NCBI RefSeq assembly: GCF_002094975.1
Contig: NZ_CP015283.1
Location: 186,001 to 250,000, forward strand
Reading direction: 5' to 3'
From: Streptococcus salivarius
GTDB lineage: Bacteria; Bacillota; Bacilli; Lactobacillales; Streptococcaceae
Length of the DNA: 64,000 bases
In this document: piece after piece, positions 1-64,000 of the stretch
Numbering within the stretch: position 1 is the stretch's first letter
Layout of the letters: every line of letters starts with the position of its first letter
Made by a program: the position numbers and the translations under genes
The notes under the pieces: generated by a model
What the model was told of the DNA's origin: nothing
Seen by the model: only the letters and a program-made list of their open reading frames with translations
Databases searched by the model: none

Positions 1-410
1 GGGTAGTGGTTTTCACGATTAGAAAGCCCAACCTTAGCAAGCTCTTCTTTCGCAATCTTGGTAGCTTCTTCGTCAGAAAGTTTCTTAACAATCTTAAGAC
101 CTTCCTTAACATTATCCAAGGCTGTACGACGTTCAAAGAGGTTGAACTGTTGGAAAACCATGGCCAACTTACGGCGAAGGGTAAGGATTTGTTCTTTAGT
201 GATAGTCTTAAAGTCGACTTTAAAATCATCAATGGTAATGGTACCAGAATCAGGTTGTTCCAAATAGTTTAAGCTACGAAGAATTGTTGATTTCCCTGCA
301 CCAGAGGCACCAACAAGAGCTACAACTTCACCCTTTTCAATGTCAATATCAATACCATCGAGAACCTTTTGACCTGAAAATTCCTTGGTCAAATTTTTGA
401 TACTAATCAT
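1..410 (-). CDS. Polar amino-acid ABC importer, ATP-binding subunit (partial, C-terminal part beyond window start)
   Basis: The reading frame starts at 410 and runs off the window, so only about the first 136 residues are visible. It begins MISIKNLTKEFSGQKVL and contains a Walker A motif of the form GASGAGKST, then a Q-loop context (MVFQQFNLF) typical of GlnQ/HisP-type ATPases. It energises uptake by the permease and binding protein encoded just upstream. Its ATG overlaps the permease stop by one base (TAATG), which suggests translational coupling. The signature motif and Walker B lie outside the window. Family assignment is firm; the exact substrate rests on the binding protein. Confidence 0.93.
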   Translation of the reverse strand, partial: MISIKNLTKEFSGQKVLDGIDIDIEKGEVVALVGASGAGKSTILRSLNYLEQPDSGTITIDDFKVDFKTITKEQILTLRRKLAMVFQQFNLFERRTALDNVKEGLKIVKKLSDEEATKIAKEELAKVGLSNRENHY

Positions 411-1333
411 TAGCGGTCACCTCCAATTCCAGAAATGTCAGTCACTTCAGGCGCCTTAATGGCCATGTGATTTTCAACTGAACGACCAATGTACTCAATC
501 AAGATTGAGATTACCCAGTATACAAGGGCAACTGAGATATAACGTTCAAAGTAACGGTAGTCAGCACCACCCAAGATTTGAGCCTGAGCATACATTTCGA
601 CGATACCAGCACTAAAGGCAAGTGATGTTCCCTTAGTCAAGCCAATCAAACTGTTAATCAAACTTGGTGTTGCAATAACTGCCGCATTTGGAATAATAAC
701 ACGACGGTAAACCTGTGCCGATGTCATCCCAAGAGAACGGGCAGCTTCGATTTCCCCAGCGTCAACGGCCTGAATCGCTGCACGAATGGTTTCACTCATG
801 TAGGCTGCTTCGTTAAAGGCAAAGGCCGTAATCGCGAAGATAGCTGGTGGAATCTCATTGATATTCCAATCCAAACCAAATTCACCATTCAAATAACGAA
901 GGAAGAGTGGTATTCCATAGTAAGTCAACATGAGTTGTACAAGGATTGGTGTCCCACGCAAGAAGCTCACAAAAACTGCTTGAATTGGATAAAGGATACG
1001 TACTCGATTGATCTTAACGACCGCAAAGACAAGGGCCAAAATCAAACCGAAGAAAGCACCTGCAATGGTCAATCCCAAAGTCAAAGGCAAGCGTTCCACA
1101 ATCTTAGGAACAGCATCAAAGACTGCCTTCCACGAGAAGAGCTTACCAGCTGGCATCCAAGACGAAATCCATTTGAAGATAATCGTAATCAGTTGCAAAA
1201 CATAGCCCCAAAGAATTTCTACTAGCCAAGACAAGGGAATGGCTAAAGCAACAGCTACTGCCAAACCAACCAAGCCAATGATAACTTGGAGATACCAAGG
1301 TGACCGATTAAATGCTTCTATACTCTTTTTCAC
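410..1333 (-). CDS. Polar amino-acid ABC importer, permease subunit
   Basis: A 307-residue HisM/GlnP-type inner-membrane permease. After an N-terminal hydrophobic segment (about residues 15-45) the classic permease block follows, with the cytoplasmic EAA loop visible as EIEAARSLGMTSAQVYRRVI around residues 195-215, the contact site for the ATPase. Length is somewhat above the usual 220-270 residues because of the N-terminal extension. It sits between the ATPase gene (one-base overlap) and the binding-protein gene, 419 bases upstream, so the three form one importer. The long gap to the binding-protein gene is unusual and contains a repeat element, so the permease and ATPase may have their own promoter. 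Confidence 0.93.
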   Translation of the reverse strand: MKKSIEAFNRSPWYLQVIIGLVGLAVAVALAIPLSWLVEILWGYVLQLITIIFKWISSWMPAGKLFSWKAVFDAVPKIVERLPLTLGLTIAGAFFGLILALVFAVVKINRVRILYPIQAVFVSFLRGTPILVQLMLTYYGIPLFLRYLNGEFGLDWNINEIPPAIFAITAFAFNEAAYMSETIRAAIQAVDAGEIEAARSLGMTSAQVYRRVIIPNAAVIATPSLINSLIGLTKGTSLAFSAGIVEMYAQAQILGGADYRYFERYISVALVYWVISILIEYIGRSVENHMAIKAPEVTDISGIGGDR

Positions 1334-1448
1334 AATGTCGCCCTTTCTTTCTAAAAAAGTAGGTTAGCCTAGTGCTAACCATTCAAATATCTTATCATAA
1401 TTTTATAGTATTCATTTTAGCACGACTCAGAAAGTCTGTGAAATAGTC

Positions 1449-1473
1449 TTTTCTTATCATAGTGATAAGAAAA
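1449..1473. promoter_or_regulatory. Inverted repeat upstream of the importer permease gene, possible operator
   Basis: Two 11-base arms (TTTTCTTATCA and its complement) flank a three-base centre. It lies about 115 bases upstream of the permease start, in the promoter-sized part of the gap. A shorter repeat with related half-sites (TGATAA/TTATCA) lies upstream of the binding-protein gene at 2618-2633. The role as an operator is inference; neither arm is followed by a convincing T-run. Confidence 0.4.
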
Positions 1474-1540
1474 TCGTATCACTGATAATAATACCTTGTT
1501 AAGACCAAAAAGATTTGAACTAATTCCTTATTTAACGAAC

Positions 1541-1635
1541 AAAGTGAGCATAAACCGAGGCTTTCCGGCGTGAGAAAAACACCTGAAACTTTAAAGTTTC
1601 AGGTGTTCGGAAGTTTTGAGACCTTAGGCTCAAAA
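1541..1635. repeat. 93-base dispersed repeat, copy 1, with a 30-base internal palindrome
   Basis: Positions 1543-1635 match 34781-34873 in length and layout: both start AGTGAGCATA and end with an identical 27-base block containing GTTTTGAGACCTTAGGCTC, while the middle differs. In this copy the middle holds a perfect 30-base palindrome at 1578-1607 (arms AACACCTGAAACTTT and complement). The element lies in the unusually long gap between importer genes. It looks like a small non-coding intergenic repeat of MITE or BOX type; I do not recognise a named family. Confidence 0.6.
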
Positions 1636-1752
1636 CTTAGTCATGGAGCTTCGACGAAGGTCGCTGACGTCCGTCATCACCTCAGGAAAGCCTCAAAAGA
1701 AAGCTTTGTGTTAAATCCAAAGCTGAGACAGCAGTCTCAACTTTTAACAGTC

Positions 1753-2583
1753 TTATTTCAAATCACTGACGTAATCGCCACCGAAGTATTCCTTGCTGAG
1801 TTTGGCAAGGGTTCCATCCTTCTTAAGCTCTTTGATACGCTTATTAACAAATGTCTTGAGTTCCTTACCTTGCTTATCATTTGAGAATAGAAGATATTCC
1901 AGACCATCAGTCTTCATACCGATATCGTCTTTAATCTTGTTTACAGCTAGCTTATAGCCTTGATCTTTGACAATGTACTCAGACGAAATCGCATCGTAAA
2001 GGATAAAGTCAATTTTTCCTTCTTGAATGTGTTGAATACGTGTTGAAAGACCCGTTGAGCTAGAAGCATAGTTGATAGTAATTGGTGTCTTGTCCGCATT
2101 GGCATGGTTCCAATTTTCAAGCAACTGAGCATAGTTAGAGCCAGGAAGCACCTCTGTCGTCTTACCAGACAAATCGTCTAGGCTAGTATACTTGGTACCC
2201 TCAGCACTAGTGATGGCATAGTTAGAACGTGAAATCGGATCTGAGAAACCATATTTCTGAGCACGTTCTTCATTGTAGTTGAAGTCGTTAGCCGCAATCT
2301 GATAACGTCCAGAATCCACCCCTGTCAAGATGGAATCAAAAGGTGTCGTTACAAACTTGACCTCATATTTGTCCGAATCCTTGAAAATAGCCTTGACCAA
2401 ATCAATATCATAACCCTTGAAGTCGTCACCTTTTTTGAAAGTGAAAGGTGCCGTATCAGAGTCCGTCGCAACAGTAATCGTCTGCTTTTCACCAGATCCC
2501 TTACTGTCACTCTTGTTTCCACAAGCTGCCAAAGTCAAAACTGACAAGCCAAGAATCCCTAAACCTGCAAGCCATTTTTTCAT
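1753..2583 (-). CDS. Amino-acid (probably cystine) ABC importer, lipoprotein substrate-binding protein
   Basis: A 276-residue solute-binding protein of the bacterial extracellular family 3. The start at 2583 is chosen because GAGG lies nine bases upstream; an earlier in-frame ATG at 2607 has no ribosome site. It begins MKKWLAGLGILGLSVLTLAAC, a lipoprotein signal with lipobox LAAC, so it is anchored outside the membrane. The family motif FKGYDIDLVKAI appears near residue 60, and the binding fold continues to the end. The sequence most resembles streptococcal cystine-binding proteins, but substrate is an inference. It is the first gene of the importer set. Confidence 0.88.
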   Translation of the reverse strand: MKKWLAGLGILGLSVLTLAACGNKSDSKGSGEKQTITVATDSDTAPFTFKKGDDFKGYDIDLVKAIFKDSDKYEVKFVTTPFDSILTGVDSGRYQIAANDFNYNEERAQKYGFSDPISRSNYAITSAEGTKYTSLDDLSGKTTEVLPGSNYAQLLENWNHANADKTPITINYASSSTGLSTRIQHIQEGKIDFILYDAISSEYIVKDQGYKLAVNKIKDDIGMKTDGLEYLLFSNDKQGKELKTFVNKRIKELKKDGTLAKLSKEYFGGDYVSDLK

Positions 2584-2617
2584 ATCTATAATCCTCGATA
2601 CTTTCATTAATAGTTAG

Positions 2618-2633
2618 TGATAACAGTTTATCA
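2618..2633. promoter_or_regulatory. Inverted repeat TGATAA-N4-TTATCA upstream of the binding-protein gene
   Basis: Perfect six-base arms centred about 42 bases upstream of the start at 2583. The half-sites resemble those of the repeat at 1449-1473 in front of the permease gene, which suggests one regulator for both parts of the importer. No experiment or named regulator can be cited from sequence alone. Confidence 0.3.
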
Positions 2634-2712
2634 TCTTCATCCTTAGTCGTCTAATAATAAAAACCTAAGTGGTGATAGAAAATGGTTATAGGGGAATCGA
2701 TACAACGAACAA

Positions 2713-2746
2713 TAAGAAAAGAGCTGCCACTGGTGTGACAACTCTT
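2713..2746 (-). terminator. Intrinsic terminator after the lipoprotein gene
   Basis: Read on the minus strand, a stem of about 12 pairs (AAGAGTTGTCAC against GTGGCAGCTCTT, with mismatches) is followed by TTTTCTTATT. It lies about 50 bases beyond the stop of the lipoprotein gene at 2798. Confidence 0.65.
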
Positions 2747-2797
2747 CTCGTCCAAAAAAGCTTTCCGTACATGTTTAACATCAAATGCAATAAAACT

Positions 2798-3688
2798 CTA
2801 TTTTCCCTTACTTGATGACTTACTGCTTGAATCGCTACTGTCTTCAGGTTGATAATCTGATAAATTCTTATGGATACGTTCAGCGTAAACGGCTCTGCTT
2901 CCTGATTCATCATGGTCAACCAAGGCTTCGGCAAGCTCTTTATAATCTTCTATAGAAATCGTCCAGTTGCCTCCATCATCTTTGGTTAGCTTGAAGGTCT
3001 TTTCTAGATTATCAGCACCTGTCAAAGGTGTATAGGCCATTTCTTTATCAATATCCTTAAATTGTGTCAAATCTCCGTTAAAGTTTTCACCATAAAGGAA
3101 TTTCGTTGTGAGATCTTTGGCTTTACCTTTTTCCACATCGTTGTTATCAGCTTGATTCCATTGTTTCAACTTGTCAATATCGTTGTCATAGAGACTCATA
3201 AGGAGAGTACGAACAGCAGCTGCAGCACCATAGGCACTAACAGAACGTGAAGTAAAGGTAACTGTCGCTTCATTTCCTTTAACTTTGACATCTTTCAGCT
3301 TATAGTCCTGAATCTTACCAATCATATTACGACGGACCTTGAGGAACTTAGAAAGCACTTGGGTTGGAGTCTTGGCATCATAACCTTCAATGTATTTAAA
3401 CGTATACTTGTCTTCCGGTGTATACCCCTTTTCTTCGATAGTATCTGCAACTTGTTTTTCAAAAACATTCGTTTCAGTCCAGGTTTCGTAATTTTCACCG
3501 TAGAGTTTTGAAAAACCGTTACTAGATTTTCCAAGCATAGTATCAATTAAAACTGTCGCATCAGCCTTGGCACGTTCTGTCGGAGTTGGTGTCGCTTTTT
3601 TCTTCTCAGCTGGTTTATTGGAAGCACAAGCTACGAGAACCAAGCAAGCTGCTAGAATCAGTCCTAAATAGGTAAGAACTTTTTTCAT
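2798..3688 (-). CDS. Putative lipoprotein of DUF5105 type
   Basis: A 296-residue predicted lipoprotein. It starts MKKVLTYLGLILAACLVLVAC, a lipoprotein signal with lipobox LVAC, then a Lys/Pro/Thr-rich linker. The rest is a soluble domain of the kind annotated as DUF5105 in streptococci, ending in a Ser-rich tail (DSSDSSSKSSSKGK). Ribosome site GAGGG lies about ten bases before the ATG. It appears to be monocistronic with its own terminator. Biochemical role unknown; an extracytoplasmic membrane-anchored position is the only firm statement. Confidence 0.75.
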   Translation of the reverse strand: MKKVLTYLGLILAACLVLVACASNKPAEKKKATPTPTERAKADATVLIDTMLGKSSNGFSKLYGENYETWTETNVFEKQVADTIEEKGYTPEDKYTFKYIEGYDAKTPTQVLSKFLKVRRNMIGKIQDYKLKDVKVKGNEATVTFTSRSVSAYGAAAAVRTLLMSLYDNDIDKLKQWNQADNNDVEKGKAKDLTTKFLYGENFNGDLTQFKDIDKEMAYTPLTGADNLEKTFKLTKDDGGNWTISIEDYKELAEALVDHDESGSRAVYAERIHKNLSDYQPEDSSDSSSKSSSKGK

Positions 3689-3788
3689 TAATATTATTCC
3701 CTCATTTCTTTTAGTTACTCTTTAAGATAGCATAGGTCTGATGATTCTTCAAAGTCACTTTCCAAAAGAAAAAATCAAAACTCTACTA

Positions 3789-4898
3789 TTATAATGACTC
3801 CAAATCATCTAGGTCCAATTGCCTGCCTTCTTGATCTTCCAGACCCGTCAGCGTCACACCGAGCAGGCGAACACCGCTGCTATTTTCCTCTAATTGATCA
3901 AAAATGGTATGGGCAATCCTTTCGATGGTGTCGAAATCCTGAGTCGATTTGTCCAAGGTCATACGCTTGGTTAAGGTCGAGAAATCCGAATAACGGACCT
4001 TGATGACAATAATTCGACCGACTTTTTTATTTTTCTGAGCACTTTCAGCTACCCGCCTAGCATTCTTAGTCAACTCAGCCTTGATGTCATCTTCATTATA
4101 AAGAAGTTTGCCGTAGGTTCGCTCACTTCCAATAGATTTACGGACACGATTGGGCCTAACAGGACTATTGGAAATCCCTCTAGCCTTTCGAAAGAGATCA
4201 AATCCAAAACGTCCAAAACGATCAATCAGCGTCATCTCAGGAATCTTCAGAAGATCGGCACCGGTGTATATTTCCATGTCATGAAGACGTTCAACTGACT
4301 TTTTACCTACCCCATGAAACTTTTCAATAGGTAGCTTTCCCAAAAATTCCTGAGCTTCCTCTGGAAGCACCACCGTCAAACCAGCAGGCTTTTGAAAATC
4401 AGAGGCTAGTTTGGCGATAAATTTATTGTAGGAAACCCCTGCTGAACAAGTCAGGTGAAGTTCCTGCCAGATATCATACTGGATAAGTTTGGCTACCTTA
4501 ACCGCCGATTTGATACCAAGCTTATTTATCGTCACATCAAGATAGGCTTCGTCGATAGACATAGGCTCTACCAAGTCGGTGTAGCGTTTAAAAATCTCAC
4601 GAATTTGCATCCCTACCTCTCGGTAATGGCTATAATTTCCTGAGATAAAGACAGCATTAGGACAACGTTCATAGGCTTCCTTAGAAGACATGGCTGAATG
4701 GACACCATATTTTCTAGCCTCGTAATTACAGGTTGATACCACACCACGTCCCCCAGTTTTTCTAGGATCGTGACCGATAATAACCGGTTTGTCCTTAAGA
4801 CTGGGGTCATCCCTCATCTCGACCTGAGCAAAAAAGGCGTCCATGTCAATATGGATGATTTTCCGACTGGTATCATTTATTAGAGGAAACTCTAACAT
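3789..4898 (-). CDS. dinB: DNA polymerase IV (Y-family translesion polymerase)
   Basis: A 369-residue Y-family polymerase that copies past DNA lesions without proofreading. The palm motif [17 protein letters not shown] near residue 15 carries the first metal-binding Asp; the second acidic pair is in the motif SIDEAYLDV near residue 115. A helix-hairpin-helix region ([12 protein letters not shown]) follows near residue 185 and the little-finger domain ends the protein. The start has an AAAGGAGG ribosome site nine bases upstream. It is divergent from pflB, with about 265 bases between the two. Length is normal for the family; the last residues lack an obvious beta-clamp peptide that I can name with confidence. 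Confidence 0.95.
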
Positions 4899-5010
4899 GG
4901 CTCCCTGCCTCCTTTCTCAGATTTATCTCATTGTAAAGCTTTTCACATAAAACTTTGGGACTACAAAGCATTCTCCCCTTATGATACCAAAATCTATCAA
5001 AAAACAGAAA

Positions 5011-5051
5011 TTTATAATACAGATTTGTCGTTTTCGAAACTGTATTATAAA
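5011..5051. promoter_or_regulatory. Perfect 12-base inverted repeat in the dinB-pflB intergenic region
   Basis: Arms TTTATAATACAG (5011-5022) and CTGTATTATAAA (5040-5051) are exact complements separated by 17 bases. Each arm contains TATAAT in its outward reading, so the element could be a pair of promoter -10 boxes, an operator or an RNA stem. It lies 30-70 bases upstream of the pflB promoter. Confidence 0.5.
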
Positions 5052-5080
5052 AGAATGTCTCTAAAAACGCAGTTTTAAAG

Positions 5081-5109
5081 TTGTGTAAGCGGTTACTGTG
5101 TGATAGAAT
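5081..5109 (+). promoter_or_regulatory. pflB promoter overlapped by a CcpA (cre) site
   Basis: -35 TTGTGT (5081-5086), a 17-base spacer and an extended -10 (TGATAGAAT; hexamer 5104-5109). The sequence TGTAAGCGGTTACT at 5084-5097 matches 13 of 14 positions of the CcpA consensus TGWAANCGNTNWCA and overlaps the -35. By established knowledge of catabolite control this placement would let CcpA block RNA polymerase when sugar is plentiful, fitting the fermentation switch of pyruvate formate-lyase. Confidence 0.8.
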
Positions 5110-5165
5110 ACTTCTAGAGAATGTAACAGATGATTTTGTTACTAGAATTATAGGAGATCCAAACT

Positions 5166-7478
5166 ATGGCAACGGTTAAAACTAACACAGATGTTTTTGA
5201 AAAAGCGTGGGAAGGCTTTAAAGGAACTGACTGGAAAGAAAAAGCTAGCGTTTCACGTTTCGTTCAAGCAAACTACACACCTTATGATGGTGACGAAAGC
5301 TTCCTTGCAGGACCAACTGAACGCTCTCTAAAAATTAAAAAAATCGTAGATGAAACTAAAGCAGGCTATGAAGCTGAAGGACGCTTCCCAATGGATACTC
5401 GTCCAACTTCAATCGCTGACATTGACGCAGGATACATTTCAAAAGAAGATGAACTTATCTATGGTATCCAAAATGATGAGCTCTTCAAATTGAACTTCAT
5501 GCCTAAAGGTGGTATCCGTATGGCGGAAACTGCTTTGAAAGAACACGGTTATGAACCAGACCCAGCTGTACACGAAATTTTCACAAAATACGTGACTACA
5601 GTTAACGATGGTATCTTCCGTGCTTACACTTCAAACATCCGTCGTGCACGTCACGCTCACACAGTTACTGGTCTTCCAGATGCTTACTCACGTGGACGTA
5701 TCATCGGGGTTTACGCTCGTCTTGCCCTTTACGGTGCTGACTACTTGATGCAAGAAAAAGTTAACGACTGGAATGCTATCAAAGAAATCGACGAAGAAAC
5801 TATCCGTCTTCGTGAAGAAGTTAACCTTCAATACCAAGCACTTCAAGACGTTGTTCGCCTTGGTGACCTTTACGGTGTAGATGTTCGTCGTCCAGCCTTC
5901 GATACTAAAGAAGCTATCCAATGGACAAACATCGCCTTCATGGCAGTATGTCGTGTAATCAACGGTGCCGCTACTTCACTTGGTCGTGTGCCAATCGTCC
6001 TTGACGTATACGCAGAACGTGACCTTGCTCGTGGTACTTACACTGAATCAGAAATCCAAGAATTCGTTGATGATTTCGTTATGAAACTTCGTACAGTTAA
6101 GTTTGCTCGTACAAAAGCTTACGACCAATTGTACTCAGGTGACCCAACATTCATCACAACTTCTATGGCTGGTATGGGTGCTGACGGACGTCACCGTGTT
6201 ACCAAGATGGACTACCGTTTCTTGAACACTCTTGACAACATCGGTAACTCTCCAGAACCAAACTTGACAGTTCTTTGGACTGACAAATTGCCTTACTCAT
6301 TCCGTCGCTACTGTATGCACATGAGCCACAAACACTCTTCTATCCAATACGAAGGTGTAACTACTATGGCTAAAGACGGATACGGTGAAATGAGCTGTAT
6401 CTCATGTTGTGTATCACCACTTGACCCAGAAAACGAAGAACAACGTCACAACATCCAATACTTCGGTGCTCGTGTTAACGTGCTTAAAGCCCTTCTTACT
6501 GGTTTGAACGGTGGTTACGACGATGTTCATAAAGACTATAAAGTATTTGACATCGAACCAGTCCGTGATGAAGTTCTTGACTTTGACACTGTTAAAGCTA
6601 ACTTTGAAAAATCTCTTGACTGGTTGACTGACACTTACGTAGATGCCCTTAACATCATCCACTACATGACTGATAAGTACAACTACGAAGCTGTTCAAAT
6701 GGCCTTCTTGCCAACTAAACAACGTGCTAACATGGGATTTGGTATCTGTGGTTTCGCAAATACTGTTGATACATTGTCAGCAATCAAATACGCTACAGTT
6801 AAACCGATCCGTGACGAAGATGGCTACATCTACGACTACGAAACAATCGGTGAATACCCACGTTGGGGTGAAGATGACCCACGTTCAAACGAATTGGCAG
6901 AATGGTTGATTGAAGCTTACACTACTCGTCTTCGTAGCCACAAACTCTACAAAGATGCAGAAGCTACAGTTTCACTTCTTACAATCACTTCTAACGTTGC
7001 TTACTCTAAACAAACTGGTAACTCTCCAGTTCACAAAGGGGTATACCTCAACGAAGATGGTTCAGTGAACTTGTCTAAATTGGAATTCTTCTCACCAGGT
7101 GCTAACCCATCTAACAAAGCTAAAGGTGGATGGTTGCAAAACTTGAACTCACTTGCAAGCCTTGACTTCGGTTATGCAGCTGACGGTATCTCACTTACTA
7201 CTCAAGTATCACCTCGTGCCCTTGGTAAGACTCACGACGAACAAGTTGACAACCTCGTAACTATCCTTGACGGATACTTCGAAAACGGTGGACAACACGT
7301 TAACTTGAACGTTATGGACTTGTCAGATGTTTACGAAAAGATCATGAGCGGTGAAGATGTTATCGTACGTATCTCTGGATACTGTGTAAACACTAAATAC
7401 CTCACTCCAGAACAAAAAACTGAATTGACACAACGTGTCTTCCACGAAGTTCTTTCAATGGACGACGCTTGGGGATAA
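5166..7478 (+). CDS. pflB: Formate C-acetyltransferase (pyruvate formate-lyase)
   Basis: A 770-residue glycyl-radical enzyme that splits pyruvate with CoA into acetyl-CoA and formate in anaerobic mixed-acid fermentation. The adjacent catalytic cysteines are at residues 414-415 (SCISCCVSP) and the radical-bearing glycine is Gly738 in the C-terminal motif VRISGYCVN. Ribosome site AGGAG lies upstream of the ATG. It stands alone, with its own promoter, overlapping cre site and terminator. The radical is put in by a separate activating enzyme not encoded in this window. Codon choice is strongly biased, as expected of a highly expressed gene. In salivarius-group bacteria formate also feeds purine synthesis. 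Confidence 0.98.
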
Positions 7479-7497
7479 ATCTAAGCATATAACAAGA

Positions 7498-7528
7498 AAC
7501 AAGCATCCTAGTGATGCTTGTTTTTTCT
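7498..7528 (+). terminator. pflB intrinsic terminator
   Basis: Perfect nine-base stem ACAAGCATC/GATGCTTGT with a five-base loop, followed directly by a T-run, about 20 bases after the pflB stop. Confidence 0.9.
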
Positions 7529-7570
7529 TAGCTTCTTAAACAGTTTCTACCAAACTGTACAAAACCTTAC

Positions 7571-7607
7571 ATTAACAGTTGTTAATAATTATGGATAGGA
7601 CTATAAT
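7571..7607 (+). promoter_or_regulatory. Promoter with palindrome over the -35, driving the small peptide and oleate hydratase genes
   Basis: -35 TTGTTA (7579-7584), 17-base spacer, -10 TATAAT (7602-7607). The palindrome ATTAACA-GT-TGTTAAT at 7571-7586 covers the -35 and would be a natural repressor site of TetR or MarR type; the regulator is not known from this sequence. Confidence 0.65.
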
Positions 7608-7636
7608 ACAAACTGAATTTGAAAGAAGGTATTATT

Positions 7637-7774
7637 ATGAAAAAAGTGTTTTTCAAAACTAGTCTTGGAATCACACTTAGCGTCCTAGCTAGTGTCTTAT
7701 TCCTTGCCCACAAATCTGAATTCTTCAAGGACGATAGTGCCTTATATGATGAATTTGATTCTACGTTGGATTAA
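7637..7774 (+). CDS. 45-residue membrane peptide upstream of oleate hydratase
   Basis: A short frame with its own ribosome site (AGAAGG) starts MKKVFFKTSLGITLSVLASVL, one hydrophobic helix, and continues with an acidic tail ending in DEFDSTLD. It could be a single-pass membrane peptide or have an uncleaved signal. Its stop is 14 bases from the oleate hydratase start, whose GGAGGAG ribosome site overlaps the end of this frame, so the two are co-transcribed. Function unknown. Support comes from the promoter, ribosome site and coupling rather than from a recognised family. Confidence 0.6.
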   Translation: MKKVFFKTSLGITLSVLASVLFLAHKSEFFKDDSALYDEFDSTLD

Positions 7775-7788
7775 GGAGGAGAACTATC

Positions 7789-9483
7789 ATGCAAAAGAAA
7801 AAAGCAATTATGATCGGTGCTGGTTTATCAAATATGGCTGCCGCTGTTTACCTCATTCAAGAAGGTAAATGGTCAGGAGACCAAATCACTTTCTACGCTC
7901 TTGATAATTACGGATCAAACGACGGTTCCCCTACCCAAGATGTTAAGGATGACTATTGGAATAAAAATCATCCGATGGAAAATCAAAAGGGTTATATTGC
8001 TCGCGGTGGTCGTATGCTTAACTACCGTACCTATGTTGACTTGATGGATTTGCTTGATCGGGTTCCTTCAATGACAGAACCATGTCTTACAGCTGCTGAG
8101 GATACTCGCCAATTTGATGCCGCACACCCAACCTATGACAAGGCTCGTCTCTTAACAGGCGGACAAGGTATCGTTGATGGTGGTAAGCTTGGTTTGAATA
8201 ATAAAAGTCGTAAGCTCCTTACGCAGTTAATTATGATGCCTGATTCACAAGAAGAAAAACTAGATAACATCACGATTGCTGACTATTTCAAAGACAATAC
8301 TGAGTTTTTCGAAAGTAACTTTTGGTTTATGTGGGAAACGACATTCGCTTTTAGGACTCGCAGTTCTGCACAAGAGCTTCGTCGTTACATGCACCAAATG
8401 ATTTATGAATTCACTCAGATTGAGCATTTAGTTGGTGTTAACCGTACACGCTATAATCAATACGAAAGCATCATGAAGCCTTTGATTAATTACTTGGAAA
8501 AAGAGGGCTGTCACATAGTCCTTAATCGTCGTGTTGTTGACTGGAAATTCAAGGACAGCAAGATGCAAGACGAAATTACTGTTACTGGTCTTCACATGGT
8601 CAATACTAAAACTGATGAAAATGAGTTCGTCCCAGTGGATAACGATACAGCAGTCATCTTTACAAACGGTTCGATTACTGACTCTGCAACACTAGGTGAT
8701 TTCAACACTCCGGCTGCAGAAAACATGGATTATGGTGCTGCTTCAAGTCTTTGGAAAAAGGCATCAGATCATTTTTATAACCTTGGTAATCCTGATAAAT
8801 TCTTCGCTGATCGTGATGCCAGTGAATGGGTAAGTTTCACTCTCACTACTAAAAATCATCTCTTCTTGAACGAAATTGCTCGTATTACCACTCAGGAACC
8901 AGGCAACGCCCTTAATTCCTTTATTTCTACAGAACCAGTGACACCACTCGGTCAAAAAGATGTAACCATGTCAATCGTTGTCCATCACCAACCTCACTTC
9001 ACTAGTCAAAAACCAAACGAAACGGTTCTTTGGGGATACTTCCTCTACCCTCGTCGTCACGGGGAAATCATTGATAAACCTTATATCGAAATGACTGGTA
9101 AAGAGATGCTCCAGGAACTTATTGGACAACTTTCAAAGGTAGACCCAGGGCCTATCAATATCAGCGATAAAGAAGAGGAAATCATGGACAGTGTTATTAA
9201 CTGTATCCCTGTCTATATGCCATATGCTTCTGCTCTCTTTAACAATCGAGCCAAGTCAGATCGTCCTAAGGTTATTCCAAAACATTCAACAAACCTTGCC
9301 TTTACTGGAGAATTTGTCGAACAACCTTATCAAATGATTTTCACAGAAAATAGTGCTGTTCGTTCTGGAGAAATCGCAGCTTTCCATTTTGCTGGTATCC
9401 CCATGTCACGTTTGGTGAAAACACCTCGTTATGATAAAGATGTCAAAACCTTGTTAAGAGCTGCAAAGAAAATGTTCGATTAA
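7789..9483 (+). CDS. ohyA: Oleate hydratase (myosin-cross-reactive antigen family)
   Basis: A 564-residue FAD-dependent fatty-acid hydratase that adds water to the cis-9 double bond of oleic and related acids to give 10-hydroxy fatty acids, thought to detoxify unsaturated fatty acids. The N-terminal FAD-binding glycine motif IGAGLSNMAAAVYL is near residue 10, followed by the family blocks GGRMLNYRTYVDLMDLL and WETTFAFRTRSSAQELRRYMHQMIYEF, characteristic of the former MCRA group. Ribosome site AAGGAGG precedes the ATG. It forms a two-gene operon with the membrane peptide and ends at a clear terminator. Length is normal. Confidence 0.96.
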   Translation: MQKKKAIMIGAGLSNMAAAVYLIQEGKWSGDQITFYALDNYGSNDGSPTQDVKDDYWNKNHPMENQKGYIARGGRMLNYRTYVDLMDLLDRVPSMTEPCLTAAEDTRQFDAAHPTYDKARLLTGGQGIVDGGKLGLNNKSRKLLTQLIMMPDSQEEKLDNITIADYFKDNTEFFESNFWFMWETTFAFRTRSSAQELRRYMHQMIYEFTQIEHLVGVNRTRYNQYESIMKPLINYLEKEGCHIVLNRRVVDWKFKDSKMQDEITVTGLHMVNTKTDENEFVPVDNDTAVIFTNGSITDSATLGDFNTPAAENMDYGAASSLWKKASDHFYNLGNPDKFFADRDASEWVSFTLTTKNHLFLNEIARITTQEPGNALNSFISTEPVTPLGQKDVTMSIVVHHQPHFTSQKPNETVLWGYFLYPRRHGEIIDKPYIEMTGKEMLQELIGQLSKVDPGPINISDKEEEIMDSVINCIPVYMPYASALFNNRAKSDRPKVIPKHSTNLAFTGEFVEQPYQMIFTENSAVRSGEIAAFHFAGIPMSRLVKTPRYDKDVKTLLRAAKKMFD

Positions 9484-9504
9484 GAATCATTACACACATT
9501 AAAG

Positions 9505-9550
9505 ACAGTAAACATCATGATTTCAAAATGTTTGCTGTTTTTTTATTTTT
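9505..9550 (+). terminator. Terminator after oleate hydratase
   Basis: Eleven-base stem (ACAGTAAACAT against ATGTTTGCTGT, one mismatch) with a 12-base loop, then a long T-rich run. Confidence 0.88.
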
Positions 9551-9599
9551 GCAAAAACCAGCTTTCATTATATTTTTCTAAATCTACTATAATTTACAT

Positions 9600-9628
9600 T
9601 TGACTTTTTATCAGATTAGCTATAAAAT
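9600..9628 (+). promoter_or_regulatory. Promoter of the carbonic anhydrase transcript
   Basis: -35 TTGACT (9600-9605), 17-base spacer, -10 TAAAAT (9623-9628). The predicted transcript would start near 9635, exactly at the first stem of the folded leader described next. Confidence 0.65.
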
Positions 9629-9633
9629 AAAAG

Positions 9634-9770
9634 CGTTTCCGTTTGGTATCTCCAAACACTTCCTTCTCAGAAGCACCATAGAGAAACGATACTCAATTAC
9701 GTCAAATGGATAGTGTCTAATAACACGTAAACTATCATTGTTATAAGATTAAAGAATATAAGGAGGACAA
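9634..9770 (+). promoter_or_regulatory. Possible structured 5' leader of the carbonic anhydrase gene
   Basis: About 135 bases between predicted transcript start and ATG. CGTTTC (9634-9639) pairs with GAAACG (9683-9688) to close a junction holding two hairpins: GTTTGG/CCAAAC (9641-9657) and CTTC/GAAG (9663-9673). A further nested hairpin lies near 9709-9737 (GATAG/CTATC outside GTGT/ACAC). The layout is that of a three-way junction, as in small riboswitches, but I cannot match it to a known class, and short stems can occur by chance. Confidence 0.35.
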
Positions 9771-10553
9771 ATGAATAAGAAAAGTTTTAAACTAATTGGA
9801 TTAGTAGCTCTCGTAGCAAGTACTATCCTACTCGTAGCCTGCCAGTCTGATACCAAAACTGAATCCTCAAAGTCCAAGGACGTTCAATGGGGTTATACTG
9901 ATGCTACTGGTCCAGACCATTGGGGTGACCTTTCTAAAGATTATAAACTCAGCAAAAATGGTAAAGAACAATCTCCGATCAATATCACCGGAGCTGAGGA
10001 CGTTGATCTTCCAGAACTAAACCTTAATAATCAAGAATCAGAGGCTCAAGTTGAAAATAACGGGCATACAATTGAAGTCAGCTTTAAAAATCCAAAGAAT
10101 ACCCTAACGATTGGTGATGATGTCTATAAATTACAGCAGTTCCATTTTCACGCACCTAGTGAGAATGAAATTGATGGTCAGACTTATCCTCTAGAGGGTC
10201 ACTTCGTCTACAAGACTGATAATGGGAAAATCACAGTTGTCTCAGTTCTCTATAATTATGGCGATGAAAATCAAGCCTTAAAACAAATCTGGGATAAGAT
10301 GCCTCAGGCTGCTAATACTGAAACCGAGTTGTCTCAACCTATCTCACTAGATGATTTCTATCCTGAAGACAAGGACTACTACAACTTCGAAGGTTCCTTG
10401 ACAACACCACCATGTACTGAGGGTGTTAACTGGATTGTCTTCAAGAATCAAGAAACCGTTAGTAAGGAACAAGTGGAGAAATTCACTCAAACCCTTGGAT
10501 TTAAAAATAACCGTCCTATCCAAGATACAAACGGTCGACAAATTAAAGAATAA
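9771..10553 (+). CDS. Alpha-class carbonic anhydrase, lipoprotein
   Basis: A 260-residue alpha-carbonic anhydrase that interconverts CO2 and bicarbonate. The N-terminus is a lipoprotein signal with lipobox LLVAC near residue 24, so the enzyme is tethered outside the membrane. The zinc ligands are visible as His125 and His127 in QFHFHAPSE and His144 in LEGHFVYK; the family motif SLTTPPCTEGVNW follows near residue 205. Ribosome site AAGGAGG. Extracellular alpha enzymes are less common in streptococci than the intracellular beta type, and one here may help bicarbonate supply or pH handling; that role is inference. Monocistronic between two terminators. Confidence 0.95.
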   Translation: MNKKSFKLIGLVALVASTILLVACQSDTKTESSKSKDVQWGYTDATGPDHWGDLSKDYKLSKNGKEQSPINITGAEDVDLPELNLNNQESEAQVENNGHTIEVSFKNPKNTLTIGDDVYKLQQFHFHAPSENEIDGQTYPLEGHFVYKTDNGKITVVSVLYNYGDENQALKQIWDKMPQAANTETELSQPISLDDFYPEDKDYYNFEGSLTTPPCTEGVNWIVFKNQETVSKEQVEKFTQTLGFKNNRPIQDTNGRQIKE

Positions 10554-10561
10554 AACAAGAT

Positions 10562-10600
10562 AAAAAGCTTGATGATGACTCCTCTCATCAAGCTTTTTTT
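10562..10600. terminator. Terminator after carbonic anhydrase
   Basis: Stem AAAGCTTGATGA against TCATCAAGCTTT with a seven-base loop and a T-run. It ends three bases before the -35 of the next promoter. Confidence 0.9.
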
Positions 10601-10602
10601 CG

Positions 10603-10632
10603 TTGACAATTAGTTATAGACTTTGTTACACT
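10603..10632 (+). promoter_or_regulatory. Extended -10 promoter placed to start transcription at the acetyltransferase ATG
   Basis: -35 TTGACA (10603-10608), 18-base spacer, extended -10 TGTTACACT (hexamer 10627-10632). Transcription is expected to begin about seven bases later, at 10639, which is the A of the start codon, so the message would have no 5' leader. Confidence 0.65.
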
Positions 10633-10638
10633 TGCCCT

Positions 10639-11091
10639 ATGATTATCAAACATACAAGAGATACACTCTCAGAAACTTACCTCGATGCCGTAGCCATCCG
10701 AAACACTGTTTTTGTTAAGGGGCAAGGTGTTCCTCGCTCCATTGAGATTGATGCGAATGAAGCCTACTGCATCCACTTTGTTCTATATGATGACAAAGGC
10801 AAGGCTGCAGCAACCGTACGCCTACTACCGAATAAAGACTTGACTCAGCTTACCCTCCAACGTATGGCGGTGCTCGATGCCTACCAAGGTCAAGGTCTGG
10901 GGAGCATTCTCCTAAAAGAAGCTGAAGATTTTGCACAAGAACAAGGCTTCCAGACTATTTCTCTCCATGCTCAACTCAGTGCACTTAAGTTCTACCTCAA
11001 TAATGGCTATCAAGAAGTCGGTAACATCTTTGAAGAAGCTGGTATCCAACACATTACTGTAGAAAAATCCTTAATAAGTAAAAAAGCTTAA
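10639..11091 (+). CDS. GNAT-family N-acetyltransferase, probably leaderless
   Basis: A 150-residue acetyl-CoA-dependent acetyltransferase of the GNAT fold. The acetyl-CoA loop is QRMAVLDAYQGQGLGSILL around residues 75-93, with the QGQGLG pyrophosphate-binding turn. The start at 10639 is chosen because an upstream in-frame ATG at 10603 lies on the -35 box; no ribosome site precedes 10639, and the promoter position implies a leaderless message. The acceptor substrate is unknown. It is convergent with the membrane-protein gene at 11108, and its stop lies in one arm of the shared terminator. Confidence 0.88.
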   Translation: MIIKHTRDTLSETYLDAVAIRNTVFVKGQGVPRSIEIDANEAYCIHFVLYDDKGKAAATVRLLPNKDLTQLTLQRMAVLDAYQGQGLGSILLKEAEDFAQEQGFQTISLHAQLSALKFYLNNGYQEVGNIFEEAGIQHITVEKSLISKKA

Positions 11092-11120
11092 GCAGTTGAC
11101 GTACTGCTTAAGCTTCTTCT
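11081..11120. terminator. Bidirectional terminator containing the stop codons of both convergent genes
   Basis: Arms AAGCTTAAGCAGT (11084-11096) and its exact complement (11103-11115) flank a six-base loop. The TAA of the acetyltransferase (11089-11091) is in the left arm and the TAA of the membrane protein (11110-11108, minus) is in the right. T-rich tracts follow on both strands. Confidence 0.85.
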
Positions 11121-11782
11121 TTTGTCGCAAATATAGGATAACCATGCTCGACAGCCAGCACTGTCACATTTTCTCTAGCTTTTAATCTCTCTGTGATTTT
11201 TTTCCAGTATTTCTGTCCTGTAAAAAGAAGGACAAAAAATCCCATGTAGACCAAAAAACCAAGAAATTGTTTATAATCAGAAGATGCCATTCTTGATTCT
11301 AGTTCTAGTAGCTCAAATAGTCCTCTCAATAGGGCTGTAAAGGTAATCATTATAAGACTAAGTCCATTAAAGTATCCTAAACATATAAGCAAATACTCTA
11401 TTTGAAGCTTCTTGGAACGCTTTTTGTAGAGTAACTTATAGTCTTGACCATACTTTTCAAACACAGGAAAATGAATATCAAACCCTCTTCTCATATGAAG
11501 GACTTTTAAATCGGGTTGGGCACGATACCCAAGGCAATGAATCAGTTTGTATAGTAGTTCTCTTATCAAAATATAAAAAGAAATAATAAGGTTAGATAAC
11601 AAGCTAATAAATACCAAAACTACAAAAGAGCTTACATCTCTATTAGTCGTCAAAAAAATGATCACCACTGTAAAACACATACCACAGAAAAAGAGACTAC
11701 TCCCGTTAAGCATGCAAAAGAGCAAACTCAGAAACCAAGGGATAAGCTTTCTTTCCTTGGAGTGTCTACTCGACCGTTTCAC
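11108..11782 (-). CDS. Integral membrane protein of unknown function
   Basis: A 224-residue protein that I do not recognise. It has a basic N-terminus (MKRSSRHSKERK) and four hydrophobic helices at roughly residues 14-45, 50-75, 128-152 and 165-190, with a cytoplasmic-looking charged stretch between the second and third. Its start overlaps the serine hydrolase gene by 17 bases, so it is translated from the same message as that gene and the CppA-like gene. No catalytic motif is visible. Confidence 0.7.
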   Translation of the reverse strand: MKRSSRHSKERKLIPWFLSLLFCMLNGSSLFFCGMCFTVVIIFLTTNRDVSSFVVLVFISLLSNLIISFYILIRELLYKLIHCLGYRAQPDLKVLHMRRGFDIHFPVFEKYGQDYKLLYKKRSKKLQIEYLLICLGYFNGLSLIMITFTALLRGLFELLELESRMASSDYKQFLGFLVYMGFFVLLFTGQKYWKKITERLKARENVTVLAVEHGYPIFATKEEA

Positions 11783-12713
11783 GAATCAGCTCCTTCTTCA
11801 TTATCTCAATTAAAACATCTCTGTCCTTAATCCATTGAGCTCTCTCATCCTTGTAGTAAGTACGATTACTGAGGAAAATCGCCGCACGTTGACGAGGGAT
11901 ATTGATAAGCACAAAGGTACCTGTATAACCAGTGTGAAGAATCCACTCGCCTTGGAGGTCCCAAGCGACACTGCGTTCCTTGTTGGATTGGCTGATATTC
12001 TGCGTCATATTTTTAGCAAAATCATCCGTCAAATAATGGTTAACAAAAATCTCTAAGTCTTTTAGTGTTGAAAAGAGACCTGCTGAACCTGTATGTTCTT
12101 TGAGAACTCGAGCCTTGGGATCATGAACAGTCCCTCCCGTAACCCCCTTAACTGTTGGAACAGCTACCTCAACTGGGCCAAACTGTGTTTCAGACATACC
12201 AAACGGTTGAAAAATCTCGGAGTCAAAGAGCTTATCCAGTGTTTGTCCAGAGACTTTTTCAAGCATCAAACCTAGGAGAATAAAATTTATATCTGTATAC
12301 AAGAAAGGTTTATCAGCCTTAACTTTGATGGCATTAATAGCAGCAATCAAGCCAGCTTGGTCTAAGTCATCACGATTTGGAATAAAAGGATCAATTCCGC
12401 TACTGTGAGAAAGAAGCTGACGAAGGGTTAACGTCTTATCCACAACTTCAGGATAATAGGTCGATAGTTTCTCATCCAAGTCCAATTTTCCCGCTTGCAA
12501 GTAGAAAAGACAGAGGGTCCCAACTCCGACTACCTTGGAAACACTAGCTAGATCATAGGTAAGTCCTGGAACTACCGGAATAGTTCCATCCTGAGTTCCT
12601 AGATAATGCTCCTGCCAATCTTGTCCGTCATAAAGTGCAAGGCTGGCACCTGGAAAGATGTCAGCCTTGATGTAGTCTGTAATTGTTGACAATGTTTGTT
12701 GAAAATTAGTCAT
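11766..12713 (-). CDS. Serine hydrolase, beta-lactamase / penicillin-binding-like family
   Basis: A 315-residue class-C beta-lactamase-like hydrolase. The nucleophile motif SxxK appears as LASVSKV near residue 62, and the second motif as TDINFILLG (YxN-like position, with Thr-Asp before Ile-Asn) near residue 145; a HTGYTGT motif near residue 275 fits the third. There is no signal peptide, so it is probably cytoplasmic, unlike secreted family members. The start at 12713 is chosen because it overlaps the stop of the CppA-like gene by one base (TAATG). Substrate unknown; esterase or peptidase activity is possible. Confidence 0.85.
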   Translation of the reverse strand: MTNFQQTLSTITDYIKADIFPGASLALYDGQDWQEHYLGTQDGTIPVVPGLTYDLASVSKVVGVGTLCLFYLQAGKLDLDEKLSTYYPEVVDKTLTLRQLLSHSSGIDPFIPNRDDLDQAGLIAAINAIKVKADKPFLYTDINFILLGLMLEKVSGQTLDKLFDSEIFQPFGMSETQFGPVEVAVPTVKGVTGGTVHDPKARVLKEHTGSAGLFSTLKDLEIFVNHYLTDDFAKNMTQNISQSNKERSVAWDLQGEWILHTGYTGTFVLINIPRQRAAIFLSNRTYYKDERAQWIKDRDVLIEIMKKELIRETVE

Positions 12714-13468
12714 TACTTTGTAAACCAAACCTCAATATTGCTCATGTCAGTGAGTGCGAGCAAGTTCCCTTTGCTGTCTAGGTAACTAGAGAACTGTTCT
12801 TTTTCAAGTTTATCATGCAAGGCAACCAAGTCATAGTCTTCTGCTACCTTAAACTCTAGAATTTCCAAATCCCAAGTCTGGTCTGGACTCACTTGGAGGT
12901 CAGGACCTTCTGCTTTTTCAAAGTGGATAGACAAAGGCAATTCTTCGCCAAAAAGATTATCGTAGAAGAAAGCTGCTTGAGCTGTATCAACAACGTTCAA
13001 GGTCAAAGACTCAACCGTAAAGTCTGACACTCCTTTGAAATCTTCTTTTTCTTCAACATCTGCGTATTCAACTGTCTTAAGAGTAGACAAGTCATCTTCG
13101 GCATGCATCAAAATAAGACCATTCTCAGGTGAGATTGTTTCAAAGGCATACCCCTTTTCCCCTTGGAAAATAGCCTTGGCTTGGTGATCATCACGCGCCA
13201 AAAGGTACTCAATCTCAAGTGGATTTGAAACTTTAATGACCACTTTATTAATTTTCTTAGGACCTTCAACAGCGCGACAACGATAAGCTGGTGACTCCTC
13301 AATCACAAAAAGTGAGTTACGGTCTGTCCAATCTGTGAAGACCGCAAGGGCATTTTCCTCAGTCAAAAGCTTAAATCCTAATGTATTTTGGTAAAAATCA
13401 ATATTTTCTTGTCTGTTATTTACACGAAAAATTGGTGTGTGAAACTTAAAATTCCCTGATTGCGTCAT
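12713..13468 (-). CDS. CppA-family protein (VOC fold, annotated as C3-degrading proteinase)
   Basis: A 251-residue protein with two glyoxalase/VOC-like halves (about residues 5-115 and 135-250). It begins MTQSGNFKFHTPIFRVNNRQ, the hallmark start of streptococcal CppA proteins. The start at 13468 has GGAGG five bases upstream; an earlier ATG at 13480 has none. The pneumococcal namesake was reported to degrade complement C3, but the VOC fold suggests a metal-dependent small-molecule enzyme and no protease motif is visible. First gene of a three-gene operon with the serine hydrolase and the membrane protein. Confidence 0.85.
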   Translation of the reverse strand: MTQSGNFKFHTPIFRVNNRQENIDFYQNTLGFKLLTEENALAVFTDWTDRNSLFVIEESPAYRCRAVEGPKKINKVVIKVSNPLEIEYLLARDDHQAKAIFQGEKGYAFETISPENGLILMHAEDDLSTLKTVEYADVEEKEDFKGVSDFTVESLTLNVVDTAQAAFFYDNLFGEELPLSIHFEKAEGPDLQVSPDQTWDLEILEFKVAEDYDLVALHDKLEKEQFSSYLDSKGNLLALTDMSNIEVWFTK

Positions 13469-13628
13469 GACAACCTCCATTCTTTTCTATTTTATCCGAA
13501 AAGAGCCTGTGTGACAAGGATTTTCCTAAGAAAAAACAGTATTGTAATTTTTTCACTTTCTTTCACACAAATTATGAAAATCATTACATTATCTTTACTT
13601 TGGGGCTAGCATTTTCCTCATTTTAGAG

Positions 13629-13634
13629 TATAAT
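13629..13634 (+). promoter_or_regulatory. -10 TATAAT seven bases before the CPBP gene start
   Basis: A perfect TATAAT whose expected start point (13641 or 13642) coincides with the ATG at 13642. The -35 is poor. No ribosome site is present, so this message is likely leaderless. Confidence 0.55.
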
Positions 13635-13641
13635 AGAGTCT

Positions 13642-14313
13642 ATGAAAACTCTTGTCAATAATCTGGCATTTAGACATGCCTATCAGGGATTTTTTTTACT
13701 GCTGATGATAGCTATCCCAAACATCACCTTAGGTATGACAACCTTATATAACAATCAGACTGGATTGACTTTTACGAAGCTTGAAAGCTGGGGAGTCATC
13801 GCTATCAATCTCATCATTTTTTACCTTACCTATCTCTGGGCAAAGAGTGAAGGATTGATGACTCGTTTTAGACTAGACCTCAAGGATGCTAAAGCAATTA
13901 TCTGGGGCTTTCTCACTATCTTCTTGATGGGAGTCATTGGCAGTAATCTTATGCTACTAACCCATACCAACTACCATGCAGAACTTCAAAAGACGCTCAC
14001 AACAACGCCTATCCTTCCAGTAACCATTGGTATGATTACGACAGCCTTCCTCCAAGAAATCCTCTTTCGCAAGTGGATTTTCACCTGGTTAGCTCCTTAT
14101 TCGAAAACAGCTGTGCTAGTCAGCACTGGGCTCTTTTGTCTCTTTCATATGCCAACTAATCTTGCCTACCTCACTCTTTATATCGGAATGGGCTTGGCTC
14201 TCTCTATGGTCTACCAAAAAAGAGAAAACTTATCTGCAAGTATCACACTTCATGTTTTATGGAATCTTTACACCTTAGGTGCTACCATTCTAGTAATGAC
14301 TAATCCAATGTGA
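13642..14313 (+). CDS. CPBP-family intramembrane metalloprotease-like protein, probably leaderless
   Basis: A 223-residue membrane protein with about six helices. The CPBP (Abi/Rce1-like) motifs are present in order: LQEILFRKW near residue 138, FCLFHMP near residue 170 and LHVLWNLYT near residue 204. In the first motif the usual leading Glu of EExxxR is Gln. Members cleave prenylated or bacteriocin-related substrates or give self-immunity in other lactic acid bacteria; which applies here is not known. The bacteriocin island starts only about 4 kb downstream. Confidence 0.85.
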   Translation: MKTLVNNLAFRHAYQGFFLLLMIAIPNITLGMTTLYNNQTGLTFTKLESWGVIAINLIIFYLTYLWAKSEGLMTRFRLDLKDAKAIIWGFLTIFLMGVIGSNLMLLTHTNYHAELQKTLTTTPILPVTIGMITTAFLQEILFRKWIFTWLAPYSKTAVLVSTGLFCLFHMPTNLAYLTLYIGMGLALSMVYQKRENLSASITLHVLWNLYTLGATILVMTNPM

Positions 14314-14340
14314 CTGAGAATATTTTCTCAGTTTTTTATT
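14314..14340 (+). terminator. Terminator after the CPBP gene
   Basis: Stem ACTGAGAA/TTCTCAGT with a short AT loop and a TTTTTTATT tail, immediately after the stop. Confidence 0.85.
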
Positions 14341-14359
14341 ACTTTCAAAATTTTAAGCA

Positions 14360-14394
14360 TAAAAAAATCTGAAGCACTAACTTCAGATTTTTTG
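14360..14394 (-). terminator. Terminator of the glycerol facilitator gene
   Basis: Arms AAAAAATCTGAAG and CTTCAGATTTTTT around a six-base loop, seven bases from the facilitator stop; usable on both strands. Confidence 0.88.
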
Positions 14395-14400
14395 TATTGA

Positions 14401-15267
14401 TTAAAGGTAGAGGAACTTGAACAAAGCTATAGCTAAAACTCCTGCTAAGATTGGAGCTACAACTGGAACCCAAGCATACCACCATTTAGAATCACCTTTG
14501 TGCTCACCAAGAACTGTTGTTGGCAAGATGTGGTGGAGAAGACGTGGCATCAAGTCACGGGCTGGGTTAAGAGCTGGACCTGTTGCACCACCAAACGAAA
14601 TAACCAAGGCTGCAACCAAGAAACCAACACCGATGTGGGCAACCGCAAGTGCACCATTAGCCATTTGACCTGTTACAGCTTCTTTATCATACCCATATTG
14701 AACTGCTTGTGAGACTAATTTGTGACCAAAGTAGTTGTTAGTCAAGGCAAGAGCACCAAAGAAGAGAAGGAATGAACCCGCAAACTCATTGGCAAAACCA
14801 TTAAGCCAAGCACGTTTGTGATTTTCCTCTGAGTCTGAGTTATCATCAACAGCAGAGATTGTAGAGAAGGTACCGAGGATGTTGTTTGGATTCTCAGTTT
14901 GAAGATAATAAGGTTGGTGAACCCAAACCACGATAGCTTGTCCTAAGAAAGCACCGAGAAGTTGAGCAATCAAGTAACCTGGAACGGCTACCCATGAGAA
15001 CAAGCCAGATGCAGCAAGTCCAAGTGTGAAGGCTGGGTTGATGTGGTTACCAGAAACATCACCAAACATAAGTGCTGGCATCATTACCGCAAAACCATAA
15101 CCAAAACCAATAACAAGCCATCCAGACTTATTACCCTTAGTCCCTTTAAGCTCAACATTGGCAACCGAACCATTACCAAGTGCAACCATCAAAGCTGTCC
15201 CAATAAACTCAGTAATGTACTTCATAATCCAATCATGACTGAGCGCTTCTTTTAGAAAATCATTCAT
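14401..15267 (-). CDS. gla: Aquaglyceroporin / glycerol uptake facilitator
   Basis: A 288-residue major intrinsic protein with six membrane helices and two half-helix pore loops. The two pore motifs are both intact: NPA in SGNHINPAFTLG near residue 78 and NPA in GPALNPARDL near residue 235. A hydrophilic insertion (about residues 135-160, acidic, with DNSDSEEN) lies between helices, as in the lactococcal Gla type of aquaglyceroporin. It moves water and glycerol across the cell membrane. Divergent from pepX with 123 bases between, the arrangement well known in lactococci and streptococci. Confidence 0.95.
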   Translation of the reverse strand: MNDFLKEALSHDWIMKYITEFIGTALMVALGNGSVANVELKGTKGNKSGWLVIGFGYGFAVMMPALMFGDVSGNHINPAFTLGLAASGLFSWVAVPGYLIAQLLGAFLGQAIVVWVHQPYYLQTENPNNILGTFSTISAVDDNSDSEENHKRAWLNGFANEFAGSFLLFFGALALTNNYFGHKLVSQAVQYGYDKEAVTGQMANGALAVAHIGVGFLVAALVISFGGATGPALNPARDLMPRLLHHILPTTVLGEHKGDSKWWYAWVPVVAPILAGVLAIALFKFLYL

Positions 15268-15390
15268 TTGTCTCTTTATTTCCTTTCACATTTTACAATA
15301 ATTTAGACATCTATCATTTTATCAAGTATAATGTCTGATGTAAAGATATTTCTGAAATGTTTACGTATTCTTTTTTTGAGGTTTTAAAGT

Positions 15391-17658
15391 ATGAAATTTA
15401 ATCAGTTTAGTTACATCCCAGTAAGTCCTGAAATGGCTTGTCAGGAACTCCATTCTCTGGGCTTTGAAGTCTCTCTAGATGCCAGTGCCAAAGCTAATTT
15501 TGAGGCTTTTGTTCGCAAGCACTTCCTTTTCTTTGAAGATACTGATTTAGCTTTGAAAAATTGGATTGCTGATACAGAGACTGATCTCCTAACATTCTTC
15601 CAATCAGACCGTCCTTTGACTGCTGACGTCTTTGGTTTAGTGGCTCTTCAAATGCTAGGATTTGTCCCTAATGTAGACTTTACAGATAGTATTGCTTTCC
15701 TAGAGGAAATGGCTTTCCCAATTACTTTTGATGGTAGCCTTAATAACCTCCATCAATTGCTAGCAACACGCACACAGTCTGGCAATACCTTAATTGATCA
15801 GTTAGTAGCTCAGGATTTGATTCCTGTAAGTAATAACTACGTCTTCTTTAATGGTAAGAGCTTGGCAACATTTGACACTAATCAGCTTCACCGTGAGGTG
15901 GTTTATGTCGAAACACCTGTAGATACCGATAAAGATGGGCAGTTAGACTTGGTCAAGGTGACTATCTTACGTCCTGATGTGGACTTCCCGGTTCCAGCCA
16001 TGATGACCGCAAGCCCTTATCAACAAGGGACTAACGAGCCTGCTTCAGATAAGCTTACCCACAAGATGGAGGGAGATTTGCTCGTCAAACCAGCAGGTGA
16101 AATCTCCCTTAGCCAACCAGAAATCAAGACACCAGAGGCAGACCTTACGCCTATCAATCCTGTCACAAAGGCTCAGGAGCGTTTTGCTCACACAGATACC
16201 TACACGCTTAACGATTACATGTTGGCTCGTGGTGTGGCTTCTATCTATGTATCGGGTGTCGGTACTTTCAATTCTGAAGGCTTCATGACCTCTGGAGACT
16301 ATCAACAAGTTCTGGCCTATAAAGCTGTCATTGACTGGCTCAATGGTCGTGCACGCGCCTTTACTAGTCGTAGTAGACAGCATACCATCACTGCAGATTG
16401 GGCATCTGGTAAGGTGACTACTACCGGACTTTCATACTTAGGTACCATGTCCAACGCCCTTGCTACAACTGGTGTTGACGGTTTGGAAATGGTTATCGCT
16501 GAAGCAGGTATTTCTTCTTGGTACGACTACTATCGTGAAAATGGACTCCTCGTCAGTCCTGGAGGATACCCTGGTGAAGATCTCGACACTTTGACTGAAT
16601 TTACCTATTCTCGTGCCCTATTAGCTGGAGAATACCTACGCCACCAAAAAGACTACCAAGCCTACCTCAAAGAGCTAAGCACAGCCATTGATCGTAAGCA
16701 CGGAGACTATAGCCAGTTCTGGCATAACCGTAACTATGTGCAGTTCGCAGATCGTGTTAAAGCTACTGTTGTCTTTACACATGGTAGCCAAGACTGGAAC
16801 GTCAAACCGATTAACGTCTATCAAATGTTCAGAGCCCTTCCTGACACTCTTGAAAAACACCTCTTCTTCCACAATGGTGCCCACGTTTACATGAATGCTT
16901 GGCAGTCTATTGACTTCCGAGAAAGCATGAACGCCTTGATTTGTCAGAAACTCCTTGGTTTGGAGAATGGCTACACACTGCCTACTGTTATCTGGCAAAA
17001 CAACCAGTCTGAACAGACCTGGGAAGTTCTCGATAACTTTGGACACGACAATGGTAAAAACATTCAGCTTGGTGAGGCTGAAGCTAGTATCGCTAACCAT
17101 TATGAAGAGGAAACCTTCACCAAATATGGTAAAGCTTACCAAAGCTTCAAGGATGACCTCTTTGCAGACAAAGCCAATGCCATTACCTTGGACTTTGAAC
17201 TGGACCAAGATATCCAGATTAATGGTCGTGTCCACCTAGAGCTCAAGGTTAAGTCTAATACAAACCGTGGTCTCATTTCGGCCCAAGTTCTAGAAATGGG
17301 TGACAAGAAGTATCTCGCACCTATTCCCGCACTCAAACGCATGAATTTAGATAATGGCCGTCTCTTCAAGGAAGAAGCCTTACGTGAATTGCCATTCAAG
17401 CAGGCAAAATACCGTGTCATTACCAAAGGACACCTTAACCTGCAAAATCGCAAGAACCTCCTTAGCATTGAGAATGTCACTCCAAATGAATGGATGACTA
17501 TCGGTTTGGACTTGCAACCAACCATCTACAAACTCAACAAGGGTGACAAACTCCGACTCGTTCTCTATACCACAGACTTTGAGCACACTATTCGTGATAA
17601 TAGCAACTATGAATTGACTGTGGACCTAAGCCAAAGTCAGATGACATTGCCTTATTAA
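15391..17658 (+). CDS. pepX: Xaa-Pro dipeptidyl-peptidase
   Basis: A 755-residue serine peptidase (family S15) that removes N-terminal X-Pro dipeptides from peptides, important for using casein-derived and other proline-rich peptides. The catalytic triad is visible: Ser348 in GLSYLGT, Asp468 in GSQDWN and His498 in NGAHVYMN. The N-terminal helical domain, alpha/beta-hydrolase core and C-terminal beta domain have normal proportions. Ribosome site GAGG lies nine bases before the ATG. Cytoplasmic, no signal peptide. Monocistronic with its own terminator. Confidence 0.98.
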   Translation: MKFNQFSYIPVSPEMACQELHSLGFEVSLDASAKANFEAFVRKHFLFFEDTDLALKNWIADTETDLLTFFQSDRPLTADVFGLVALQMLGFVPNVDFTDSIAFLEEMAFPITFDGSLNNLHQLLATRTQSGNTLIDQLVAQDLIPVSNNYVFFNGKSLATFDTNQLHREVVYVETPVDTDKDGQLDLVKVTILRPDVDFPVPAMMTASPYQQGTNEPASDKLTHKMEGDLLVKPAGEISLSQPEIKTPEADLTPINPVTKAQERFAHTDTYTLNDYMLARGVASIYVSGVGTFNSEGFMTSGDYQQVLAYKAVIDWLNGRARAFTSRSRQHTITADWASGKVTTTGLSYLGTMSNALATTGVDGLEMVIAEAGISSWYDYYRENGLLVSPGGYPGEDLDTLTEFTYSRALLAGEYLRHQKDYQAYLKELSTAIDRKHGDYSQFWHNRNYVQFADRVKATVVFTHGSQDWNVKPINVYQMFRALPDTLEKHLFFHNGAHVYMNAWQSIDFRESMNALICQKLLGLENGYTLPTVIWQNNQSEQTWEVLDNFGHDNGKNIQLGEAEASIANHYEEETFTKYGKAYQSFKDDLFADKANAITLDFELDQDIQINGRVHLELKVKSNTNRGLISAQVLEMGDKKYLAPIPALKRMNLDNGRLFKEEALRELPFKQAKYRVITKGHLNLQNRKNLLSIENVTPNEWMTIGLDLQPTIYKLNKGDKLRLVLYTTDFEHTIRDNSNYELTVDLSQSQMTLPY

Positions 17659-17667
17659 CTTTTTATC

Positions 17668-17711
17668 ACAAAAAATCCCATAGGATAATGACTCCCATGG
17701 GATTTTTTGAT
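17668..17711. terminator. pepX terminator
   Basis: Stem AAAATCCCAT with its complement, T-run after the second arm; A-run before the first, so it may also stop minus-strand transcripts from the island. Confidence 0.85.
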
Positions 17712-17738
17712 TGTGTAGAAATAAACAAGATTTAGACT

Positions 17739-18119
17739 TCAATTTTTACGATTGATTTTAATATTATTTAAACAAATGATATATCCAAGACAATGGAATA
17801 ATACAAAGATATGCCAGTAAAAATAGAGCATAAAGCTATCAGATTTGATTATCGAATAAAAAAGAAAAATTGCAACTAATAAAATAGAGAACCACAGCGT
17901 CTTCTTAACGAATAAAAAGTATTGATGCCATATCTCTTTATCACCCAAAGTAACTTTAGATTTTTTACTTAGGAAAAGATGCATCAAGATCTCTACTAGA
18001 CTGCTAAGTACTGTTAAAACCAGAATCTTACTTAGAGGAATACCTAAAAAGAATCCCATCCACTCAATAAGCAATTGGGACAAAACAATGGCCGTAAGGG
18101 CACGTAGATTTTTTGACAT
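17739..18119 (-). CDS. Small four-helix membrane protein at the edge of the bacteriocin island
   Basis: A 126-residue hydrophobic protein with helices at roughly 8-28, 30-48, 72-92 and 96-115 and a basic end (NNIKINRKN). I do not recognise a family. It follows a frameshifted membrane-protein gene and precedes the pepX terminator on the opposite strand, the last gene of the minus-strand island. Position suggests an immunity or accessory role, which is inference only. Confidence 0.6.
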   Translation of the reverse strand: MSKNLRALTAIVLSQLLIEWMGFFLGIPLSKILVLTVLSSLVEILMHLFLSKKSKVTLGDKEIWHQYFLFVKKTLWFSILLVAIFLFYSIIKSDSFMLYFYWHIFVLFHCLGYIICLNNIKINRKN

Positions 18120-18243
18120 AAAACTTAAACCTCACACTTCTCTCAAACAGAAAGTTTTTACAATACCTAGAAAGTTACCAAAGCATAGATAAGCACTTAC
18201 AGCCTCGCTATCTTTATAAGCACGTCTATCATAAACTGCGATT

Positions 18244-18659
18244 CTAACCTCGTTCACTTTGTTTAATGATTTTAAGCACTCTAGGTGTCAGAAAAGCTAG
18301 TAAACAAATATCCAAAACAATCACAACAATAATGATTAGGCACCATTCGGCATCTCTCACCGTCAGCAAACGATAAATACCAGCTAAAATAATAGCCAAA
18401 TGTGCCAAGCCCATGCCAGCGTAAATTTGTTTAAGAGTAAACTGTCGTTCTTCAAGTGGACGACGGTCAAGCTCTCGCTTAATCAACAATGGCAACACAA
18501 GCAAAAGATTGATAGCAATGCCAGAGGCAGCCAAAATAAGAAAGAAGAACCATTATATAATAATTCTAAACCAATATTTCCACATATCAAACCAAAGGCA
18601 ACAACCATGAGTCGTAAATAAAGTAACGTTCCTGAACGAAGTCGGTTAAGATAAGGCAT
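18244..18659 (-). pseudogene. Membrane protein gene broken by a frameshift
   Basis: Starting at 18659, with the good ribosome site AAAGGAG just upstream, a frame encodes MPYLNRLRSGTLLYLRLMVV and continues to about GLELLYNGS. The hydrophobic coding then continues in another frame (FLILAASGIAINLLLVLPLL and onward) to 18244. Joined, the two give a plausible four-helix protein of about 138 residues; separately each is incomplete. The shift lies near 18535-18555, in an A/G-rich slippery stretch (AAGAAAGAAG on the plus strand). The C-terminal 96 residues also form an open frame with a possible internal start, but no good ribosome site. A sequencing indel cannot be excluded. Confidence 0.6.
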
Positions 18660-18825
18660 CGCACTCTCCTTTCATCACAATCACTTGTCCGCTTGGCATA
18701 ATCATAACTAGAACTTAAGGGTCTTTCTCTGCTCCTCAACAGGTTGGAAAAGAACCTTTTTGCCCCATCTTCCTTTTCTCAATGGACAACTCAACCTTAA
18801 AACCAAGAAATCCTCCCTAATGACA

Positions 18826-19122
18826 TCAATAGCCATAACGAATCGCTAGCAATTTTCGCAACTCTGCCATTCGCTCCTCGATAAAGGGAGACAAGGTTAG
18901 CTGGTCTTTTCTGACCACTTCGGATATTTCCAGTGACATCCTGCTTAAGATATAGGGAGTGGCTGAACGAGAGTCTGCAAGTTCCGTTCGGTAGGAGTGC
19001 AGGACCTGCTTCAAATCAGCATAATCTGGCTTATCTCCAATAGTTTCAATTACTTCATCGATGATAGCTACTGCTTGTTCTCGTCTCTCTTTGCCTCCTG
19101 CAAACCATTTAAGTCCTGTCAT
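18826..19122 (-). CDS. Bacteriocin immunity protein (enterocin-A immunity type)
   Basis: A 98-residue soluble helical protein. The start at 19122 is chosen because GGAGG lies eight bases upstream; the longer frame to 19164 has no ribosome site. It begins MTGLKWFAGGKERREQAVAI and continues with charged amphipathic helices, consistent with the four-helix-bundle immunity proteins that guard producers of class II bacteriocins from the inside of the membrane. No partner bacteriocin is adjacent; the nearest precursors are 2 kb away, so it may protect against external or lost peptides. Family call is from overall pattern. Confidence 0.72.
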   Translation of the reverse strand: MTGLKWFAGGKERREQAVAIIDEVIETIGDKPDYADLKQVLHSYRTELADSRSATPYILSRMSLEISEVVRKDQLTLSPFIEERMAELRKLLAIRYGY

Positions 19123-19160
19123 TAAGAAAACCTCCTTATTTCTTTCAACTAATTTTTCAA

Positions 19161-19367
19161 TCACATCTTTAGTATAGCACCCTGATAATCATTTAAAAGC
19201 CAGCGTCCCAAAAAGTGGCTATATGTCCTAAATGGCAGCCAAATCCAAATTGGATGCTGACTAGATAGAGCATTTAAAGCTATATTCCCATTGACTACTC
19301 CTAGGATTGCTGATACGACACGTAAAGAACGTAACACAGCAGAACTAAATTTTTGTAATATCACCAT
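19161..19367 (-). CDS. Short membrane protein, apparently a truncated relative of the 20425-20826 protein
   Basis: A 68-residue frame starting MVILQKFSSAVLRSLRVVSA. Its first 40 residues line up with the N-terminus of the four-helix protein at 20425-20826 (VSSRVLRFSRVVTAVLAVF), including the S-VLR-RVV-A pattern and a later W-L motif (WIWL against IWLAV). The similarity stops and the protein ends after one or two helices. It may be a decayed immunity gene or a short independent one. AAAAAGGAG precedes the start. Confidence 0.5.
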   Translation of the reverse strand: MVILQKFSSAVLRSLRVVSAILGVVNGNIALNALSSQHPIWIWLPFRTYSHFLGRWLLNDYQGAILKM

Positions 19368-19505
19368 TTTAACTCCTTTTTTACTAGGACTATTTAAACA
19401 AATTATAAGGTATTATCATAGAAATGATTGGCTATTATTTCTGAATCTAGAATAGCTAAAACCTCGTAAATATCACATTAATCGTGACAGATTAGAGTAA
19501 CGACA

Positions 19506-19697
19506 TCACTTCTCATTTCTACAAATCAGCTGACTAAGATCATCAGAGAGCGATGAAGAAACATAAAGTGACAAGGTATAAAATAAAAATGTTCTTTCTT
19601 GATGCCAGAAAAATGTTATCACACATTGAATACAGACAGCCAAAATAACTTGCACGATAAATTTAATATATTTTCTAGAAATAACAAATTGTTCCAA
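19506..19697 (-). CDS. Small two-helix membrane protein, probable TTG start
   Basis: The open frame extends to an ATG at 19715, but the only strong ribosome site (AAAGGAGG) lies inside its codons 2-4, seven bases before a TTG at 19697. I therefore place the start at that TTG, giving 63 residues beginning with LEQFVISRKYIKFIV in the frame. Two hydrophobic segments (about residues 9-30 and 36-50) are followed by a charged C-terminus. A TATAAT box lies about 130 bases upstream. Likely an accessory or immunity gene of the island; function unknown. Confidence 0.5.
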   Translation of the reverse strand: MEQFVISRKYIKFIVQVILAVCIQCVITFFWHQERTFLFYTLSLYVSSSLSDDLSQLICRNEK

Positions 19698-19973
19698 TAG
19701 TAATCCTCCTTTCATGACATTTTTTGAAGACCCAGACCCTGCAAGTTTTGTCTATACGATAGAAGAATATCCTTCAAACATTGGAAATTCACTCTAATTT
19801 TCACATGTTTCATTAATCACTTTCTTATTATAACACTTTTATGCAACGTAAATTGAATAATGTCACAAACGGTTACTATATTTTCTGAATGGTGGGGTTA
19901 GAGTGAGCTTTAGAGTCTTTTCCTCTCAAGATAGTGACAAAACACAAGTAATCGGATTATCTAGGACTCAACA

Positions 19974-20141
19974 TTATTTCTTAAATTGTGTCCATTTTTT
20001 AAAAAGCAGACTATAAAGAAGCAAGGTTAGCCCCAACAAGTTAATGGTATGGTGGACTACATCCAAACTTCTAAATAGATTAGCGAGGCCCATTCCGATG
20101 AGAATGGTAGCCAGTAAATACGGTTTTGAGTTTTTGAACAT
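19974..20141 (-). CDS. 55-residue two-helix membrane protein, candidate bacteriocin immunity (copy 1)
   Basis: Begins MFKNSKPYLLATILIGMGLA, with ribosome site AAGGAG eight bases upstream. It is clearly paralogous to the 55-residue protein at 21687-21854: same length, shared ANLFR, VHH and INL-GLTL blocks, and the same basic C-terminus. Two helices with a short turn (LFRSLDVVHHTIN) between. It is directly under a copy of the palindromic promoter module with no bacteriocin gene between promoter and start. I infer an immunity role from the position of its paralogue immediately after a bacteriocin gene. Confidence 0.7.
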   Translation of the reverse strand: MFKNSKPYLLATILIGMGLANLFRSLDVVHHTINLLGLTLLLYSLLFKKWTQFKK

Positions 20142-20191
20142 ACTTTTCTCCTTAAAGTGTTTTTAGCTTTCTGTGCAAAGCTATGATTTTT

Positions 20192-20240
20192 ATTATAGAT
20201 TGGAAGCCGATAAAAAAGTAGTGACATAAATGTCACTACT
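20192..20240 (-). promoter_or_regulatory. Palindromic bacteriocin promoter module, copy A
   Basis: Perfect palindrome at 20217-20240 (arms AGTAGTGACAT and complement, two-base centre), 19 bases, then the minus-strand -10 TATAAT at 20197-20192. Drives the 55-residue protein at 19974-20141. There is no proper -35, as expected of an activator-dependent promoter. The stop codon of the upstream 57-residue frame lies inside the palindrome. Confidence 0.75.
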
Positions 20241-20409
20241 TGTCTGACCTTATATCCTTGATAATCGTACACATAAGAAAGAGAAAAAGACATAACCCAA
20301 TAATATTTAGGCATTGAAGTCCAAAATTCAGTTTTTCTCCCAAGTTATGTAAGGCAACAAGGATGAAGCCCATAGACATCATTAGAGATACTAGGTGTTT
20401 TTTAGTCAT
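20236..20409 (-). CDS. 57-residue two-helix membrane protein
   Basis: Begins MTKKHLVSLMMSMGFILVAL; AAAGG lies 11-12 bases before the ATG. Two hydrophobic segments (about residues 7-21 and 32-50) flank HNLGEKLNFG, and the end is charged (KDIRSDK). Same topology as the 55-residue proteins, but only weakly alike in sequence. It starts 15 bases after the four-helix protein gene at 20425 and is probably co-transcribed. Its TAG stop falls within palindrome copy A. Confidence 0.6.
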   Translation of the reverse strand: MTKKHLVSLMMSMGFILVALHNLGEKLNFGLQCLNIIGLCLFLFLMCTIIKDIRSDK

Positions 20410-20424
20410 GATTATAGATACCTT

Positions 20425-20826
20425 TTATCTTTTAAAATATTTTTTGACTTGCAAGTAAGCTAGAAAATCACAGAGGATTAACAAAAGCATTAATACGGCT
20501 AGTACTATACGGTCTGTGGTATCACTGAATGTAAGTAATGTGTAAAACTCTACACAAAGCACTAGAAATGAGATGACCAGAAAGACAATGAAGGACTGCC
20601 GTATTGTTAACGGATTCACTGAATCTGGACGCTTCTTAAGAATATGGTAGAGCAGCCCATTTACAAAAATGACTACTAAAGCTAGTGCTCCGACTGCTAA
20701 CCAAATCTCTGGAGAGGTCTTGCTTTTGTAGAGAGAAATACTGGTACTTATAAGGAAAACTGCCAGTACAGCAGTGACGACCCTAGAAAATCGCAATACT
20801 CTCGAACTAACATTCTTTAACTTCAT
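20425..20826 (-). CDS. Four-helix membrane protein of the bacteriocin island
   Basis: A 133-residue protein with helices at about 12-30, 40-60, 76-95 and 102-122, a basic N-terminus (MKLKNVSSRVLRFSRVV) and a basic C-terminus (QVKKYFKR). It shares its N-terminal region with the shorter protein at 19161-19367. I do not recognise a named family. The setting, downstream of a two-peptide bacteriocin and its small partner, suggests an immunity or accessory role. Confidence 0.62.
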   Translation of the reverse strand: MKLKNVSSRVLRFSRVVTAVLAVFLISTSISLYKSKTSPEIWLAVGALALVVIFVNGLLYHILKKRPDSVNPLTIRQSFIVFLVISFLVLCVEFYTLLTFSDTTDRIVLAVLMLLLILCDFLAYLQVKKYFKR

Positions 20827-20951
20827 GATAAAACACCTAAATTATGAATAACCTCAGTCAGTCTTGTAAACTGAATAAGCTATTACATTAAACTCTATTC
20901 CTTTCTGTATTTTTTTATACTGCTGTAAGATCTCAAAAAAGACCTTAGCGA

Positions 20952-21122
20952 TTACATTCTACTGGAGATGTAATACAGTAGCGTCATTAGTACTGATACT
21001 TTAAATAGGCGAATATACATATCTTTGTTTTTTCTATTACTAAGATATGCAATCAAATATAATATAATCTCCGCTATTATCAGCAAGAATAATTTTACTT
21101 CGGGAACATCAAAAATAAGCAT
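20952..21122 (-). CDS. 56-residue membrane protein overlapping the second bacteriocin peptide gene
   Basis: I take the ATG at 21122, which overlaps the end of the bacteriocin gene at 21109 by 14 bases; the longer frame to 21143 begins deeper inside that gene. The product begins MLIFDVPEVKLFLLIIAEII and has two helices (about 9-27 and 38-52) with the basic turn SNRKNKDMYIR between. Placement directly after the two precursor genes is the usual spot for the dedicated immunity protein of a two-peptide bacteriocin. No strong ribosome site; coupling by overlap is likely. Confidence 0.6.
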   Translation of the reverse strand: MLIFDVPEVKLFLLIIAEIILYLIAYLSNRKNKDMYIRLFKVSVLMTLLYYISSRM

Positions 21123-21297
21123 TTGCAAGCCCCGAAGTAGCACATATCATAGTATAACCCCCTGCGGAAACAGGTCCTGCTGCCCATGCCATGAGCATAC
21201 CACCTAGACAGCCACCAATTACTGCTCCAACTTTCCCACCACCAGAAATAATTTCTAGCTCAGCATCGCACATCTTATTATACTTAGTCACATTCAT
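21109..21297 (-). CDS. Double-glycine bacteriocin precursor, second peptide of a two-peptide pair
   Basis: A 62-residue precursor. The leader (about 20 residues, starting MNVTKYNKMCDAELEIIS) ends in a GG cleavage site, leaving a mature peptide of about 42 residues that starts GKVGAVIGGCLGG and is rich in Gly and Ala, with two cysteines and GxxxG motifs. Ribosome site AGAGAGG lies just upstream, and the start is 12 bases after the stop of the first peptide gene. By analogy with thermophilin 13 and pneumococcal Blp pairs, both peptides insert together into target membranes. The leader differs from the other three precursors here. Confidence 0.85.
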   Translation of the reverse strand: MNVTKYNKMCDAELEIISGGGKVGAVIGGCLGGMLMAWAAGPVSAGGYTMICATSGLANAYF

Positions 21298-21309
21298 TTT
21301 TTAACCTCT

Positions 21310-21543
21310 CTAAAAGCTCGCTCCGATACATGCTAGCCCACCAGCAACTGCTCCAACATGTGCTCCTACAAATGCTCCTGGAAATGCTGTAACACCAAAT
21401 GCTGCCATACCACCTGTAAATCCAGCACCTGCGCCAGTTAAAGCTCCTCCAAAGATTAAATCTTTACATCTATTTCCACCTTCAACGTTTGCAAGTGCCT
21501 CAAGATCGAGTGTTTCAAAATTGTTCATTGTTTGTGTTATCAT
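21310..21543 (-). CDS. Double-glycine bacteriocin precursor, thermophilin-13 A-like peptide
   Basis: A 77-residue precursor with a 23-residue leader starting MITQTMNNFETLDLE and ending VEGG. The mature peptide of 54 residues carries the block PGAFVGAHVGAVAGG, which I recall as nearly identical to the core of thermophilin 13 peptide A, plus two cysteines and many GxxxG motifs. It is the first gene under promoter module B, with ribosome site GGAGG. Together with the next gene it should form a class IIb two-peptide bacteriocin. Export and leader removal need a peptidase-containing ABC transporter not present in the window. Confidence 0.9.
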   Translation of the reverse strand: MITQTMNNFETLDLEALANVEGGNRCKDLIFGGALTGAGAGFTGGMAAFGVTAFPGAFVGAHVGAVAGGLACIGASF

Positions 21544-21599
21544 TCTAACAACCTCCTAAAATATTATTTTTTAGCTTTTTTCTCTCAAGCTATGGTTTT

Positions 21600-21648
21600 A
21601 TTATAGGGTGGAAGACAACAAAAAAGTAGTGACATAAATGTCACCACT
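21600..21648 (-). promoter_or_regulatory. Palindromic bacteriocin promoter module, copy B
   Basis: Palindrome at 21625-21648 (one arm change, ACCACT for ACTACT), 19 bases, then minus-strand TATAAT at 21605-21600. Drives the two-peptide bacteriocin genes at 21543-21109. Confidence 0.78.
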
Positions 21649-21686
21649 CGATTTTGATTTTTAGGAACTCTACATTTCGAATACTT

Positions 21687-21854
21687 CTATTTTTTGAGTC
21701 GCTCCCATTTACTAAAAATCAAACTAAAAGTGATTAATGTTAACCCTACCAAATTAATGATATGATGAACAAAATCTAAATTTCTGAAAAGGTTAGCAAT
21801 GCCAAATCCTAAAAGGAAAATTGCTAGTAAATACATTTTTTTATCTTTAAGCAT
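21687..21854 (-). CDS. 55-residue two-helix membrane protein, candidate immunity protein (copy 2)
   Basis: Begins MLKDKKMYLLAIFLLGFGIA, with AGGTG before the ATG. Closely paralogous to the protein at 19974-20141 (same length; ANLFR, VHH, IINLVGLTL). It starts 15 bases after the stop of the bacteriocin gene at 21870, so the two form a two-gene unit under promoter module C. That pairing is the best evidence for an immunity role. It ends with the basic stretch KWERLKK on the cytoplasmic side. Confidence 0.72.
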   Translation of the reverse strand: MLKDKKMYLLAIFLLGFGIANLFRNLDFVHHIINLVGLTLITFSLIFSKWERLKK

Positions 21855-21869
21855 AGGATCACCTAAATA

Positions 21870-22049
21870 TTAGCAGAATGTAGCGTAACCAACTAAAGCT
21901 CCTCCCCAGTAACCTACTGGGCCTCCTGCTGATCCTACTAGAGCAGAGCCAATTGTGCCGGCATAACACTTAACCCATCCGCCACCTTCAACGTTTGCAA
22001 GTGTCTCGAGATTGAGTGTTTCAAAATTGTTCATTGTTTGTGTTGTCAT
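21870..22049 (-). CDS. Small double-glycine bacteriocin precursor
   Basis: A 59-residue precursor, short enough to be missed by common ORF cut-offs. The 23-residue leader (MTTQTMNNFETLNLETLANV, then EGG) is nearly identical to that of the 21310 peptide. The mature part has 36 residues, begins GWVKCYAGTIGSAL and ends YATFC, with two cysteines that could form a disulphide. Gly/Ala-rich with GxxxG patterns. Ribosome site GGAGG. It may act alone or as half of a two-peptide system; no second precursor follows, only the candidate immunity gene. Confidence 0.85.
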   Translation of the reverse strand: MTTQTMNNFETLNLETLANVEGGGWVKCYAGTIGSALVGSAGGPVGYWGGALVGYATFC

Positions 22050-22104
22050 TCTAACAACCTCCTAAAATATTATTTTTTAGCTTTTTCTCTCAAGCTATGG
22101 TTTT

Positions 22105-22153
22105 ATTATAGGTTGTAGGCCAACAAAAAAGTAGTGACATGTATGTCACCACT
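22105..22153 (-). promoter_or_regulatory. Palindromic bacteriocin promoter module, copy C
   Basis: Palindrome at 22130-22153, 19 bases, then minus-strand TATAAT at 22110-22105. Drives the 59-residue bacteriocin precursor and its small partner. Sequence from the palindrome through the ribosome site is almost the same as copy B, which points to a recent duplication. Confidence 0.78.
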
Positions 22154-22208
22154 CGATTTTGATTTTTAAGAAATCTTTTCGAATATAGAATCTATGCTCT
22201 AAACTATC

Positions 22209-23954
22209 TTACTCTCCTTCCATTGCACCTGCTTGTAGGCTGTACATCTTGTGGTAGGTGCCGCCGAGGGCTAGGAGCTCCTCATGGCTACCGTGTTCGA
22301 TGATGCGACCCTTGTCTAAGACATAGATGCAGTTGGCATCTTGGATTGTCGATAGGCGGTGGGCAATGGCAATAGTTGTGCGTCCTTGACGCATTTTTGC
22401 TAGAGAATTTTGGACAATAGCCTCTGTCTCTGAATCAATATTGGCTGTCGCTTCATCCAAAATCAAAATCTTAGGCTGGCTAGCAACGGTCCTAGCAAAG
22501 GCTAGAAGTTGGCGTTGGCCAGTTGAAAAACTTGAACCTCGTTCAGAAACTGGAGCATCGTAGCCTTCTGGAAGTTTGTCGATAAAGTGATTGGCATCCA
22601 CAAACTCAGCGGCTGCTTTAATCTCTTCATCAGTTAAATCCTGATACATGGCAATATTGGATTTGACTGTACCATGATAGAGAAAGGGTTCCTGAAGAAC
22701 AAGACCAATGTTCTTACGCAGCTCTGCCTGACTATAATCGCGAATATCCACACCGTCAAGAAGAACTCGGCCTGATTGGAACTCATAGAAACGCATAAAC
22801 ACGTTGATAATAGAGGATTTCCCGGAACCTGTAGAACCGACAAAGGCGATGGTTTCTCCTTTATTGACAGAGAAGGATATATTATCCAAAATCTGGTGCT
22901 TGCCATCATAGGAGAAGGAGACATTTTCAAAACGAATATTCCCCTCAGTAACCTTGGCATCTGTATCTCTCTGCTCAGGTTCATAGGTGCGCTCGTCAAT
23001 CAAGGCAAAGACTCGACCGGCTGAGACCATAGAAGTTTGCAAGGTTGAGAAGTTTTGCGTCACTTCAATCAAGGGATCAAAGAGACGGTTAATGTACTGG
23101 ATAAAGGCATACATGGTCCCCGCTGTGATACCCAGATAGATGCCACGATAGCCAAAATAGGACATGAGAACAGCATAGCCCAGGAGCTTTAGTAAGCTCA
23201 TGGCTGGGCGTAGAAAGAGAGAATCTAGTGACATGGAACGGCTAGCATAAATCAGGTGTTCCTCATTAATAGCATCAAACTCTTTTTTGAGGCGTTTCTC
23301 TTGGTTAAAGGCCTGAATAATACGAATCCCTTCGATACTCTCTGACAGTTTGGCATTTATATCTGAAAGCAAGGCTCTGGTCTTTTCAATGATAACCACT
23401 GATTTTTTGCGGTAAAGGTTAACCAAAAGGACAATCAGAGGAAGAAAGAGCACAATAAGCCCGGTTAGACGAATGTCCAACATCATCATAGTGTAAAGGG
23501 TGGTAACAAAGATAAAGATAGCCGAAATAAAGCTAGACAGAATCCCTGAGAACATCTCACTAATAGTCTCTGTATCATTGGTCAAGCGGGAAACGATAGA
23601 GCCCGATGGAGTCTTGTCAAAGTAGGACATCCCCAATTTTTCCATATTGGCAAAGGCATCTCGGCGAATATCCCTGACAATACTGTAGGACACACGCGCA
23701 AAAAAGAGATTTCCCAAATACTGAACTAGCGTCTGCAAGAGATAAAGACCATAGTACCCAATCAGAATCAAGCTTGCCGCTTGATTCATATCATGAAGAT
23801 AGTGGTCGATAAAATAAGAGGCCACAAGGGGAATGATACTCTTGATAACCGTTGTGGACAAGAGGAAGGCTAAAGCTAGAAAGGTCAAGAATTTGTAAGG
23901 CTTGAGATAGGTCAAGAGACGCTTAAACACAGACCATTGGTTTTGATTAGGCAT
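22209..23954 (-). CDS. Heterodimeric ABC exporter, subunit with the complete catalytic site
   Basis: A 581-residue half-transporter: six membrane helices (to about residue 320), then a nucleotide-binding domain with Walker A GSTGSGKSS and Walker B/D-loop ILILDEATANID, carrying the catalytic Glu. The signature motif is the variant FSTGQRQ rather than LSGGQ. This asymmetry is typical of heterodimeric multidrug exporters such as LmrCD and PatAB. Its start overlaps the partner gene by eight bases. The pair sits inside the bacteriocin region, but no N-terminal C39 peptidase domain is present, so it is not the leader-processing exporter. Confidence 0.92.
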   Translation of the reverse strand: MPNQNQWSVFKRLLTYLKPYKFLTFLALAFLLSTTVIKSIIPLVASYFIDHYLHDMNQAASLILIGYYGLYLLQTLVQYLGNLFFARVSYSIVRDIRRDAFANMEKLGMSYFDKTPSGSIVSRLTNDTETISEMFSGILSSFISAIFIFVTTLYTMMMLDIRLTGLIVLFLPLIVLLVNLYRKKSVVIIEKTRALLSDINAKLSESIEGIRIIQAFNQEKRLKKEFDAINEEHLIYASRSMSLDSLFLRPAMSLLKLLGYAVLMSYFGYRGIYLGITAGTMYAFIQYINRLFDPLIEVTQNFSTLQTSMVSAGRVFALIDERTYEPEQRDTDAKVTEGNIRFENVSFSYDGKHQILDNISFSVNKGETIAFVGSTGSGKSSIINVFMRFYEFQSGRVLLDGVDIRDYSQAELRKNIGLVLQEPFLYHGTVKSNIAMYQDLTDEEIKAAAEFVDANHFIDKLPEGYDAPVSERGSSFSTGQRQLLAFARTVASQPKILILDEATANIDSETEAIVQNSLAKMRQGRTTIAIAHRLSTIQDANCIYVLDKGRIIEHGSHEELLALGGTYHKMYSLQAGAMEGE

Positions 23955-25704
23955 CGGCTTCTCCTCCTTCCATTTCTAACTGTTGAGACTCATAGGTCTT
24001 GGCATACCAACCACCCTGAGCTAGCAAATCCTCATGATGGCCACGTTCAATAATTCGACCATCCTGCATGACTAAGATGAGGTCAGCGTGCACCACCGCA
24101 CTCAGACGATGGGCGGTAATGATAGTCGTCTTGTCCTTACGGGTATGTTTGAGATTGTCAATAATAGCATATTCTGTCTTGGCATCAACCGCAGATAGGG
24201 AGTCGTCCAAAATCAAAATGTCTGGATCCAAAATCATAGCCCGACTCATGGCCAGACGTTGTTTTTGACCACCTGATAGGCTGACACCCTTTTCACCAAT
24301 GATCATTTCAAAACCTTCAGGCATATCCTTGATATCATCATAAACTTGAGCTAACTTAGTTGCTTCCTCTACCTTGTTCAAGGAGAGATCAGGATTACCA
24401 AAGCGGACATTGTCTAAAATGGAACTGGCAAAGAGAAACTGGTCTTGAGGAACATAGCCCATCAAGCTACGCAAGTCTGATAGGCGATAGTCTCTGATGT
24501 CATGGCCATTCAAATAGATGGCTCCTTGATTGACATCGTGCTCCCGCAAGAGCAACTTGACAAGGGCCGTCTTTCCTGAGCCAGTCTGCCCAACCAAACC
24601 AAGGGTTTGCCCCTTGTCCAAGGTAAAATGAATATCTCTCAAAGTATCCTCATCCTCAAAGGCAAAGCGGTCAATCGCATATTCTAAACGACCATTTTCA
24701 ATACTTGGGAGAGGGTGCGCAGGATCTTGAACATCTGATTCCTGTTCCAGAAGATTTTCAATACGTTGGTAGGATACATTTCCCCTCTGTGTGATATTAA
24801 AGAGGAAGCCAATGGCCATCAGAGGCCAAACCAGCATGTCCAAATAGGTAATGAAGGTTACCAAATTTCCGACCGTTATCTGACCAGCCTGAATCATAAA
24901 GGCACCGACAAGAAGGGTCAAAACATAAGATGAGCCAACAAAGAGTAAGACCAAAGGATCAAAAAGGCTATCATACTTCATGGTATGCATATTCTTTTTA
25001 AAGGTCATCTTATTGGTCTCTTGGAAGGACTGAAGCTCAGCCTCCTGATAGCCAAAAGACTTGGTTACCTTGATTCCTGATACCGACTCTTGAACCTTAT
25101 TATTAAGTTCTGAAAAGGCTGCCTGGGATTCTCCAAAAGCTTTATGGGTCTTGCGTCCCAAACGACTGGTCGCAAAAGCCATGAAAGGTAGGGGGAAGAC
25201 AGCCACTAGTGTCATCTGCCAGGAAATGCTGAAAAACATAGTGATTAGGGTTACCAAGGCTGTAATAGAGGCATCCACGGCTGACATGACACCCCCACCA
25301 GCCAAGCGGGTTAAAGAGTTGATATCATTGGTTGCATGGGCCATGAGATCCCCAGTTCGGTACTTTTGATAAAAAGAAGGCGACATCTTGGTAAAATGCT
25401 CAAATAGGCGTGAACGCATAATCTGGCCTAAGCGATAAGAAGTCGCCAAGATATACATGCGCCAAACATAGCGCAAATAGTACATCCCCAGAGCTGCCAA
25501 AAGCAAATAAACGAGATTCAGAAGCAAGATCTGATTGGTCAATTTTCCCGATGTGATAGCATCAATGACCCGTCCCATAACCATAGGAGGAATCAGATTG
25601 AGAACCGAAACCAGACTCAGTGCCAAAATCCCAACAATATACCGGCGTTTTTCTAACTTGAAAAACCACCAAAGTTTTGCAATGATTGATTCTTTAAAAG
25701 ACAA
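23947..25704 (-). CDS. Heterodimeric ABC exporter, subunit with the degenerate catalytic site
   Basis: A 585-residue half-transporter with an N-terminal six-helix domain and a C-terminal nucleotide-binding domain. Walker A is GQTGSGKTA and the signature is canonical LSGGQKQRLAMSRA, but the Walker B ends ILILDDSLSAVD, with Asp in place of the catalytic Glu, the known hallmark of the non-hydrolysing site in heterodimeric exporters. With its partner it should form one drug or lipid exporter. No ligand can be named from sequence. Confidence 0.92.
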   Translation of the reverse strand: MSFKESIIAKLWWFFKLEKRRYIVGILALSLVSVLNLIPPMVMGRVIDAITSGKLTNQILLLNLVYLLLAALGMYYLRYVWRMYILATSYRLGQIMRSRLFEHFTKMSPSFYQKYRTGDLMAHATNDINSLTRLAGGGVMSAVDASITALVTLITMFFSISWQMTLVAVFPLPFMAFATSRLGRKTHKAFGESQAAFSELNNKVQESVSGIKVTKSFGYQEAELQSFQETNKMTFKKNMHTMKYDSLFDPLVLLFVGSSYVLTLLVGAFMIQAGQITVGNLVTFITYLDMLVWPLMAIGFLFNITQRGNVSYQRIENLLEQESDVQDPAHPLPSIENGRLEYAIDRFAFEDEDTLRDIHFTLDKGQTLGLVGQTGSGKTALVKLLLREHDVNQGAIYLNGHDIRDYRLSDLRSLMGYVPQDQFLFASSILDNVRFGNPDLSLNKVEEATKLAQVYDDIKDMPEGFEMIIGEKGVSLSGGQKQRLAMSRAMILDPDILILDDSLSAVDAKTEYAIIDNLKHTRKDKTTIITAHRLSAVVHADLILVMQDGRIIERGHHEDLLAQGGWYAKTYESQQLEMEGGEADA

Positions 25705-25767
25705 GTTACTCCTCCTATCCTTACAAATGGTTAATAATAGACCTCGTATAAGTCTCTTATGATAAGG

Positions 25768-26214
25768 TTACTTCCAATAGCGATAGATTGTGCCATCTTC
25801 TAACTGAAAGTGACCAATATAAGATAACTTCCCAAAATCAGTAGACTCTGGCAATTGATAAGCAAAGGAATCAAAATTATATACCTTGTTCCCACCATCC
25901 ACAGAGTAACTCTCCTTATCATGGATAACTGATTCATCTTTCTTAGGGTTCCAAATGCGTCTGATTTCATCAGATGTCTTATACTCTCTGACAAAATTGT
26001 ACAATTCAAAGTTAGTTGCCTCACTGAGATAGCGACCATCGGTGTTGTAGTTGGCTAATTGAGGCTCTCTCTTAGACTCAGAATAATTCCAAACCTGTCC
26101 TCTTTCTCGCATAATATCGGCATCACGGCCACTTTGATAAGTATCTGCCTTAACCATCGTCATTGTTACTCCTAACGTTAATACGGTGACTACTGTCATC
26201 ATTAAGTGTTTCAT
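25768..26214 (-). CDS. Small secreted protein of unknown function
   Basis: A 148-residue protein with a signal peptide (MKHLMMTVVTVLTLGVTMTMVKA, cleavage likely after VKA). Mature part about 125 residues, hydrophilic, with many Tyr residues and the end block GHFQLEDGTIYRYWK. Ribosome site GGAG five bases before the ATG. I do not recognise a family and see no cell-wall anchor, so it is probably released. It lies between the ABC exporter and a VanZ-like gene and seems to be its own unit. Confidence 0.65.
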   Translation of the reverse strand: MKHLMMTVVTVLTLGVTMTMVKADTYQSGRDADIMRERGQVWNYSESKREPQLANYNTDGRYLSEATNFELYNFVREYKTSDEIRRIWNPKKDESVIHDKESYSVDGGNKVYNFDSFAYQLPESTDFGKLSYIGHFQLEDGTIYRYWK

Positions 26215-26284
26215 TATTTCTCCAAACGTGTTTATTCATTTTTCCCTCTTTTGAATGTGTTGTATTTGTATGATAGAAAATAAG

Positions 26285-26325
26285 TGAAACCTGAGACGCG
26301 TAAGCTCCCAGGTTTTTTACTCTTT
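26285..26325. terminator. Hairpin between the secreted-protein and VanZ-like genes
   Basis: Outer stem AACCTG/CAGGTT with partly paired interior; the stronger T-run is on the plus strand, but on the minus strand it follows the VanZ-like stop closely. Probably the end of the yutD-rlmN-vanZ unit. Confidence 0.5.
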
Positions 26326-26844
26326 TAAATGCGTTTGAATCAGTTTTACAAGAAGGCGGTAGACAACTAGTGCCACCAAACCTCCCAAAGTGTTGGTCCA
26401 TAAATCATCTAACTCAAAGACACGATTAGCATCAATGAGAAGATCTAGAATGACTTGTCCAACCTCAATCGTCAAAGACATGACAAAGGTCGCTAAAAGG
26501 ACCTTTTTCCAAGACCTGAATCTTGGGTACAAGGCTAAAAGCCCTAAAATCAGCGGACTCAGCAAGAAAATGTTGGTCACATTTTGCCCAAGCACAAAGA
26601 CAATCTCTTTAAGACTATCCAGCTGATAAAAGTTGGTCAAACTATTGAATGGGGTTAATAGGACCACTACACGACCAAAATGTTGAATACCAGGGGTTTC
26701 AACACCTTCAACTAGCCCGTACTGGGGTGTCCAACATAGGAGCACTAAACAAAGGAGATAAGCACAGACCAAAACTCGGCTTAGCTTTCTTCCTTTTGAT
26801 GTTAGTTCTCCATCCTTATCTACCCAAGTCTTAAGCTGAAACAT
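26317..26844 (-). CDS. VanZ-like membrane protein
   Basis: A 175-residue membrane protein with about four to five helices and the VanZ-family pattern, including LTPFNSLTNFYQL in the first half and SLTIEVGQVILDLLIDANRVFELDDLWTNTLGGL near residue 130. In enterococci VanZ gives low-level teicoplanin resistance, but most chromosomal relatives have no known role. Its ATG is one base after the rlmN stop, so it is translationally coupled to rlmN. Confidence 0.9.
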   Translation of the reverse strand: MFQLKTWVDKDGELTSKGRKLSRVLVCAYLLCLVLLCWTPQYGLVEGVETPGIQHFGRVVVLLTPFNSLTNFYQLDSLKEIVFVLGQNVTNIFLLSPLILGLLALYPRFRSWKKVLLATFVMSLTIEVGQVILDLLIDANRVFELDDLWTNTLGGLVALVVYRLLVKLIQTHLKE

Positions 26845-26845
26845 C

Positions 26846-28015
26846 TTACTTACCTTCTGATTTACCAGAAGCTTCTGCTACTGCCTTTTGACGGTCACGT
26901 TTCATAGTGTTTGAACGCAATTGTCCACAAGCTGCGTCGATATCTGTACCGTGCTCTTGACGAACCACGCAGTTGACTCCATTTTTCTTGAGCACATCGT
27001 AGAAGGCCGCCACACGTTCTTTCGTTGAACGGCTATATTGGTCGTGCTCTGATACTGGATTATATGGAATCAAGTTGATGTATGACAACTTACGGATTTT
27101 CTTAGTCAAATCAGCCAACTCTTGAGCATTTTCAGGATGGTCATTGACCTCATTAAGCATGATATACTCAAAAGTTACACGACGGTTGGTTGTCTGGATG
27201 TAATACTCGATAGCTTCAAAGAGTTTTTCAAGTGGGAACGAGCGGTTGATACGCATGATGCTTGAACGAAGGTCATTGTTAGGCGCGTGAAGTGATACGG
27301 CAAGGTTAACTTGAACACCTTCGTTAGCAAATTCCTTAATTTTTGGTGCCAAACCAGATGTTGACACGGTGATGTGACGCGCTCCAATGGCAAGACCATT
27401 GTCATTGTTAATGGTACGCAAGAAGCGAAGCACATTGTCATAGTTATCAAATGGCTCACCGATACCCATAACAACCACGTGGCTGACACGTTCACCGTCA
27501 CCACGATCGTCAAAGTATTTTTGTACCAACATGATTTGCGCCACAATCTCACCAGCAGTCAAGTCACGTTGTTTCTTAATCAAACCACTGGCACAGAAAG
27601 TACAACCGATGTTACATCCAACCTGGGTTGTCACACAGACAGACAAACCATAGTGTTGACGCATCAAAACCGTCTCAATCAACATACCATCTGGCAATTC
27701 AAAAAGATATTTAACAGTACCATCTTTAGATTCTTGAACGATACGTTGTTTCAATGGGTTTACGCAGAAATTCTCATTCAATTTAGCAATGAAATCCTTT
27801 GAAATGTTGGTCATTTCTTCGAAAGATTGCACACGCTTCTTGTAGAGCCAATCCCAAATTTGTGTAGCACGGAATTTCTTTTCACCGTGTTCCATAGCCC
27901 AATCAATCAACTCGTCACGAGTAAGACCATAAATAGAAGGTTTGTAGCCTTCCATATTCTCTAACTTCTGACGTTTACGGCGTTCTGGTTTTGCTTGTGT
28001 TGTTACTTCTGACAT
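26846..28015 (-). CDS. rlmN: Dual-specificity rRNA/tRNA adenine C2-methyltransferase
   Basis: A 389-residue radical-SAM enzyme that methylates C2 of A2503 in 23S rRNA and A37 in some tRNAs. The iron-sulphur cluster motif CxxxCxxC appears as CNIGCTFC near residue 135, the SAM region [15 protein letters not shown] follows, and the C-terminal resolving cysteine lies in CGQL near residue 367. The N-terminus has a basic extension (KPERRKRQK). Sits between yutD (three bases upstream) and the VanZ-like gene in one operon, an order often seen in streptococci. Confidence 0.96.
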
Positions 28016-28018
28016 AGT

Positions 28019-28741
28019 TTAATTTCCTTTTTTTCTGATTGTGAAATGCTGACCATCTGACTTGGTCTGGCTTTGTTTCTTCGATGGGGTGTTTTGACCT
28101 TTAGATTTTGGAGCTTGCTTCTGACTCTTCTTGAAGTTAGGCTTACGCTCACGACCACCGTCCTCGGATCTAGATTTGAACTTAGGACGACGCTTGATTT
28201 TCTCAAAGCTTGGGCCCTCTTGGTCCCTATCTCTTCGTTTGGACTTGTCTGGCTTTTGCTTCGCAGAAGCTTTTTGCCCCTTATTCTTTTGAGAAGCATT
28301 GCACTCTCTAGATTCCTGAGAGGCATTACGACGATTATTAGAACGACGGCGCTTGCGACGAGGCTCCGTCTCCTCTTCAAAGACGATTAACTGCGGCTCT
28401 TCATTTTTCAAAATAAAGTAGGCACAGCCAAAGGCACAGTATTCACGCAAATACTCAGACAATCGGCTAATGCGGTCTGTTTTACGCGTATTAGGGCGCT
28501 CGTCCTCGTAAAATCCCTTAAGGCGAAGCTGATCATTAGACCAGTCCCCAACGATATAATCATACTTGAGCATGATTTCAGAAAAACGTTGCCCAAAGCG
28601 GGTAGCGTCTAAAGCATCCTTGTGATTTTCAAGAACTGTAAACTGACAGGCATCTGATTTCAGAAGATCAGCCACATACACAAAGTCTGGCCCTGGATAT
28701 TTATTATAATTAAACATTTCTGGCAAGATTTCTTTACGCAT
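28019..28741 (-). CDS. yutD: YutD-family protein with a long basic tail
   Basis: A 240-residue protein. The first 115 residues are a YutD domain (MRKEILPEMFNYNKYPGPDF at the start and LREYCAFGCAYFILKNEE near residue 105). The rest, about 120 residues, is an Arg/Lys-rich low-complexity tail (RRKRRRSNNRR and onward) that suggests RNA binding. AAAGGA precedes the start. It is upstream of rlmN, three bases apart. Function of the domain is not established; a role near RNA or ribosomes is inference from the tail and the neighbour. Confidence 0.88.
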   Translation of the reverse strand: MRKEILPEMFNYNKYPGPDFVYVADLLKSDACQFTVLENHKDALDATRFGQRFSEIMLKYDYIVGDWSNDQLRLKGFYEDERPNTRKTDRISRLSEYLREYCAFGCAYFILKNEEPQLIVFEEETEPRRKRRRSNNRRNASQESRECNASQKNKGQKASAKQKPDKSKRRDRDQEGPSFEKIKRRPKFKSRSEDGGRERKPNFKKSQKQAPKSKGQNTPSKKQSQTKSDGQHFTIRKKGN

Positions 28742-28795
28742 GTGCCATCCTTTCTGCTCTCTCTTATTTTCTATCCTGATGCTGTAATAATGTCT

Positions 28796-30151
28796 CTATA
28801 TCTTATCCCAATTGGCACCATTTTTTCCTAAATACTTGGCCACAAGTTCCCTTAACAAATCTGGAAAAAGAAGAGTAACTTCCTTTTCCTTAATTGTAGG
28901 AAAGTAAGAAGCAAAGTAGTACTGGTCCACAAGGACCAAACTAAACTTCTCATTGGAATCTACAACCCTTCTATTATACAACAAATTACCGTTTTTGTAA
29001 GCAAAATTCCCCGTGATTACTTCACCAAATGTCTTCCCTCTAAATCCCATACCTTTAATAGCCTGATTTTTAAGGAGTTCAGCCTTAGTAAAAACTTCCT
29101 GACAGATTTCTTTGAGTTCTTGTCCTGTCACGACTAGACGTGCCATCCGCATCTGGTGAGGAAGGGCTTCTTGCAGGTCTGCCATGGTCACTTGAGGACC
29201 TAGTGTTTTCATGATAAGTCCAGTATTTAAAAGCGTTAACTGGCTATGAGTCTCCTGACAAACAGCCTGTAAAACCAATTGACAGGTCTCATCAAAATCT
29301 AGTTCTCGACCTAGATTAGCTACCTTTTTCTGAGCTAAACGACGATGGCCTTCCTCACGCATAGCCTTGATAAAGGCTTCGTCCTCCTTGTCTAAATCCA
29401 AGATGTAGGACTTGGTGGGAATAGCCTCGACCTGACATTCTATCAATCGCTCATTTTCCACAGTAAGGTCAATACAGCCAAGATAATAACCATATCTGTC
29501 AGCAGCTGCTAAATAGGTTTCATTGACTAATTTACCCTCTTCAAAAAGGTGATGTGTGTGGCTCCCAATGACAAGGTTTACCTGTGGATAAGTCTCTGCA
29601 ATCTGCTCATCATAACGTACACCTAGGTGGCTAAGAACGACAACTATATCTGCATCCCTTACCTCAGGACGAGCCAAATCCTCTTCCAACCGAGCCATAG
29701 GCTCTAACACCTGCCAACCGTTGGGAGCATAGGTGATGTAATATGGGAAGGTATAGGCTAAGAAAGCAATGTTTGTACCTGCCTTAGTTTTGTGGATAAA
29801 ATAGGGCTTAGCCCATTCAGGTTGTCTTCCCTCATCCTTGAGATTTCCTATGATAGGCTGAAACTTAGCCTGCTCATAAAGACAGTCTAGCTCCTCCTTG
29901 GCCAGACCAATCCCCTCATTATTTCCAATAGTCGCATAGTCTATCCCCAACTCATTCATCAGGGCTACATTAAAACGCCCAGCGGTCGCATCAGACAAGG
30001 GATGGGACTTATCCACATTGTCCCCAAGATCTACCTTAATCAGCTCTCTATCCGTCTGACTCAAATCATCCACAGCGCGCTTGAGTTGTGGATACTGTTC
30101 AAAATGAGAGTGTAAATCATTGATATGAAGAATTCGAATCTTGTCTTTCAT
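28796..30151 (-). CDS. Metallophosphoesterase / 5'-nucleotidase family protein, probably leaderless
   Basis: A 451-residue protein with an N-terminal metallophosphatase domain (ILHINDLHSHF near residue 6, GDNVDKSHPL near 42, GNNEG near 78, GSHTHH near 195) and a C-terminal 5'-nucleotidase domain. It should hydrolyse nucleotides or nucleotide sugars. No signal peptide is seen, so it is likely cytoplasmic, unlike the large surface 5'-nucleotidases. I place the start at 30151, before KDKIRILHIN; the longer frame overlaps a terminator. An extended -10 (TGCTACAAT) ends seven bases before this ATG, so the message is probably leaderless, although AGGAG happens to lie in between. Confidence 0.88.
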   Translation of the reverse strand: MKDKIRILHINDLHSHFEQYPQLKRAVDDLSQTDRELIKVDLGDNVDKSHPLSDATAGRFNVALMNELGIDYATIGNNEGIGLAKEELDCLYEQAKFQPIIGNLKDEGRQPEWAKPYFIHKTKAGTNIAFLAYTFPYYITYAPNGWQVLEPMARLEEDLARPEVRDADIVVVLSHLGVRYDEQIAETYPQVNLVIGSHTHHLFEEGKLVNETYLAAADRYGYYLGCIDLTVENERLIECQVEAIPTKSYILDLDKEDEAFIKAMREEGHRRLAQKKVANLGRELDFDETCQLVLQAVCQETHSQLTLLNTGLIMKTLGPQVTMADLQEALPHQMRMARLVVTGQELKEICQEVFTKAELLKNQAIKGMGFRGKTFGEVITGNFAYKNGNLLYNRRVVDSNEKFSLVLVDQYYFASYFPTIKEKEVTLLFPDLLRELVAKYLGKNGANWDKI

Positions 30152-30158
30152 GACTCCT

Positions 30159-30167
30159 ATTGTAGCA
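30159..30167 (-). promoter_or_regulatory. Extended -10 placed at the start of the 5'-nucleotidase gene
   Basis: Minus strand TGC-TACAAT; the hexamer (30164-30159) ends seven bases before the ATG at 30151. Transcription would begin at or next to the start codon. Confidence 0.55.
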
Positions 30168-30178
30168 CTTTTGCTATA

Positions 30179-30212
30179 AAAAAACTTGACAATCATTCTG
30201 CCAAGTTTTTAC
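30179..30212 (-). terminator. Terminator after the small gene at 30267
   Basis: On the minus strand AACTTGGCA pairs with TGTCAAGTT around a seven-base loop, followed by a T-run. It closes the bacteriocin unit from 30670 and separates it from the nucleotidase gene. Confidence 0.8.
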
Positions 30213-30266
30213 ATGTGAGACGATGCTTCTTGCTATCCAATTTTTTAATAACTGAAAGGCTTATGA

Positions 30267-30425
30267 TTAATGATGAATTTTAGTATAGAGAAGGACTACG
30301 AAACCTGCAACTCCTAAAACATCTATCATTGTAATTAACCAATAATGAGGGACACACAACTGATAGCAACCTGCTAGAATGAAACACACACAAATGAGAA
30401 TGCTCGGATCATTTTGTTTCTTCAA
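30267..30425 (-). CDS. 52-residue two-helix membrane protein after a bacteriocin gene, candidate immunity (TTG start)
   Basis: The frame begins after the bacteriocin stop with a TTG at 30425 and reads (M)KKQNDPSILICVCFILAGCY, ending LLYTKIHH. No ATG gives a complete protein; a GGAG lies about 13 bases upstream, a long spacing, so the start is uncertain. Size, two-helix topology and place directly after a precursor gene match the 55-residue proteins at 19974 and 21687, but sequence similarity is weak. Inferred role: immunity to the peptide encoded at 30434. Confidence 0.5.
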   Translation of the reverse strand: MKKQNDPSILICVCFILAGCYQLCVPHYWLITMIDVLGVAGFVVLLYTKIHH

Positions 30426-30433
30426 ATTTCTAA

Positions 30434-30670
30434 CTAAACTCCGCAAAATGTAGCCATTCCAAGGCCAGCTCCTGACCATGCCCCAAATGCTCCACCTGAA
30501 ACAGTCCCAACAATTGGAAATGTAACAGTTCCAACTGATGTTCCAGTCAAAAATCCAAGCCCAGCAGATCCAGCAGTCCCAGCTACACAACCAATCACAC
30601 CCCCACCTTCGATAATAGAAAGATCTTCGGAATTAAGTGAATTAAAATTGTTAATGATTTGTGTTGTCAT
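30434..30670 (-). CDS. Double-glycine bacteriocin precursor
   Basis: A 78-residue precursor. The leader starts MTTQIINNFNSLNSEDLSII and ends EGG (23 residues), followed by a 55-residue mature peptide beginning GVIGCVAGTAGSAGLG and ending MATFCGV, with one cysteine near each end. Very Gly-rich with many GxxxG motifs. Ribosome site GGAGG. Under promoter module D, directly downstream of the kinase gene. It probably belongs to class II; whether it works alone or with a peptide from the other island is open. Confidence 0.88.
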   Translation of the reverse strand: MTTQIINNFNSLNSEDLSIIEGGGVIGCVAGTAGSAGLGFLTGTSVGTVTFPIVGTVSGGAFGAWSGAGLGMATFCGV

Positions 30671-30725
30671 AGTAACAACCTCCTTTAAAATATTTTTTTA
30701 GCCTTTTCTCAAAAGCTATGATTGT

Positions 30726-30774
30726 ATTATAGATAGAAAGCCAACAAAAAAGTAGTGACATTAATGTCACCACT
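30726..30774 (-). promoter_or_regulatory. Palindromic bacteriocin promoter module, copy D
   Basis: Palindrome at 30751-30774, 19 bases, then minus-strand TATAAT at 30731-30726. It lies between the kinase stop (30811) and the bacteriocin start (30670), 8 kb from copies A-C, with the same spacing. Confidence 0.78.
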
Positions 30775-30810
30775 TGATTTTGAGAGTTGATTCAGCTTAG
30801 GACTTCCAAA

Positions 30811-32064
30811 TTATTTTATTTTTAAAGGAATAACAACTAGCACCACAAATTGATTTGACTGTATATTAATATTCAGATGTCCTTTCAGTTTCATGATTCT
30901 ATCATAACTACTTTTTATTCCTAGACCACGTCTATTAGGTAATTTTATAGATTTCATTCTGTCGTAATTGATATCTATTTCAGAAGTAAGTATAGGATTC
31001 GCCACTTTAAAGACTAATTTATTATTCTTAAAACGTAATACTATTTCAATTGGATTCGTTAATCCATTACGTTCAACCTCCTCTATTGCATTGTCGATAA
31101 TATTTCCGAGAATAGCGCAAGAATCTATAGCAATCGAACTTATATCTAAGTTATAGGGAATTTGTAAATCTAAATGAAACTGGACTCCATCTTTTTTCAT
31201 TTTAGATATTTTTTGATTTAATATAGCGTCAATTGGTATACATCCTGTAATCTTGCGATTAAAAACCTCCTGTCCCAGTATCTCTCGAGTTATTGCTTTG
31301 ATGTTTTCAAAATCATTACTATCTGCATAAAAATCTATTGAGGAAACAATATTTTTTAAATCATGTCTGAGAATTGCTAATTCTTCTTCTTGTTGAATGA
31401 TTTCACTGGTCATGCTATTTTCATCAAAAGAAATTTTGCCTTTGATAATATTATAATTTTTTTCACTCAAATAATTGTAAAGCACAATTATAACAATGTT
31501 TATCAATAATAAATAACTATCAAATATCAAAACTCGACTTAAAGGTAGTGACATCTTATATAACAGTAAAATAATAGACAAAAATGGAGGCAACGATAAG
31601 ATACCGTATTCTATTTTGTTCAGCTCAAATAGATTATCTATTTTAAAGTGTTTTAATCCTAACACAAATAAAAGCGTTAACAACATCAAAAAGAATTGGG
31701 CGAAAAAAATTACGATTTCTTTAGTTTGTTGAACTTGATGTAATAGCAATATTGCTATATCTTCTTGAATCAAAAACCAAAAAATCAGGAATAAATAATG
31801 AAATACCTTTTTCATAACATCTCCCGATAAAAAGAGGAAAAGAATCAGGAAAGTTAATAGCAAAGATAAGATTTTAAAATCTAACAATGTATTATGATTT
31901 ATTGTTATTGATGTGTGGCCAATAAAATAAACAAATAAGATCAAACAATAAAACTTGCTTTTGGAAATTCTGATCACAAAAAAGTGTTGTAAATAAAACC
32001 AAACAACAAAACTTTGGAATAAAAAAAGAGAGAGCAGCCCCACTGATTTATATACATCAATCAT
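30811..32064 (-). CDS. AgrC/ComD-type peptide-sensing histidine kinase
   Basis: A 417-residue sensor kinase. About six N-terminal helices (to residue 200) form the membrane sensor; then come the phosphorylation motif [10 protein letters not shown] near residue 230, the ATP-binding N-box [15 protein letters not shown] near residue 318 and the G-box [13 protein letters not shown] near residue 390. This is the HPK10/GHKL class that senses secreted peptides in quorum-controlled bacteriocin systems. It overlaps the regulator gene by four bases. The pheromone gene is not visible in this window. Confidence 0.9.
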
Positions 32065-32789
32065 AAACCGAAACTCCTCTCAATAAAATGGCTATATGCT
32101 GTTCTCACGGCTTTCTTACGACTTCTACTAATAGCAATACAATTACCATTTATCATAGTTACATCATTCTGATTAAATGAGGATATATGGTTTAAATTAA
32201 TCATTGTTCCACTATTAACCCTAACAAAATGAGTTGAAGGTAATTCTTTTTCAATTGCTGATATCCTCCCGTAAAACGATGTATCACTACCACTAACTAA
32301 TTCAAGGTGGATTTTCCTTCCAAACTCAGAATATAGACACACAATATTATCTAAGCTTATTTGGAAATGTTCCGTACCTATCTGATAAAACATAAATTTT
32401 TGTTTTGCAGTTAATTCCACCAGAACATCCCTGAGAACCTCTCTCAATTTTTCAATAGATACAGGTTTTATTAGATAACGAAATGGAGAGACTTCAAAAC
32501 TTTCTAAAGCATATTGCTCATAGCTTGTGACATAAATGAGTATAAAGTTTTTATCAATATTTCTCAATAACTTAGCAGTCTCTATACCATTTAGACCCTC
32601 CATCTCAATATCTAAAAATATCAAATGATAGTTGTCAATTTGTCCACTCATGGTATTTACCAGACGGTCTCCTTTGTAATAGCCATCAATTTCATATTGA
32701 ACATTGATTTCATCAAAATATTCTGAAATATGAGTTTCTAAATTACTCACTTGTAAGCTATCATCATCACAAATTGCTACTTTATACAT
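32061..32789 (-). CDS. LytTR-family response regulator
   Basis: A 242-residue regulator. The receiver domain (residues 1-120) has the acidic pocket CDDD at residues 7-10 and the phospho-acceptor Asp60 in IFLDIEM; the C-terminal LytTR DNA-binding domain (about 135-240) includes [17 protein letters not shown]. Relatives are BlpR, ComE and AgrA, which usually bind repeated sites upstream of weak -35 boxes, matching the architecture of the four palindromic modules here. That it acts on them is inference from proximity and type. Co-transcribed with the kinase. Confidence 0.92.
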
Positions 32790-32826
32790 CTGTCTCTATA
32801 AATTCCTTTTTCTAATATTATATCAT

Positions 32827-33579
32827 TCAAAACGCCTTACTTTCAAACCCTTTCACGGTAGCAATCAATAACAGTATACAAAGCAAAAAATAACTTAGTA
32901 AATGAATTAGAGATAATCCAATTGTAAAGTGATAATTAGGCACAACAAAAAAATATCCAGGAATAAATTTAGAAATCATAGTAATATTTGATAGAAGTTG
33001 ACATAAAAAGTAAACACCTAGACTTGCAAACGAAGCCATTATTGCCGAAATATTTAGTGATAGATAAAAAGCAATGCTAGCAAGCAAAATAATAAATCCT
33101 AAATTCACTAAACTAACTACTATTGATTGTACATTTGTAGCATGTAGCTCCCAAAAACGTGTATAACCGAACTCAGTATGAGATATAAAGCAAATATAAG
33201 TGACTAACGACGTCAAGCAATTTAAGATATATAAAAATAATATTGATAGGATAACAACAATATACTTAGAGACTATCAATATTTTCTTACTAGTGACTCT
33301 ATTTACCTCTAATAAAATTTGTCCTCCTTGAATCTCTCCTCCTAAAATAAAGGAAGAAGTATATAAAATTAATAATAACGGGATAGTTAATATTAATAAA
33401 AATGTCCACATCGTGGTGATAAAGGTAACTAAATCTAATTTAGCCCCTATTTTTACAAAGTCCCAATGTAAAAAGGCACCAAAACCATAAATCAAAGACC
33501 ACAATGATAGTATAGCTAATATAATAAAATTTTTCCGTTTCAATAATTTATATAGTTCTGCTAAAACGATTGATTGCAT
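32827..33579 (-). CDS. ABC-2 type permease, probable immunity exporter subunit
   Basis: A 250-residue membrane protein with six helices and a basic N-terminus (LAELYKLLKRKNF), of the kind paired with BcrA/LanF-type ATPases in bacteriocin or lantibiotic self-protection. Starts three bases after the ATPase stop, so the two are co-translated. Local base composition is very AT-rich compared with the flanking housekeeping genes. Substrate unknown. Confidence 0.78.
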   Translation of the reverse strand: MQSIVLAELYKLLKRKNFIILAILSLWSLIYGFGAFLHWDFVKIGAKLDLVTFITTMWTFLLILTIPLLLILYTSSFILGGEIQGGQILLEVNRVTSKKILIVSKYIVVILSILFLYILNCLTSLVTYICFISHTEFGYTRFWELHATNVQSIVVSLVNLGFIILLASIAFYLSLNISAIMASFASLGVYFLCQLLSNITMISKFIPGYFFVVPNYHFTIGLSLIHLLSYFLLCILLLIATVKGFESKAF

Positions 33580-33582
33580 TTT

Positions 33583-34449
33583 TTACCCCCTAAATAATTC
33601 TTCAATAGAGTCACTCACCGTGATTTCTTTTATCTCACAATTATATTTATAAATGAGCTTCAGGATCGAATTCAATAACATCATATCATGTGGTAAGATT
33701 ATCTGACCTTCTTTTAGGGTAACTAATTTACTAAGACTTTGTTCCAACTCCGGCACTGCATATTCTAAAGTAATAATTATTTTATTTTTTCCTAGTTTAG
33801 TATGTGTTTCAATACTCTTTCCATTTATAAATAGGAAATAATCACAAATTTCTTCAATTTCATGTAACTGATGTGATGAGATTAATATTGTAACCCCTTT
33901 TTCACGACGTAACTTCACAATATAGTCTAAAAGAACTCTAACTCCTGCAGGATCTAAACCCACAAAAGGTTCATCTAGAATCAGAAACTCAGGGTCATCT
34001 AACAAGGCCAATGCCAAACCCAATCTCTGCTTCATGCCAAACGAGTAAGATTTTACTAGTTTTTTGCTACTATCTAAACCCACAAATTTTAACAACTTAT
34101 TAATCCGTTTATCTAGTCCACTCTTATCAAATGATGAAGAATACATAGAGAATAATTTCAAATTATCATATGCAGAAAAATCTTCAAATAATTTACAATC
34201 TAGAAGAAAACCGATTTTATTTAAACTATTTCTTTTAGTATTATATTCTGAATCCCCTTTAAATTGAATTTTACCTTTTGTGCGTGGAGTAAGTCCTAAG
34301 ATCATCTTCATTAAAGTAGTCTTTCCACAGCCATTCTTCCCAATTAAGCCAACAATGTCACCTCTTTGAATTTCGAAATTGAGATTGGTTAATACCTCTT
34401 GTTTTCCAAATGATTTATTCAAATGACAGACTCGTAATATTGTATTCAT
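33583..34449 (-). CDS. ABC transporter ATPase, BcrA/LanF-like, probable immunity exporter subunit
   Basis: A 288-residue ATPase beginning MNTILRVCHLNKSFGKQEVL. Walker A is GKNGCGKTT near residue 40, the signature is the variant YSFGMKQRLGLA near residue 135, and Walker B with the catalytic Glu is EFLILDEPFVGLDPAG. Only one domain, with no membrane part; the permease is the next gene. The start at 34449 has GGAGG upstream and lies inside the 3' end of a broken ABC gene in another frame. Export of an antimicrobial peptide is the usual job of the family. Confidence 0.88.
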   Translation of the reverse strand: MNTILRVCHLNKSFGKQEVLTNLNFEIQRGDIVGLIGKNGCGKTTLMKMILGLTPRTKGKIQFKGDSEYNTKRNSLNKIGFLLDCKLFEDFSAYDNLKLFSMYSSSFDKSGLDKRINKLLKFVGLDSSKKLVKSYSFGMKQRLGLALALLDDPEFLILDEPFVGLDPAGVRVLLDYIVKLRREKGVTILISSHQLHEIEEICDYFLFINGKSIETHTKLGKNKIIITLEYAVPELEQSLSKLVTLKEGQIILPHDMMLLNSILKLIYKYNCEIKEITVSDSIEELFRG

Positions 34450-34619
34450 GGTGATTACCTCCATCAGTTGCAGTATACATTAAAAAATCATTGAATTTAT
34501 CAAAAGTTTCAAGTAATAATTCATACTTGTCTTTTGCAATAATTTTACCTTTTTCCATAAAAGTTATAGAATCAAATCTTTTTAAAAATGGCTTTAATAA
34601 AGCTATTTAAAATGTGTCA
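34415..34619 (-). pseudogene. C-terminal remnant of an ABC exporter ATPase
   Basis: An open frame without a start codon encodes LKRFDSITFMEKGKIIAKD followed by KYELLLETFDKFNDF, the typical end of a peptide-exporter nucleotide-binding domain (after the H-loop: D-I-x-F-M-x-x-G-K-I-x-x-x-x-x-Y-x-E-L-L). Everything upstream is missing; a stop lies just before. It overlaps the start of the intact ATPase gene by 35 bases, as expected of neighbours in an operon. Probably the tail of a lantibiotic-type or other peptide exporter lost by deletion. Confidence 0.65.
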
Positions 34620-34780
34620 ACTATTATTAATAAGGCATTCTATATGTTTTTAGTTTAGCTTAAAATATCAAAATCAACTTTCTTTTGTATCATTTTGTTG
34701 TTTTTTTTGTAGTAAATAGTAAAAAACTATTTATTCATTACATTTTCAGTTCTTAAGACAGCCAATTATTTTGCGAGTGT

Positions 34781-34873
34781 AGTGAGCATATACTGAGACT
34801 TGACGCTGTGATAATGACGCCTAAAACTTTGTAGTCATAAGCGTTGGGAAGTTTTGAGACCTTAGGCTCAAAA
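34781..34873. repeat. 93-base dispersed repeat, copy 2
   Basis: Same length and end blocks as 1543-1635, including an identical final 27 bases at 34847-34873. The rest of the 34620-35010 gap is AT-rich and shows no coding potential apart from the helicase terminator. Confidence 0.6.
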
Positions 34874-34934
34874 GAAAAATTTATCTTCAAACTAAATAAG
34901 CTCTTTTGAGTTTCCAAAAAGGTTTGATAATAAT

Positions 34935-34964
34935 CAAAAAAGCTGAAACACTTTGGTTTCAACC
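34935..34964 (-). terminator. Terminator of the DEAD-box helicase gene
   Basis: Minus-strand stem GTTGAAAC/GTTTCAGC with a six-base loop and TTTTTT after it. Confidence 0.78.
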
Positions 34965-35010
34965 TCTTGAATTTTTAAATTAAAATTTGCTTTCACCTAA
35001 AAGCCTGAGC

Positions 35011-36354
35011 CTAGAAACTTTGCTTCTTAGCTTTACGCTCAGCACGCCCCTTAGCACGGTTAGCCGCACGGCGCTCACGTTTGCGTTTTTCATCAACCTT
35101 CCACTGAATTTTCTTCTTGTAGCCAGGCTTGATTTTTTTCTTTTTCTTCTTAACCAAACCGATCATTTCCGTATCAAGTTTTTGATAGGCTTTTTCACGG
35201 TTGGCACGACGGTCACGGTCATAGGTATCTTGAAACTCGCCGTCCTTATAGACTTTAGGGTCAAAGGTAATCCCCATCTTTTCAAGCTCACGAATATCTG
35301 AGTCGTCACTTGGTTGATAAAGGGTAATGGCTGTTCCTGACAAACCATTACGTCCTGTACGCCCCACACGGTGAACAAAGAAGGACAAGTCTTGAGGGAT
35401 AGCATCATTGATAACATGGCTAACCCCTTCAATATCAATCCCACGCGCTGCAAGGTCAGTCGCTACAATGTACTCAAAATCAAGCTTCTTGACTTGATTC
35501 ATGATACGCTTACGCTCACGTGGTGGAATACCTCCATGAATTTTGGCAACCTTAAGACCATTTGACACTAGGTAGCTGTGCAAATCGTCTGCACGTTCCT
35601 TGGTATTAACGAAAATCATTGCCAGGTATGGTTGCATCCCCTTAAGCATCTCAAGAATCTGTTCATTCTTGTTGCGACCCTTAGTAGATACCAACCAGTT
35701 ATCAATGGTATCAGCAATAACTGTTGAAGTTTTGATTTGTTCCATGACGGGATTGGTCAAATACTTCTTCAAGAATGGCTGTAATTTTTGAGGAATGGTT
35801 GCTGAGAAGACCAAAATTTGCACTTCTTTAGGAAGGCTTGCCGCAATCTTGTCCACAGTATCCAAGAATCCCATGTCCATGGTCATATCAGCTTCGTCAA
35901 CAACAAAGGTATGGGCCTTGTGGATAGCCAAGTCACCAGACTTAACTAGGTCATAGATACGCCCTGGTGTACCGATAACAATATGAGGTTGGGCTACCTT
36001 GAGTTTCTCAATCTGACGTTGCTTGTCTGTACCACCCACATAGTTAACAACACGAATTTCTGTATCAGAGTGTTTAGCAATCTGTTTTGTCGCTTGGTAA
36101 ATCTGTGTCGCCAATTCACGTGATGGCGCTGTGATAACAACTTGAACATCTCCACTCTTTGGATTGAGTTTCTCAAAAATTGGCAAAAGGAAGGTATGTG
36201 TCTTCCCTAAACCCGTCTTTGATTCACCAACCAAATCACGACCTGAACGGACTACAGGAATCAATTTCTGTTGAACAGGTGTTGGCTCCTTAAACTTAAT
36301 CTCGTCAAGAGCCTCCTGAATAAATGTTTTAAAATTAAAATCTTTAAATGACAT
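35011..36354 (-). CDS. DEAD-box ATP-dependent RNA helicase (CshB-like)
   Basis: A 447-residue RNA helicase with all core motifs: Q motif PTPVQQKLIP near residue 22, motif I ESKTGLGKT near 45, motif II VDEADMTMDM near 152, motif III SAT near 182, and motif VI HRVGRTGR near 335. The tail (about 380-447) is strongly basic, for RNA binding. Likely helps ribosome assembly or mRNA turnover, especially in the cold. Monocistronic between its terminator and the division operon. Confidence 0.95.
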   Translation of the reverse strand: MSFKDFNFKTFIQEALDEIKFKEPTPVQQKLIPVVRSGRDLVGESKTGLGKTHTFLLPIFEKLNPKSGDVQVVITAPSRELATQIYQATKQIAKHSDTEIRVVNYVGGTDKQRQIEKLKVAQPHIVIGTPGRIYDLVKSGDLAIHKAHTFVVDEADMTMDMGFLDTVDKIAASLPKEVQILVFSATIPQKLQPFLKKYLTNPVMEQIKTSTVIADTIDNWLVSTKGRNKNEQILEMLKGMQPYLAMIFVNTKERADDLHSYLVSNGLKVAKIHGGIPPRERKRIMNQVKKLDFEYIVATDLAARGIDIEGVSHVINDAIPQDLSFFVHRVGRTGRNGLSGTAITLYQPSDDSDIRELEKMGITFDPKVYKDGEFQDTYDRDRRANREKAYQKLDTEMIGLVKKKKKKIKPGYKKKIQWKVDEKRKRERRAANRAKGRAERKAKKQSF

Positions 36355-36427
36355 GTTTATTTACTTCTTTTCTATCTAGTCTATCCCTATCATTATAACA
36401 AAAAAAGAGCATTTCTGCTCCTTTCAT

Positions 36428-37450
36428 TTATTTCATAACGTTTCCAAGAACCATCCAAAGGGTAATGGCACTTGCAAGTGCTCCAACGGTCCAAAGGAAA
36501 GCATCAACCTTCCACTCTGACCATTTGTCACCCTTACCTGAAAGACCACCCAATTCTAGGTGATGGTGGAATGGTGTCATACGGAAAATACGACGACCTT
36601 CTCCATACTTACGCTTAGTGTATTTGAAATAGCTGACCTGTAGCATGACAGAAGCTGTCTCAAAGACATAAACCACACCAATCAAGAGTAGGGTCCACTC
36701 TACACGTAAGGCAATAGAGATAACTGCAAGCATAGCTCCAAGTGACAAGGAACCAACATCTCCCATAAAGACCTTGGCTGGCTTGTGGTTAAAGACGAAG
36801 AAGCCAAGAAGAGCACCAATCATAGTGATAATGATGGTCAAGATAGCGAACTCACCCTTGACAAAAGCGATAATCCCATAGGCAATCAAGCTGATAACCA
36901 CAGAGATAGAAGCTAAACCATCAATACCATCTGTCAAGTTCACAGCATTTGAGAAACCAACAATCCAGAATAGGACAAAGAGAACATAGAAGACACCGAG
37001 ATGAATGGTTAATCCACCAATAACTAAGCTATCTGTCCCACTAGGGAGTACGTGGATAAAGTAGAAAAGCAAACCCGCAATAATCTGCAAGGCCATCTTT
37101 TGCCAAGGTTTAAGTCCCTCATTGATTTGACGGAAAATCTTAAGGAAATCATCAAGGAAACCAATGATTCCATAAATCAAAATGACAAAGAGAATCCCCG
37201 CTGTGGCACCATAGGCTTGGTGTCCCTCGCTAAAGACGTGGAAGTTGAAAATCAAGCTAACCAAGATGGCAACCACTAGGAAGACTGTCCCTCCCATAGT
37301 TGGCGTCCCAGCCTTAGCCAAATGCTGCTTCACATCTTCATGCATTTGTTGGCCACCGATTTTCTTGATTTTGTAGTAAGTAATAAAGTGAGGCATGGCG
37401 AGCACCGTCAACACAAAGGCGGCCACGCCTGCTATCAGACTCATAGTCAT
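36428..37450 (-). CDS. mraY: Phospho-N-acetylmuramoyl-pentapeptide transferase
   Basis: A 340-residue ten-helix enzyme that moves phospho-MurNAc-pentapeptide onto undecaprenyl phosphate to make lipid I. Family blocks are clear: [12 protein letters not shown] near residue 48, FLDDFLKIF near 98, [13 protein letters not shown] near 170 and [11 protein letters not shown] near 228, plus the HHHLELGG motif near 295. Last gene of the rsmH-ftsL-pbp2X-mraY operon; it starts one base from the pbp2X stop. Confidence 0.98.
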
Positions 37451-37451
37451 C

Positions 37452-39719
37452 TTAGTCTCCTAAAGTAATGGTAATCTTCTTGGTTTTAGACAGGGCTTTT
37501 CCTGCCGCAACACTTTGTTTGGTAACAGTCCCTGACTTGCTACCCTTGTAAGTAATTTTAATGCCTTTCCATTTAGCAAAGGTTTCAACGTTCTTCTTGG
37601 TCCAACCATACATGTCTGGAAGTTCTGTGAAGTCATTGGTCATGATAAGAATCTGTTCATTAGCCTTAATATTGGCTTTGGCATCTACAGAAACCTTCTC
37701 AATCTTATCACCAACACCCAAAACAATCGGATGAATCAAGTTTTGACGAAGGGTGTTAGCTGTCTCACCTGGACGCTTACCGATAATATCGCCAGTTTGA
37801 TAGCTCGTTTCTTCGGTCTTTTCACTACCTTCAGAAACAGAAGTATCTAGGGTGTCGCCCATAGACATGGCTTCTTCCAAAACCGGGTTAACCACAGTCG
37901 CATAGAAATTATTATCCCAGGTCTTAGGCTCTTGAACAGTCACATACATGATGTATTCTGGATCATCTGCAGGAACCATGGCCACAACTGAGTTGAGAGT
38001 TTCATTAGCCCCATCTTTGTAAGTCCCAGTCTTTTCATCGGCAACTTGAGCCGTTCCTGACTTAACTGAAACGTCATAATTGCCGACCTGGATAATCGGT
38101 GAACCTTCAGATTTATTGTAAAGAGTACCGAACTCTGGGTCTGTGCCAACAGAAATCATATAATTACGAGTTTCAGAGGCGGCCTGCTTAGAAACTGGCT
38201 TGCCGATAACTTCTTTCTTAGCTGTACGGACAGTACCTTGGTTAACATCAGCAACCTGTTTAATAAACTGAGGTTCCAGCATAATACCTTTGTTAGAAAT
38301 TGCGGTAAAGGCTCGAAGCATTTGTACCTGAGTCACTGAAATCCCTTGTCCAAAAGACGATTGAGCGATATTAACAGAGTTTCGAGAGACAACACCAGAA
38401 GACTCACCTACCATACCAAAGCGAGTTGGAAGACCAAATTTGTAGAGAGAAAGGTAGTTAGACCAGACTTTGTCCCCCATCTCTTGTTCCAAAATGGTCA
38501 TACCAACGTTACTTGAATAGGAGAACCCTTGGGCAAATGACATGTTTTGACCTGTTGAGATACCTTCATTGATTGACCAGTCATTGATTTCAACGTCGTC
38601 AACCTTAATACCGTTGGCATTACTATAGGTCGCATTCGGGTTGAAGCTTCCATTGTTAATAGCAGCTGACAAGAGCATGACCTTCATGGTTGATCCAGGC
38701 TCATACTGGGCTTCGTAAAGACGGTTAACCCAGTCATAGTTCTTCTTAGCCTGTCCCTCAAGGGTATCAGAATTATAGGTCGGACGTTGTGTCGTTGCAA
38801 GGATCTCACCTGTCTTAGCATTAACAACTGTCGCTGAAGCATTTACCCCTTTTGTCTGCTCCATAAAGGTATCCATCTGCGTTTCTAGGAAGGTTTGAAG
38901 AGGCGCTGACAAGGTTGTATAGATGTTCTTACCATCGATAGCTTCCTTGGTAATGGTTTCCGTACCTAGAAGCGTATTACCGTTTTTATCCTTCTCATAG
39001 ATGGCTTCACCATCTGTCCCTGTCAAAAGGCTATTAAGCGAACGCTCCAAACCAGTTTGGCCAATCAAAGAATAAGAGCCGTCTTTTTTATTTTCAACAG
39101 CTTCGGCACGACCAAGAAACTCTGATGCGAAGGTCCCATTAGGGTACATACGTGACGTTGTTGCTTCAAAGGCCATCCCCTTAATTCCCGCATCTTTAAA
39201 GGCTTTTTCTAGCTCTTCTTTAACAGAGTAGGTAATTCCCTTCCCCTTTAGTCCAAAGGAAACCTGATAGGCACCCTTGGTACGTAATTGGGCCAAGGCA
39301 GCACTCTTTTCAATTCCTAGCTTATCCTTTAAAATATCGGCAACCTTGTCAAACTGACTATCTTGGACATAGAGTTTTTCTTGAGTCGCTGACACATAGC
39401 TGGTAGACACGATTGCGTAAATGGCATAACTGGTTGAATCCTCAGCCAAAACATTTCCATTTCGGTCGTAAATCGTACCACGCTTAGCAGCCACTGTGGT
39501 CTTAGTGTTATAAGACTTAGCAGCCTGGGTCGACAAATCGACACCAAACTTACTGTCTGTCCCGATAATCACCACAAAGTTGATAATAAAGACGAAAAAG
39601 ATAAAGATACTAAGAACCATAAGGTTCTGACCAACGTGCTGTCGGTTCTGGGCTGGCTTTCGCCTATCCCTAACGACATAGTTTAGAAATAAATGTTTAA
39701 GTTTTCTTAATCTGTTCAT
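37452..39719 (-). CDS. pbp2X: Penicillin-binding protein 2X
   Basis: A 755-residue class B transpeptidase of septal peptidoglycan synthesis. One N-terminal helix, a dimerisation domain, the transpeptidase with catalytic Ser343 in PGSTMKV, SSN near residue 400 and KSGTAQV near residue 555, then two C-terminal PASTA domains. Length and order match pneumococcal PBP2x, the first target of beta-lactams. The STMK, SSN and KSG motifs are all wild type. Four bases follow before ftsL. Confidence 0.97.
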
Positions 39720-39722
39720 TGG

Positions 39723-40043
39723 CTATTTCACACTCTTAATACTATCGTTATTAATAGACAGGCCTGCCTTATTAGCAATCTCTTTAATACGGTCAGAGTT
39801 AGTCAACTCATTAACCGCCTGCTTAGCATTATTAAGCTCTGTTTTTTCATCGCTAATCTTGCTATTAAGGTCTGTGATTTGTTGCTTGATAGCCTGATTA
39901 CGCCCTTGTAAAAATACAACAGCGATACTCATCACAATAGCTGTCAAAACAATTGCCGAATAGAAGGCCTTTTCCATACGCGTCATAAAACGAATATGGT
40001 TTCTAATGGCTCTATTAACAATCTGATGTTCCTTATTTCCCAT
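39723..40043 (-). CDS. ftsL: Cell division protein FtsL
   Basis: A 106-residue bitopic membrane protein: cytoplasmic basic part, one helix at about residues 26-45 (FYSAIVLTAIVMSIAVVFL), then an extracytoplasmic coiled coil (KQQITDLNSKISDEKTELN). It bridges divisome proteins DivIC and DivIB. Low sequence conservation is normal; the call rests on topology and the fixed operon position between rsmH and pbp2X. Confidence 0.92.
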   Translation of the reverse strand: MGNKEHQIVNRAIRNHIRFMTRMEKAFYSAIVLTAIVMSIAVVFLQGRNQAIKQQITDLNSKISDEKTELNNAKQAVNELTNSDRIKEIANKAGLSINNDSIKSVK

Positions 40044-40045
40044 AA

Positions 40046-40996
40046 TTATTTCCTGATTTTTTTAGCCACACGCAATTTAGCAGAATGCGAGCGGTTATTA
40101 GCTTCTAATTCTTCCTGACTAGGTAGGATTGGCTTACGATTAACTAAGGCTACCTTAGGTTGGAGGTCTTCAGGAATAAAGGGTAAACCTTTAGGCACAT
40201 CTACCGTACTGGCTTCCTTGAAAAGCTGTTTAGTCAATCGATCCTCCAAAGAATGGAAGGTAATGACCGAAATACGACCATCTACAGCAAGTAAATCCAA
40301 GGCCTCTTGAATAGACTCATCCGCAGCACCAAGCTCATCATTCACTTCGATGCGAATAGCTTGGAAAATTTGCTTAGCTGGATGGCCCTTCTTCTTCAAT
40401 TCCTTAGCAGGCTTAGCTGATTTAATGATTTCCGCCAGTTCCGTCGTGGTCTCAATTGGTTTAACCTGACGAGCCCGTTCAATCTTACGTGCAATCTGTT
40501 TAGAGAACTTGTCCTCACCATACTTGAAGAAAATACGCACCAAATCGTTGTAAGGATAGGTATTGACCACATCATAAGCGGTCAAGCTCGCCTCCTCATT
40601 CATGCGCATATCCAGCTTGGCATCCTGTTTATAGGAGAAACCACGCTCACGCTCATCCAACTGTGGGCTAGAGACACCCAAGTCATAGAGAATGCCATCA
40701 ATTTCAGACACCCCCAAGGCTTCAAGATTGGACTTGAGATTACGGAAATTATCCTTGATGAAAGTCACCATACCCTTATCAATATAGTCCTTAAGACGCA
40801 CTTGAGCATTATCAATAGCCTTTTGATCCTGATCAAAGCAGTACAAATGACCCTTTTCAGATAATTGCGACAAAAGATAAGACGAATGTCCTGCGCCACC
40901 CAAGGTCGCATCAACATAGATGCCATCGGGCTTGATATCAAGCATATCAACAGTTTCGTGTAAAAGAACGGTTACATGGTGAAATTCATTAGTCAT
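40046..40996 (-). CDS. rsmH: 16S rRNA (cytosine-1402-N4) methyltransferase, probably leaderless
   Basis: A 316-residue SAM-dependent methyltransferase. The start motif [14 protein letters not shown], the SAM-binding block [11 protein letters not shown] near residue 30 and [11 protein letters not shown] near residue 105 are diagnostic. It opens the division/cell-wall operon. No ribosome site precedes the ATG; instead an extended -10 TGCTATAAT ends seven bases upstream, so the operon message seems to begin at the start codon. Confidence 0.96.
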
Positions 40997-41003
40997 AACT
41001 TTT

Positions 41004-41012
41004 ATTATAGCA
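41004..41012 (-). promoter_or_regulatory. Extended -10 promoter of the rsmH operon, leaderless placement
   Basis: Minus-strand TGC-TATAAT (hexamer 41009-41004); seven bases separate it from the ATG at 40996. A partial -35 (GAGACA) lies 18 bases upstream of the hexamer. Confidence 0.62.
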
Positions 41013-41056
41013 CAAGAATAGAGAAATTGTCTCGTTCTGTAAGTATACAGGATAGT

Positions 41057-41088
41057 AAAAGAGCCAGATCCAAGGCCTGACTCTTTAG
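41057..41088 (-). terminator. Terminator after the lipoprotein pseudogene
   Basis: Minus-strand stem with outer arms AAGAGTCAG/CTGGCTCTT, followed by TTTACT; it separates the pseudogene from the rsmH promoter. Confidence 0.7.
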
Positions 41089-41109
41089 TTGCTATACCGT
41101 TTGATAAGA

Positions 41110-41766
41110 TTAATCCACTCTGTAAAAATAGCTTTCCTCAGATGGTACTCCATTCGTCGCTAGGATACGATCCTTACTGTTATCTCCCACATCACTACCA
41201 TCGCTAATTCCTTTAGGGCAAAGCTGAATTGGTGTGTTCCCTACTTGACTAGAATCAACATAAGTTAGGGTATATATGCCAGACACATATTGATTTGATG
41301 AGACTTTGTCAATAGGGTAAGTAGATCCCCAGAGTTCTAACTGTCCATCTGAAGTAATGATAATGGTCTTTCCATTTGAAGACTTCCATGTTCCTACAGT
41401 TAATTTGTAGTTGCGATTTTTGAGATCATAAGGCTCAAGAGCTGTTGAGCTTGTTTGAGAATTAGCATAAGTCACAACGAAAGAATTAAGTGAGGCATCT
41501 GTTTGGTTGTTGGCCACAGCAGTTTGGTACTTACTAATGATGCTATCATAGGCAGAGGTATCTACCTTTTTCTCTTGACTAGAGATTGAACTCGTACTTG
41601 TGCTAGAACTCTCACTGCTACTTGATTGTGACTGCTCTACTGATGAAGATGAAGTCGGGGGAAGTCAAGCCATTTGCTGATTTGAACAAACTGCTAATAG
41701 GACTAAACTAGATAGTCCTGTCACTAATGCTAAAATTTCTAATCCTAAATTCCTTTTCTCTAACTC
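41110..41766 (-). pseudogene. Lipoprotein with DUF6287-like C-terminal domain, interrupted by an in-frame TGA
   Basis: The frame from 41766 to 41110 encodes a lipoprotein signal ending LVLLAVCSNQQ, then MA, a TGA stop at 41667-41665, and in the same frame a Ser-rich linker and a C-terminal domain ending [20 protein letters not shown]. The 135-residue part from an internal ATG at 41517 is what an ORF finder sees. There is also no ATG, GTG or TTG with a ribosome site before the signal. The end domain matches that of the secreted protein at 60934. It directly follows the gene at 41767. Two defects make it a decayed gene, unless the sequence has an error. Confidence 0.68.
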
Positions 41767-42204
41767 TTATTCTGTTGTCCCAGAGCTGACATCTGCACTG
41801 TATGCAGGAGCTGTATAGCTTGAGGCATCACTATGTGATTCTGTAAAAGTTGTTGGTGGCACATAGTTATACTGGGGCGCTTGATAAGTCTCTTGTGCTG
41901 AAGATGGTGTTGGGGCTGATACTACCGCAGGAGTAGAACTTGCCTCTGTCTGACTAGCTACCGTTGAGCTTGCTGACGACGATTCGCTCGAAGACTCACT
42001 TGACGTTGAAGAAGATGACGAAGAGCTTGAGCTAGATGCCTTGGGCTTGCTTGACGATGACTGCTTAGTACCAACCTTTACTTGGACCTTAGCATGATTG
42101 TGTGCCGGCTGCAAAAAGACAATAGCCAGAGCCAAAAGTATAGCTGGTAGGGTAAATGTCAAAATAAGGTAACGTTTTTCTTTTAAATTACGAAGTAGTT
42201 TCAT
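41767..42204 (-). CDS. Ser-rich membrane-anchored surface protein
   Basis: A 145-residue protein with a basic N-terminus, one helix (LILTFTLPAILLALAIVFL, about residues 13-31) and an extracytoplasmic stretch rich in Ser, Ala and Thr (a long poly-Ser run near residues 55-80), ending with Tyr/Pro-rich repeats. No LPXTG signal, so it probably remains tethered by its N-terminal helix. Function unknown; it lies before the broken lipoprotein gene, which shares its Ser-rich composition. Confidence 0.68.
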   Translation of the reverse strand: MKLLRNLKEKRYLILTFTLPAILLALAIVFLQPAHNHAKVQVKVGTKQSSSSKPKASSSSSSSSSSTSSESSSESSSASSTVASQTEASSTPAVVSAPTPSSAQETYQAPQYNYVPPTTFTESHSDASSYTAPAYSADVSSGTTE

Positions 42205-42311
42205 AGAGTATTCACATTTCTTAAATATATTTTTAGTATCAATTAGTCTCAGATAAGATTATATCAGAAATATTAAAATGTGCAACATTAACATAAAGCT
42301 TTTTTGACATC

Positions 42312-42342
42312 AGAAAAACCAACTCAATGAGTTGGTTGATTG
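42312..42342 (-). terminator. Terminator of the first DUF805 gene
   Basis: AACCAACT/AGTTGGTT stem with a five-base loop, directly after the DUF805 stop on the minus strand, then TTTTCTG. Confidence 0.8.
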
Positions 42343-42345
42343 TCA

Positions 42346-42744
42346 TTATTGCTGTGGATTATTGAAGTTATTGAATGGATATTCCACTTTAGTTGGTTTA
42401 CATAGCAAAACAATTAGGATAATCCAACCTACAAATGGGATAAATGCAACAAAAATATACGGCCAATTGTAGCCAGCATCACGCAAACGACGAACCGTTA
42501 GAGCAATACCAGGTAAACACGCAGCAATACCATAGGCAAAAAAGATAAGTAGGAGGATAAGTGAAATAACAGCCAAAAAGCTTGAATCAGTTGCAGCTGC
42601 AAGTCCTCCAAATACTGCTTGGAGCAAAAAATAAGCAAAGGTAATCAATACATTTACCAAATATACAAACCAATAATCTGAACGTGTTGAACGACCCTCA
42701 AAATCTACATAGCCCTTCCAAAACTTCTTATAAGCTTCGATCAT
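42346..42744 (-). CDS. DUF805 membrane protein (copy 1)
   Basis: A 132-residue protein beginning MIEAYKKFWKGYVDFEGRST, the standard opening of DUF805 proteins, followed by RSDYWFVYLVN and about four helices, with the conserved LTVRRLRDAGYNW near residue 92. Closely related to the next gene upstream, so a tandem duplication. Function of the family is unknown; small integral membrane proteins. Confidence 0.92.
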   Translation of the reverse strand: MIEAYKKFWKGYVDFEGRSTRSDYWFVYLVNVLITFAYFLLQAVFGGLAAATDSSFLAVISLILLLIFFAYGIAACLPGIALTVRRLRDAGYNWPYIFVAFIPFVGWIILIVLLCKPTKVEYPFNNFNNPQQ

Positions 42745-42843
42745 AATAAAATCTCCTCATTTTTTGATACTTCTACTATACCAAAAGACCAATCTTCTGG
42801 CAAATCGACTAAAAAACATCCTAAGGAGGCTGTTAAGTAACTA

Positions 42844-43236
42844 TCATTGCTGAAGATTATTAAAATTGTTGAAAGGAAATTCTACTTTTGTTGGTTGACA
42901 ACACAAAACCAAAAGTACGATATCACCTATAAAAGAGGCAAAACGTAGGAAAATCAATGCCCAATGAAAACCGGCATCACGTAAGCGACGGACCTGAAGG
43001 GCAATAGAGGGGATAAAGCTAGCGAAAAAATATGTCATTACAAGCAGATACAGTAAGTTAAGAATAACATGATAATGACTATCGGGACTATCAAAAACAA
43101 TTACAACTATAACTATACTAAATAAAATGATAGTTACTATAGTATTTGCTAGAACTGCTAACCAATAATCTGAACGTGTTGAACGTCCCTTAAAATCTAC
43201 ATAGCCCTTCCAAAATTTTTTGTAGGCTTCAATCAT
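42844..43236 (-). CDS. DUF805 membrane protein (copy 2)
   Basis: A 130-residue paralogue of the 42346 protein, sharing its first 20 residues almost exactly (MIEAYKKFWKGYVDFKGRST) and the C-terminal block PTKVEFPFNNFNN, while the membrane region has diverged. About 100 bases separate the two genes and each has its own ribosome site (GGGGGATT and GAGGAG). Confidence 0.92.
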   Translation of the reverse strand: MIEAYKKFWKGYVDFKGRSTRSDYWLAVLANTIVTIILFSIVIVVIVFDSPDSHYHVILNLLYLLVMTYFFASFIPSIALQVRRLRDAGFHWALIFLRFASFIGDIVLLVLCCQPTKVEFPFNNFNNLQQ

Positions 43237-43301
43237 AATAAAATCCCCCTTTTTTATGATACCCCCAGTATAGCAGAAGCTTTATACTCTAGCAAATAGA
43301 C

Positions 43302-43329
43302 CAAAAAAGCCCCATGAGGAGCTTTTTTG
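43302..43329 (-). terminator. Terminator of proBA
   Basis: Arms AAAAAAGCTCC/GGGGCTTTTTT (minus strand) with a four-base loop, two bases from the proA stop. Confidence 0.88.
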
Positions 43330-43330
43330 T

Positions 43331-44581
43331 TTATTCTCTAATTTGTCCTTGGCCATTAATATAGAACTTGGTTGAGGTTAGAGCCTCAAGTCCCATTGGG
43401 CCACGAGCATGCATTTTCTGGGTTGAGATTCCGATTTCAGCACCCAATCCAAAGACGAAGCCGTCTGTGAAGCGGGTTGAGGCATTAACATAGACCGCTG
43501 CAGCGTCTACGTCGTCTTGGAATTGCTCAGCACGACTGATATCCTGAGTCACAATAGCCTCTGAATGCGATGTCGTGTAAGTATTAATCCAATCAATGGC
43601 CTCATCAAGGCTATCTACTACTTTAACAGACATGATATAGTCAAGAAACTCTGTCGCAAAATCTTCTGGAGAAGCTGATACAGCTTTTTCCATAAGTTTC
43701 AAAGCCGTTTCATCCGCACGGAACTCAACAGCCTGAACTTTTGAAATAGCTTTTTCTAAATGAGGCAAGAAGTCTTCCGCAATATCAGCATGAACGACGA
43801 GAGATTCTGCAGCATTACAAACACTTGGTCGTTGGGTTTTGGCATTGATGACAATCTGTGTCGCCATATCTAAGTCAGCATATTTATCCACATAAATATG
43901 ACAGTTACCAACACCCGTTTCGATGACAGGAACCTTGGCTTTTTCTTTAACCGTTTGGATGAGACGGGCGCCACCACGAGGAATGAGCAAGTCTACATAC
44001 TTGGTCGCCGCCATGAGTTCCTCTGCTACCTCATGAGAGGTGTCTTCAACTAGCTGAACAGCATTTGCTGTGATACCTGCATTTTCCAAAGCCTTACGGG
44101 CTACTGTAACCAAGGCCTTGTTGGAATTGATGGCATCACGACCTCCACGGAGAATGATGGCATTATTGGTTTTAAAGGCAAGGCTAAAGGCATCGATTGA
44201 GACATTGGGACGGCTCTCAAAAATCATAGCAATAACACCCATAGGAACACGCTTTTGAACGATTTTGAGACCATCCAGATTCGTATAGCCACGAACCACT
44301 TGACCGATTGGGTCCTGAAGATCTGCCACCTGACGGACACCCTCAGCAATCCCTGCGATACGGTCTTCCGTTAAGAGCAAACGATCTTGCATAATCTCTG
44401 AAATACCATTTTCCTTGGCATTTGCCATATCCTTAGCATTTTCAGTGATAATATAGGCACTCTCAGCTACTAGAGCTTTAGCTACCTGATTTAGAAGGTC
44501 GTTTTTAGCTGCTGTTGATAATTTAGCAATCTGACGACCTGCCACCTTGGCCTGTTGGCCTAGTGTATCGATATATGTCAT
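43331..44581 (-). CDS. proA: Gamma-glutamyl phosphate reductase
   Basis: A 416-residue aldehyde-dehydrogenase-fold enzyme that reduces gamma-glutamyl phosphate to glutamate semialdehyde with NADPH in proline synthesis. The catalytic Cys lies in [14 protein letters not shown] near residue 255. The start at 44581 is chosen because GGAGG lies six bases upstream and it is one base from the proB stop; the longer frame to 44611 overlaps proB. Confidence 0.97.
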
Positions 44582-44582
44582 C

Positions 44583-45386
44583 TTAGCCCTCCTGTTTAAA
44601 GAGTGTACCAATCTTGGCTCCTTCTAGGACACGAAGGATGTCACGTGGATTTTCACCATTCATCAAAACCATTTGGCTATGATTTTCAAAAACCATCTGG
44701 GCGGATTTAATCTTACTCATCATACCACCCGTACCAAATTTACTACCGGCACCACCAGCTGAGGCCAGAATTCCCTCGGTAATCTCTGGGACATAGCTAC
44801 GAAGGGTCGCATCCTCATAAACATTTGGGTTCTTATCAAAGAGCCCATCAATATCTGACAGCATGATAAGTAGGTCTGCACCAACAATCTTAGCAACGAT
44901 AGCAGACAAGCGGTCATTGTCTCCAAACTTAGTCGCATGGTCCATTTCATCTACGCTGACAGCGTCATTTTCATTAACAACCGGGACAACCCCAAGCTCG
45001 AAGAGGCTCTCAAAGGCATTGATGGCATTGGCCAAACTCTCAGGATACTCAACCACATCACGCGTCAAAAGCAACTGAGATATCTTGGTCTGGTAATGTG
45101 AAAAGACCTGCGAATAAAGGCTCATCATAGCCACCTGCCCTACACTTGAGACAGCCTGTTGCTTACCAACTTCTGCTGGGCGTTTCTCAAGGTCTAGAAC
45201 ATTTAGACCAAAGCCCATGGCACCAGAGGATACGAGGACAACCTCAATTCCCTTATTATGCAAGCTAGAAATGACAAAAGCTAATTGATCGATTTTTTCA
45301 AGATTAATTTTCCCTGATGGTAAAACCAGAGAACTAGTCCCGATTTTGATAACCAGGCGTTTTACTGAGTCAAAATTTCGTTTCAT
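44583..45386 (-). CDS. proB: Glutamate 5-kinase, probably leaderless
   Basis: A 267-residue amino-acid kinase that phosphorylates glutamate in the first proline step. Starts [27 protein letters not shown] near residue 53 and [23 protein letters not shown] near residue 140 are typical. The C-terminal PUA domain of many homologues is missing, as is usual in streptococci. No ribosome site precedes the ATG, and TATAAT ends seven bases upstream, which implies a leaderless message. Confidence 0.96.
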
Positions 45387-45393
45387 GTTTATG

Positions 45394-45399
45394 ATTATA
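45394..45399 (-). promoter_or_regulatory. -10 box of proBA, leaderless placement
   Basis: Minus-strand TATAAT at 45399-45394, seven bases before the ATG at 45386. The -35 is weak. Confidence 0.55.
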
Positions 45400-45460
45400 C
45401 ACTAAATTCAGGTATTTTGACATATATAATGCATAAGTTTACATATTAAGGATTTTCAGT

Positions 45461-45494
45461 AAAAAAGAATCCCTCCAATCGGAGAGACTCTTTA
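45461..45494 (-). terminator. Terminator of the ABC exporter operon
   Basis: Minus-strand stem GAGTCTCTCC/GGAGGGATTC with a GATT loop and a following T-run. Confidence 0.82.
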
Positions 45495-45505
45495 AACAGT
45501 TTGTA

Positions 45506-47095
45506 CTAGGCAAAAAACATGGCTCTAATACGTTTCCAACGTCTGCGATCAACAAAGATATAAACGATTAGTACAACTAAAGCTATAAGCCCAGATACTA
45601 TAGCATTGACTACTAGGGCAATCCAGAACTTACTTGCAAAGAAGACAATACCTCCTAGCAAGGCAGCGATGAAAATTGTAAGAATAAAGATACCCATATA
45701 GAGCCACTGTCCGCCACCTCGATTGAAGAGCTGGGTAACTTCCTGCCAATTCACTTCCAACAATTTAAGGTCACGTTCAAAGTAATAGCCACCTACAAGA
45801 TAGGTTGTTACGAGAAAACCAAGAGTGAAACTTGCCACCAAAATAAGATGGAGATGAGCCAAGAATATTAAACCAAGTCCTCCTAATAAGAGGGAAACAC
45901 CGACTTGCAAGCTATAGAAAAGCCAAAACTTTTGACGAAGATAGTCACCCGTATTGATTGGTAGGCTACGAATAAAGTCAAAGTTTGTCCCCTCTAAGGA
46001 TGTTGCTACACCAAGAAAACTTGTTGGTTGAGCTGAAAAGAAACCAAAGGCAATTCCGACCAAAAGCAGGAGTCCGAAATAGTCTGGACCCAGATCTTTC
46101 AAAAATACCGCACCCCCACCTAACATGATCATATATAAGACTGGTACCACATAGGTATTGATAATGAGGGTTGAATTTCCCAAAGTAGATAAATGATGGC
46201 GAATCAAGACCTGTCTTTGGCTTCGAGTAACAGCTTTGGCCTGAGGCTTTCTAGCCTTTTGGTTATAAATGGCTTCGTGGAAATAACGAGGCATTCTGAC
46301 CTTATAAAACCAAAAGCCCAAGATAAGCACTAAGATAAGAGGAAGATAGAAATTTAGCAGGGCCTCTGGAGATAGAGGGGCAGCTACGACATCATAGTAA
46401 CCTCTTAGATAAGGAAGCAAGGGAAAATTGGCTTGTCCAGCACCATCAACATAGCCTTTAATAAAACCAACCATCATAATAGGCAACATAATCAATAGGG
46501 TTGACAGGGTCATCAAAATGGTTGAATAGAGCTTTTTATGAGAACTGCGAACAATCAGCGTTCCAATACTATTAGACAGAATCACTGAAAAAACGAGATT
46601 GATAAAGAGAGAAACGATAAAGGTCAGAAGCCCGACGACTATCCCCAATGGGCCAATAAATTGCCAGTAAGCTAGGATAAGAAGACTAAGGATAGGCACC
46701 ATGAAGGTCATCCCGACCATAGAACCTGACAAGGTCTTGGCCAAAAAAACTTCCGCTGGCTTCAAGGGAAGAGGCAGATAAGCCTTGCTATCCTTACTGT
46801 CATAAAAGGTACTATAAAGAGCCGTGAAGGTCTGGAGAAGCCCCATGATTGAAAATGTCAAGAGATATAGGGTTAAGACTCCAGGATTGGCCTTATAATC
46901 GACACCTACAAAAAGATAGCTATAGACAACCGTAAAAACAACTAGAATCAAGAGTTGTTGTCTAAGCATGGCATTAACGATGGAGAAATTGGCTTTTTTC
47001 TTTTTCTCCTGACGTTTCTGTAGGTTAGTTACTGCTTGAGGATTAGCGTAGAGGAGATTGATTTTAAAAAGCTCCCAAACATGGTTCCAGTTCAT
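45506..47095 (-). CDS. ABC exporter, large permease subunit
   Basis: A 529-residue membrane protein with about twelve helices and no ATPase part, of the class paired with EcsA/YxlF-like ATPases (ABC-2-like). Ribosome site precedes an ATG two bases from the ATPase stop, so the two are co-translated. Residues 20-40 are basic and cytoplasmic (LQKRQEKKKKANF). Substrate unknown; related systems export peptides or act in membrane or secretion homeostasis. Confidence 0.82.
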   Translation of the reverse strand: MNWNHVWELFKINLLYANPQAVTNLQKRQEKKKKANFSIVNAMLRQQLLILVVFTVVYSYLFVGVDYKANPGVLTLYLLTFSIMGLLQTFTALYSTFYDSKDSKAYLPLPLKPAEVFLAKTLSGSMVGMTFMVPILSLLILAYWQFIGPLGIVVGLLTFIVSLFINLVFSVILSNSIGTLIVRSSHKKLYSTILMTLSTLLIMLPIMMVGFIKGYVDGAGQANFPLLPYLRGYYDVVAAPLSPEALLNFYLPLILVLILGFWFYKVRMPRYFHEAIYNQKARKPQAKAVTRSQRQVLIRHHLSTLGNSTLIINTYVVPVLYMIMLGGGAVFLKDLGPDYFGLLLLVGIAFGFFSAQPTSFLGVATSLEGTNFDFIRSLPINTGDYLRQKFWLFYSLQVGVSLLLGGLGLIFLAHLHLILVASFTLGFLVTTYLVGGYYFERDLKLLEVNWQEVTQLFNRGGGQWLYMGIFILTIFIAALLGGIVFFASKFWIALVVNAIVSGLIALVVLIVYIFVDRRRWKRIRAMFFA

Positions 47096-47097
47096 GA

Positions 47098-47829
47098 CTA
47101 TACCTCCTCAATCTTACGTCCAGCCATTTCCAGATAAATAGTTTCCAAATCCTTGTCAGGGTACTGAGACTTCAGTTCAGCTAGAGACCCTTGGAAGATA
47201 AGTTTTCCTTTCTTCAAAATAGCAATACGATCACAGAGCTGCTCAGCTACACTTAAAACGTGGGTTGAGAAAAGGACACTATTACCTTCCTTGGCATGAT
47301 GACGCATGGCTTCCTTCAAATCATAAGACGCCTGTGGATCCAGACCAGTCAGAGGCTCATCCAAAACCCAAATCTGTGGATTAACCAAAAGGGCACCGAT
47401 GACAACAACCTTCTGACGCATACCGTGAGAGAAGGAAGAAATAAGGTTATAGCGACTTTCCGTTAGGTCAAAGGTAGCCATGAGATCAATCAAACGTTCC
47501 TCAACCTGACTAGCTTCCAAATCATAGATACGTGTCAAGAAGTACCAATAGTCATTGGCCGTCAAATTTAGGAATAGGTCCGGTGAATCTGGCACATAAG
47601 CGATTTTTTTCTTGATAGCATCACGATGTTGACTGAGGGCCATATCATCGACGTAAACTTCACCGTAGCTAGCTTCAATGATAGACGTCAAAATGGAAAT
47701 GGTCGTGGTCTTACCAGCTCCATTGTGACCAATCAGCCCAAAAATCTCCCCATCTCGAATCTCGAGGTTAAGATCTGAGAGAGCATCTTTATCTTCATAA
47801 CGTTTCGTTACGTGTTCAAAACGAATCAT
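47098..47829 (-). CDS. ABC exporter, ATP-binding subunit
   Basis: A 243-residue ATPase. Walker A GHNGAGKTT near residue 35, signature SSFSHGMRQKVVVIGAL near residue 130 and Walker B IWVLDEPLTGLDPQ near residue 155 are intact. AAAGGA precedes the ATG. First gene of a two-gene operon with the 529-residue permease. Confidence 0.92.
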   Translation of the reverse strand: MIRFEHVTKRYEDKDALSDLNLEIRDGEIFGLIGHNGAGKTTTISILTSIIEASYGEVYVDDMALSQHRDAIKKKIAYVPDSPDLFLNLTANDYWYFLTRIYDLEASQVEERLIDLMATFDLTESRYNLISSFSHGMRQKVVVIGALLVNPQIWVLDEPLTGLDPQASYDLKEAMRHHAKEGNSVLFSTHVLSVAEQLCDRIAILKKGKLIFQGSLAELKSQYPDKDLETIYLEMAGRKIEEV

Positions 47830-48105
47830 CTTTTATCCTTTCTTGAGAATCTATTTAACAATAGTCTCATTTTACACTTTATATTAGATTATAAATTAGA
47901 GTTATTACCTTGTTTTTTTTATGAACAATACTCTAATAATATCGGCAATAGATTTAGATAAGGCTATTTCGTTACCTTCTCATTTATTGTATCATTTCAA
48001 AGGTACAATTTCAAGAAAACGTTTGTAAAAACAAGACAATTTTGCATTCGGTCTTTGATAATGCTAAACTTATAGTATTTAAAACAAATAGGAGGAAAAT
48101 CACAA

Positions 48106-48837
48106 GTGCCAACTGGAATTATCATCAACTCGCTATCTATTATTTTAGGAGGAATCGCTGGAGGTCTCTTTGGAGACTATCTCAGAGATGATTTCAAGGA
48201 CAATCTTAACCTTATCTTTGGCCTAGCCTCTATGGTTATGGGGATTAGTGCTATTATGAATATGGTTAATATGCCTGCGGTTATCTTTGCGGTAGTTATC
48301 GGTACCATTATTGGACTGGCCCTAAAGTTTGGAAACCTCATCAACAAGGGAGCTGGGCTTATGGAAAAAGGCTTGTCCAAGATTACACCAAGCAAACAAA
48401 CAGGGTTAGCTCACGATGAGTTTTATGCGCAGCTCTTAACGGTTATCGTCCTTTTCTGTGCGAGTGGTACAGGAATTTACGGGAGCCTTGAGTCTGGGAT
48501 GACAGGCGATGCTTCCATCTTGATTTCCAAATCTATCCTAGATTTCTTTACGGCCATGATTTTCTCTTGTAGTCTAGGTTACATCGTCTCCATGATTGCC
48601 ATTCCACAATTTATCGTTTTCTTCCTCCTCTTTGTGAGTGCTGGTTTCATTCTCCCTCTAACAACAAAAGCCATGATTGGAGACTTTAAGGCTTGCGGGG
48701 GCTTCCTCATGATTGCGACAGGTTTTCGTATTATGAAACTGCGTCAATTCCCAACAGCAGATATGATTCCAGCCATGATTCTGGTTATGCCTATTTCCTG
48801 GGCCTGGGTCAATTGGGTGGTGCCTTTGATTAGTTGA
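48106..48837 (+). CDS. DUF554 family membrane protein (GTG start)
   Basis: A 243-residue protein with about seven helices. The DUF554 pattern is clear: GIIINSLSIILGGIAGGLFG at the start, FGLASMVMGISAIMNM near residue 40 and VIVLFCASGTGIYGSLESGMTGD near residue 115. The start codon is GTG, ten bases after GGAGG. Some relatives are proposed transporters, but function is not settled. It is the only plus-strand gene between 17.7 kb and the end of the window. Confidence 0.9.
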   Translation: MPTGIIINSLSIILGGIAGGLFGDYLRDDFKDNLNLIFGLASMVMGISAIMNMVNMPAVIFAVVIGTIIGLALKFGNLINKGAGLMEKGLSKITPSKQTGLAHDEFYAQLLTVIVLFCASGTGIYGSLESGMTGDASILISKSILDFFTAMIFSCSLGYIVSMIAIPQFIVFFLLFVSAGFILPLTTKAMIGDFKACGGFLMIATGFRIMKLRQFPTADMIPAMILVMPISWAWVNWVVPLIS

Positions 48838-48857
48838 CATTAGGATTAAACTAAACA

Positions 48858-48892
48858 AATACCGTCAGTCTAATGCTGGCGTTTTTTGTCTG
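48858..48892 (+). terminator. Terminator of the DUF554 gene
   Basis: CGTCAG pairs with CTGGCG (one G-U) around a six-base loop, followed by TTTTTT. Confidence 0.75.
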
Positions 48893-48966
48893 TTTTTTAG
48901 CTGTTATAGACTTGGATTATTAAAAACTAGTAATGTTCGTGGTGTTGAATTCTAATTTTTCTAACC

Positions 48967-48996
48967 TTGTTTAGACTGAGATGAGTTTGTTATAAT
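48967..48996 (+). promoter_or_regulatory. Promoter of the candidate small RNA
   Basis: -35 TTGTTT (48967-48972), 18-base spacer, extended -10 TGTTATAAT (hexamer 48991-48996). Predicted start near 49003, with no coding frame after it. Confidence 0.6.
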
Positions 48997-49000
48997 AACC

Positions 49001-49129
49001 CTTGTAGGACTAAGCAACCTACAAGATACTTTTTTTCATAACTATTTCCATCCTCTAATATTTTAACGAACTTACAATACTGATGGAAATCTATCAGAAA
49101 AGACTGGTGTGTGCACACTGGTCTTTTTT
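49001..49129 (+). ncRNA. Candidate structured small RNA, about 130 bases
   Basis: Between a good promoter and a terminator there is no open frame, but there are three paired regions: CTTGTAGG/CCTACAAG at 49001-49025, followed by a T-run at 49030-49036; ATTTCCATC (49044-49052) with its exact complement at 49082-49090; and a final hairpin AGAC...GTCT at 49101-49124 with TTTTTT. I do not recognise it as 6S RNA, 4.5S RNA or a CiaR-controlled csRNA. The first hairpin plus T-run could also act as an early terminator. Confidence 0.5.
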
Positions 49130-49143
49130 GGTGGGATTGAGAC

Positions 49144-49178
49144 ACAAAAAAACCACTCTTTCACTATGAAAGAATGGT
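49144..49178 (-). terminator. rexBA terminator
   Basis: Minus-strand AACCATTCTTTCA pairs with TGAAAGAGTGGTT (one mismatch) around a three-base loop, then a T-run. Confidence 0.9.
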
Positions 49179-49189
49179 TATGCTATAGC

Positions 49190-52100
49190 TTATACTTCTA
49201 CAACTTCCAAGTTTTTTCCACCTAGGAGAATAAGGTATTTATCAATCTTATCTATTTGATAGGCTTGGCTGAGTGCTTTAGCATAGAGGCTCATTTGCCC
49301 TTTGTAGCGGTCCTTAAGCTCACCAGGTTGAGTGAAGCGGTCTGTCTTATAGTCAAAGAGGACAATACGGTCTTCAAGAAGAAGGTAGCCATCGATGATA
49401 CCACGGACGACAAAGTCTTCCTTACTAGCCGGGTCTTCTGCCAACATGGCAAATGGCGCTTCGCGACGCAACTTATCACGGTTAGCTAGAATGAGCTTCC
49501 CAAGTTCGGTGTCAAAGAAGCCTAGTAGCTTTTCTAACTGCACACGCGCCTTGACTTGATCATCTGCCGATACTCGACTCAAGGCCTGTGTCAAATCTTG
49601 GAGGGTCACCTTGTCAGAAAGAATCAAGCGTTGCATGAGTTCATGGGTGGCTGAACCAACTGCAGCTCCAGTGACCTTGGTTTTTTGCCCAAAATCTGGA
49701 AGCTCAAAGCTAGTGGTAGTCTCAAGAGGTTGCACCTCCTCTTTCTTGTCCATAATATCCACCCCTTCGGTATCCATGACAGGTTCGTAGAAGGCTTTGA
49801 GCTGGCTCGGCGTACGCACAGATGGAAGTTCAATCGCTGGTGCATAAAGTTGATTGAGTTTTTCAACACTTTCTAAGACAGTTAGGGCACGCTTAATGTC
49901 TTCCGTCTGGCGATTGTTAGAGAGATCATCAGCATCTACTGCCGCTTGAACTTCAACCTGACCAATAGCCTCTGGGGTCAAGTCCTCAGCCTCAACAAAG
50001 CGAACAGTAAACTTGAGATCCTTTCTCATAAAGGCAGTATCCAAAGCCATAACCCAATCCTGATAAGTAGCAATTTGGTCACGTAGAGCTACTGGTAGGC
50101 GATTATTTTCAACATCCGTGCCAAATTGCTGGGTCAATTTTTCCTTACTACCCTTACCAACTAGGTAGAGTTTTTTCTCTGCACGGGTCATTGCAACATA
50201 GAGTAGACGCATCTCTTCTGAGATACTTGCTCGACGCTCTTCCCTACGATTTTCCTGGAAGGTTAAGGTCTCAAGAACAACATTTAACTTAGGCAAATTA
50301 GTGTTTACCTGGTCTTTGAGGTCAGCTAGATACTTAATGCCTAGTCCTTTTTCACGGTTAATGATGTACTTACCACTCAGTCCGTCCTTGCTGTGACCAA
50401 TGAACTTGCGATTCATCTGCAAGACAAAGACATACTTGAACTCTAGTCCCTTGGACTTGTGAATGGTCATAAGGCTAACGGCATTTTTGGGAACCAAGTC
50501 TGTTACTTCCTCTAGGTCGTTACCGCTAGAAATAATCTTATCAATCATGCCAATAAAACGAGAAAGTCCCTTAAAGCCAGTCTTTTCATAGGCATTGGCA
50601 CGCAAGGCAAGGGCGTAGAGATTGGCCTGGCGTTGCTCAGTTCGTGGAAGACTGCCGACATAATCATAATAGAAACGATCGTCGTAAATCTTCCAAATGA
50701 GGTCGTAAAGCGAGTGCCACTTACTGTAATAACGCCAATCTGAAAGAATCTCAATGAAGAGAGTCAACTTGGCCTCCAGTCCTTGCGTCACGACTTCTGG
50801 ATGAAGTCCTGATTTAGTATGAGCTGCAAGAATCTTGTCATAGAATTGCACTTTGTCAGCCTGAACAGCAATCCGAGCCAAATCGTCCTCGTTGAAGTTA
50901 AACATAGGTGAACGAAGGAGGGCAACCAAGGCGTAGTCATTGAGAGGATTATTGATGGCACGAAGGGTATCCAACATAATCATAACTTCTAGTGACTCTA
51001 GGTAGCTTGACTTGTACTCGTCAGGAACCAAGGGAATTCCGTGCTCCTCAAAGCTTGCCATCAAGTCCAGATAGGTGTTGCGGGTTGGTGCTAGGAGGGT
51101 AATGTCCTCAAAACGTACACCCTGCTCGTGAAGTTTGATGATTTCTTTGATAACCAAGGAAATCTCTCCGCTACTAATAGGTTGATCAGCACTTTCCTCG
51201 TCAGGAGTTACACTCGCTTCATCACTATTGTAAATCAGAACCTCTGTCTCATTTTCAGGATGGGGTTCTTTTTGCTTCTCGCTACCTGCTACCAACATAT
51301 GCGTCTTGTCATAGAGGATATCTCCGATTTCCTGGTCCATGAGGTGGCTGAAAACACCATTAGTCGCATCAAGAACCTCAGATTGGCTACGGAAGTTCTC
51401 TTTAAGGAGAATCAACTTACCTGCATCTGGATTTTCAAGGAAGAGCTGAAACTTGCCGTTAAAAATCTGAGGATCCGCCTGACGGAAACGATATATGGAT
51501 TGTTTGATATCTCCCACCATGAATCGGTTGTGGCCGTTAGAGAGGAGCTCCAACATGCGTTCTTGGGTATGGCTATTGTCCTGATACTCGTCTACCATTA
51601 CTTCATGGTAACGGTCACGGTAGCTAGCTGCCACCTCTGGATTTTCCTCCAAAATACGGATAGCAAAATGGGCAATATCCGAGAATTCAAAAGCATTTTC
51701 CTGAATCTTGGCCTGTAAATACTGGTCCGAAAAATCAAGTACAAAGGCCTGAAGCAACTCCAACAGAGGTAGGATGTCATCATTATGCTTGGTCAAAACC
51801 TCGAGGACCGTTAGTTGGGTATCAATCTCTCGCAACTGGGCCACAAACTCATTTTTGGTCTTGTTGTAAGCTTCCTTGTAGGCCTTGAGTTCCTCGTCTT
51901 TAGGACGGGTCATATTGGTCAAACCAGTCCCTCCTGACAAAGTCAAGAGTTGTTTGAGCAGGTCCTCCATATCCGTTTGGTCATTAGCCAAGGCTCCTTC
52001 AAGAAGGCTAATGGCATCTGACACATTATTTAGATATTTGGCCTTGGCAAATTCACGCTGAGCTAGACCTAGATGGTCTCTTAAGAAGTCTAAGAAATCA

Positions 52101-52843
52101 GCCAACAAGCCATCTTTGAGACCCTCTAAAAGCTCAGCTTTAGCCTTTTCTGGATTGGCCTCTGCCTGCCCTTTTAAAAGATTTTGACGTAGCCATTTTT
52201 CAGGACCTGCAGTAGCCTGAGAAAAGTTATAGACATCGTAAACTAAATCACGAAAAGCCTTACTAGTCTTGCCATTTCCTGCGAAGTTGCGGACCAATTT
52301 TTGGAAAAGTTGGGCATCCTTTCCTTGCATATAATCGTTAAAGAGATCAGCATAAACCTCATTTTTCATGAGTGTCTGCTCGGCAGGGTCTGTCATAATG
52401 CGGAAAATAGGTGACACACCCAGGAGATAGCCATACTGATTGACCAATTTCTGGGTAAAGGCATCCATAGTTCCAATATCAGCCGTTCCAATCTTGGCAA
52501 TCTGATCTGAAAGAAAGGCACGCTCTTCATCCGTCTCAACTTGTCCAAGTTGCTCTGTCAGACGCTTTTCCAGACGCTCTTTTAACTCACCCGCGGCCTT
52601 TACCGTAAAGGTTGAGATAAAGAGTTGATCAATGCCAACGCCACGTCCAATCATATCAAGGATACGCTCAACCATAACAAAGGTTTTTCCTGATCCAGCC
52701 GAAGCTGACACAAGAATATTGCTACCATTACTGTAAATGGCCTCAATCTGCTCAGGTGTTAACTTGCGTTCCTTGTCAGAAGCTGCTTCTTGGGCAATGC
52801 GTTCCTTAATCTCTGTTGGACTTAAAAAAGCTTTAGTCAACAT
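49190..52843 (-). CDS. rexA: ATP-dependent helicase/nuclease subunit A (RexA, AddA type)
   Basis: A 1217-residue UvrD-family helicase fused to a C-terminal nuclease. Walker A is [17 protein letters not shown] near residue 48; helicase motif II lies in [12 protein letters not shown] near residue 405; later motifs include [14 protein letters not shown] near residue 790. The C-terminal RecB-type nuclease motif is visible as [20 protein letters not shown] near residue 1155. With RexB it processes double-strand breaks for recombination, recognising Chi. It overlaps rexB by 11 bases. Confidence 0.97.
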
Positions 52844-55800
52844 GGTTGTCCTCCTGGTCTTTTTTGTCTGCTGTCACAGCTTGATCAGTGACTGGAAAGG
52901 GGATGATTTTTTCAGCAACTTGCATCTGATTCTTGTCCTCATCTTTTGCCATCAGCTCCAAATAGGCTTCCTTCTTGCCCCTACTTGGTAAACGCAGGAG
53001 CTTTCGAGCCTGTCCCATGTGGCGGTCGGCCTCAAAATGAGTAATAGCCTTGATTTGATCCCCTTGAACAGACTTGCCATCCTCGGTATAAGGATTGACT
53101 GCAAAATTCCCGCTTCGAATAACTTCAGCAGCACCTGTAAAGAGCTTAATGTTGTATTCTAGCAAGGTCTCTAGGTCCTCCTTGTCGTAGGTGACAGTCT
53201 TTTGTAAATCATAGTTTCCACCAGCCAGATGCTCCGTCTCTGAAGCCACAAAGAGTCCCTTATAGGTCAATTCCTTATGAGCCTGAGCCGCTAGCTTGTC
53301 CAAGCCAAACTGAGCCAGATTAAGTTGTGGGTCCTTCATATGTAAATACATGGCACCAAAAAGCTGATCAGCATCAACCTTATAGGTCTGGCGAAGGGCT
53401 TCTAGATAGGTTACTAACTGCGGACTAAGGCCATTGTAGAATTTTTGAATGTCAAAGACATTTTTACCTGACTTGTAGTCAACGACACCCAGAGCCCCAT
53501 CCGATAAACGGTCCACCCTGTCAATAATCCCTGTAATCTTGATGCTATTAGCTAAAAGCAAGTCAAACTTGGCTTCCTCTCGCTCAACCTTAACGGCTGC
53601 ATTATCACGTAAAACACTAGCTGTAGAACGAGCGATATCTTCCAAAATCTGACGGGACAAACGACTCTCCTGGTCCTCCGTATAGAGGAGTTCAAAGGGT
53701 TGCTCCTGATTGGTCTGAGCAATTGCCTTTTCCAGTTTATCATCGAAGTTTTCTGACGAAGAATCCCCCATAACACGCTCAAAGACACGGTGCAAGTAAG
53801 TCCCGTGGTGTCGAGCATCCGGATGGATAGATTCCAACTCCTGAAGCCCCAAGACATAGCGCAAGAAATAAAGATACTGGTTGTTATAGAAGGTTGTCAG
53901 AGCCGAAGCTGATAATTTCAGTGGTTCTTCCCCCGGAAAGACCAACTGCATGACCTGATCATCCACCTTGGTCGTCGTCACATCGTCAATCACATTTGGA
54001 ATCAAGACTTGGTCCTTATCAAGTCGCTTACGGAGATAACGCACAGCAACTGACCAGAAAGTCTGGGTTTCCTTGTCCAAATCAGCATCTAGCTGACTGC
54101 TATTAAGGGCAATGACAGTCGACAAGAGGTCCTTGTAGTTTCCAATCTGGTCACCTTTAGCCTCGAAACGATTGCGTCCCTTTTCAACCAAAGGAAGACC
54201 AAGATCAAGAAGTTCCTTCAAATAAACCGACATGTCATCCTGAGTCTCATTGAGAATTTGTGGCTGACTAAGCACCAATTGTTCACTAGCCGCATTAAAA
54301 AGTGACATAGCCACGAAATGTCCCCGCTGGCTATTGCTCTGCGTAACAATATCCAAACTTCTGTGCTCGTCCGTAGCTTCATTGATACGACTACGTTCCT
54401 CGTCAGACAGGAGACTCTTATTTTGCCCTACCTTTGGAAAATGCGACTGGGTCATTCCCAAGGCAAAAACATAAGGAGCAGAGTGTGGTTGAATCAAATC
54501 GTATTTCTTCACATTAACCACATCGACAGTGGCTGGGACCGTACGGTAATCACAGGCCAACATTCCTGAACGCAAAATGGACAAAAAGTCGTCCACTGAC
54601 AGAGTTTCTTCCCCAAAAATAGTCTCAACCTGCTCCAAGAGTTGTGTGAAAGCCTTCCAGACCTGTTCATTCTGCTCTTTTTCGGCCTCACTGGCCTTGC
54701 CAGTCAAAGCAGCCATCTTACTTGGCACTTGCACAGCCTCTAAAAAAACCACAAGTTTTTTGAGCAGACTAGACCCCTTCTGTTTGCGACTGTTAAGCAA
54801 CTTGTCCAAAGGCTCTACCAGTTGTGACCTCAAGGCATTGAGCTGGTCCAAATCATACTTATCACGACTATTAGCCGTGAAATCAGAAAGGAACTTGTGA
54901 CGCCCCTTGATATCTGCAAAATTGACATAATACTCAAAAAGGTCTAAATCCTCTTGAGCAAAACCACCATAGAGACCGGATTTTATGAGATTAAGTAAAT
55001 CCTCAGCACGGTAATTGTAGCGTTTGATCCGCTCCAAGGAATCCACAAACTGCACCAAAGGATGGCTAGACATGGTTTCTTCCTTACCGAAATAATAGGG
55101 AATATCAAATTTTCGAAAAATCTGACCCACCTGAAGCTTATAACTCTCCTCATCACCTAGCAAGACCAAGATATCCTTATAGCGCTTGCCATCTGCTAGC
55201 AACTGACGAATACTCTTAGCAACCTGAGCCACTTCTTCCTTTTGGTTGACCACTTCCCAAACCTGCAAAGCTTGCTTGTCCTGAGCAGTCAGCTGCTCGT
55301 CAATCGTACTAAAATCATGACGGCTCTCCAAAAGACGGCTAATATGTGCAAAAGAAGGATTCCCCTCTTTGTCTGTCGTCACATAGTCGGGTGTCACCTT
55401 ATAGGTCTGAGCCAGAGTTCTCAGAAAATCCACTGAAGCCTGATAAACATTGCCGTAAACAAAGTTAGCACTATAAGCTTTTTGACTGGTATAAGTCCCA
55501 ATGACAATTTGGTGGCACTTATCATTCAAGAGGGCAACTAGGGCCTCCTCCTCGGCAGAGAAACGCGTAAAGCCATCAATGACCAAAACCGTATTACTCA
55601 GTGCCTTATCCAGATGTCCTGAGGTAATTTCCTTGAAGAAGGCACTAAGTTTTGATTGATTGTCAAAATCTCCTGCCAACAAGAGATCCTGAGCCGCACT
55701 GAAAATCCTGAGCAAATCCTCTTGTTTCTCAACCTGATCCAAATGCTGCAAATCCAGAACCGTCATATTAGCCTGCTGCAACTCTTTGTAAAGGTCTACC

Positions 55801-56153
55801 AATTGATTAATAAAGTTACTATCCTTGCGCAAACGGCCATAAACCTTGAGCTCATCATCGCCCATATGCGACAACACCTTATAAAAAATCATGGCCAGAC
55901 CAGTATCATCCAGCTGCGTTTTGGGGTTGCTCGTATTGAGAATGAAATATCTAGCCATCTGAGTAAAACGAGTCACCGTAATCTCAAAGGATGCTGACTG
56001 AGGCAGGTATTCCAAGACCTTACGCTCCTTCTCAAATGACAGGGCATTAGGGGCAATATAAAAGACCCTCTTTCCCTTTTGAGCATAGCTGGTTGCCTGC
56101 TCCGTCAGAATTTCTGTTAAATCCTGAGACATATCCGTATAAAGTAATTTCAT
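52833..56153 (-). CDS. rexB: ATP-dependent nuclease subunit B (RexB, AddB type)
   Basis: A 1106-residue partner of RexA. The start at 56153 ([16 protein letters not shown]) has AAAGGG upstream; the longer frame to 56225 has none. The N-terminal helicase-like fold is inactive in this family: the usual Walker A lysine region is not seen in [16 protein letters not shown], as in streptococcal RexB. The C-terminal nuclease shows [23 protein letters not shown] near residue 880. First gene of the rexBA operon. Confidence 0.96.
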
Positions 56154-56365
56154 AAGACGTCCCTTTCTTATCTCTACACCAGTCGTTAGGCCAAGCAAGA
56201 ACTGCCATTCACTTAGTGCTAACAACCACTAATCCTTGCTATTATAACACAGAATGAAGCAACAATCAGACTCCTCCCTCGCCCCTATCTCCTCCGATGT
56301 CCTAAGTTTCTCACATAAGCACAAGCACCACAGCAAAGAGCCCTCCTTCATGGACTTGTACCTAA

Positions 56366-56400
56366 AAAAAAAGAGCCAAATCCTCTGATTTAGCTCTACA
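56366..56400 (-). terminator. Terminator of the tandem sensor-like genes
   Basis: Minus-strand AGAGCTAAATC pairs with GATTTGGCTCT around a four-base loop, followed by a T-run. Confidence 0.85.
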
Positions 56401-56403
56401 TCT

Positions 56404-57777
56404 TTATTTAAAAATCAATTCCTGTTTGAAGAGGTAATCACCACTGCTTGTAATCAAATTGGCATCACTATACTTCCTAAGAATATCCTTGGCTGAGTGG
56501 AGGTTAAGACCTGAGGTCTTCTTCTGGTTTTCTTCCTGCATAATGGCATCAAGGTCAACTTTTTCTTCTTGCGTCCTATTTTCCATGACAAAATGGTAGC
56601 TTCCATCCTTATCATGTCGATGAAAACTAAACTTGATTTGACTGGCAGGTACCTGCTTACTCTCATCAATCGCATTACTAAAGAAAATAGACACCAGCAA
56701 GGTCAAGTCAACCACGTTCATGGTAAACCCTGAAATCTCCTCAGGAATATCACAAGTCACTGGAATATTACTACGTTTAGCCTCCATCATACGAGCCGAA
56801 AGAAGGCTACGTAAGGGTAGGGACTGAATATTTTCCAGCTTAGGATTATCAATGACACGGAAACGTTCAAACTCCTTGGCACTCTCTCTAAGGACATTCT
56901 GATACACCTGTTCAGCAAGAGCCTCTTCCTGGTCACGTACTTCCTCTGAAAATTGTTCCACAACCGTCTGATAAGACTGTCTGTATTGTAACAACTCATT
57001 GTAGAGAAGATCAATCTTTTGGTTGGCCTTGGTCAAACTATTCAAATGCCTCTTTTCCTCCATGGCCAAACTCTCTTCCAAATACTGCCGAGACAGTTGA
57101 TTAAGATGGGCAATTAGGAAAATGAAAGCCACTGCGGACAAGAGAACCCAAAGCATCCGAAGTCTCAACTCCACCTCTGAAGAGTAGCCAGGAAACCAAC
57201 TGTCTAAATTCACACTGAGATAGATTCCCAATAAATAAATGGCCATTGCTATAGCAACTCTTCTAGAAATCTGGAGGTTCTGGAAAGAGTCATCGCTATA
57301 GACCTTCCAACGCTTCAAATCCAAGCCCAAGAAACGGTCAAATACAAAATAAAGTGGCAAAATCAAACCGTAAGATAAGAGATAGAAAAGGGCATTAGAC
57401 CCTACCTCAGCGACAGGGAGATTTAAGAGAAGGGGAATAAAGAAGAGTCCCAATAAGCGATAAAGTAAATCTGACGTCACCACTGGAAACAAAGTATGAA
57501 AAGCATACTGGGTCACCGACCAGGTCTTCCCTTTAGCAAGAAAGGCCAAAATCATCAGGATAAAGACATCAAAAACCATAATCATGTTAGTAATATTATA
57601 CTGAATGACTACATCTAACAGGGCTAAGGTCAAGAAGACCGTCCAGGAGATACGAATGTCTGTCATTCGTTTGAAAATGGCACAATTTATCATCAGAGTT
57701 AAAATAAGCTGAATGGCTAGAAAGGCATCTGTATCATAGAGATTTAAAAAATTTATTCCCAAAAACGATTCAAACAT
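56404..57777 (-). CDS. AgrC-like GHKL sensor protein lacking a clear phosphorylation His
   Basis: A 457-residue protein with about six helices (to residue 225), a coiled-coil linker (EEKRHLNSLTKANQKIDLL) and a C-terminal GHKL ATPase-like domain. The N-box is present as FFSNAIDESKQ near residue 360 and a G-box-like KKTSGLNLHSAKDIL near residue 425. The usual LRHDxxN motif is missing, and no response regulator is adjacent. It may be a pseudo-kinase or act with a remote partner. Related to the next gene upstream; 35 bases apart. Confidence 0.72.
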   Translation of the reverse strand: MFESFLGINFLNLYDTDAFLAIQLILTLMINCAIFKRMTDIRISWTVFLTLALLDVVIQYNITNMIMVFDVFILMILAFLAKGKTWSVTQYAFHTLFPVVTSDLLYRLLGLFFIPLLLNLPVAEVGSNALFYLLSYGLILPLYFVFDRFLGLDLKRWKVYSDDSFQNLQISRRVAIAMAIYLLGIYLSVNLDSWFPGYSSEVELRLRMLWVLLSAVAFIFLIAHLNQLSRQYLEESLAMEEKRHLNSLTKANQKIDLLYNELLQYRQSYQTVVEQFSEEVRDQEEALAEQVYQNVLRESAKEFERFRVIDNPKLENIQSLPLRSLLSARMMEAKRSNIPVTCDIPEEISGFTMNVVDLTLLVSIFFSNAIDESKQVPASQIKFSFHRHDKDGSYHFVMENRTQEEKVDLDAIMQEENQKKTSGLNLHSAKDILRKYSDANLITSSGDYLFKQELIFK

Positions 57778-57812
57778 CGAATCTCCTTTCTATATATTTT
57801 TTTACAAGTTAT

Positions 57813-59123
57813 TTAGTATTCAAATTGCTGTCTATAGATGAACTTATCATTCGTAAAGCTAAGTTTAGACTGAGGGTAACGCTCCATAATATCTTCGAGC
57901 TGCTCATTGATTGATAAGTGACTCTCATACGCCTCGTGGGGCGCCTCGGCACTATCTTGCGAAAGGGTTGTCTCTACAGAGAGGACCTGGACCTCACCTC
58001 TTTGGTAATAAGACATACGAACTAAACTATTTTCTTGACCATGAGCTCTCAACAAGGCATTGTCCAAGAAGGTCGTTAGAACAGCTGATAAATCCACCAC
58101 ATCGATATGAACTGGGGATATAGGGTCTGGAACCTCCATGATAAAATCAACGCCAACTGCATGAAACTCCATATACTTACTCTCAATGACGGAACGTAAC
58201 AATTGAGAAAGCAGGTTAGAAATATCTGGCATAACCTTGCTGAAGGGAACCTCTTCATTAGATAGGTTCTGAGTGTCTCCCTCTTGACTAGTAGCCAGAA
58301 CGGTCTTAACCTTCTTAGGTACGACTACCTTAGGCACTCCATCACGGTATAGCTCCTGATAAAGATGGAGGATATGTCTACTAGATTCCTGTAAGCTCTG
58401 GAAATGACGCTCCTGCTCCTCTTTCAACTCCAGAAAAAGTTCATCCTTAATCCACTGGTTGGCATAGGAAACAACGATGAAGAAGGCTCCTGTTGCTAAT
58501 AGAACGATCAACTTGGCATAATTGTTAACCACTTCTACAGACCAGATAGTAGCAAGGTAGGGTAAATAGTCGTTAAAAAGTCCATATGAAAGAAAGGCAA
58601 AGCTAACCCCAATAACAATAGGGGTGAAGTGTATGCGCAAGCTCTCCTTTTCCTCAACCTGCAAATATTCATAACCAATAAAACAGTGAACCAAGAAGTA
58701 AAGAGGATAGGTAACTACCACACATATAAACTCCGTTAAAGATTCTGGAATACGGCTCATCAAGTCGGCTCCCAAAAGTAAAGGAAAGACGATTAATGAC
58801 AAGCCTCGTATAATGATATTGGTTGTCCCCCAGGAATAAAAACTATTAAATACCGGTTCTATCCATGGCAAGTCTGGACGTTTGTAATAACTAAAACAAA
58901 ATAAAATGAGAGGATTAAGTAAAAATTTGAATCCCATAGGAAGAAGGGGAGTCAAAACAACCGACAAAAGACCACCTAATAAAAGTAGCCACCAAGAAAT
59001 CTTGACCCTACCAGCTGCATGAAACATCAGATAATTGACAAAGAAAATCAAGAGCGTATCTATAGATACTAGCCAATGAAAATCTTTAAAAGCAGCAAGT
59101 AGTGATTCAATAATAGAAGTCAT
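57813..59123 (-). CDS. Degenerate AgrC-like membrane sensor protein
   Basis: A 436-residue protein of the same layout as the 56404 protein: about six helices to residue 215, a linker with LKEEQERHFQSLQESSRHI, then a GHKL-like domain. An N-box-like FLDNALLRAHGQ is present near residue 352, but the G-box is lost and no standard phospho-His motif is seen. The two are tandem paralogues in one transcript. Function unknown; not likely to be an active kinase alone. Confidence 0.68.
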   Translation of the reverse strand: MTSIIESLLAAFKDFHWLVSIDTLLIFFVNYLMFHAAGRVKISWWLLLLGGLLSVVLTPLLPMGFKFLLNPLILFCFSYYKRPDLPWIEPVFNSFYSWGTTNIIIRGLSLIVFPLLLGADLMSRIPESLTEFICVVVTYPLYFLVHCFIGYEYLQVEEKESLRIHFTPIVIGVSFAFLSYGLFNDYLPYLATIWSVEVVNNYAKLIVLLATGAFFIVVSYANQWIKDELFLELKEEQERHFQSLQESSRHILHLYQELYRDGVPKVVVPKKVKTVLATSQEGDTQNLSNEEVPFSKVMPDISNLLSQLLRSVIESKYMEFHAVGVDFIMEVPDPISPVHIDVVDLSAVLTTFLDNALLRAHGQENSLVRMSYYQRGEVQVLSVETTLSQDSAEAPHEAYESHLSINEQLEDIMERYPQSKLSFTNDKFIYRQQFEY

Positions 59124-59330
59124 TCTTTTCCCCCTCTCCCTCTAATCTGATTTAAGAAACTTCCTCAAAAATCCCCTAGGAAGCCCTTTTTACAACACTA
59201 CTCATTATATAGCTTTTTGTAAGTTTTCACAATAATTAATTTTATAAGAAAGCCTTCGCCTCCCTAATAATCCGCTTATTTATACAAGGAAGGTTGACTA
59301 TTAAATTAAAGTTACAAATGTAATATAAAA

Positions 59331-59354
59331 AGTTGAGATAATTTTATCTCAACT
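59331..59354 (-). repeat. 24-base palindromic direct repeat, left of the insertion sequence
   Basis: Identical, in the same orientation, to 60894-60917. Eleven-base arms (AGTTGAGATAA and complement) around TT. Read on the minus strand it is followed by TTTTTATATT, a working terminator for minus-strand genes. Confidence 0.75.
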
Positions 59355-60795
59355 CAGAATGAAGACAAACATCGTTTTTGATGTTTGTCTTTTTTATATT
59401 CTTACCTAATTCTCCTATAATCCAATAATATTGAGATATTTGGGTAAAATTATAGGTCTTTCCTGTCATCATTTTTACCAATTTTTTGATATTTAGACAC
59501 GCTAAAGTAAGCCCAACCTTATCCTCCATTTTGGACTTTCCTTTTTCTCTGGTATAACGTAAGTTATGATATTCTTTAGCTGTTCCGAATAACCGTTCTA
59601 TCGTTTCTTTCCGGTGTTGATACCGTTCTTTCATACCACTTTGATGGCGAATATCTTCACAGACTTCTAGGGCATCTTTCCAAATATGACGCACAACAAC
59701 TTTTTGGTTCTGGCGACTTTCTGTACAAATAGCTAACAAGGGACAGGTCTTACAAATTTTAGGATTACTTTTATACTCTCGATAACCTTCACGTGTAGTT
59801 GTACGATAAGTTAACACCTGGTTCTCAGGACAAAGATAACAATCAAAATGCTCGTCATAGACAAAGTCTTTTGGACGTAAAAAATCTTTCTTACCTCTTG
59901 GTCTAGTGTAAGGGAAAACTGGTGTAATCCCTTTTTCTAGAAGAAACTTGGCAATACTAGGTGTTTTATAGCCTGAATCCGCAATAATGAATTCAGGTGA
60001 GAATGGTTCTAGTTTGACAAAAAGAGCAGAGAAAGCCTGACTATCATGGATGTTTCCTGCTTCAACCGTATAAGCTAAAGCCCAGCCGTGTTTATCACAA
60101 GCTACTTGAGCATTGTAAGCGAAGACCTCCTTATGTTCTCCCTTATGAAACCAACCACTGTCTGGGTCCGTCGTTGATTGTTTCTTAGGTTTAGCCTCGC
60201 TTTTTTTGGCGGGCTTTAAGAGCTTTTTTGCGTGTTTTCTCCTATCTAAATTAATCTCAATCTCCAGTTGTTCACTCATGAATTTAGCTTTTTGATCAAT
60301 AACAACATTTTTGTACTTATGATTATTAGCAGCTGCCTTGATATGGGTCCCATCAATGAAGATTTCTGAGAGATCAATGAGCCCCGCTTCCAAAACATGA
60401 TGAAGCACATGACTAAAAATGTGTGCTAACACTTCCTTGTTTTCAAAGCGTCGGCTATAGTTCTTACCGTAAGTTGTAAAATGTGGTACCTTATCGTCCA
60501 GAGATAAGCCAAGAAACCAACGGTAGGCTGTATTCACCTCAATATCTTTAATGGTTTGGCGCATAGAACGAATGCCATAAAAACATTGAATCAACGGAAT
60601 TTTAACTAATAAAACGGGGTCTAGACTAGGGCGACCATTATCCGAGGAATAACTATCTTCGACAAGATCATAAATAAAAGAGAAATCAATCGTTTCCTCG
60701 ACTTTTCTTAGAAAATGGTCTTTAGGCACAAGTTCGTCAAGCGTATAGAATCCTACTTGACGTCGATTGTATTCGGGATTTTCTTTGTGAAACAT
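59344..60795 (-). CDS. IS1182-family transposase
   Basis: A 483-residue transposase. N-terminal part with VPKDHFLRKVEETIDFSF and the RPSLDPVLLVKIPLIQ block typical of IS1182; a DDE core with FIDGTHIKAAAN near residue 145, IIADSGYKTP near residue 270 and the acidic residue in ETIERLFGTAKE near residue 405; a zinc-finger-like CYLCP/CKTCPLLAIC region between. Full length and apparently intact. Its last codons and TAA lie within the left palindrome, so the stop is outside the minimal element. Confidence 0.94.
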   Translation of the reverse strand: MFHKENPEYNRRQVGFYTLDELVPKDHFLRKVEETIDFSFIYDLVEDSYSSDNGRPSLDPVLLVKIPLIQCFYGIRSMRQTIKDIEVNTAYRWFLGLSLDDKVPHFTTYGKNYSRRFENKEVLAHIFSHVLHHVLEAGLIDLSEIFIDGTHIKAAANNHKYKNVVIDQKAKFMSEQLEIEINLDRRKHAKKLLKPAKKSEAKPKKQSTTDPDSGWFHKGEHKEVFAYNAQVACDKHGWALAYTVEAGNIHDSQAFSALFVKLEPFSPEFIIADSGYKTPSIAKFLLEKGITPVFPYTRPRGKKDFLRPKDFVYDEHFDCYLCPENQVLTYRTTTREGYREYKSNPKICKTCPLLAICTESRQNQKVVVRHIWKDALEVCEDIRHQSGMKERYQHRKETIERLFGTAKEYHNLRYTREKGKSKMEDKVGLTLACLNIKKLVKMMTGKTYNFTQISQYYWIIGELGKNIKKTNIKNDVCLHSELR

Positions 60796-60893
60796 AGGAA
60801 CACCTCATCAAATACCTTTTTCTTTTATTATACTCCTTCAAAGCAAGAAAAGTCCCCAGAAGTATAACTTCTGAGGACTTTGTCTTCAATCTG
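59355..60893 (-). mobile_element. IS1182-family insertion sequence, about 1.54 kb
   Basis: One transposase gene between short terminal inverted repeats: CAGAATGAAGACAAA at the left and CAGATTGAAGACAAA (complement, one mismatch) at the right. The element is flanked by the 24-base palindromic direct repeats. If those belong to the element, the inverted repeats are about 41 bases and the ends are 59329 and 60919. Confidence 0.82.
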
Positions 60894-60917
60894 AGTTGAG
60901 ATAATTTTATCTCAACT
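60894..60917 (-). repeat. 24-base palindromic direct repeat, right of the insertion sequence
   Basis: Exact copy of 59331-59354. It follows the stop of the secreted-protein gene (60934) by 16 bases, where a terminator stem is expected, but the T-run now lies on the far side of the insertion. Confidence 0.75.
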
Positions 60918-60933
60918 TTCAGATTTATCAGAT

Positions 60934-62676
60934 CTAGTCAGCCTTGTAGTAGAATTGTTTGGCGTCAGATTGTGCACTTCCTGATTGGGTCACTAGGATA
61001 CGGTCTTTGGTATTATCTGAAGCATCAGGATTATTTCCTGACACATTCGGTAATGTCGTACCTTTAGGGATGAAAAAGATTATTGCGCCATACATTCCTG
61101 TTCTTAGGCTCGCTCTCAGGTAGCCATTTTCAAGACTGGAATTAGCATTCTGAACCTCATAATCTGTTGGCGCAGTTACTTGATCCTTAGAAAATGTCAA
61201 ACTATTACCATTCCCATTCTTCCAAGTCCCTTCGAGGCTTTGGAAGTTATTATCCTTGATAGCATTAACATCCATGCCTGTCTGTTCGGTCTTAGTTTCC
61301 GTTTTTGATTCTGTCTTAGTTTCTGATGAACTTGACGATGACTCTGATGATTGTGAAGAACTTGAAGATTCTGAGCTTTCAGATGTGCTAGCACTAGAGT
61401 AATGCTTGAGCAACTCTTGGTAAGCCTCTTGCATGTCATCTGGTGCTACCTTATAGGTCTGAACAGCCTTCTTATCGTAATTGCCCTTCCAGTAGTTCGT
61501 CACATAATAAACGGTACCGTTGGAGCCTAGAACGATTTGGTAAGAATCCTTATCTTGGTCAACCAAATCCTTATAGAGCTTGTTGTAGCCATTATAATTG
61601 CCACCAGTTTTATCATCAGCTGAAAAGTCCTTAAAGAGGGCTTTTTGTTCAGCCGCATCGTCTTCATACATCGCATGTTTCTTATCCTTCAAGGTATAAA
61701 GACGGAAGGATGATCTTGGGCTATAGTCTGCAGTCTTACCACTATTGTCATTAATCCCTAAAGCAAAGGAATCAACCGTGTTTTTATAGTCCTTGAAATC
61801 ATAGTTTGAGACTTCCTTACCATTGATGATACCACTTGGAACACCAGTAACATGTTCATAGCCATCCGCATTGATGAGATTAGCAAGGATGGTAATCGTT
61901 TGGCTGCTACCTTTTTCCTTAGGTGCCTTAAATGACAGGAAGGTTGGACTACCATCATTGACCTTGGTGATGCTGTCAAAGCTACTTTGAACTAAAACAG
62001 CATCCTTGGCATAATCAGACTGATAGAGCCATTTCCCAAAGGCTTCTGTGATAGACTTAATGTCCTCAGTCGAATAGTCTGCAATATAAGTGGTTTCCTT
62101 ATCACCATTGACATCAGTCTTAGTCTTGATATCTGCATTTGGCTTATTGGGATCGTTAGAAGACGATTCTGAGCTTGCATCGCTACCAGAGGATGAACTA
62201 CTTGATTCCAAAATATCCTTAATAATGCTTTTAACTTGGCTACTTGAAGAACTAGACGAAGCCTCGCTAGACTCAACGACTTCAGAGCCTCCCTCAATCT
62301 GAGTATAGGTGTCTGATTCAGTCATTTCAACCTTCGCATCTCCTCCAGGTACCATACTTGGTGTGATACGGATAGTACCGTCTGAGCTACCGTTAGTTCC
62401 AGGCAACTTAAAGCTCAAAGAACGGTCTTCGCCGGATTGGGCATTAGCCTGATAAGTATCCCCGGTCTCCGTATTTTTGACTTCGTATTTGTCTCCCTTG
62501 ATCTTACGAACTTCAAAACGCACCTTGTTCCCGGTATTCTTATCGACAACGGTTGTGGCATAAACTCTTGAAGACGATGTAAAAGCCGTGCTCTGAGTGT
62601 ATTTTCCAAGTACCATGAAGACCAAAAAGACAATTAAGGCTAAACCGATAAACTTTTTATGTTTAAACTGTTTCAT
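60934..62676 (-). CDS. Large Ser-rich secreted or membrane-anchored protein with DUF6287-like C-terminal domain
   Basis: A 580-residue protein. One N-terminal helix (FIGLALIVFLVFMVLGKY, residues 9-26) could be a signal or anchor. Two folded regions (about residues 38-120 and 180-400) are separated by poly-Ser linkers near 135-175 and 420-450. The end domain (about 465-580) starts MDVNAIKDNNFQSLEGTWKN and ends DRILVTQSGSAQSDAKQFYY, matching the end of the broken lipoprotein at 41110. It is followed by three ABC-linked genes upstream in the same orientation. Adhesion or surface sensing is possible; function not known. Confidence 0.75.
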   Translation of the reverse strand: MKQFKHKKFIGLALIVFLVFMVLGKYTQSTAFTSSSRVYATTVVDKNTGNKVRFEVRKIKGDKYEVKNTETGDTYQANAQSGEDRSLSFKLPGTNGSSDGTIRITPSMVPGGDAKVEMTESDTYTQIEGGSEVVESSEASSSSSSSQVKSIIKDILESSSSSSGSDASSESSSNDPNKPNADIKTKTDVNGDKETTYIADYSTEDIKSITEAFGKWLYQSDYAKDAVLVQSSFDSITKVNDGSPTFLSFKAPKEKGSSQTITILANLINADGYEHVTGVPSGIINGKEVSNYDFKDYKNTVDSFALGINDNSGKTADYSPRSSFRLYTLKDKKHAMYEDDAAEQKALFKDFSADDKTGGNYNGYNKLYKDLVDQDKDSYQIVLGSNGTVYYVTNYWKGNYDKKAVQTYKVAPDDMQEAYQELLKHYSSASTSESSESSSSSQSSESSSSSSETKTESKTETKTEQTGMDVNAIKDNNFQSLEGTWKNGNGNSLTFSKDQVTAPTDYEVQNANSSLENGYLRASLRTGMYGAIIFFIPKGTTLPNVSGNNPDASDNTKDRILVTQSGSAQSDAKQFYYKAD

Positions 62677-62685
62677 GAGGTCCTC

Positions 62686-62946
62686 CTAGATAAATAGATA
62701 GCCAACAACATAGCCAAAGAGAGCAATACAAATCAAGAGCAAAATTTCCAAAACTAAGAACCAGCTAAACTTGAGATCACCCAAACCAACCTTAGACAAA
62801 ACTTGTCTGAATTTAGAATTTTTCTGTCTGCTCAAGCCACTCGAAAGAGCAAAACCAGTCTTAGCAGCTTCAGCAACTTCCTTATCGCTCGGCTTGCGAC
62901 CATGCTGCACTTGGAAGTCAATCAGCCATTCATCATATTGTTGCAT
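62686..62946 (-). CDS. Small membrane protein between an ABC exporter and a secreted protein
   Basis: An 86-residue protein: cytoplasmic N-terminal part (MQQYDEWLIDFQVQHGRKPS) followed by a single strong hydrophobic region of about 28 residues near the C-terminus. It starts right at the stop of the permease gene (one base between) and ends nine bases before the 60934 gene, so the four genes form one operon. I do not recognise a family. Confidence 0.65.
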   Translation of the reverse strand: MQQYDEWLIDFQVQHGRKPSDKEVAEAAKTGFALSSGLSRQKNSKFRQVLSKVGLGDLKFSWFLVLEILLLICIALFGYVVGYLFI

Positions 62947-63762
62947 TTATTTCTCCTTCTTCTGAAGTGTGATGAAAAAGAGTAGGGCGTAAACGAGGCA
63001 ATGAAGCACCAAGGCCCACCATTGTCCCCAGAATTCGCCTGTAGACCCTTGAAAGGCCTCCAACTGGCTCTTAGGGACAGGAACATGGTACTTAGCCAAG
63101 CTAGATGGCAAGTCTGACAAGTCACTAGAAATCCCAAAAAGCTTGTGGCCATAACCAAGATAGATAAATTTTTGTACCCAATCAATGGCCTTTGGCAAAG
63201 ACAGGATAGTTCCCGACAATGAAAATTGCATGATACCCACAATGACTGCTAGGATAACAGAGGTAATCTCAGATTTGCCAACTAAGGCTGAGATAAAGAG
63301 GGCAATAAAATGCGACGCCAAGAAAACCAGGAGCACTGTAATCCCAACTTCCCAACGGTAGGAACCAAAAATATGACCAGCATCTGGAAATTCCTTGTCA
63401 AAGAACTTACTAAAGACAGAGTAAGATAGGATAAAGACAATGGTTTCCAAAACGGCAAAGAAGGCGTGAATCCCCATACTAGCCAAGGCGAAGGCTGAAC
63501 GACTCAAACCTGAGAAAAAGTCACGGTTGAGGACCGAGCGTTCCTTAGAAATATAAATACTGTTTTGAACCACAATCAAGAGACTGGTTGAGAAAAGCAA
63601 GAGAAAGAGGGTCATTCGAGTTGTTTCGAAATCTTTCAAAAATCCCTTGTCTTGGATATAGAGGATTAAGCCTTCGAAAGCGACAATGCCCAGAAGAACC
63701 TTCACAAAATCCATGTAGTGGTGTTTAAATTTATACCAACTTAATCGTAATGCTGCGTTCAT
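62947..63762 (-). CDS. ABC-2 type permease
   Basis: A 271-residue membrane protein with six helices, no ATPase domain and a short basic C-terminus (LQKKEK). It follows the ATPase gene by eight bases and precedes the 86-residue protein without a gap. Likely exports something related to the secreted protein downstream, or serves in self-protection; substrate unknown. Confidence 0.8.
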   Translation of the reverse strand: MNAALRLSWYKFKHHYMDFVKVLLGIVAFEGLILYIQDKGFLKDFETTRMTLFLLLFSTSLLIVVQNSIYISKERSVLNRDFFSGLSRSAFALASMGIHAFFAVLETIVFILSYSVFSKFFDKEFPDAGHIFGSYRWEVGITVLLVFLASHFIALFISALVGKSEITSVILAVIVGIMQFSLSGTILSLPKAIDWVQKFIYLGYGHKLFGISSDLSDLPSSLAKYHVPVPKSQLEAFQGSTGEFWGQWWALVLHCLVYALLFFITLQKKEK

Positions 63763-63770
63763 AAGTCTCC

Positions 63771-64000
63771 CTAAATCTTGTAAATACGTGTTGAAGCATT
63801 GAGCTCTTGGTAGACATCTGCTATATTCATATCCATATATTTACGAATCATATAAGGATCGCTAGTCTTGTATTCCAAAAGCAACTCTTCATAGGTTCCT
63901 GCAAATGTCGGACGTCCCTTAGACAAGAAGATGATCTTGTCAAAAATAGCCAAATTTTCTGTATTGTGAGTAATAACCACAATAGACTTGTTAGCTGATT
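63771..64000 (-). CDS. ABC transporter ATPase (partial, N-terminal part beyond window end)
   Basis: Only the C-terminal 76 residues are visible. They include the H-loop His in SIVVITHNTENL and the following FDKIIFLSKGRPTFAGTYEEL, as in ABCG-like or peptide-exporter ATPases. The Walker A and signature lie outside the window. It is the ATPase of the permease encoded eight bases downstream. Confidence 0.85.
   Translation of the reverse strand, partial: SANKSIVVITHNTENLAIFDKIIFLSKGRPTFAGTYEELLLEYKTSDPYMIRKYMDMNIADVYQELNASTRIYKI

Follow-up and report, generated by a model that had tools for sequence, protein, structure and literature searches.

Four palindromic modules and the genes behind them

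The window, a 64,000-nucleotide stretch of the Streptococcus salivarius chromosome, contains four 24-bp palindromes on the minus strand, which we refer to as ComR-type boxes 1 (positions 20217 to 20240), 2 (21625 to 21648), 3 (22130 to 22153), and 4 (30751 to 30774). These are the only matches in the window when up to three mismatches are allowed, and none was found in 100 shuffles. The 11-bp arms are perfect in box 1 and carry one changed base in each of boxes 2 to 4, in all three cases A to G at position 4, counted inward from the outer edge, of the arm distal to the -10 element; the palindrome core, GTGACAT/ATGTCAC, is present at all four sites. A minus-strand TATAAT lies exactly 19 bp from the palindrome in every module (20192 to 20197, 21600 to 21605, 22105 to 22110, and 30726 to 30731 for boxes 1 to 4, respectively). 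A previous sequence-only reading of this locus, in which these features had been noted, had also reported that a -35 element is missing, and indeed the best score over spacings of 14 to 20 was 2 of 6 in all four modules, compared with a score of at least 3 at 1,664 of 2,000 random window positions.

Boxes 2, 3, and 4 precede double-glycine class II bacteriocin precursors, all matching Pfam family Bacteriocin_IIc and encoded on the minus strand, of 77 amino acids (aa) (21310 to 21543), 59 aa (21870 to 22049), and 78 aa (30434 to 30670), respectively, and box 1 lies 5' of the gene for a small hydrophobic membrane protein of 55 aa (19974 to 20141, minus strand), in agreement with the assignment made earlier. 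The 77-aa precursor gene is followed on its 3' side by a 62-aa open reading frame (ORF) (21109 to 21297, minus strand) that has a GG-type leader and no Pfam match and that, to judge from its sequence, possibly encodes the second peptide of a two-peptide bacteriocin. Directly behind the 59-aa precursor, another small hydrophobic protein of 55 aa is encoded (21687 to 21854, minus strand), probably an immunity protein; it is 62% identical to the box 1 protein, which itself has no Pfam match and is probably a stand-alone immunity protein. A pair like that of 21870 to 22049 and 21687 to 21854, a bacteriocin followed by a 55-aa ORF, was also found at a related locus (L057). Near box 4, at 30811 to 34464, the window encodes a two-component system of the LytTR type and, next to it, an ABC transporter, the ATPase of which has galliderm_ABC (lantibiotic protection) as its best NCBIfam match, below the cutoff. 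The three bacteriocins, both 55-aa proteins, the kinase, and the ABC permease were all without an NCBIfam match. Similarly, homologues of the 55-aa protein (32 proteins) and of the box 4 bacteriocin (51 proteins) were annotated as "hypothetical protein" or unnamed, with the single exception of a 79-aa relative of the latter labeled "DNA-binding response regulator," which we take for a misnaming, and individual bacteriocin names (blpK, slvX, etc.) could not be assigned from the homologue searches.

The module in the genome and across the genus

The sequence-only reading took the fixed spacing in separate copies as a sign of a bound activator. The activator part of that argument was supported; the independence of the four copies was not, since they have their leader sequence in common as well and are therefore probably related duplicates rather than four independent events. 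Better support for the fixed spacing is the identical distance before unrelated genes elsewhere in the genome. When the 2.33-Mb genome was searched with an 18-bp core (22 bp from this 18-mer corresponding to 19 bp from the 24-mer), a motif search that had been proposed as a check, the same module was indeed recovered genome-wide: 18 places were found at up to two mismatches, against 1 for the reversed pattern. At up to one mismatch, 14 places remained, 13 of which have a -10-like hexamer (11 TATAAT, 1 TACTAT, and 1 TAGAAT) at exactly 22 bp. A first, stricter -10 pattern had given 12 of 13, the TAGAAT of locus L001 being found by reading position 22, and L013 is the single one of the 14 places without a -10 element. 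Two of the four two-mismatch places were read, one being an sptA-like site and the other (L015) being without a -10 element.

The genes behind these boxes point toward competence. One box (L012) fronts a comX-like sigma factor gene, the sigma factor matches of which are weak and below curated cutoffs (Sigma70_r2, 23.7 bits, with a cutoff of 24), and another (L014) is located between comR and a comS-like ORF of 24 aa, behind which a C39-peptidase ABC transporter for peptide cleavage and export is encoded (NCBIfam bacteriocin_ABC, above the cutoff). The comS box has the same core as the window sites, and the comX-like box has this core with one change. The names comX, comS, and comA are assigned on the basis of sequence, position, and published papers. 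Two more boxed units contain ORFs with GG leaders (L003 and L011), and one box precedes an ABC ATPase gene (L006). Additionally, ComR-type boxes were observed before very small ORFs of 37 to 53 aa (L005, L004, and L001). Of the 13 sites, 6 (L007 to L011 and L014) show the A-to-G substitution at distal-arm position 4, and none shows it in the proximal arm; in the box of the comX-like gene, the proximal arm is the changed one, at position 6 counted from its outer edge, two positions further in.

We also searched 284 Streptococcus genomes for the module with an exact TATAAT, allowing any distance from 8 to 36 bp. This yielded 44 matches in 8 genomes, 42 of them at 22 bp and 2 at 21 bp, the latter two directly behind a ComR gene. 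Such strict spacing, with 42 of 44 matches at one distance and 2 shorter by 1 bp, is consistent with ComR activating transcription by touching RNA polymerase. A ComR homologue (42 to 100% identical) is encoded in all eight genomes with the module, a co-occurrence that is read in one direction, from module genomes to ComR.

ComR, its paralogues, and the LytTR regulator

The ComR gene of the genome under study (G000:C1:804155-805051) is a 299-aa ORF directly upstream of comS, scoring 605 bits over its full length (1 to 299) against the crystal structure 5jub and 535 bits against 6hu8 (named ComR); 5JUB is described as a ComR-sComS-DNA complex (eLife 2019, PMC6703854). The genome thus holds comR, comS-like, and comX-like genes, with boxes at comS and at the comX-like gene, as in a salivarius-type ComRS system. 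A search of genome contigs with ComR gave one locus, in S. vestibularis, at 84%. Two ComR paralogues, 40 to 41% identical, are encoded at G000:C1:1413932-1414801 and G000:C1:1416635-1417504, with an ABC ATPase gene (L051) between them, whose box lies 21 bp, not 22 bp, from its -10 element (TATACT). We liken this gene to sptA because a distance shorter by 1 bp is the published hallmark of this ScuR/SarF target.

The distribution of regulators among the related genomes was also recorded. The window's genome has the two ComR paralogues, which are ScuR/SarF-like, and the sole LytTR gene in the window is that at 32061 to 32789. In G182 and G269, a different response regulator, 24% identical, lies beside the boxes, and no ComR paralogue at the 40% level was found; we presume, by its position, that this regulator is BlpR-like. 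G176 has a shortened version of it and likewise no ComR paralogue at the 40% level. The pattern over these four genomes (G000, G182, G269, and G176) fits the published mutual exclusion of ScuR/SarF and BlpRH.

Taken together, we consider it almost certain that the four modules represent ComR boxes of salivarius-group Streptococcus (the group being assigned from ComR similarity and the gene set), in a joint reading that includes the pheromone XIP, a promoter with only a -10 element, probable use by ScuR, and coproduction of bacteriocins and immunity proteins. The module identity, the spacing, comR, comS, the comX-like gene, and the two ComR paralogues were observed here; that ComR and ScuR bind and activate such promoters is taken from the literature, and we infer that the four sites are bound in this strain and that the bound protein contacts RNA polymerase. 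ComR, an Rgg/RNPP regulator, in complex with XIP, the mature form of ComS, would bind the palindrome as a dimer and recruit RNA polymerase to the -10-only promoter over a T-rich spacer whose length is constant. Its paralogue ScuR would probably act on these bacteriocin boxes too but would not activate comX, and the bacteriocins and the stand-alone immunity protein would be made together with, or just before, competence.

The sequence-only reading had instead interpreted the palindrome as a variant BlpR/ComE-type site, bound by the LytTR response regulator encoded at 32061 to 32789 (minus strand), which would then activate the bacteriocin genes. This protein, encoded near box 4, has a LytTR domain and is a true response regulator, and for other streptococci, bacteriocin control by the two-component system BlpRH is reported (eLife 2019, PMC6703854). 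However, an orthologue is present in none of the seven other module genomes, the best match being only 32% identical (E value, 1.4e-27; G269) and no further match in those genomes being better than an E value of 5.5e-15, and the module also precedes comS and the comX-like gene. Because of these two observations, together with the presence of ComR in all eight module genomes, we rejected the LytTR regulator in favor of ComR. LytTR (BlpR/ComE) sites consist of two direct repeats of about 9 bp, 20 to 23 bp apart from start to start, and no direct repeats with such spacing were found in any of the four modules at an identity of at least 8 of 9. Finally, the genome contains nine LytTR matches, and proximity to box 4 is therefore weak evidence. 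We thus read the palindrome as a ComR box and regard control by this LytTR regulator as hardly credible. In G182, about 0.4 kb separates the equivalent of box 4 from a DEAD-box gene; in the window, box 4 and this gene are 4.2 kb apart. The G182 interval lacks the two-component and ABC genes and leaves no room for the LytTR operon. Since the operon is missing from this equivalent place and the regulator has no orthologue in the seven other genomes, the 30811-to-34464 segment looks like a strain- or species-specific insertion.

Two further explanations leave the LytTR regulator aside. ScuR (or SarF) might be the main user of the four window boxes, with ComR acting on them only weakly and predation being largely uncoupled from competence, a possibility that gains from the presence of both paralogues in the genome. 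However, PMC6703854 reports that ScuR binds slvX and comS probes more weakly than ComR, the window boxes have the ComR-type 22-bp spacing rather than the 21 bp of sptA, and the native pheromones of ScuR and SarF are unknown, according to the PLoS Biology 2026 article; all in all, we regard this division of labor as unlikely. Very improbable is a reading in which the palindrome acts as an RNA hairpin or terminator instead of binding a protein. A palindrome with 11-bp arms and a run of T residues behind it on the minus strand does resemble an intrinsic terminator, but the fixed -10 element at 13 of 14 places, with unrelated genes downstream, requires a promoter element; the palindrome may double as a terminator. 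The bacteriocins are, in our reading of the boxes as ComR targets, most likely tied to competence pheromone signaling, through ComR and its paralogues, and not to a two-component system, which corrects the regulator proposed earlier.

Leader hairpins, a stand-alone gene, and relation to published systems

Near the presumed transcript start of each boxed window unit, a hairpin is predicted on the minus strand, at 20164 to 20183 (7-bp stem), 21572 to 21592 (6-bp stem), 22078 to 22097 (6-bp stem), and 30699 to 30718 (8-bp stem with one G-U pair). The stems, TAGCTT...AAGCTA and variants thereof, begin 7 to 8 nucleotides after the -10 element, with z-scores of -1.4 to -2.3. At the equivalent place, a different species (G199) has TAGTGATA...TATCACTA, and G211 has TAGCTC...GAGCTA. 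Short hairpins were also seen in relatives (L053, L054, L057, and L061), and other species have stems that differ but still pair. From 23 loci, 30 unique leaders, all behind boxes at the 22-bp distance (no 21-bp promoter, and only some of the 44 matches in the genus, being included), were reduced to 20 representatives at 70% identity. In 11 of these 20, a stem of 6 bp or more begins 5 to 9 nucleotides after the -10 element, against a shuffle mean of 4.0, with 1 of 300 shuffles reaching 11; other start ranges of equal width gave 1 to 7 of 20. With minima of 5 bp and 7 bp, the counts were 13 and 5 of 20, respectively, each reached by 8 of 300 shuffles. No such stem was found in the leaders of L001, L005, the G269 copy of the box 1 unit, and the comX-like gene of G035, and the L011 leader folds otherwise. 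Since several boxed leaders are without the stem, the statistical signal is modest, and the leaders are related to one another, we treat the hairpin as a lead only: its predicted recurrence is suggestive of a conserved hairpin at the start of boxed bacteriocin transcripts. We speculate, with considerable doubt, that the modules extend beyond the published ComR promoter and that a hairpin at the 5' end might shield the mRNA from 5' decay, such that the bacteriocin and immunity proteins outlast the competence burst.

The box 1 gene deserves separate mention. In all four salivarius-type genomes that were read, a box lies directly before a 55-aa gene with no bacteriocin in between: the window's genome, G182, G176, and G269, the last with two copies (loci outside the window, L052, L053, and L054); for the other four module genomes, the reading covered short stretches. 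A further boxed unit, containing a bacteriocin or a GG-leader ORF of 25 aa, lies just upstream in G182 and G176. Because the stand-alone arrangement recurs in four of four such genomes, twice in G269, we rejected the idea that the box 1 gene arose in this strain by recent deletion from a bacteriocin unit. In a literature search at the level of titles and abstract beginnings, with Mignolet 2018 and Damoczi 2024 outside its reach, no report was found of orphan immunity with ComR or of a leader stem-loop. The boxed 55-aa gene would, by its sequence and setting, be a putative self-protection gene kept under pheromone control, and such a stand-alone putative immunity gene makes a small, testable addition to the published system.

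BlpR/ComE LytTR promoters likewise control class II bacteriocins in streptococci, but they do so through direct repeats and two-component control, and the four window modules are without such repeats. A closer likeness is offered by PsptA, the promoter served by ScuR and SarF, which has a palindrome of the same family and an equivalent site in this genome (L051) but 1 bp less to the -10 element, whereas the four window boxes keep the 22-bp spacing. The closest counterparts are the S. salivarius comS, comX, and slvX promoters, which, according to Mignolet et al. (eLife 2019, PMC6703854), are bound and activated by ComR-XIP. The same paper describes a palindrome and a T-rich spacer that does not vary in length among the aligned promoters except in sptA (1 bp less), gel shifts of such promoters with ComR and ScuR, and a comX box with one mismatch, which ScuR binds once its symmetry is restored; it also presents competence-linked control of bacteriocins as a peculiarity of S. 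salivarius relative to other streptococci. Two later reports agree, stating that ComR-XIP directly activates blp/slv bacteriocin genes, with ScuR and SarF replacing BlpCRH (PLoS Biology 2026), and that ComR appears to regulate numerous S. salivarius bacteriocins (J. Bacteriol. 2025). The window boxes resemble the S. salivarius ComR promoters in palindrome, T-rich spacer, constant -10 distance, bacteriocin targets, and the one-mismatch comX box, with the A-to-G change at distal-arm position 4 in three of the four as a possible difference; the module is the already published system, seen in another strain or a close relative of S. salivarius.
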